Source of the DNA: a virus
Direction: 5' to 3' (one strand)
Virus record (IMG/VR): IMGVR_UViG_3300021364_001255
Coordinates: 1-20,446 of that record
Length of the DNA stretch: 20,446 nucleotides
Shown here: positions 1 through 20,446 of the stretch, one piece after another
Layout of the letters: every line of letters starts with the position of its first letter
Numbering within the stretch: position 1 is the first letter of the stretch
The notes under the pieces: model-generated
Told to the model about the DNA's origin: nothing
Databases searched by the model: none
The model's input: the letters and a program-made list of their open reading frames with translations, nothing else
Translations under genes and position numbers: made by a program

Positions 1-105
1 TTTCTCCTTTGCAAAGTTTAGACTAAATTCAGAGGCCTCCCCATGAGCACCTCCATACTTATCTCCATAATTAAATGGAGAATAACTTCTAATATATTTA
101 TACAT
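1..105 (-). CDS. Start of an unidentified gene, cut by the window edge
   Basis: An open frame begins at an ATG at 105-103 and runs 35 codons to the window edge without a stop. Its start overlaps the end of the sliding-clamp gene: the clamp stop TAA occupies 100-98 in another frame, an overlap of eight bases typical of translational coupling. The visible peptide begins MYKYIRSYSPFNYGDK and is rich in Gly, Tyr and Ser. I do not recognise a family. It does not resemble the start of gp44, which follows gene 45 in T4. No good Shine-Dalgarno sequence precedes it, so coupling to gp45 translation would be needed. Only the N-terminus is visible. Confidence 0.5.
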   Translation of the reverse strand, partial: MYKYIRSYSPFNYGDKYGGAHGEASEFSLNFAKEK

Positions 106-769
106 TAAAAGTTGAGTTTTTCTCTAATGCGATAAAATATTCTATTGGATAATTACTATTTGTCCAATTAGAGATTAGTTTTGAAGATATACTTACAAAA
201 TAATCACCTGGTAGTAATTTCAAATTAGGAATACTTACAATAAATTCAAAGTCATTCTTACAAGAATTGTCTTTGTCAAGCTCTATTGTATATGAATTAG
301 ATGTCGAATCTTTAGTATCAACTACTGATGCAGTCACTAATCCATTTTCACCTTTTAGAGAAAGTTCCGTGTGTCCTAAAACAGCAGCAGCTTTTCTTAT
401 CTGATTTAATATATCTTCAGATAAAGAAACTCCTAATTCTGCATTAGGCATTTGAATGTCCTTTTGTGGAGAAGTTAAGATATCTGTTTCAGAAAAATAG
501 TATCTTACCTTCTGTTCTGGGGTCGATATTAATACCGATTTGTCTTCAAACTCAAGAGCAGGGTTTTCAATAAGATTAAATACCGACAAGAATTCGTTAA
601 GATCATAGATCCCAAACTCTTTTGGCATATCTTCAACAATATCTGCTCTAGCCATAATGGTTTTAGATTCAGATATGGTTTTAAGTTGCTGTCCTGGTTG
701 AAAAACGATGTTCGGATTAATTGACGCAAAGTTTTTCAGAACATTCAATGTATCATTTGATAAATTCAT
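98..769 (-). CDS. 45: Sliding clamp DNA polymerase accessory protein gp45
   Basis: At 223 residues this matches T4 gp45 (about 228) in length and overall character: an acidic beta-rich protein with paired clamp-like repeats and an N-terminus starting with a helix (MNLSNDTLNVLKNFASINPN). In T4 the gp45 trimer encircles DNA, tethers the polymerase gp43 and, when loaded by gp44/62, activates late transcription by contacting gp55 and gp33. Here it is the last complete gene of the minus-strand run and has its own host-type promoter just upstream. A GAGGAA ribosome-binding site lies about seven bases before the ATG. The next gene overlaps its stop. The family is recognised from sequence character and position; the functions are those of T4 gp45. 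Confidence 0.85.
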   Translation of the reverse strand: MNLSNDTLNVLKNFASINPNIVFQPGQQLKTISESKTIMARADIVEDMPKEFGIYDLNEFLSVFNLIENPALEFEDKSVLISTPEQKVRYYFSETDILTSPQKDIQMPNAELGVSLSEDILNQIRKAAAVLGHTELSLKGENGLVTASVVDTKDSTSNSYTIELDKDNSCKNDFEFIVSIPNLKLLPGDYFVSISSKLISNWTNSNYPIEYFIALEKNSTFNV

Positions 770-792
770 TTTATTTCCTCATTAATAATAAT

Positions 793-824
793 ATTATACC
801 ACAGTTTGCACATAATGTAAATAG
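793..824 (-). promoter_or_regulatory. Host-type early promoter of gene 45
   Basis: Minus-strand TTTACA (821-816), a 17-base spacer, then TATAAT (798-793), with TGG directly before the -10 (extended -10). The -35 abuts the stop codon of the DUF3310-like gene. One of six promoters in this window with the same layout. The predicted start is near 785, leaving a short leader that includes the GAGGAA ribosome site. Confidence 0.85.
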
Positions 825-1121
825 TTAATTACTCTTGTCATGTTCATTTAGAGCAATGACAGCATAATGTAATACTTTCATTAAGTCTTTCCTGTGGTCA
901 CCAGTCGTACCCTTCTTTCCATATCGTTGTGCATACTTAAGTATGTTACCAATGGCAAATCCTATACCGTGACCACAGTCTGAAATAAATTCCGTTGATT
1001 GGAAATTATTTTTTGAGTAGTGACCACCGTAGGTACTATCTATATAATTCTGGAGCTCTTGAATTAAAGCTCCTTCATTAAACTTGTAATTAATTTTATT
1101 ATTCTTTTTAAACATTTTCAA
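825..1121 (-). CDS. DUF3310-like small phage protein
   Basis: The 98-residue product has a GGHY motif (residues 32-35) and then a GFAIGNILKYAQRYGKKG segment followed by a DLMKVLHYAVIAL helix. This is the pattern of DUF3310 domains (GN-x-IKY-x-x-R ... K-x-D-L-x-K-x-x-x-Y), which also occur in T7 gp1.7, a nucleotide kinase. Whether this protein has kinase activity cannot be told from sequence. The start is ambiguous: TTG at 1121 has AGGAA six bases upstream, whereas ATG at 1115 leaves twelve bases, so TTG is slightly favoured. The N-terminus is basic (MKMFKKNNK). The gene overlaps the end of the preceding gene by 14 bases, and the gene 45 promoter lies directly after its stop. Confidence 0.7.
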   Translation of the reverse strand: MKMFKKNNKINYKFNEGALIQELQNYIDSTYGGHYSKNNFQSTEFISDCGHGIGFAIGNILKYAQRYGKKGTTGDHRKDLMKVLHYAVIALNEHDKSN

Positions 1122-1518
1122 AGTTATTTCCTATTTGGGAGTTTTCTTTTCCAGATTTTAATTCTAAATTATTAAATCCATTTCCTTTAATTATTCCTTT
1201 TTTATGGTGTGCTACACAAAACTCCCAAAAAAACTCTAGCTTTTCGTTAGAAGATAATTTTTTCCATGCTTTGTAACCACCAGGAAATTTATTTGGTGTT
1301 TTATGAGTTTGCCAATTAGCGAAAACTCTATACATCCATCTGTGTAATGATTGGTTTTTTCCAAATACAGTATATCCTGTATCTTTTTTTACGTGACCGC
1401 ATCTTTTCATAGTTATACCATCAATGACCATACCATTGATATGAAAAAAATATGGCTTTCCGTCTATTATTTGTACAGGAGATAAGTCCTCAAGGTTAAC
1501 ATTTTTTACGTTTCTCAT
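1108..1518 (-). CDS. Unidentified protein, possibly HNH-endonuclease related
   Basis: The product has 136 residues and is basic. Residues 59-66 (HRWMYRVF) resemble the first His segment of phage HNH homing endonucleases (x-H-R-x-x-y-x-x-F). Residues 115-130 (FNNLELKSGKENSQIG) resemble the C-terminal NL...eN element of that family. The usual middle H-I-D/N motif is not clear; AHHKKG at 103-108 is the only candidate. It could be a degenerate HNH protein or an unrelated DNA-binding protein. The ATG overlaps the AAA+ ATPase stop (TAATG), and a strong GGAGG site lies inside the end of that gene, so the two are co-transcribed. Confidence 0.55.
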   Translation of the reverse strand: MRNVKNVNLEDLSPVQIIDGKPYFFHINGMVIDGITMKRCGHVKKDTGYTVFGKNQSLHRWMYRVFANWQTHKTPNKFPGGYKAWKKLSSNEKLEFFWEFCVAHHKKGIIKGNGFNNLELKSGKENSQIGNNFENV

Positions 1519-2654
1519 TACACTACCTCCTCTTCAGAAGCTTCTTGAGTAATTGCACCTGTATCTACTTTAGTATAGAGATCCAGGAATGCTTCTTTAG
1601 TATCTAAATCAAATCTTGAGATACACATATCAATTGCTTTCATTCTGTTATTGAAGATAGAGAATGTTTGAACAATATGACATAACCTTCTTGTAGATAT
1701 TACTTCATCGACACCATCATCATAGAATGTTTTTCTGATAACATCTGCCCAAGTAACTAACTTGTCAGCAAAATCTTCATCAGCTTGACCAAATTTTTCC
1801 ATGTGTTTGATTACAATTTTCTTTTCAGTAACCAATGTTGGAAATGGTTGGTCAATAGAAACAGTAAATCTTTCTAAGAATGCTTCATCGATAATTGATG
1901 CTGCAGTAAATCTACCATCTTCGGAACCTTTACCTTTTGTGTTAGCAGTTGCTACTACATTAAATCCAGATGCCGGAGATATTGTTTCACCCGTCTTTTT
2001 AACAACAACAGGTTTACCTTCAAGTATACCTTGAAGACACATAATTTTATTTGTAGCTCTATCGATTTCATCGAGTAGTAACACTGCACCATTCTCCATC
2101 GCTTTAAGAACTGGACCTTTAGAGAAGACAGTTTCACCATCAATGAGTCTGAACCCACCAAGTAAATCATCTTCATCTGTTTCTGGATTGATTTGTACAC
2201 GTATAAACTCCCTATTTAGTTTTGCACATGCTTGTTCTACCATGAAAGTTTTACCATTACCTGATAACCCAGATATGTAAGTCGGATAGAACATTTCTGA
2301 CTTTAAGATTTTGACAACATCATGGAATGAACCCCATGCTACGAATGTGTCGTCTTTTTGAGCAAATGTTTTTTCGTCATTTACTATTGATTGCATTGCC
2401 ATAGCTTTACCTGGCATTATGTTAGTTTGTGCAGGTGTAATTGTTTCTCTAATAGGAACAATGACTGATGATAAATCATATACACCAACTTTGACTCTAT
2501 TGTCTGCAGATAGCAAACAGTAGTAATCTTTTCCAGTGTAGCCATTTGCTTTAGCTATGTCAACGATTTGTGACTTTTTAAATTCATTAGTGTCTGGATA
2601 CTGTGTAGCCAATTCACTAAGTATTTTTTGTGTAGATATTTTCAAGTTATTCAT
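1518..2654 (-). CDS. MoxR/CobS-type AAA+ ATPase
   Basis: The 378-residue product has a clear AAA+ core: Walker A GLSGNGKT (129-136), Walker B VLLLDEID (191-198), a sensor-1 Asn in ATANTKGKG (235-243) and an arginine-finger-like ER (261-262). The first 75 residues look like a small helical, possibly winged-helix, domain. This layout fits the MoxR/CobS branch, whose members work with VWA-domain partners as chaperone-like remodelling or chelatase machines. Marine T4-like phages carry related genes annotated cobS. The gene directly upstream is such a VWA protein, which supports a two-component complex. A dedicated host-type promoter precedes it, with GGAG about 12 bases from the ATG. No other cobalamin gene is visible, so a cobalt-chelatase role is not supported. 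Confidence 0.85.
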   Translation of the reverse strand: MNNLKISTQKILSELATQYPDTNEFKKSQIVDIAKANGYTGKDYYCLLSADNRVKVGVYDLSSVIVPIRETITPAQTNIMPGKAMAMQSIVNDEKTFAQKDDTFVAWGSFHDVVKILKSEMFYPTYISGLSGNGKTFMVEQACAKLNREFIRVQINPETDEDDLLGGFRLIDGETVFSKGPVLKAMENGAVLLLDEIDRATNKIMCLQGILEGKPVVVKKTGETISPASGFNVVATANTKGKGSEDGRFTAASIIDEAFLERFTVSIDQPFPTLVTEKKIVIKHMEKFGQADEDFADKLVTWADVIRKTFYDDGVDEVISTRRLCHIVQTFSIFNNRMKAIDMCISRFDLDTKEAFLDLYTKVDTGAITQEASEEEVV

Positions 2655-2691
2655 AATATAGTTTTTCTCCTTTTCATCAATTTATATATCT

Positions 2692-2723
2692 ATTATACCA
2701 TAGTACGGAGGCAATGTAAATAG
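2692..2723 (-). promoter_or_regulatory. Host-type early promoter of the AAA+ ATPase gene
   Basis: Minus-strand TTTACA (2720-2715), 17-base spacer, TATAAT (2697-2692) with extended TGG. Upstream lies the TTTCAC...AGC block shared with two other copies. The predicted start is near 2685, giving a leader of about 30 bases before the ATG at 2654. Confidence 0.85.
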
Positions 2724-2760
2724 CTGGAGTGAAAAAAGTAGCTATTATTTTCACATTGCC
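2710..2760. repeat. Interrupted inverted repeat across the VWA stop and the AAA+ promoter
   Basis: GGCAATGT (2710-2717) pairs with ACATTGCC (2753-2760), and AATAGCT (2719-2725) pairs with AGCTATT (2740-2746), giving up to 15 pairs with an internal loop. It contains the last codons and stop of the VWA gene and overlaps the -35 of the next promoter. A nested GTGAAAA/TTTTCAC pair (2729-2735 with 2748-2754) offers an alternative fold. It may be a weak terminator, an operator or chance. Confidence 0.4.
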
Positions 2761-4934
2761 ACCGCTTTACCAAAGTTAGTAAGTAAAGTTTTATTAAGTT
2801 TCTTTGACTTACTATGTTTTTTGAAAGCTTGAGTTAGTTTACCCTTACTAGCATCTTCATCTACTAAAAACTCTTCAGCTTCAGTATCGATTTGCTTTGC
2901 TTTCAATAAGTAGTATTGATCATATCCAAAGACATTATCAAATGTACATACTTTTTGTCTTGCAAACATTTTTTGACAATCTTTTTTGAAATCTTGAGTT
3001 TCGTCCCAATCTGCATCTGGATGTTTTAGATATCCGACATCTTCAAGCTTTCTTCTGTATTCATATTGGTCTTGAGCTAAGAAAAACCCTAGTGTAGTTA
3101 CCCCATAGTTCTTTCTTAAATTATCAAGTAAAGCTGTAGTACATCTAGTTCTCATATCTCTAGTTTTAACTTTATTGCCGTCAATGTTAATAATATAACT
3201 ATCTGCATAATATGTATCAGACATCATTCTTTTATCATTTAACTTTTCATCTTTACAAATACTCATGCTATTAGTATCTCCGTCAGACATAACAACAAAG
3301 TTCATATTTTCAATATTGTGTTTTGCTCTAAACTTTTTAATTAATCTAGTACATACCATTAGTGAAGTATTAAGTGGTGTTGAACCCCAGTCTTCTTTAG
3401 GTGAACCATATTCTGAAATTCTAGCTCCACTCCAACCACTTTCCATAATCATTCTAGTATGTAAGAATTGTAGAGCTTCTTCAAAATCTTTCTTTTTAAG
3501 ACCACTATGTATTTGTTGTACTAGTGAAAGACTTTCATGATATATCTCAGCATCTTTTTGTATGCCTCTAGGTAAGTAATTAGTTGTAGTAAATCCATAA
3601 ACATCAAATGGAATATTCACAGCTTTACAAAATAAGATAGTATGTATAAGTTGGTCAATAACTTTATGCATTGTTCCACTCATAGAACCTGAAAAATCAA
3701 TCAGCATAAACATACCATGATTTTTAGCATCAGCTAATTGTGTAACTCTTGAAAAAATATCATCGTTAGTTTTGTATGACCATAACTTATTTACATCAAT
3801 AGAACCTGTCCTTGCAGTTTGAGCTCTTGTATATCTGTAAGCTGCTTTTCTCATTTCAAATTCTTTCACTGCGTAGTTCACATCTTTTTTAACATCTTTA
3901 ATGTATGATGGATATTCTAGTTTAGCTTCGTCCATTTTTTCTTTAGCGTAAGAATAGTAACCCTCATCATTCGTAATTTTTTCAATCATTCTTTGAGTGT
4001 ATAGTTTTCTTTCTTTTGCTATCGTATGATAATCAAATACAACTCTATCTCTAATATCTTTTGAAAATTCATTACATACAACTGTACCATACTCACCAAC
4101 CTTTGGTTTTTCTAGGAGGTCTTCTTCTTTCCTTCTAAAATTTTCGTCAGTGATGGAAACATCTTCATCTCCGCCATGGCTAGTTTCATTTCCAGTATCT
4201 TCGTCTGCCTCTCCTTCGCTTTCTTCTGAAGGACCATCAGACGGAGTCTTTTGTTGATTATTTTCTTGTTCATCGTTATTCTCCATATCATCATGACCCA
4301 TGTTTGATGTTGGGTCTTCATTATTGTCATTATTGTTTTCGTCCTCATCATTACCATCATTAGCTGGTGGTTTCATAAGGTCTTCTTGATTTTCTTTAGT
4401 GTATGCTAAAACATCTCTACATAATTGTACCACTTCTTCAAATGATTCTGTAGTCATGGCTCTATCCATAAATACTTGTTCATCAGAATTAAAAGGTACA
4501 TCAATAAGATTACCAATTTTAGCTTTAAGGTTAATTTTATCAATGAGTTTAGTTTGATCCCAATCAATATCGGATAAGTCACCAAAGAACTCATCATCAA
4601 ATAGTTTTCTATAACCTTTACTGAATGAATTAACTAAACCAGGATATCTAGTTTTTACTTTTCTTTCGATTCTAGCATCTTCAATTACATTAATATATGA
4701 TCTTGGACAACCTTCTAGTTGTTCTGGACTGTCATGCCAACCCTCAAATGGAGTTTCCAAAGCATGTCCCACCTCGTGTCCGATTAATAAATCATATACA
4801 TCTTTACCCATGTCTTTCCAGTTAGGAAGACCTAAAACTCTATCTTTAATGTCAAACCATGCAGTATGATAATTACCGTGTTGAATGGTAATATTCTCTT
4901 TGGCTAGTAATTTGGCTAGGATACCTTTATTCAT
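2751..4934 (-). CDS. VWA-domain protein with metallopeptidase-like N-terminus (CobT-like)
   Basis: The 727-residue product has three parts. The N-terminal part carries an HExxH zinc motif (GHEVGHALE, His53-His57) and, 28 residues later, VIEDARIERK (83-92), whose Glu85 could be the third ligand. Residues about 190-270 form a very acidic Asp/Glu/Asn-rich linker. The C-terminal part is a von Willebrand A domain with a complete MIDAS: DFSGS (413-417), Thr519 and the Asp551 region (VVMSDGD). Acidic linker plus VWA recalls CobT, the partner of CobS; VWA proteins paired with MoxR ATPases are a recurring chaperone-like system. The ATPase is the next gene. A promoter and an AGGAG site eight bases from the ATG precede it. 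Protease activity and the target are unknown. Confidence 0.85.
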   Translation of the reverse strand: MNKGILAKLLAKENITIQHGNYHTAWFDIKDRVLGLPNWKDMGKDVYDLLIGHEVGHALETPFEGWHDSPEQLEGCPRSYINVIEDARIERKVKTRYPGLVNSFSKGYRKLFDDEFFGDLSDIDWDQTKLIDKINLKAKIGNLIDVPFNSDEQVFMDRAMTTESFEEVVQLCRDVLAYTKENQEDLMKPPANDGNDEDENNNDNNEDPTSNMGHDDMENNDEQENNQQKTPSDGPSEESEGEADEDTGNETSHGGDEDVSITDENFRRKEEDLLEKPKVGEYGTVVCNEFSKDIRDRVVFDYHTIAKERKLYTQRMIEKITNDEGYYSYAKEKMDEAKLEYPSYIKDVKKDVNYAVKEFEMRKAAYRYTRAQTARTGSIDVNKLWSYKTNDDIFSRVTQLADAKNHGMFMLIDFSGSMSGTMHKVIDQLIHTILFCKAVNIPFDVYGFTTTNYLPRGIQKDAEIYHESLSLVQQIHSGLKKKDFEEALQFLHTRMIMESGWSGARISEYGSPKEDWGSTPLNTSLMVCTRLIKKFRAKHNIENMNFVVMSDGDTNSMSICKDEKLNDKRMMSDTYYADSYIINIDGNKVKTRDMRTRCTTALLDNLRKNYGVTTLGFFLAQDQYEYRRKLEDVGYLKHPDADWDETQDFKKDCQKMFARQKVCTFDNVFGYDQYYLLKAKQIDTEAEEFLVDEDASKGKLTQAFKKHSKSKKLNKTLLTNFGKAVAM

Positions 4935-4958
4935 TTTTTCACTCCTTAATATTTATAT

Positions 4959-4990
4959 ATTGTACCATAGTTTGGCACAAATGTAAATAG
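4959..4990 (-). promoter_or_regulatory. Host-type early promoter of the VWA gene
   Basis: Minus-strand TTTACA (4987-4982), 17-base spacer, TACAAT (4964-4959) with extended TGG. This copy has one -10 mismatch relative to the other five. It carries the TTTCACTTTAGC block just upstream of the -35. The predicted start near 4952 keeps the AGGAG at 4946-4942. Confidence 0.8.
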
Positions 4991-5000
4991 CTAAAGTGAA

Positions 5001-5042
5001 ATTGTTACACAATTGTAACAGAATTGTAACAGAATTGTAACA
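5001..5042. repeat. Three 11-base direct repeats plus one inverted copy
   Basis: AATTGTAACAG is repeated at an exact 11-base period (5011-5021, 5022-5032, 5033-5042; the last copy lacks its final G). It is preceded by an inverted partial copy, ATTGTTACAC (5001-5010). The array fills the space between the stop of the 166-residue gene and the VWA promoter. The 11-base period places each copy on the same face of the helix, as in tandem operators. The inverted copy also allows a 7-pair hairpin (TGTTACA/TGTAACA, loop ATTG) on the minus strand, without a good T tract. Confidence 0.7.
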
Positions 5043-5043
5043 A

Positions 5044-5544
5044 TTAAGATTTGTTAGAATAAAAACTTTCCAATAATACTTTTTCTACCTTCTTTCTATA
5101 TTTACATCCTATATATTGACTTGTAAAGTATTTCCCATTGTCTGGTATTTCATACGCTATTTTAAGTGGCATATCCATATTATCAGATTCATAATTTTCT
5201 CTTGTAGTTGCTAAAACTGTTTTATCGTTTTCATATATAAAATCCCACCACTCTTTTGCAGAATTCCATTCGGTTCTAAACAGTTCATCAACCCAATCAG
5301 CTCTTTTATTAATGTGTGCTCTTTCTACTGCAACTGGATCTTTTTTACCAGGCACACGTTCAAAATTAACTAAAGCAAATGCTTTTAGTGCATCTTCCGT
5401 TATACCTATAACTCTCCAGCCGTTATCAGTATATGCACCAAATATTGAGCCAAAAGCTCTGACCAAATATTGTTTATTGCAATGTTTAGCTTTAGCCATT
5501 GATTTAAATATATCAAATATTTCGTTTAGCTTTTCTTCATTCAT
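5044..5544 (-). CDS. Unidentified 166-residue phage protein
   Basis: The product is a mixed-charge soluble protein with no signal peptide or membrane segment. Visible features are an N-terminal helix (EEKLNEIFDIFKSMAKAK), a GWRVIGITEDALKAF segment (42-56), a VERAHINKRADW segment (around residues 74-85) and a Trp-rich stretch ending in NDKTVLATTREN. I recognise no enzyme motif. Its ATG overlaps the gene 46 stop (TAATG), so it is likely translated with the recombination nuclease and may act with it, but that rests on context only. The arrays of 11-base repeats lie directly behind its stop. Confidence 0.75.
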   Translation of the reverse strand: MNEEKLNEIFDIFKSMAKAKHCNKQYLVRAFGSIFGAYTDNGWRVIGITEDALKAFALVNFERVPGKKDPVAVERAHINKRADWVDELFRTEWNSAKEWWDFIYENDKTVLATTRENYESDNMDMPLKIAYEIPDNGKYFTSQYIGCKYRKKVEKVLLESFYSNKS

Positions 5545-7259
5545 TATCTAATTTTACTAAAATTCTTTTCTTTAAAAAATTCAATTTTACTTCTAAACTT
5601 ATTCTCTAATACATCACCTTTATGTGATATAATGAATGTATTACTTCCTTCGTCCAATGTATCAAGTATCTTCATAAGATTATCGACACCATCAACATCA
5701 AGACTTGAGTCAAATGTTTCATCGAGAACTAATAGATTGGTCGCAGCGGAGTTCTTCATTTTAGCAATTTGTCTCCATGTGAATAGAAGCGACAAGTCAA
5801 TCCTTTGTTTTTCACCTTCAGAAAAAGATGCATAATTAAAACTATCTCTATGTCTTGACCTAATAGTTTCATTAAAACTTTCATCAAGATGGAATGACAC
5901 AAAGAAATCCAATACTTGCAGATACTGGTTTATTAGACGGTTCATCACCGGTAAGTATTGCTTGATTACTTTCGTCTTTATACCAGTATCTTTAAGCATT
6001 TCCCCTATAACCTCGTTATAAGTTCTCTCTTCAACATATTCAAGTTTCTTTTCAATATGTTGTTCATTTTTCTTTCTGAAATTATTTAATTCTGTTTTAG
6101 CCTTTTTCACATCACCAGTTTGTCCCTGGAGATTATTAATTTCTTTTTGTATTTTATCAATCTCCTTTTGTAATAGAGATATAGAATCATTATTAGAATT
6201 AATCTTTTGTTGTTTCTGTCTTAGCTTATTAAGGTTTTGTGCTACTTCTTGTTGAGTTACTTTTACTTCAGTGATCTTTTGCTGTAATTCATCTTTAGCG
6301 GTTTGTATTTCCTTTGCTTTATTTTTAACAGATTTAATCTTTTTAGATTTTAGCTCTTCATCAATCTCTTGATCACATGTTGGACAGTTATCATTTTCTT
6401 CATAGAATCTGCTTTCTTCAACCATATCATGTATCTTATTATTAAACTGCATATCATAAGAATTCATTTCAGATATTTTCTTTAATAATTCTTGAGATGA
6501 TTTTTCTTCTGAAGATATTGACGCTGTAAGATTTTTCGATAAGTCTTTACTTTCTTCAAATAGTTTACTTATTTCAGATTTGTGTACATCAATAGAAGAT
6601 TGCTTACCTTCAATTTGGTCTTTATTTAAAGATTGTAAACTTTTAATATATTTACTCTGTGAATCTATTTTAGTTTTAGCAATATCAATCTGATGGTTTA
6701 TATCAGTTAACTCTTCTTTAATCTTAGCGTTTCTTTCCTTTAATAACATATTCATTTTACTAAATATATTAATATCCAAAAGATCCTCAATTACTTGTCG
6801 TCTTGACCATGCTGGTAGTTGCATAAATGGTATGAAGGAACTACTACCAAGAACAACAACCTGATGAAAGGATTTATGATTGAGCTTCAATATATTTTGC
6901 TCTAAGAATTGTTGAAAATCCCTAACATTAGATGCTTGGTTAATCATATTACCATTCTGCCAAATCTCAAACTTATTTGGTTTAATACCTCTGACTATTT
7001 TAAAATCAGAACCACCTGTAGAAAACTCAACTGTAACTACTGAGCCTTTACCGTTTATAGAGTTTATAAGCTGAGATTTATTAATATCTCTATGTGCTCT
7101 ACCAAATAATCCAAATGATAATGCATCTAGTAAGGTTGATTTACCTGCACCATTTTGACCAACTATTAATGTTGTTGGTGAACGGTCTAATAATATTTTT
7201 ATTGGGTCATTACCCGTGGAGAGGAAATTTTTCCACTCACATGATTTAAAATGTATCAT
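5544..7259 (-). CDS. 46: Recombination exonuclease subunit gp46 (SbcC/Rad50-like)
   Basis: At 571 residues this is close to T4 gp46 (about 560). It has the SMC/Rad50 order: Walker A GQNGAGKST (34-42), a long coiled coil, the zinc hook CPTC (292-295) at the coil tip, a second coil, the ABC signature FSEGEKQRI (479-487), Walker B LLVLDETFD (509-517) and an ISHKGD switch. With gp47 it forms the Mre11/Rad50-type complex that resects DNA ends and feeds recombination-dependent replication. The ATG overlaps the gene 47 stop (ATGA), giving coupled translation and balanced subunits. All key residues look intact. Confidence 0.95.
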   Translation of the reverse strand: MIHFKSCEWKNFLSTGNDPIKILLDRSPTTLIVGQNGAGKSTLLDALSFGLFGRAHRDINKSQLINSINGKGSVVTVEFSTGGSDFKIVRGIKPNKFEIWQNGNMINQASNVRDFQQFLEQNILKLNHKSFHQVVVLGSSSFIPFMQLPAWSRRQVIEDLLDINIFSKMNMLLKERNAKIKEELTDINHQIDIAKTKIDSQSKYIKSLQSLNKDQIEGKQSSIDVHKSEISKLFEESKDLSKNLTASISSEEKSSQELLKKISEMNSYDMQFNNKIHDMVEESRFYEENDNCPTCDQEIDEELKSKKIKSVKNKAKEIQTAKDELQQKITEVKVTQQEVAQNLNKLRQKQQKINSNNDSISLLQKEIDKIQKEINNLQGQTGDVKKAKTELNNFRKKNEQHIEKKLEYVEERTYNEVIGEMLKDTGIKTKVIKQYLPVMNRLINQYLQVLDFFVSFHLDESFNETIRSRHRDSFNYASFSEGEKQRIDLSLLFTWRQIAKMKNSAATNLLVLDETFDSSLDVDGVDNLMKILDTLDEGSNTFIISHKGDVLENKFRSKIEFFKEKNFSKIR

Positions 7260-8317
7260 ACTACTTCTAAGTTTTGTGCTTCTGTGTAAAGCTTTCTCAA
7301 TTCAATTTTTAAATGTTCTTTGTCTAAATCTGTATCAACAGCTTCAACATACGAATCAAGTAGCTCCGTAGTATCTTCTAGGGAAACCTTCTCGTCTTCT
7401 ACGCTGTCTCCAAGATACTCTTCAAAGGATTCTGCTATCTTTAATTCGTATGTATCTACGTTTTGTAATTTGTCAATAAACTTGTCAAACATATACAAAT
7501 CATTTTTATTTATTACAATAAGTTTAATAAATTTCTTTTCGAATTGTTTCATATCAATTTTATCATAATCTACTTTTGTGTCATCATATACTACTTTTTT
7601 AAATATAGTAATAGGATTTCTTACTGCTTCAATCTCTCTTGTTTCCGTATCAAGTACATGGAAATATTTAGGATCATCTACATCTGCCCAGGTAAACTCC
7701 ATTTGAGAACCAAGATATTGTACATTGCCTTGGTGAGATTTTGTATGAAAGTGTCCGCTTAATACAGACTCAAACCTTGAGAATATATCAGCATTCATTC
7801 CATGAGGATTAGGTATTCCAGCCATCATATCAAATCCTTTTAACTCTAAATGAGCACCAAGTATAGATGCTTCACACTTTTGAGCCCATTCGGTATATTC
7901 TTTATAGTTACTATTATTAATCCATGGGATAACTGCTACCTTTAAACCATCATAATCTAATACTGTAGGTTTCATACATATATTAACATTAGATGTAAAG
8001 TAACCAAGTAACTCTTTTAGAGAACATAACTCATTTGTATTTTTATAATATACATCATGATTACCTGGAATAATATCCATAGTCATACCATATTCTTTCA
8101 AGGGTTCTAGGAAATGTTTACGATTAGTATTTAATGCTTTAAAGTTTACAAATTTACGATGCTCATAATAATCACCTAAGTGTAATACATTTTTAATACC
8201 ATGTTCTTGACAATATGGAAAAAATACTTCAGTATAAAATCTACCTTGGTATTCTAAAAATATATCAGATGAATTCCTAACACCGCAATGTGTATCATTT
8301 AATATTGCTACTTTCAT
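7256..8317 (-). CDS. 47: Recombination endonuclease subunit gp47 (SbcD/Mre11-like)
   Basis: The 353-residue product (T4 gp47 about 339) carries the five-motif metallophosphatase set: NDTH (Asp8, His10), LHLGDYYEH (46-53), GNHD (85-88), GAHLE (154-158) and SGHFH (187-191). These bind two metals, usually manganese, for nuclease activity. Partnered with gp46, it processes DNA ends. The start ATG overlaps the stop of a small basic protein gene (ATGA), and its own stop overlaps gene 46, so three genes are translationally linked. Confidence 0.95.
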   Translation of the reverse strand: MKVAILNDTHCGVRNSSDIFLEYQGRFYTEVFFPYCQEHGIKNVLHLGDYYEHRKFVNFKALNTNRKHFLEPLKEYGMTMDIIPGNHDVYYKNTNELCSLKELLGYFTSNVNICMKPTVLDYDGLKVAVIPWINNSNYKEYTEWAQKCEASILGAHLELKGFDMMAGIPNPHGMNADIFSRFESVLSGHFHTKSHQGNVQYLGSQMEFTWADVDDPKYFHVLDTETREIEAVRNPITIFKKVVYDDTKVDYDKIDMKQFEKKFIKLIVINKNDLYMFDKFIDKLQNVDTYELKIAESFEEYLGDSVEDEKVSLEDTTELLDSYVEAVDTDLDKEHLKIELRKLYTEAQNLEVV

Positions 8318-8481
8318 AAACCTAACCTAGCTTTTCTCATCGCTCGCCTGTACTTAACAGCCATCTCACGATAATATTGTTTTACATATGCTCTTTTAGC
8401 TTTACGTTTAATTTCTTTTGCAAAGAGTTTCTTTCGTCTTTTCTCTGCTCTTAATAATTGTTTAGTGCTTAATTTTTTCAT
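8314..8481 (-). CDS. Small very basic protein between genes 55 and 47
   Basis: A 55-residue frame starts at ATG 8481 and ends with TGA at 8316-8314. It overlaps the gene 55 stop (TAATG) and the gene 47 start (ATGA), so it bridges the two without any gap. The product begins MKKLSTKQLLRAEKRRKK and ends RRAMRKARLGL. More than a third of residues are Lys or Arg, with few acids, and it looks helical. The seamless overlaps on both sides argue that it is a real coding gene. A nucleic-acid-binding role is plausible from charge alone; no family is recognised. Confidence 0.75.
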   Translation of the reverse strand: MKKLSTKQLLRAEKRRKKLFAKEIKRKAKRAYVKQYYREMAVKYRRAMRKARLGL

Positions 8482-9038
8482 TACATAAATAGTTCTAGTT
8501 TTTCTTTTTTCTTTTCTTCTTTAGCAAATACTTTAATAGCTTCGTCTTTGGTTCTTATTTGACCAATTCTCTGTCTTAAAGTATCTACATAAGCCATAGT
8601 TTCTTGAGCTCCTGCTTCGTCCATACCCATTTGAGTAAAGTCCTCAATACCCATTTTCTCAATAAACTTAAACTTGATATCTTGTTGTCTTTTCTCTTTA
8701 GTAATTCTTCTGATAAAAGCAAAATAACAAATTTGTGTAAAATAAGAGAATGCATTTGGTTTACCTGTTCTTGTAGCTGTTTCGATTTTATAATTACCGA
8801 TAGCTCTTAAACAATTTTCTACTGCATCCATTACCATTTCTTCACGATAAGTATACCTCACGAAGTTCGGTCTGTGAGACAGGCCTTCAGCAATTTTGAT
8901 AAAACATCTTGCGATATAATCAGTTACTTTAGGTACGTCTGTATCATTGGAGCGAGCTTCTTGAACTAATAATGCATAGTCGTATACTGCTTGTGAAAAT
9001 TCTTTATTGTTTACATAATGTGCTTTATTCTTAGCCAT
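8481..9038 (-). CDS. 55: Late-transcription sigma factor gp55
   Basis: At 185 residues this matches the T4 gp55 length. It contains a sigma region-2-like segment: helices VMDAVENCLRAIGNY (around 69-83) and NAFSYFTQICYFAFIRRITKEKRQQ. In T4, gp55 replaces the host sigma factor, recognises TATAAATA and is activated by DNA-loaded gp45. The C-terminus ends in a short hydrophobic tail (KLELFM) after a run of Lys and Glu, as expected of a clamp-binding tail. Both partners, gp45 and TATAAATA sites, are in this window. A strong GGAGGAA site lies seven bases before the ATG, behind its own host-type promoter. Confidence 0.92.
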   Translation of the reverse strand: MAKNKAHYVNNKEFSQAVYDYALLVQEARSNDTDVPKVTDYIARCFIKIAEGLSHRPNFVRYTYREEMVMDAVENCLRAIGNYKIETATRTGKPNAFSYFTQICYFAFIRRITKEKRQQDIKFKFIEKMGIEDFTQMGMDEAGAQETMAYVDTLRQRIGQIRTKDEAIKVFAKEEKKKEKLELFM

Positions 9039-9062
9039 TATAATTCCTCCATAATAGATTAT

Positions 9063-9094
9063 ATTATACCACAGTTTTGCGTAAATGTAAATAG
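9063..9094 (-). promoter_or_regulatory. Host-type early promoter of gene 55
   Basis: Minus-strand TTTACA (9091-9086), 17-base spacer, TATAAT (9068-9063) with extended TGG. The predicted start is near 9056, leaving a leader of about 17 bases with the GGAGGAA site. It is back to back with the plus-strand copy at 9123-9154; the two -35 boxes are 34 bases apart. Confidence 0.85.
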
Positions 9095-9122
9095 TAAATT
9101 CTTTAGTTTATTTTCACTTTAG

Positions 9123-9154
9123 CTATTTACAGATGTGAAAAAGTATGGTATAAT
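9123..9154 (+). promoter_or_regulatory. Plus-strand promoter of the same family, facing the Sm-like gene and uvsW
   Basis: TTTACA (9126-9131), 17-base spacer, TATAAT (9149-9154) with extended TGG, preceded by TTTCACTTTAGC. It is as good a match as the five minus-strand copies, yet no convincing plus-strand gene follows. A transcript starting near 9161 would begin with a purine-rich GGAGGAGGGGAG segment and run antisense to the Sm-like gene and uvsW. Confidence 0.8.
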
Positions 9155-9189
9155 AATATAGATATCCGGAGGAGGGGAGTATATACAAT

Positions 9190-9588
9190 TTAATGTATAG
9201 TCTTAGGAACATCAGGTTCCACGTCCACACCGTCGTCCGAATACTTTTCAATCAACTGTTGTTCATACTCTTCAAGTATTTCCTGTTCAGAACGCTGTTT
9301 CTCAGGAATAGACTGTTGAGCTGATAACGCCAACTTAACATAACTTTCCTTTGCTTTATCTGAAATAGGAACATGCTGAATTACATGACTCTTTAGTATT
9401 TTAAACACTTTAGCTTCTGAGAATGGAAACCATGGAGAAAACTGATATGCCCCTAGTATATTAGATGATACTACTAGTGGTCTTTCCAGAATCCAATTGT
9501 TGTCGTTTTTCACTGATACTAGTGCGACAATCTCATCTCCATTTACGAGTTTAAAATGTCTAATGTTTAAAGATTGAATACCTTCCAT
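9190..9588 (-). CDS. Sm-like (LSm-fold) phage protein
   Basis: The 132-residue product begins with an Sm1-like strand pattern: FKLVNGDEIVALVSV (12-26), a G-[DE]-E-[IV] turn like that of Sm/LSm proteins. A segment ending in a predicted acidic, disordered tail (residues about 95-132) follows. A structure of a putative cyanophage Sm-like protein has been published, and related genes sit near uvsW and gene 55 in marine T4-like phages, so family and position agree. Sm rings bind RNA; the target here is unknown. No Shine-Dalgarno sequence precedes the ATG, and a late promoter ends only eight bases before it, so the late mRNA may have a three-base leader. Confidence 0.7.
   Translation of the reverse strand: MEGIQSLNIRHFKLVNGDEIVALVSVKNDNNWILERPLVVSSNILGAYQFSPWFPFSEAKVFKILKSHVIQHVPISDKAKESYVKLALSAQQSIPEKQRSEQEILEEYEQQLIEKYSDDGVDVEPDVPKTIH
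9193..9324 (+). CDS. Possible small antisense ORF behind the plus-strand promoter
   Basis: The first ATG behind the plus-strand promoter opens a 43-codon frame ending in TGA at 9322-9324. The peptide is basic and hydrophobic, with segments such as RILFNQLLFILFKYFLF. GGAGGAGGGGAG lies upstream, but the nearest part is 13 bases from the ATG, which is long. The frame is wholly antisense to the Sm-like gene, and antisense frames of hydrophilic genes are often hydrophobic by chance. It is listed only because a strong promoter and ribosome-site-like sequence point at it; the transcript may be noncoding. Confidence 0.15.
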   Translation: MYSLRNIRFHVHTVVRILFNQLLFILFKYFLFRTLFLRNRLLS

Positions 9589-9596
9589 ATTATTAT

Positions 9597-9604
9597 TATT
9601 TATA
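9597..9604 (-). promoter_or_regulatory. Late promoter of the Sm-like gene
   Basis: Minus-strand TATAAATA followed by ATAATAAT and the ATG. Counting as in T4 (element at -13 to -6), transcription would start at 9591, three bases before the ATG at 9588. The element overlaps the uvsW stop codon at 9602-9600. Confidence 0.7.
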
Positions 9605-11102
9605 ACTTATAATCAAATAACTTGTAATTAAATTTTTCTTTACTGTATATTTTTATTCTTTCTGCTGCGTGTTGTAATGTATAATTCTTTTTCGATTTCC
9701 AGTGTAAATCATCTGCAATATCGTATACAGTAGTATTTATACCATCACCACTCTTTCTTAATCCTCTTCCGATGCTTTGGAGAACCCTAATTTGAGACTT
9801 ACTTGGTGAAGCAAATATAATGTTGTGTAAACGCTTAATATTAATACCTGTAGAAAAAGTACCCATGGAAGCAACAATAACGGCATCTTTTTGGGTCTCG
9901 GTAATCTCACGGATTTGTTCTCTCGTGTCGACATCTGTTTCTCCTGATACGTAAAATAATTTTCTATTATTATTTATTCTTTTTTGCAATAGAGAGTGTA
10001 ATGGTTTACCATGTTTTTCTACATACTGAAATAGTATTAGTGTATTACCATTCTTACATGTTTCATTAGCTAAATTACATATAAACTCATTTCTTTCTTC
10101 ATACTTAACTATAAAGTCAAGTTCATCTTGGTATTTTAATCCTGATACTATTTTACATATCTCATCACTATATTTTAATAAACATATTTTAATATTTAAT
10201 TGTGATAAGTCGTTATTATCAATAAGTTCTTTAGTTGTAGTTACCTGATACACTGGACCAAATAATCCTTCTAGTACTAACTGATGAGTTTGTGAACCAT
10301 CAAGTGTTCCTGTTGTACCTATTCTATATTGTGCTTCTGTACACTTTTCCATTATAGATGTTAATGATTTAGCTTTAAAATTGTGGGCTTCATCTCCAAG
10401 AACCATACCAAAGTCTAAAAACCAATGACCTGGTAATTTATATATTGATTGCCATGTACTTATTAATACTCTTTGTTTTAATCCAAACTTTTCTTTACCT
10501 GAATATATCCTATGGCAATTTTCTGATACATCCCAACTATCCTTTTCAGAATAATCAGCAAAATCGGAATACATCTGCTCTACTAAAGATGTAGTAGGTA
10601 CAATAATTAATATATTTTGATTATAGTGTTCTAAAAAGTATCTAACTGCTAAATATATGATTAAACTCTTACCAGAAGCTGTTGGTGATAATAATAAAGA
10701 TTTATTATGTGATAAACACTGCGAGAGTGCATCTAATTGGTAATCCCTAGGGGTTATATCACTACCTTTCACAGAAAGGACTATTTGGGATAAAAAGGAA
10801 TTTATGTCATGTGTAACTAATTGATTTACCGTACTATATTTTTCACTCTCTTCCTCATTTAAGGTATAATTTCTTATTGTGCAAAACTCCTGTAAGTATT
10901 TATGTAACCCACAGTATAGAGTTTTCTTTCTCATATCATATAGACGTATTTTACCGTCCCACATACGATTACGATATGCAGGCATAAACTTATAACCAGG
11001 TACAAAGAAACAAAAGTGTTCTGATAATTCTTTTTCTATTGAAGGTTCGCATTGAACATGCATGAAGACTTCATTCTTCTTTTTAATAGTAATGGATTCC
11101 AT
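9600..11102 (-). CDS. uvsW: Recombination DNA/RNA helicase UvsW
   Basis: At 500 residues this matches T4 UvsW (about 502). It has superfamily-2 helicase motifs in order: SPTASGKS (motif I, 139-146), IVPTTSLVEQM (Ia), GDEAH (motif II, 236-240), GTTGTL (motif III, 262-267) and LQSIGRGLRKS (motif VI, 441-451). The N-terminal 110 residues form the UvsW substrate-recognition domain. In T4 it unwinds R-loops and branched DNA, shutting off origin replication and promoting branch migration late in infection. The ATG lies two bases after the uvsY stop, with only a weak GCGGAA site, so it is probably coupled to uvsY. The plus-strand promoter at 9123-9154 points toward it from downstream. Confidence 0.95.
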   Translation of the reverse strand: MESITIKKKNEVFMHVQCEPSIEKELSEHFCFFVPGYKFMPAYRNRMWDGKIRLYDMRKKTLYCGLHKYLQEFCTIRNYTLNEEESEKYSTVNQLVTHDINSFLSQIVLSVKGSDITPRDYQLDALSQCLSHNKSLLLSPTASGKSLIIYLAVRYFLEHYNQNILIIVPTTSLVEQMYSDFADYSEKDSWDVSENCHRIYSGKEKFGLKQRVLISTWQSIYKLPGHWFLDFGMVLGDEAHNFKAKSLTSIMEKCTEAQYRIGTTGTLDGSQTHQLVLEGLFGPVYQVTTTKELIDNNDLSQLNIKICLLKYSDEICKIVSGLKYQDELDFIVKYEERNEFICNLANETCKNGNTLILFQYVEKHGKPLHSLLQKRINNNRKLFYVSGETDVDTREQIREITETQKDAVIVASMGTFSTGINIKRLHNIIFASPSKSQIRVLQSIGRGLRKSGDGINTTVYDIADDLHWKSKKNYTLQHAAERIKIYSKEKFNYKLFDYKL

Positions 11103-11104
11103 GA

Positions 11105-11551
11105 TTAGATTCCGCTAGTGAATTTTCTCCATTCAATCATGTTTTTAATATTCTGATGTCGCCATTTAATGTTTTCCATTATCTCTTTAAGTGTATCACA
11201 AATTTCTTTTAAGTAATCAATCTGCCCTTGTTTTTCTTGTATGACAGGATCTGAATCATAATAATAATTCATATCACCTTTTAATACAGTAAGACCATTT
11301 AAAGGATCATAATCCCATCCTTTTTCATCAATTTCTTCTTGTGTTAACTTGCCGTTATAATGTAGCCATTTGTCTTTAATTAGCACTTTAAATTCAGCTT
11401 CAGCTTTTTTCAGTTTCATTTTATGAACTGAATATATTTCTAAGTATTTGGAATGTAATTTAGCGGATTGTCTAGATGACTCATCAAGATTCATTTCATC
11501 TATCTGAGAATCTTCTTTCCACATTTCTAAGATTTGTTGCAAATTATTCAT
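11105..11551 (-). CDS. uvsY: Recombination mediator UvsY
   Basis: The 148-residue product (T4 UvsY about 137) starts MNNLQQILEMWKEDSQID, which lines up with the T4 start by order of charged and hydrophobic residues, followed by a helical central part and a C-terminal helix. UvsY loads the recombinase UvsX onto single-stranded DNA covered by gp32. Gene order gp23, gp3, uvsY, uvsW is that of marine T4-like phages. No Shine-Dalgarno sequence is present. The -10 of its promoter ends seven bases before the ATG, so the early transcript probably begins at or beside the start codon. The alignment with T4 argues against a start at the next Met (residue 10). Confidence 0.85.
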   Translation of the reverse strand: MNNLQQILEMWKEDSQIDEMNLDESSRQSAKLHSKYLEIYSVHKMKLKKAEAEFKVLIKDKWLHYNGKLTQEEIDEKGWDYDPLNGLTVLKGDMNYYYDSDPVIQEKQGQIDYLKEICDTLKEIMENIKWRHQNIKNMIEWRKFTSGI

Positions 11552-11558
11552 ATTATAT

Positions 11559-11590
11559 ATTATACCATAGTTTAATGATAATGTAAATAG
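11559..11590 (-). promoter_or_regulatory. Host-type early promoter of uvsY, placed for a leaderless mRNA
   Basis: Minus-strand TTTACA (11587-11582), 17-base spacer, TATAAT (11564-11559) with extended TGG. Only seven bases separate the -10 from the ATG at 11551, so initiation 7-8 bases downstream would fall at the A of the ATG. The -35 abuts the gene 3 stop codon. Confidence 0.85.
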
Positions 11591-12061
11591 TTATTTAATT
11601 TCGAAATAAGTATATGCGAATGTGATATCTACTTGTACAAAATCTAAGTCACTGGATTGTGTATTAAACTCTACACCTGTTATTCCTGTAGGAAATAATC
11701 CTTTAAACTCAATTTGTTTATTTACATTATTGTGAGAACTCAAAATCAATAAGGTACCGTCTTCTCTCTGGCTTTCTGAATCGCCATGTTCTAAAATATG
11801 CTTCATCCAATTGAATGTTTCAATATAGTTTTCCATATTTTCAGTAACATTTATACGTAGTGTTAAATCATCAAATTGTAATCTATCACCTGTTGATGCT
11901 AAGTTCACTCCTCTATATGGAGTAGATACAGGTGGTAAAGTTACTGATGGTAATTGAGCGGCTATACAAAAGTATTCAATATTTGCGTATTTGCCACTAT
12001 TGATTTTAAACTGAAACCCTACTGGGCTTAAAAAGTTTTTATTTGTTGTTAATGTACTCAT
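11591..12061 (-). CDS. 3: Head-proximal tail tube tip protein gp3
   Basis: The 156-residue product shares the tube-protein pattern with gp19: an N-terminal FQFKI strand, AAQLPSVTLPPV, then RGVNLASTGDRLQFDDLTLRI, a helix with NWMKHIL and a C-terminal strand ending YTYFEIK. The YTYF ending and FNWM helix fit T4 gp3 (about 176 residues), the ring that caps the tail tube at the head side and sets tail length. Position directly after gene 23 and before uvsY is the usual place of gene 3 in marine T4-like phages. The late promoter ends five bases before the ATG and no ribosome site is visible, so the late mRNA looks leaderless. Confidence 0.82.
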   Translation of the reverse strand: MSTLTTNKNFLSPVGFQFKINSGKYANIEYFCIAAQLPSVTLPPVSTPYRGVNLASTGDRLQFDDLTLRINVTENMENYIETFNWMKHILEHGDSESQREDGTLLILSSHNNVNKQIEFKGLFPTGITGVEFNTQSSDLDFVQVDITFAYTYFEIK

Positions 12062-12066
12062 ACTAT

Positions 12067-12074
12067 TATTTATA
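12067..12074 (-). promoter_or_regulatory. Late promoter of gene 3, placed for a leaderless mRNA
   Basis: Minus-strand TATAAATAATAG runs directly into the ATG at 12061. By T4 spacing (element at -13 to -6) the transcription start is the A of the start codon. It lies just after the gene 23 terminator. Confidence 0.75.
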
Positions 12075-12077
12075 CAT

Positions 12078-12106
12078 AAAAAAAGAGGGTTCCGAAGAAC
12101 CCCCTT
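12078..12106 (-). terminator. Intrinsic terminator of the capsid operon
   Basis: On the minus strand GGGTTC, loop TTCG, GAACCC (12102-12087) forms a six-pair stem with the very stable UUCG loop, extendable past one mismatch by three more pairs. It is followed by TCTTTTTTT. It ends transcription about 25 bases after gene 23. There is no T tract on the plus side, so it acts only on minus-strand transcripts. Confidence 0.9.
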
Positions 12107-12128
12107 AAAAAATAGTTAAAAACTATCC

Positions 12129-13448
12129 TTACTCCATGATTCCATTTACTTTGAAAATTCTGAAGTATACGTTCTGTCTATCTGTACCTAGGCCTGAACC
12201 TGCTACAAATGGGTTAGCTACCATACCGTATCTTGTTTTAAATCCAATTCTTGGTTGGAAATCTTGCTCACCGACTGCTTTAACCATTGTTAAAGGTACG
12301 TATGGGCAATAGAAAACACCAGCATCGTATGGGTTAGCACCTCTGTAACCAACACATACAAAGTCTTCAGTTGCGTATGGATCGATGTATACTTTTACTC
12401 TTCCGTTAAGAACACCAGCAAATGTATTACCTGTGTCATCAACATTTAAGTTAGCACTTAAAGCAGGAGTATAGTCTAATAAACCAGCTGCAGCAAGAGC
12501 AGATGCTACGTCTGAAGAACATAGGATAAAGTTACCTTTACCTCTTCTTGTTTCTTTAGCAATAACGTTTGCTTCTCTCTCGATTTGCATGATAAGACCT
12601 TTGAACTTCTCTACCATCCATCTGCCGTCTGAATCAGTCTCAACATCAAAAGCACCTTTCAGTACTACGTTTGATTGTAGAGCACCTAATTTAGCCTTAA
12701 CAAGAATTGTTCTCACAACCTCTCTGTTAATTTCAGCTAAAATTTCAGATGAAAGAATGTTAGCAAGTTCGCCTTCAGCATCCAATCCATGGATTGCTTT
12801 AAGATCTTGTGCTAATTCCATTGTATACTCAGCTTTTAAAGCTCTTGACTGAGCAGTTACTGTTGTTTTCTCGATTGAGAAAGCCATTTCAGCAAAAGCA
12901 GGTGAGCCTGAAGTACCTAGAGCTTCAGCATCAGCTGTAGTCTTACCAGCACCGAAAGTGTGAGTAGTATCGTCATCAGCTAAAGTTGTAGCATCACCGG
13001 TAGAACCGTCTACGCCTTCAAGACCAGTTGGACCAGCTTCTTGAGTTGTACCGTCACCTGAGAAAGCTGTATCAGCTTCATTAAATAGTGCTTCAGTACC
13101 TGACTGGTTAGTATAGTGTGATTTCATTGCAAAGATAAGTCCTGTAGGACCACTCATTGGCTGAACGCCAGCGATATCATAAGCAATTAAGTTAGGCATT
13201 GCTCTTCTAACTAAAGAAATTAAAACTGGGTCAAAGTTATCAATACCTGAACCTGTTTTGTTAACAGCAGCTGCCTCAGAAATATAATTTCCTTGAGCTT
13301 GCATTCTTTCTTCTCTTAGAGCAACTTCCTGGTTTTCTAACAATCTAGCTGTAACAGCTTTCTTGTATGATGAGGATATTTCAGGTGCACTGTCGTGCTC
13401 TAAAACTGGACCCCATTTTTCCATAAGTTTTGCGTCTGCATTAAACAT
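12129..13448 (-). CDS. 23: Major capsid protein gp23
   Basis: The 439-residue product (T4 gp23 about 521) shows the conserved PNLIAYDIAGVQPMSGPTGLIFAM segment, the GLDAEGELANILSSEILAEINREV helix and the C-terminal RIGFKTRYGMVANPF, all characteristic of T4-type capsid proteins with the HK97 fold. The N-terminal about 58 residues form the scaffold-binding propeptide. ISE followed by AAA (56-58) fits the I/L-x-E cleavage rule of prohead protease gp21, so the mature protein would begin at Ala59. A separate vertex gene 24 is not in the window. AAGGGG eight bases before the ATG serves as ribosome site, and a terminator follows the gene. Confidence 0.97.
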   Translation of the reverse strand: MFNADAKLMEKWGPVLEHDSAPEISSSYKKAVTARLLENQEVALREERMQAQGNYISEAAAVNKTGSGIDNFDPVLISLVRRAMPNLIAYDIAGVQPMSGPTGLIFAMKSHYTNQSGTEALFNEADTAFSGDGTTQEAGPTGLEGVDGSTGDATTLADDDTTHTFGAGKTTADAEALGTSGSPAFAEMAFSIEKTTVTAQSRALKAEYTMELAQDLKAIHGLDAEGELANILSSEILAEINREVVRTILVKAKLGALQSNVVLKGAFDVETDSDGRWMVEKFKGLIMQIEREANVIAKETRRGKGNFILCSSDVASALAAAGLLDYTPALSANLNVDDTGNTFAGVLNGRVKVYIDPYATEDFVCVGYRGANPYDAGVFYCPYVPLTMVKAVGEQDFQPRIGFKTRYGMVANPFVAGSGLGTDRQNVYFRIFKVNGIME

Positions 13449-13469
13449 TTCTGTTTCCCCTTATATATT

Positions 13470-14594
13470 TTATTTAGTAAAATTTGTTATAGCTTGTGTG
13501 TATCTAGACATAGATTCTGATAAATCAACTTCTTGATTATCTTCACCTAATAGACTATCAACTTCGTCTACTGATTCACTAACTTCTTTCTTGAAGTATG
13601 ATTCTTTAACAACTTGTACTTTTGTTTCAAAGTTTTCTTTGTTATCAAATTCAATATCTTCAACTAAAGATGCTAATTTTTCAGCTTCAGTTTCAGCAAG
13701 CCCTTCAGATTTTTCTCTAATTACTTCAGCTCTAACCAAAACTTGATTAGATTCATGTAATTTGATATTATCTTCTGTGGTTTTATTTAAAGTTTCTTCG
13801 AGTTCAGTAACTTGTTCGTTGAGTTCATCAACTAAGTCCACTTTACCTTCCGGTACTTCGATGTAGTGCTCTTTGAACACACCTTGTAGTGAAGTCATGA
13901 AGTCTTCAGCAATTTCGGTTCTTAAACCGTTATGAATTGCAACTTCATTCTCTTTCATCCAATTTTCAACTACGTAGTTAAGATATGAATCTACCTTTTC
14001 TACAAGTGAAGATTGTAAGTCAGATACTTCTTCTTCAAGGTTTTGCGCATATTCGCTTTCCAGTCTTTCAACTTCTTGAGTTAACTTAGATGTTAATACG
14101 GCTTCGAATATAGCTCCCGCCTTTCCTCTGAATTCATCAGAAAGTGTTGCTTCCTCTTTAACCAATGCATCTAAATCCTCATCAAAATCTACTGATTCTA
14201 CTTTAGCTTTAGCTCCAGGAACTGGTGCTTTTTTAACTTTCTTAATAGCAGCATCTGCAGATTTAATTGATTCTTCCTCAGAAGTTTCGTCAACCTTCGC
14301 CATTTTTGCAAAAAGTTTTTGCGCGTCTTCTTTTCTAGCTTTCTTAAGCATATCAACAGCAGCTTGGATTACACCAGCTTTAGTTTTTGGAATATTAACA
14401 GCAGGAGTTTCTTCTTTAACATCCTCCTCTTCTTCTTCCTCTTCTTCAGCTGCTACTTTCTTAGCCTCTTCAAGTTCTTCAGTTTCCTCGTTGACTTCAA
14501 CGTTCTCTTCTTCTGAACTCTCCTCTTCTGAAAGTACTACCTCTTCTGTAGCTATGTCTTCTGCTAGTTCATTTTTAATAGCGTCTTCTGACAT
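13470..14594 (-). CDS. 22: Prohead core scaffold protein gp22
   Basis: Position between protease gene 21 and capsid gene 23, strong acidity and long helical segments identify this as the main core scaffold. It has 374 residues, longer than T4 gp22 (about 269). Residues about 14-65 are almost continuous Glu with few other residue types, followed by a Lys/Ala-rich stretch (68-130). Helices around 185-215 and 245-300 look like coiled coil. Many L/I-x-E tripeptides suit digestion by gp21 during maturation. The extra acidic N-terminus is unusual and may replace the acidic tail missing from the gp67 homologue here. TTAGGAGA lies about eight bases from the ATG. Confidence 0.9.
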   Translation of the reverse strand: MSEDAIKNELAEDIATEEVVLSEEESSEEENVEVNEETEELEEAKKVAAEEEEEEEEDVKEETPAVNIPKTKAGVIQAAVDMLKKARKEDAQKLFAKMAKVDETSEEESIKSADAAIKKVKKAPVPGAKAKVESVDFDEDLDALVKEEATLSDEFRGKAGAIFEAVLTSKLTQEVERLESEYAQNLEEEVSDLQSSLVEKVDSYLNYVVENWMKENEVAIHNGLRTEIAEDFMTSLQGVFKEHYIEVPEGKVDLVDELNEQVTELEETLNKTTEDNIKLHESNQVLVRAEVIREKSEGLAETEAEKLASLVEDIEFDNKENFETKVQVVKESYFKKEVSESVDEVDSLLGEDNQEVDLSESMSRYTQAITNFTK

Positions 14595-14608
14595 AATTAT
14601 TCTCCTAA

Positions 14609-15268
14609 TTATCTTTGAGAGTTTAGTTTAGAGAGGAAATTTTTAAAAGCACGAATCTCAACCTCTGGGAGGTTTTTGCTCGAAGTACTTTTTATTTCAG
14701 TCTCAATTAATTCAATATCTTGTGGCTTAATGATTCCATTATCCCATACCCATTCAACACCTTCCATAACTCCATTTACAAATGCAGATGGAGCAGATGG
14801 GTCTTGAACGATATCTACTGTGGCTAACATAAAGTCATCCCCCACGTATTGGACACCATTCTTTGCTACAAGACTTCCCATACCACGACTTGACACACCA
14901 AGCTTAACACCACCTTCGAGTAAACCTTCGACGATTTTACCCATTGGGGTTTTAAGTATTGATGCCTTTCCTACAACATCATTACCCTGCCAATGCAGAT
15001 TATTGATTTTGTGTGAAACCTTATCAAGGTTAACTGTTGGACCCTCTGGATGGTTTAATTCCCCAACAGCTCTCCCCGTTTTAACTTGTTCGGTTACGTA
15101 TTTCTCTACAGCTTTTTCAAGTGTTTTCTTTTCGTAAATACGACCGTTTCTATTTTTTTGGTTAGATTGCATAAAGACGCCTTCGATGAAATAATCTTTT
15201 TCACCGTTCTTCTTGGCCTCACATATAATATCTAACTCTTGTTCTATATGTTCAGTAATAAGTTTCAT
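14609..15268 (-). CDS. 21: Prohead protease gp21
   Basis: The 219-residue product (T4 gp21 about 212) has the signature of phage prohead proteases: the KNRNGRIYEK segment (38-47), GELNHPEGP (69-77) with the catalytic His73, and GVSSRGMGSL (124-133) with the catalytic Ser126 or Ser127, plus VDIVQDPSAP (151-160). It cleaves the scaffold and capsid propeptides after I/L-x-E sequences and finally itself. An AGGAG site within the end of the gp67-like gene precedes the ATG by about five bases. Confidence 0.95.
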   Translation of the reverse strand: MKLITEHIEQELDIICEAKKNGEKDYFIEGVFMQSNQKNRNGRIYEKKTLEKAVEKYVTEQVKTGRAVGELNHPEGPTVNLDKVSHKINNLHWQGNDVVGKASILKTPMGKIVEGLLEGGVKLGVSSRGMGSLVAKNGVQYVGDDFMLATVDIVQDPSAPSAFVNGVMEGVEWVWDNGIIKPQDIELIETEIKSTSSKNLPEVEIRAFKNFLSKLNSQR

Positions 15269-15269
15269 A

Positions 15270-15434
15270 TTACTCCTGTTCTTCTTTGTTCCTCTGAATC
15301 AAAGTAGATGCTAATTCTATTTTTTTAGCGTCAAGTGCATCAGATACTTTCTGACCTATAACACCTTCAAACTCTTTATTAGCTTTTACGTTATCACCAT
15401 CTTTTAAATGGTTAACTAAATTTTCTACTGACAT
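15270..15434 (-). CDS. 67: Short prohead core protein (gp67 homologue without the acidic tail)
   Basis: A 54-residue frame from ATG 15434 to TAA 15272-15270 fills the gap between genes 20 and 21. It begins MSVENLVNHLKDGDNVKANK and contains ALDAKKIELASTLIQ. This matches the N-terminal half of T4 gp67 as I recall it (E-x-L-I-x-x-I-K-x-x-D ... A-x-x-x-F ... K-I-x-L-A), the internal core protein needed for correct head shape. T4 gp67 then has a long Asp/Glu tail, which is absent here. Late promoter TATAAATA ends 17 bases before the ATG and a GAGGA site lies at the predicted 5' end. No separate gene 68 is seen before gene 21. Confidence 0.75.
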   Translation of the reverse strand: MSVENLVNHLKDGDNVKANKEFEGVIGQKVSDALDAKKIELASTLIQRNKEEQE

Positions 15435-15451
15435 TATTTATTCCTCACTAT

Positions 15452-15459
15452 TATTTATA
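15452..15459 (-). promoter_or_regulatory. Late promoter upstream of gene 67
   Basis: Minus-strand TATAAATAATAG follows a run of six T's after the gene 20 stop. The predicted start at 15446 gives a 12-base leader that begins with the ribosome site GAGGA. Confidence 0.8.
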
Positions 15460-15479
15460 AAAAAGATGCCTTCAATACC

Positions 15480-16961
15480 TTAGAATTCGTCTTCTGCTGG
15501 GTATAAACCAGCTGCTTTTTCTTTAGCAATCTGTGCATCCATCTCTTTTTTATCATCTTCGTCCATGTGTAAAATATTTTTAGAAGCCCATTCAATAGAA
15601 ATAAACTTACCTAAATAGTCTTGCACGGAACCTAATAATTCAAACCTTTCTCTAATCATTTCTGATTGTTTCAATTCTGAAAAGTAATTATCCTCTATAA
15701 AATCAAAATGAATCCTTTCTTTAAATTGACCCCAATCTTCTTTAGTAATTATACCTTTTAATAAAAGCTGTGTTTTAAGTAACTGCATAAATAAATCAGA
15801 AAATCTTTTTCTTAATCTATCAACAAACTTTTTAAACTTAACTTCATCTCTGGTTATTTCAGTGGTTCTACCTAATGTGTAAGATGATTCTTGCTCTAAT
15901 CTATCCACAGGAACATTCAAGCTTCTATATAATTTCTTTTGGAAATAAATAATATCTTCAATCTGTCCAAGGTTTTCACCACCTGGTAATGTTGAAATTT
16001 CAGTACCTCTTCCGCCCTCTCTTCTTGGTAGGAAAAAGTCTTCCAGCATTGACATATGTTTTTTAGTATCTTTAATATCACCTGTAGTGGCATCATAAAC
16101 CAATTTATTACGATACTGATTCATAATACCTTTAAGGTATTCTTCTGCTTTACCTTTTGGTAAGTTACCTACATCAATATAAAAGATTCTTCTTTCAGGA
16201 GCTCTACTTATTCTGTATATAACAAGAGAGTCTTCCATCATTCTTAACTGATTGACTGGTTTAACAGCCTTTTGTAAATATGATAAGATCCTTTTCTTTT
16301 GAGGATCCATAACACCTGATGTACAATATGCTATTGAGTCAGGATATATTTTAACACCTTGGTTATATTTTCCTAACTTATTATCTTGGTACAAAAAGTA
16401 TTCATCTATTTTTGTTACAATCTTTGCCCCTGTTTTAGGGTCTTCTTTCTCTTCTACTTCTTTTACTTTACGTAAACAAGTAGGATCGATATATCTTAAT
16501 TCTTTAATACCTGCTTTTTGATTATCTCCATCTAATATAATATGATAAGGTAATCTGCCATCAACATACCACTTTCTGAATATATCATGTGAATACTGAT
16601 TAAAGCTTAAAAGAGTTAATATATATTTAAATTCTGTTCTGATACTATCTTTAATTTTATCGCTAATGTCTAATTTATCAAGTATAATATCCACTGGAGC
16701 CTCGTCAAAGTCTCCTACAATAGCTTCATTAATAATATCTTCGATAGCTTGGTCGCACTCAGGTTGAGTTGCAATATCTCTATATTTGTAAATTAAATCA
16801 ATATCGGTTTTGGCCTTATCGCCATCCATATCGATATAAGCACCAAAGTGACCCCCAGCTTTTATAACACCGGAACCGTCATCTTCTGTCTTTGGTACAA
16901 ACGAAGGCCTTAAAGGCTCTTCCGATTTTCTCTTTATTTCAAATCCAAAAAATTCTGCCAT
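15480..16961 (-). CDS. 20: Portal vertex protein gp20
   Basis: The 493-residue product (T4 gp20 about 524) shows the typical T4-type portal landmarks: the acidic YRDIATQPECDQAIEDIINEAIV segment near the N-terminus, APERRIFYIDVGNLPKGKAEEYL (about 253-275) and SMLEDFFLPRREGGRGTEISTLPGGENLG (about 303-331), followed by an ERFELLGSVQDYLGKFIS C-terminal part. The dodecamer forms the DNA entry pore and nucleates the prohead. Its mRNA has a late promoter 47 bases upstream and an AGGAT site eight bases from the ATG, with a stable hairpin at the very 5' end of the predicted leader. Confidence 0.96.
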   Translation of the reverse strand: MAEFFGFEIKRKSEEPLRPSFVPKTEDDGSGVIKAGGHFGAYIDMDGDKAKTDIDLIYKYRDIATQPECDQAIEDIINEAIVGDFDEAPVDIILDKLDISDKIKDSIRTEFKYILTLLSFNQYSHDIFRKWYVDGRLPYHIILDGDNQKAGIKELRYIDPTCLRKVKEVEEKEDPKTGAKIVTKIDEYFLYQDNKLGKYNQGVKIYPDSIAYCTSGVMDPQKKRILSYLQKAVKPVNQLRMMEDSLVIYRISRAPERRIFYIDVGNLPKGKAEEYLKGIMNQYRNKLVYDATTGDIKDTKKHMSMLEDFFLPRREGGRGTEISTLPGGENLGQIEDIIYFQKKLYRSLNVPVDRLEQESSYTLGRTTEITRDEVKFKKFVDRLRKRFSDLFMQLLKTQLLLKGIITKEDWGQFKERIHFDFIEDNYFSELKQSEMIRERFELLGSVQDYLGKFISIEWASKNILHMDEDDKKEMDAQIAKEKAAGLYPAEDEF

Positions 16962-16979
16962 ATTTTATCCTATAATATT

Positions 16980-16999
16980 GGAGGGACTATTGCCCCTCC
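16980..16999 (-). promoter_or_regulatory. 5' hairpin in the gene 20 leader
   Basis: On the minus strand GGAGGGGC, loop AATA, GTCCCTCC forms eight pairs (one G-T). Given the late promoter at 17015-17008, the RNA would start about three bases before the stem. No T tract follows, so it is not a normal terminator. It encloses a GGAGG that would otherwise look like a ribosome site and may protect the 5' end from decay. Confidence 0.6.
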
Positions 17000-17007
17000 T
17001 CTATTAT

Positions 17008-17015
17008 TATTTATA
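17008..17015 (-). promoter_or_regulatory. Late promoter of gene 20
   Basis: Minus-strand TATAAATAATAATAG just after the gene 19 stop. Predicted start is 17002, giving a 41-base leader that begins with the hairpin at 16999-16980. Confidence 0.8.
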
Positions 17016-17018
17016 CTA

Positions 17019-17546
17019 CTAATTAGTTGTGTCGGATTCCCAATATTGAATTTGGAACTCAACAGTAAACTCTTCAATAGCGTTCTCGTTATCGTATGAA
17101 AGATCGATTGCAGATACATTACTAGGGAATATTCCTCTAAAGTCATATTTCTTAGTTGCATTACCTGCTTTATCTAATTGTTCGACAACAGCATCTGACA
17201 TGTAATCAACAGGATTTGAAATACCTGTATTACTTACATTTGAATTGATGCCGTTCATCCACCTTTCCATAGCGTTTCTAACTTCCATTCCTGAATCGTT
17301 AATAACAGTAATTGTCCAAGGTTCAAAAGACCTATCACCAGCTAATTGTAATTGTCTGCCTCTGAATAATACAGGTACAGGGTTAATTACTGATGATGGG
17401 ATTTGAGCTGCCTTACACATAAATGATGTAAGTTCAACGTCTCCGTTTACATAACTTGGATAATTTAAAGTTACTTTAAATAGGTTGGCTCGAGCACCGC
17501 CACCGACGAGCTTTGATTTAAAATCATCTACTCCCATAATTGCCAT
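17019..17546 (-). CDS. 19: Tail tube protein gp19
   Basis: The 175-residue product (T4 gp19 about 163) has the tube fold pattern: ANLFKVTLNYP strand (20-30), AAQIPSSVINPVPVLFRGRQLQLAGDR (46-72), FEPWTITVINDSGMEVRNAMERWMNGI and a C-terminal FTVEFQIQYWES strand. Stacked hexamers make the tail tube through which DNA passes. A good GGGAGGA site precedes the ATG, directly after the sheath gene, so both are on one transcript. It is clearly a paralogue of the gp3 product at 12061-11591. Confidence 0.95.
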   Translation of the reverse strand: MAIMGVDDFKSKLVGGGARANLFKVTLNYPSYVNGDVELTSFMCKAAQIPSSVINPVPVLFRGRQLQLAGDRSFEPWTITVINDSGMEVRNAMERWMNGINSNVSNTGISNPVDYMSDAVVEQLDKAGNATKKYDFRGIFPSNVSAIDLSYDNENAIEEFTVEFQIQYWESDTTN

Positions 17547-17560
17547 GTTCTATTCCTCCC

Positions 17561-19246
17561 TTAACTAGAAATCTCGGAGAATTCTACTCCGGATCTTGTT
17601 GCTATGAAATTCAACTGAATGAAATTAATACTTCTTGCTGGCTTGACAAAGATGTCAGCAACAAATTTATTACCATCAATAACAGCTGATGTGTTGTTAG
17701 TGTCGTCACAGATTACTGAGAAGTCTGTTAGACCACGTCTTCCTTTTACGTCTCTCAAGAACGGTTCAACTAAATTTTTAAACTGTGCTCTTGTAAATTC
17801 GTCATTAAATTCGAATAACTGGAATTTTGCAGCAGTACTTACTGCTTTCTCTAAGACTATAAATAATCTTCTTACATTTATTCTATCAAACGCAGATGGT
17901 CTCTTAAGCAATGTTTTATCTCCAAATAATACAGTACCTTGTCCTGGTGCTGATATAATTGGATTCACTCTTGCTTTATAAAGAGAATCTCTCTGAGCTT
18001 GTGTTGGATTAAATGCTAATTTAGTTATTCCTAATAGATTACCTCTATTAAATCCTGCTGGTGAGAACCATGCATCTGCTAATCTTTCAGATTTAGCACA
18101 TAGTCCAGCCATATGTCCAGAAGCTGCAATATATCGATAAACATCATTGTATTTATCGTAAACATATAGTGAGCTTGAATCACATGAACCATAAGAACTG
18201 TTATCTAAACCATCAGCAAACCCTAGAACAGCAGTTAGCTGTGCTGATGCAGATAATCCTTCTGTGTCACTTATTTCAGGTGATACAAAAGCCATACAAT
18301 CCTTTCTAGCAGCTGCTATACCAATTACATGGTTAGCTGTTGCAACAGCTGCAGCTGGACAGAATAATAAAGATATATCCACAGTTTCAGCGTCTGCTAA
18401 ATTATTATAGGCAGTTTGCAATTCTGATTCGTCCATTGCCGTTGTTCCATCTAATCCACCTGATAGTGCAATAGATATTACATCATCGCCTGTATTTGCA
18501 AATACATTAGCTGCTGAAACAGTTTTACCTGCATCTGCAATTTGGTCTGCATCTGCCGGATTTCCAACATAAATATATTCTGATTTAGCATTAATAACAT
18601 CTTTGAAATACAAAGAGTTACCTGCGCTATCTTTTGCATCAGAAGCTTGTGAAAGAAATTCATAAACCTCTAATACAGTACCTTTAGTACCTGTAATTAA
18701 ACCACCTGCGTCTTTTACAACGATATGTAGTTCATCATCAGAATTAGCAACTATTGGTGCTGCATACTCTGATGTTCCAGGTGCTTCTGAAAATAATCCA
18801 GAATGAGCCCAAGCAGTAAAATTACCAGATGTTACGCCCTGATGGACGTATTCAATACTGATACTATCTCCTAATGCTCCTGGGTATCTTGCAACCCAGT
18901 TTTGTGTAGCGGAAAAATTTATACCGCTTAACAAATCCTCATTTTGGACTTCAATTCCAGTGCCGTTACAGGAGTTTAATTCCCCTGCTATTTCACCTCT
19001 AACCACTTTTAGTGCGTTTCCATATTTTAAATATGACGCTGCTACTAGAAAATGGCCGAAGTTGTTGTTGTCAGGATTACCAAATTTTTCAGCAAGTTCG
19101 TTTTCAGTACTTACTTGAATAACTTTGTTCACCGGACCCCATTTAAAGTCCCCTGCAAAACCACCAATGTTGGTAGCCACCGCTGGGACGACGTTTGTTG
19201 CATCTACTTCTGATACTGAAACGCCTGGTGATACTTGAAATGCCAT
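17561..19246 (-). CDS. 18: Contractile tail sheath protein gp18
   Basis: The 561-residue product is shorter than T4 gp18 (about 659) but has both conserved ends: the N-terminal QVSPGVSVSEVDATNV (4-19) and the C-terminal FLRDVKGRRGLTDFSVICDD, NKFVADIFVKPARSINFIQLNFIATRSG (about 525-555). The more variable middle forms the outward-facing domains. Hexameric rings surround the gp19 tube and contract on infection. A GAGGAT site precedes the ATG and a late promoter lies about 70 bases upstream. The reduced length points to fewer or smaller surface domains than in T4. Confidence 0.96.
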   Translation of the reverse strand: MAFQVSPGVSVSEVDATNVVPAVATNIGGFAGDFKWGPVNKVIQVSTENELAEKFGNPDNNNFGHFLVAASYLKYGNALKVVRGEIAGELNSCNGTGIEVQNEDLLSGINFSATQNWVARYPGALGDSISIEYVHQGVTSGNFTAWAHSGLFSEAPGTSEYAAPIVANSDDELHIVVKDAGGLITGTKGTVLEVYEFLSQASDAKDSAGNSLYFKDVINAKSEYIYVGNPADADQIADAGKTVSAANVFANTGDDVISIALSGGLDGTTAMDESELQTAYNNLADAETVDISLLFCPAAAVATANHVIGIAAARKDCMAFVSPEISDTEGLSASAQLTAVLGFADGLDNSSYGSCDSSSLYVYDKYNDVYRYIAASGHMAGLCAKSERLADAWFSPAGFNRGNLLGITKLAFNPTQAQRDSLYKARVNPIISAPGQGTVLFGDKTLLKRPSAFDRINVRRLFIVLEKAVSTAAKFQLFEFNDEFTRAQFKNLVEPFLRDVKGRRGLTDFSVICDDTNNTSAVIDGNKFVADIFVKPARSINFIQLNFIATRSGVEFSEISS

Positions 19247-19314
19247 CGCTTTATCCTCTATTTTATTGAGTTAGTTAATATGTTATTCATAATACGGTTA
19301 TATTCACTTACTAT

Positions 19315-19322
19315 TATTTATA
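19315..19322 (-). promoter_or_regulatory. Late promoter of gene 18
   Basis: Minus-strand TATAAATAATAG in the gap between the RimK-like gene and gene 18, preceded by a T run. The predicted start at 19309 gives a 63-base leader. The rest of this 96-base gap shows nothing else recognisable. Confidence 0.8.
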
Positions 19323-19342
19323 AAAATACTGTTTTTAATGCA

Positions 19343-20446
19343 CTAGTGATTTGTGCTATCATCCTTTCCTGCGTAATCACTTACCATAAATAATCTATTA
19401 GGATGTACACTAATTCTAAATTTGGTCATATCTTTACGATTAACTAACATTTCGGATGCAGTATCCTTTTCAGTTAACCCTATTTCCATCATATATTTTT
19501 TATTATTGAATGTGATTCCATGCTCTATTACTGGTCTTCTATCAAAAGCTTTAAGACCTCTTCTTGGTTCAGATATATCAATTATGTCACTTGTAAATGT
19601 AACACCGTTCTTTTTCCAAGTTACGCTATCTCCATCTATTTTCATTTCATCAACATGAAGCATAGTTGCTGATGCTGAATTACCTGTATCAAATTTAGCT
19701 CTGATAAGATTATTTTCCATACCATCAAGTCTTATGCTTTCAATATATCCTACTTCCTGTCTCATTAATGGTCTTCTATTATGATCATCACTAAACCATA
19801 ATAGTATTTCATTTAATACTTCAAAGTCAGAAATCTTTTTACCCTTTTTTCCTGTCTCTAAATTATACCCTAAGAAATGTGATCGTATACCTGGACTACC
19901 ATTAACTTCAAGTATATAAAACTTATCACCTACTTTACAATGGTCTACCCCACAATATGAAGCTCCTGTACACCTAGCTGCATTTATTACCAATTCTTTT
20001 TCCTCATCTGATAAACTATAAGGTAAAGTTTCAGCGCCTAAGTGTACATTATTTCTAAATTCCTTTCCGTCTTTTTTTCTTCTTTCAGCTGACCCTACTA
20101 TTCTATTGTTTACTACAAGTGTTCTGATATCCGATTCTAATTTAAAGTATTCTTGTATTAATAAATCAGCTTTAAATTTCCAAAGGGATTGAGCTACTGA
20201 TATTAATGAACTCATATCATTTACCTTTGATACACCAATACCTTGTGTTCCTCTTAATGTTTTAATAATTACAGGAAACTTACCACCTATTCTTTTATGT
20301 GCTTCCTCAATAGATTTAACATTATTAACTATAGCAGTTCTTGGTACTGATATATTATTTCTTTCAAGTGCAAGAGTAGATGTCATTTTATTATCACATA
20401 GTAGCATTGTTTCTAAATCGTTTATTAAAAAGAAACCAATGTTCTG
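19343..20446 (-). CDS. RimK-like ATP-grasp ligase fused to a RimB-like domain (partial, 5' end missing)
   Basis: The frame is open to the window edge. The in-frame ATG at 20407 is internal, because upstream codons (GFFLINDLET) continue the RimK pattern G-x-x-x-I-N, so the true start lies outside. Counting from that ATG, an ATP-grasp core is visible: FPVIIKTLRGTQGIGVSKV (44-62), LLIQEYF (82-88), VDHCKVGDKFYILEVNGSPG (154-173) with the metal-binding Glu-x-Asn. After about 215 residues a second domain follows: IRAKFDTGNSASATMLH (235-251) with DTG, and RRPVIEHGITF and LTEKDTASEMLVNR. These resemble RimB-type retropepsin-like proteins (PF05618). RimK adds glutamates to ribosomal protein S6 in some bacteria, and RimB works beside it. 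The substrate here is unknown. Confidence 0.85.
   Translation of the reverse strand, partial: QNIGFFLINDLETMLLCDNKMTSTLALERNNISVPRTAIVNNVKSIEEAHKRIGGKFPVIIKTLRGTQGIGVSKVNDMSSLISVAQSLWKFKADLLIQEYFKLESDIRTLVVNNRIVGSAERRKKDGKEFRNNVHLGAETLPYSLSDEEKELVINAARCTGASYCGVDHCKVGDKFYILEVNGSPGIRSHFLGYNLETGKKGKKISDFEVLNEILLWFSDDHNRRPLMRQEVGYIESIRLDGMENNLIRAKFDTGNSASATMLHVDEMKIDGDSVTWKKNGVTFTSDIIDISEPRRGLKAFDRRPVIEHGITFNNKKYMMEIGLTEKDTASEMLVNRKDMTKFRISVHPNRLFMVSDYAGKDDSTNH

Follow-up and report, generated by a model that had tools for sequence, protein, structure and literature searches.

A co-inherited AAA+/VWA gene pair of T4-like phages with a predicted zincin-like head

Introduction

Marine T4-like phages have cobS among their core genes, and the literature has long counted it as an auxiliary metabolic gene for cobalamin (vitamin B12). 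Most T4-like phages that infect ocean bacteria carry it together with a partner gene, whose product is called either a peptidase or a mis-annotated CobT. Does such a pair serve cobalamin synthesis, or does it do something else? The question is raised by the window, the whole 20,446-nucleotide stretch of viral DNA analysed here. Both open reading frames described in an initial annotation of the window are present: a 727-residue VWA protein with a putative metallopeptidase head (2751..4934, minus strand; PHROG 459 “peptidase”, CobT-like) and a 378-residue MoxR-class AAA+ ATPase (1518..2654, minus strand; PHROG 249, cyanophage “CobS”). They are neighbours with a common orientation, flanked by genes 46 and 45. 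The suggestion that they sit between otherwise adjacent genes agrees with phage C48C1, which lacks the pair and has genes 46 and 45 side by side. Three further small ORFs, of 166, 136 and 98 aa, occupy the same interval of the window. Megablast of the window matched zero phage records; its portal protein is nearest to those of C48C1 and Methylophilales phage Melnitz.

Distribution and promoters of the gene pair

The VWA protein matches phrog_459 over its full length (residues 3-726 of 727; E 6.5e-181) and has homologues in 463 phage records, with identities to the window protein down to 27-32%. The gene pair is thus not new: T4-like cyanophages and pelagiphages carry it among their core genes, annotated “peptidase” and “CobS”, and the order 46-VWA-AAA-45 recurs in syn9, P-SSM2, S-PM2, P-HM1, HTVC008M and Mosig. 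The ATPase gene lies downstream of the VWA gene on the same strand at all 85 loci, the two genes have equal record counts (Synechococcus 365, Cyanophage 61, Prochlorococcus 24), and both are absent from Melnitz and C48C1. Phage DLP6, where the pair has been relocated as a unit, is an exception in position only. In unrelated phages the pairs adjoin dnaE, and a scan of genome contigs found six loci in draft assemblies, mostly metagenome bins, that are probably phage contigs. The initial annotation had made its proposal depend on a link between the two proteins in related phages; the 85 loci and the joint losses provide a genetic one, and by this distribution the two genes come and go as one. The PADLOC models for anti-phage defence MoxR-vWA systems did not match the pair, and DUF2201_N (PF13203), considered as a cellular relative, gave few matches in the phyla sampled.

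Each gene had been assigned its own early promoter copy, and one TTTACATT-N8-ACTATGGTAYAAT element does lie upstream of each (4959..4987 for the VWA gene and 2692..2720 for the ATPase gene, both on the minus strand). This early-type promoter occurs six times in the window, against 0.01 copies expected by chance, and both copies are kept in close relatives: 47 of 53 have it upstream of the VWA gene and 50 of 57 upstream of the ATPase gene, compared with ~9% in shuffles. A late promoter, TATAAATA, is found 23 nt before the VWA start; it was treated as a chance match because only 7 of 53 relatives keep it.

Domain architecture

The downstream gene encodes a MoxR/CobS-type ATPase, as first described, with intact Walker motifs and matches to Pfam AAA_5 (5.2e-21), CbbQ_C (9.6e-6, above the cut-off) and phrog_249 (2.3e-111; residues 52-376 of 378). 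Walker A (G129-T136; 2247..2270, minus strand), Walker B (ending D195-E196; 2067..2081, minus strand) and the sensor and arginine positions are at least 97% conserved across 124 homologues. Its sequence matches among solved structures include CobS, NorQ and CbbQ.

For the VWA protein, Pfam and NCBIfam profiles gave no usable match, and PDB sequence searches with the protein or its profile matched nothing meaningful. The best PDB matches to the full-length model are VWA chains of NorD (9qhe, 9qh6 and 9qh8; E 1.4e-5 to 3.6e-5), in agreement with a VWA domain at about residues 401-640 (3015..3734, minus strand). The MIDAS is intact, as initially noted: D413-x-S415-x-S417 (3684..3698) and the completing residues T519 (3378-3380) and D551 (3282-3284), all on the minus strand, are invariant in 141 of 141 homologues. 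The acidic linker recognised earlier spans residues 194-255 (4170..4355, minus strand); it is indeed acidic, fast-evolving and predicted to be disordered (pLDDT <50).

An N-terminal zincin-like head

The N-terminal HEVGH and downstream EDARIER reported for the VWA protein are found at residues 53-57 and 85-91. H53-E54-V55-G56-H57 (4764..4778, minus strand) is a putative zinc site with a catalytic Glu, and E85-D86-A87-R88-I89-E90 (4665..4682, minus strand) would provide a third metal ligand, E85 or D86, with its flank. H53, E54 and H57 are invariant in 60 of 60 homologues from a set not selected by motif. They are also invariant in all 139 phage homologues with a readable N-terminus, a count that is biased because part of these loci were found via motif patterns. 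At the EDARIER positions, D86, R88 and I89 are conserved in 139/139 and E85 in 138/139. The HExxH recurs in six of six “CobT”-like partners from unrelated phages. In the Saratov-12 partner the E of the ED motif is seemingly missing, so the third metal ligand is uncertain. By its conservation, the HExxH of the VWA protein is not a chance motif.

Structure prediction, which the initial annotation had proposed for this region, gave a zincin-like N-domain (residues 1-188; 4371..4934, minus strand) with an AF2 pLDDT of 89.6 and a pTM of 0.86, placing the HExxH on helix 43-60 and the ED on helix 78-96. Foldseek against the PDB ranked minigluzincins first (4jiu, 4qhi and 4jix; probability 0.94-1.00), followed by ArdC and M1 peptidases; the E-values are weak (~0.1, best 0.087), and the TM-scores of the leading matches are 0.24-0.36 by query length. 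Between close relatives the zincin head is 94-97% identical, compared with ~46-77% for the linker, pre-VWA and C-terminal parts, making it the slowest-evolving region of the protein. From this contrast we infer a conserved activity carried on a diversifying adaptor; relaxed constraint may account for the fast evolution of the adaptor, where dN/dS stays below 1. In zincins the HExxH glutamate serves as catalytic base; it does not coordinate the metal. The invariance of E54 therefore argues against a purely structural zinc site, which would not need a catalytic Glu. Together, conservation and the predicted fold suggest that the metallopeptidase head is probably active.

Relationship to cobaltochelatase

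It has been proposed that phage CobST borrows the CobN of its host (PMC8651126), in which case the pair would act as a viral cobaltochelatase that raises cobalamin supply. The ATPase does match the CobS model and structures, and two phage relatives, L226 and L228, score above the Pfam thresholds for CobT and CobT_C. The window proteins themselves fall far below the curated cut-offs, with 57.2 vs 558.55 bits for CobS (TIGR01650) and 6.8 vs 759.05 bits for CobT (TIGR01651). The earlier remark that no cobalamin gene lies nearby was confirmed for the window proteins scanned, among which there was no B12 gene, and CobN is absent from seven of seven complete relatives. The comparison with CobT that had been suggested found HExxH in none of 43 cobalamin CobT proteins, against 60 of 60 phage homologues. 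The HExxH is thus unusual relative to cobalamin CobT, as had been claimed, but not relative to the CobT-like proteins of phages. On these sequence comparisons a cobalamin chelatase role is unlikely, and we consider the host-CobN version very improbable.

The two systems nevertheless appear related. Direct hhalign comparison of the VWA protein with CobT is weak (probability 7.5 for the N-domain and 77 for the VWA domain), even though the N-domain alignment, at a probability of only 7.5, independently placed HALETP..EDARIER on CobT HxRYxP..ARCEA. The case for homology rests instead on a chain through L226, L228 and L230, by which the phage pair and CobS/CobT are true distant homologues.

A proposed remodelling machine and its alternatives

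We give roughly even credence to the pair being a co-inherited early/middle AAA+/VWA remodelling machine with a minigluzincin-like metallopeptidase head. Such a machine would be of the NorQD/CbbQO/CobST type: the MoxR ATPase (phage “CobS”) would assemble into an ATP-hydrolysing hexameric ring, the VWA domain of its partner would dock on or in that ring, and the MIDAS or the linker would grip a target protein. What would set the phage machine apart is the head, a putative zinc metallopeptidase with an intact catalytic glutamate. As the ring pulled or twisted adaptor and target, the head would subject the opened target to limited proteolysis during the early/middle phase; the target would perhaps be a protein, of host or phage, that belongs to replication or takeover. 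NorD as the first whole-protein fold match, and CobS, NorQ and CbbQ as matches of the ATPase, count in favour. To our knowledge, published descriptions of the NorQD/CbbQO partners include no peptidase role, which counts against a peptidase machine. The early two-component machine suggested at the outset therefore stands as plausible, given the linked AAA+/VWA pair, the early-type promoters, the lack of a cobalamin operon and the predicted zincin-like N-domain.

A chaperone of the NorQD/CbbQO kind, opening its target for activation or metal insertion while the head merely binds metal, peptide or the ATPase, would fit the NorD fold match. The N-domain of NorD binds its ATPase, with the linker stretched (PMC13036017), and MoxR/VWA pairs of known role are mostly chaperones or activators (PMC7159879). 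This non-proteolytic explanation, which we find doubtful but worth keeping in view, leaves unexplained both the invariance of E54 and the whole HExxH/ED site and the status of the head as the slowest-evolving part. A further alternative is a chaperone and peptidase that process structural proteins in virion assembly or maturation. In jumbo phages, MoxR and a vWA protein fused to an N-terminal metallopeptidase, the same architecture, are given a proposed virion role, and an archaeal virus MoxR/VWA pair is cited as tied to tail development (Iyer et al. 2021, PMC7824862). The promoters of our pair are early-type and kept in relatives, unlike the late element before the VWA gene; the pair neighbours replication genes, not structural genes; and Melnitz and C48C1 have the same T4-like virion genes without it. 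We therefore rate a virion role as improbable.

More tentatively, and with less than even confidence, the remodelling machine can be generalised. Phage “CobST” would be a two-component ATP-dependent protease in a class of its own: the peptidase would sit on the VWA adaptor that serves a MoxR ring, and not on the ATPase itself or in a separate barrel. Many of the T4-like phages in the ocean, together with unrelated phages and mobile elements, would use it to cleave a protein of the replication or defence stage, and cobalamin CobT, as its descendant or sister, would have lost the peptidase site. What is new here is that the conflicting labels “peptidase” and “porphyrin biosynthesis”/CobS are resolved: the sequence evidence favours a conserved peptidase-bearing remodelling machine over the B12 reading. 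HExxH, present in phages and missing from cobalamin CobT, is a simple discriminating marker, and E54 is a directly testable residue. Should the pair prove to be an ATP-driven protease, an undescribed protein-cutting machine would be present in viruses that rank among the ocean's most abundant.

Comparison with known systems

The closest counterparts are the cyanophage and pelagiphage proteins of PHROG 459 (T4-GC146) and PHROG 249 (T4-GC150), full-length homologues in a shared gene order. The window VWA protein is only ~27-32% identical to the copies in the six phages named above, and their annotation mentions neither VWA nor the AAA/VWA logic. Cobaltochelatase CobS/CobT, the distant homologue, has the same domain order, with an H(D/N)xxxH-like motif and then ARxEA in CobT at the positions of the phage HExxH and EDARIE; it differs in the scores given above and in lacking the HExxH, and no CobN accompanies the phage genes in the seven complete relatives. 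NorQD, which activates nitric oxide reductase, likewise combines a MoxR ATPase with a partner made of an N-domain, a flexible linker and a C-terminal VWA domain. Its target is a respiratory enzyme, and neither HExxH nor zinc is mentioned in PMC13036017. The minigluzincins (abylysin, jannalysin and selecase) resemble the N-domain in fold around the HExxH helix, although they are small stand-alone proteins and the matches have weak E-values. The jumbo-phage MoxR and vWA-metallopeptidase (ASV44728/ASV44729), reported for group 2.2 jumbo phages, have the same stated architecture and pairing as the phage genes studied here, a likeness drawn from their description in PMC7824862.

Gene order and linkage of the pair

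The source record is a virus contig of 20,446 bases, and a T4-like replication/recombination and head module lies on the minus strand of the window. Along this strand lie a sigma-55-like gene, genes 47 and 46, a 166-aa ORF, the gene for the 727-aa VWA protein (2751-4934), the gene for the 378-aa MoxR-class ATPase (1518-2654), two small ORFs and gene 45. The sequence features described in the initial annotation, including the N-terminal HEVGH, the downstream EDARIER and the intact MIDAS of the VWA protein, were all found where it had placed them. The 166-aa ORF (5044-5544) weakly matches ThuA; few relatives, L011 among them, have it beside the pair.

Of the fetched loci, 85 extend 3.5 kb or more 3' of the VWA gene; in all of these (85/85) the ATPase gene is on the same strand, usually less than 200 bases away. 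Where the flank is sufficient, gene 46 lies upstream in 97 of 104 loci and gene 45 downstream in 50 of 55; the order 46-VWA-ATPase-45 is kept in syn9, P-SSM2, S-PM2, P-HM1, HTVC008M and Mosig. Stenotrophomonas phage DLP6 has the pair together at a different site, after uvsX and primase/helicase. The VWA and ATPase genes occur in the same number of records: 365 for Synechococcus, 61 for Cyanophage and 24 for Prochlorococcus. Judged by portal protein, the nearest phages with a name are Methylophilales phage Melnitz and C48C1; genome-wide searches found neither gene in either of them, and genes 46 and 45 adjoin in C48C1. The pair is real, conserved and genetically linked. It is already known, both as genes and as a kind, and public annotation of its function is wrong or leaves the function open.

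In two Rhizobium phages and one Klebsiella phage (L225, L228 and L230), a CobT-like/CobS-like pair lies a short way 5' of the DNA polymerase III alpha gene, with a sigma-70 gene separating pair and polymerase gene in the Rhizobium phages.

Promoters

The VWA and ATPase genes each have a separate promoter of the form TTTACATT-N8-ACTATGGTAYAAT, which occurs six times in the window versus 0.01 expected. All six copies, five on the minus strand (793-821, 2692-2720, 4959-4987, 9063-9091 and 11559-11587) and one on the plus strand (9126-9154), share one strong early-type form; just 3' of the plus-strand copy, no listed ORF of at least 60 aa begins. An early-type promoter precedes the VWA gene in 47 of 53 close relatives and the ATPase gene in 50 of 57, compared with ~9% in shuffles. 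A late-type site, TATAAATA, precedes the VWA gene in the window but in only 7 of 53 close relatives, and is not conserved. The sigma-70 form of the pair's promoters suggests that they act early.

Conserved motifs and predicted fold

H53, E54 and H57 are invariant in 60 of 60 homologues chosen independently of the HExxH motif, and in all 139 of a larger set collected partly by motif patterns. D86, R88 and I89 are likewise invariant, E85 is nearly so, and the MIDAS is invariant in 141 of 141 homologues. Identity of some homologues to the window protein is just 27-32%. In the ATPase, conservation of the motifs is 97% or higher across 124 sequences. In the Vibrio phage Saratov-12 partner (L227, 313-2055), HExxH is kept, but V appears to stand where the ED motif has its E; the third ligand may therefore be the D. 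In loci L033 and L066, the VWA frame has no ATG across approximately the first 100 codons, and these genes probably use a non-ATG start.

The model of the N-domain, residues 1-188 (pLDDT 89.6, pTM 0.86), has three strands followed by the HExxH helix and the ED-motif helix. Minigluzincins, namely abylysin, selecase and jannalysin (probabilities mostly 0.94-1.00), head its PDB hits, followed by ArdC and M1 aminopeptidases, all with E-values of ~0.1 and above. The domain recurs among predicted structures of many tailed viruses, including haloarchaeal ones, in proteins named CobT or VWFA. In the full-length model (pLDDT 83.5), residues 194-255 are disordered, and the top match is NorD of the NorQD complex (E-values 1.4e-5 to 3.6e-5).

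In comparisons with L004-L013, which are close relatives, identity over the N-domain is 94-97% (dN 0.01-0.04), a level of conservation close to that of genes 46 and 45 and the ATPase gene. The linker, pre-VWA and C-terminal parts are ~46-77% identical, with dN mostly 0.15-0.45 and similar dS. Since dN/dS is below 1, the divergence is not evidence for positive selection; the pattern fits a picture in which the activity is conserved and the adaptor can change.

Relationship to cobalamin CobT

Published readings of such phage genes conflict (Liu et al. versus Iyer et al. 2021, PMC7824862). Both names, CobT and metallopeptidase, have a basis in the present data. HExxH is present in two phage relatives above Pfam CobT cut-offs (L226 and L228), in 6 of 6 unrelated phage partners with a VWA domain, and in the CobT-like protein of an ICE-like bacterial element (L221, 8903-12283), where a DUF3150 gene adjoins the CobT-like gene. 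Because L228 and L230 match PHROG 459, the family of the window protein, within the HExxH region, the window protein is a distant CobT relative. A cobalamin chelatase would pair CobST with CobN. The window proteins fall far short of the curated cut-offs for CobS and CobT, and CobN was not found in seven complete relatives. HExxH is absent from 43 of 43 alphaproteobacterial-type cobalamin CobT proteins, most of which have H(D/N)xxxH-like remnants at that position. These comparisons indicate that the phage family has either kept or gained an intact putative peptidase site that is missing in the vitamin-B12 branch.

Proposed mechanism

Zincins use the Glu of HExxH for catalysis and not as a metal ligand; that this residue is strictly conserved here favors cleavage over mere metal binding by the head. 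Iyer et al. 2021 described, in jumbo phages, MoxR together with a VWA protein bearing an N-terminal metallopeptidase, and put forward a role in virion assembly (PMC7824862). For the pair studied here, the early-type promoters and the genomic place, within replication modules in the window and beside dnaE in the Rhizobium and Klebsiella phages, favor a target of the replication or takeover stage over one of virion maturation. By analogy with NorQD (PMC13036017), the ATPase ring would rotate or stretch the target-bound VWA partner; the putative zincin head is what the phage machine would have beyond NorQD.

What the first reader, a model, noticed from the sequence alone, without database searches (positions are those of the whole stretch)
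19343..20446. Phage gene fusing a RimK-type glutamate ligase to a RimB-type retropepsin domain
The sequence shows an ATP-grasp core followed in one frame by a DTG-containing domain of the RimB/PF05618 type. In bacteria RimK polyglutamylates the C-terminus of ribosomal protein S6 and RimB acts on the same system, normally as separate proteins. A phage carrying both as one polypeptide, next to the structural genes, could alter host ribosomes or modify a phage protein. The DTG-N in place of the usual DTG-A is a further oddity.
Basis: partly seen in the sequence, partly recalled or inferred. Interest (0 to 1): 0.72.

Follow-up and report, generated by a model that had tools for sequence, protein, structure and literature searches.

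The report
Phage ribosome-tail editor, probably injected
A large group of ocean T4-like phages carries one protein that joins an enzyme adding glutamates to protein ends with an enzyme that cuts such tails, and its conserved start looks like the tag T4 uses to pack proteins into its head for injection into the next bacterium.

Summary
ORF 19343-20446 (minus strand, 5' open) encodes a RimK-type ATP-grasp followed in frame by a RimB-type retropepsin. Both pass Pfam cut-offs, and the C-terminal half models as a retropepsin (Z 14 to RloA, 13.9 to 2pma). It is no artefact: at least 580 viral contigs encode relatives, and all 139 distinct full-length fused proteins are uninterrupted. They restore the missing 107 residues. 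DTG-N is a signature of the group (139 of 139), not an oddity. RimB-RimK hybrids are already known in bacteria (JBC 2025), but in the opposite order.

New here: the restored N-terminus is a near-invariant 10-mer, MExF[T/N]x[F/Y][L/I]xE, conserved at exactly the positions (4, 7, 8, 10) that define T4's capsid targeting sequence and gp21 cleavage site. The same tag occurs in a second clade only 28% identical (Mosig) and on Melnitz's stand-alone RimK; a cyanophage RimK lacks it. In Mosig the fusion is the only one of about 210 ORFs with the strict motif. I therefore think the enzyme is packed in the head, trimmed by gp21 and injected, like T4 Alt, to edit glutamate tails of a host protein, most plausibly ribosomal S6. 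Packaging is well supported but unproven. The substrate is inferred.

The parts
19343..20446 (-). RimK-RimB fusion gene, C-terminal 367 codons and stop; 107 N-terminal codons lie beyond the contig end
   Evidence: full length restored from relatives at 97% identity
19880..20395 (-). RimK-like ATP-grasp domain (PF08443)
   Evidence: residues 18-189; fold match to RimK 7qys, 5zk6, 4iwx
19901..19909 (-). E-V-N metal/glutamate-binding motif (E287, N289 of the full-length protein)
   Evidence: invariant in 34 of 34; N289 aligns with N262 of Pseudomonas RimK
19388..19753 (-). RimB-type retropepsin domain (PF05618)
   Evidence: residues 232-353; model pLDDT 80; RloA 9g58 Z 14.0, 2pma Z 13.9
19679..19690 (-). 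catalytic DTG-N motif
   Evidence: FDTGN in 139 of 139 distinct full-length fused proteins
17561..19246 (-). gp18 tail sheath, the next gene downstream in the late operon
   Evidence: phrog_23
14609..15268 (-). gp21 prohead protease, the presumed processor of the N-terminal tag
   Evidence: phrog_207
13470..14594 (-). gp22-like scaffold with an internal E8 run, a considered but not conserved retropepsin target
12129..13448 (-). gp23 major capsid protein; its propeptide ends YISE|AA, aligned with the T4 gp21 site FLTE|A
   Evidence: phrog_138; alignment with T4 and Mosig gp23

Best explanation
It is a bifunctional RimK-RimB enzyme that T4-like marine phages make late. It is packed into the prohead through an N-terminal capsid-targeting sequence, trimmed by the gp21 protease after [L/I]xE, and injected with the DNA. 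In the new host the ATP-grasp half ligates glutamate to the C-terminus of a protein, most plausibly ribosomal protein S6, while the retropepsin half trims such tails and/or stimulates the ligase. One polypeptide would thus reset the tail length of the host's existing ribosomes before any phage gene is expressed. Shown here: the fusion, both folds, conserved catalytic residues, purifying selection, position in the late operon, and the capsid-targeting/gp21-like N-terminus in two fusion clades. Inferred: packaging and injection (about 0.7). Inferred, weaker: activity on glutamate (about 0.65) and S6 as main target (about 0.4).
For: Domains. Folds: RimK Z 22, retropepsin Z 14, profile hits to 9g59, 9g58 and 2pma. 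Residues that bind poly-glutamate in Pseudomonas RimK (R64, R189, N262; PMC10092738) are invariant as R91, R215, N289. N-terminus: in 41 distinct window-clade N-termini, positions 4, 7, 8 and 10 are F/Y, F/Y, L/I/F and (36 of 41) E while 3, 6 and 9 vary; in 25 Mosig-clade N-termini F6, Y/F9, I/L10 and E12 do the same. Published T4 work puts targeting at residues 4 and 7 and processing at 8 and 10 (PMC9026906). T4 ipII and ipIII start MKTYQEFIAE. Strict motif: the only two ATG ORFs of 60 aa or more in the first 150 kb of T4 are ipII and ipIII; in Mosig only the fusion; about 0.1 expected in shuffles. The phages' own gp23 sites are YISE|AA and FLSE|AA by alignment. Late setting: overlaps gp17, upstream of gp18. 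The YerA41 homologue is annotated as a structural protein in a phage with a particle proteome (PMC7354516). The phages also carry bS21, a sign of interest in the 30S subunit.
Against: No virion proteomics or enzyme assay exists for this family in what I could read. The tag is missing in YerA41, and in some 58-61% clades the E at position 10 is displaced. The loop after SPG that is conserved in RimK (LEGIE) is replaced in the window clade, so the added amino acid may differ. The S6-ligase equivalog model is not met. D. psychrophila RimBK did not glutamylate S6. DTG-N instead of DTG-A could weaken proteolysis. The host and its S6 C-terminus are unknown. In the Mosig clade the gene lies beside regA and DNA polymerase, not in the late operon.
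Confidence: 0.5

Rival explanations
1. Packed in the prohead but working there: it adds or trims glutamate tails on head-core proteins, for example cutting poly-glutamate in the gp22 scaffold as a second maturation enzyme.
For: Tag and gp21-like site put it in the core. Window gp22 has an internal E8 run, and RimB cuts an internal eight-glutamate linker (PMC11957791).
Against: The gp22 glutamate run is not conserved: absent in L062, L068 and Mosig, which carry the fusion. A core-processing role would not need a ligase.
Confidence: 0.15
2. A late cytosolic enzyme that modifies host ribosomes or phage proteins in the cell that made it; the N-terminal motif is a coincidence or serves another purpose.
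For: Mosig-clade genes sit next to regA and DNA polymerase. Cyanophage RimK without a tag exists, so an untagged cytosolic role is possible.
Against: The motif is far above chance, is conserved at exactly the known CTS positions while the following linker changes, and recurs in a second fusion clade and in Melnitz RimK.
Confidence: 0.15
3. The ligase makes free poly-glutamate or another peptide inside the head or cell rather than modifying a protein, with the retropepsin controlling its length.
For: RimK makes free poly-alpha-glutamate and RimB stimulates it (PMC11957791). Acidic internal peptides are known in T4 heads (own knowledge).
Against: ATP and glutamate supply inside a sealed head is doubtful. 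Nothing in the neighbourhood points to a peptide product.
Confidence: 0.1
4. The retropepsin half is not a protease here but a built-in activator of the ligase, with DTG-N marking loss of cutting.
For: RimB regulates RimK activity (PMC11957791). All phage copies differ from the usual DTG-A, which is called characteristic of retropepsins (PMC12239564).
Against: Catalytic D, T, G and the family's core residues are invariant under purifying selection.
Confidence: 0.1

Closest known systems
RimBK hybrid of Desulfotalea psychrophila and other, mostly marine, bacteria (JBC 2025, PMC11957791)
   Same: One chain holding a RimK ligase and a RimB retropepsin
   Different: Order reversed (there RimB first, here RimK first); cellular; no capsid-targeting N-terminus mentioned; its RimB half is shown to cut S6 tails, its ligase half showed no S6 glutamylation
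RimK and RimB as separate proteins (Pseudomonas, E. coli RimK)
   Same: Same two families, conserved ATP-grasp and DTG residues and three glutamate-binding residues
   Different: Fused; DTG-N not DTG-A; substrate-side loop after SPG changed in the window clade; extra N-terminal tag
Cyanophage and Melnitz RimK ('ribosomal protein S6 glutaminyl transferase', phrog_2599)
   Same: Phage-borne RimK
   Different: No retropepsin domain anywhere in the genomes of S-RIM12 or Melnitz; S-RIM12 has no tag, Melnitz has one
T4 Alt and internal proteins IPI-IPIII
   Same: CTS-like 10-mer, gp21 site, presumed packaging and injection
   Different: Alt is an ADP-ribosyltransferase and IPI is an anti-restriction protein; none ligates amino acids or edits ribosome tails

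Membership tests
RimK family (PF08443 / TIGR00768) | Profile score over the curated cut-off | tested here: met
   PF08443 128.9 vs 21. TIGR00768 148.1 vs 143.4 at full length, 140.1 for the truncated window copy
RimK family (PF08443 / TIGR00768) | RimK fold | tested here: met
   Z 22.0, 279 residues vs 7qys; 21.9 vs 5zk6; model pLDDT 68.5 only
RimK family (PF08443 / TIGR00768) | Glutamate-binding residues R64, R189, N262 of Pseudomonas RimK | tested here: met
   R91, R215, N289 invariant. Of the other contacts, S68 is L95; S7, R8 and S14 could not be aligned
S6:glutamate ligase (NF007764 equivalog) | Score over the equivalog cut-off | tested here: not met
   96.9 vs 331 bits
S6:glutamate ligase (NF007764 equivalog) | Adds glutamate to S6 | not testable with these tools
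   needs an enzyme assay
RimB/RloA retropepsins (PF05618) | Profile score over the cut-off | tested here: met
   27.8 and 28.7 vs 27 bits; all 34 members match at E <= 0.01
RimB/RloA retropepsins (PF05618) | Retropepsin fold with DTG catalytic motif | tested here: met
   Z 14.0 to 9g58 at 2.3 A, 8-9 to retroviral proteases; DTG in 139 of 139
RimB/RloA retropepsins (PF05618) | Alanine after DTG | tested here: not met
   Asn in all phage copies; Ala called characteristic in PMC12239564
RimB/RloA retropepsins (PF05618) | Active homodimer | not testable with these tools
   only single chains can be modelled
RimBK hybrid | Both domains in one chain | tested here: met
RimBK hybrid | RimB at the N-terminus of RimK | tested here: not met
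   order is RimK-RimB in the phage proteins (PMC11957791)
T4 capsid-targeting-sequence (CTS) proteins | Aromatic residues at positions 4 and 7 with hydrophobic 8 and Glu 10 | tested here: met
   strict motif in 110 and aromatic pair in 134 of 139 fused proteins; window copy itself lacks this end
T4 capsid-targeting-sequence (CTS) proteins | gp21 prohead protease encoded, cutting after hydrophobic-x-E | tested here: met
   gp21 in window; own gp23 site YISE|AA by alignment with T4
T4 capsid-targeting-sequence (CTS) proteins | Present, cut, inside virions and injected | not testable with these tools
   only indirect: YerA41 homologue annotated structural

The most novel reading that the evidence does not exclude
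Virions of abundant marine phages carry and inject a dual writer/eraser of glutamate tails that re-edits the host's existing ribosomes at the moment of infection: an amino-acid-ligating counterpart to T4 Alt, acting alongside the phage's own bS21 to hijack the 30S subunit.
Probability: 0.35. Interest if true: 0.88.

Novelty: new variant of a known kind. Interest (0 to 1): 0.7.

Why it matters
Ribosome tail editing by RimK/RimB is known as a bacterial stress response. I found no report of a phage delivering it in the virion. If true, it gives phages of the most abundant ocean bacteria a way to retune existing ribosomes before any gene is expressed, and it may bear on why viral bS21 blocked translation in E. 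coli ribosomes, where the authors suggested that further factors may be needed (PMC6375957). It also yields a simple sequence test (CTS plus gp21 site) for finding other injected effectors in uncultured T4-like phages.

Tried and rejected
gp22 poly-glutamate as a conserved target: not conserved across fusion-bearing phages. Artefact or frameshift: rejected by the many intact relatives. Phage-encoded S6 as target: no PF01250 in 10 records. A single deep origin of the fusion: the two clades are each well supported, but their relation to YerA41, Melnitz and S-RIM12 is unresolved. Cellular fusions in the RimK-RimB order: the genome-contig scan gave one Patescibacteria RimK-like hit and the plasmid scans only RimK hits covering the ligase half. 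The scans were narrow, so cellular copies are not excluded. Whole-chain VIA search did not test the retropepsin half, so it was modelled alone. YerA41 as query in viral contigs found nothing. The 2009 amidoligase paper and supplements were not readable.

Full report
Observation. The frame at 19343-20446 on the minus strand is open from the contig end to its stop. Residues 18-189 match the RimK ATP-grasp family and 232-353 match PF05618, both above the curated cut-offs; an independent search of the record agrees. The neighbouring genes are a standard T4-like late block: gp18, gp19, gp20, gp21, gp22 and gp23, with a second tail-tube-like gene, UvsW and gp46/47 further on. The major capsid protein is closest to Methylophilales phage Melnitz, with the pelagiphages HTVC008M and Mosig a few points lower (65%, 63% and 62%).

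The missing 5' end and the spread of the gene. A search of viral contigs found 156 and, with an alignment as query, at least 580 relatives. The full-length protein is about 474 aa, so the window lacks 107 codons. In longer contigs the order is gp13, gp14, gp15, gp16, gp17, fusion, gp18, gp19, gp20 (positional names from the T4 order); the start codon overlaps the end of gp17. A second clade, typified by Pelagibacter phage Mosig, is only about 28% identical and lies beside regA and DNA polymerase. Yersinia phage YerA41 has a third, divergent copy, annotated 'structural protein' in a phage whose particles were analysed by LC-MS/MS; I could not open the supplementary list, so this rests on the record's annotation. 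Of 142 distinct proteins collected, 139 are fusions and all 139 read FDTGN. Melnitz and cyanophage S-RIM12 carry RimK without any PF05618 in the genome. Both halves are under similar purifying selection (pN/pS 0.135 and 0.131).

Is each half what it looks like? The ligase half matches solved RimK structures (7qys, 5zct, 4iwx), and the full-length relative passes the RimK subfamily model (148.1 vs 143.4 bits) but not the S6-ligase equivalog (96.9 vs 331). Of the residues that hold poly-glutamate in Pseudomonas RimK (PMC10092738), R64, R189 and N262 correspond to R91, R215 and N289, invariant in all 34 aligned members. The loop after the SPG motif differs in the window clade but not in Mosig, so the identity of the amino acid added is less certain in the window clade. 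The protease half, modelled alone with 67 diverse sequences (pLDDT 80), matches RloA 9g58 (Z 14.0, 2.3 A), Legionella 2pma (13.9) and RloA2 (12.9), then retroviral proteases at Z 8-9; its profile also finds these three by sequence. The clearest departure is Asn in place of the characteristic Ala after DTG (PMC12239564).

The N-terminus. Nearly every window-clade protein begins with a short peptide of the form M-E-x-F-[T/N]-x-[F/Y]-[L/I]-x-E, then a linker that varies in length, then the first strand of the RimK fold. Column by column, positions 4, 7, 8 and 10 are constrained while 3, 6 and 9 are free; in the Mosig clade the same spacing appears two residues later, with F6 and E12 invariant. 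This is the pattern of the T4 capsid targeting sequence: ipII and ipIII begin MKTYQEFIAE, and mutational work places targeting at residues 4 and 7 and processing at 8 and 10, with gp21 cutting after the Glu (PMC9026906). With a strict motif, the first 150 kb of T4 yield only ipII and ipIII among ATG ORFs of at least 60 aa (plus the short ORF 61.1 when smaller ORFs are allowed), and Mosig yields only the fusion among about 210 ORFs; shuffles expect about 0.1. The phages' own gp23 propeptides end YISE|AA and FLSE|AA, aligned with the T4 site FLTE|A, so the fusion's FLTE or YITE matches what their gp21 should cut. Melnitz's stand-alone RimK has the tag (TQKFSQFITE, TTG start) and the cyanophage S-RIM12 RimK does not. 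In all, 110 of 139 fusions have the strict motif and 134 have the aromatic pair; the exceptions are mostly clades where the hydrophobic-x-E site lies a few residues further on.

How it probably works. The strongest reading is a late-made enzyme that enters the prohead through its tag, loses it to gp21, and is delivered with the genome, as T4 does with Alt and the internal proteins. In the cell, the ligase half would add glutamates to a C-terminus and the retropepsin half would remove them or stimulate the ligase, as RimB does to RimK in Pseudomonas (PMC11957791). Ribosomal S6 is the leading candidate because it is the only protein target known to me for both families and because these phages also carry ribosomal protein bS21: in Mosig and in 6 of 18 records tested, including all three window-clade contigs above 50 kb. 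Viral bS21 enters ribosomes and impaired translation in E. coli ribosomes, with further factors suggested (PMC6375957); that the fusion is such a factor is speculation. Against an S6 role stand the failed equivalog test and the published failure of a bacterial hybrid to glutamylate S6.

Relation to what is known. Phage RimK genes are known in cyanophages (PMC6722890), and a RimB-RimK hybrid is known in bacteria. A general proposal that phage ATP-grasp ligases may modify host proteins, by analogy with ADP-ribosylation, exists for another clade, R2K (PMC4431377). I found no paper describing a phage RimK-RimB fusion, the reversed order, or a capsid-targeting tag on it, within an open-access library that omits most subscription journals. 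I file it as a new variant of a known kind.

Limits. The window copy lacks its own N-terminus, so the tag is read from relatives, the nearest 97% identical. No virion or enzyme data were available, the host is unknown, and cellular fusions in this order were searched only narrowly.

Noticed in passing
L236 11896-20000, L237 1-476 and 14029-14652 (contig G001, 103 kb): Several other proteins of a window-clade phage start with CTS-like peptides, some strict and some looser: PAP2-like and HAD-like phosphatases, a nucleotidyltransferase-like protein and unknowns. Strict hits 4 vs about 0.1 expected; possibly a whole set of injected proteins. Names are from sequence reading only.
   Followed up: partly
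L084:82-1131: Melnitz RimK (no retropepsin) starts TQKFSQFITE from a TTG codon, so the tag is older than, or independent of, the fusion.
   Followed up: partly
L087:18966-19130: T4 gene 61.1 (54 aa) starts MKTFKEFIKED, a CTS-like peptide; it may be an unrecognised internal protein.
   Followed up: no
window 11591-12061: A second gp19-like tail-tube protein lies directly after gp23; Mosig has one at the same place.
   Followed up: no
window 1518-4934: A MoxR/CobS-like AAA ATPase next to a protein called 'peptidase' by PHROGs, a pair that also occurs in Mosig; function unclear.
   Followed up: no
L006 7125, 9443, 11000: TATAAATAAT sites like T4 late promoters sit upstream of gp18, gp20 and the gp21 block, but not directly upstream of the fusion, which is probably read through from gp17.
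   Followed up: partly
G001:C1:7775-7912, G002:C1:45644-45781, G005:C1:69543-69683: All three window-clade contigs above 50 kb encode ribosomal protein bS21; none encodes S6.
   Followed up: yes
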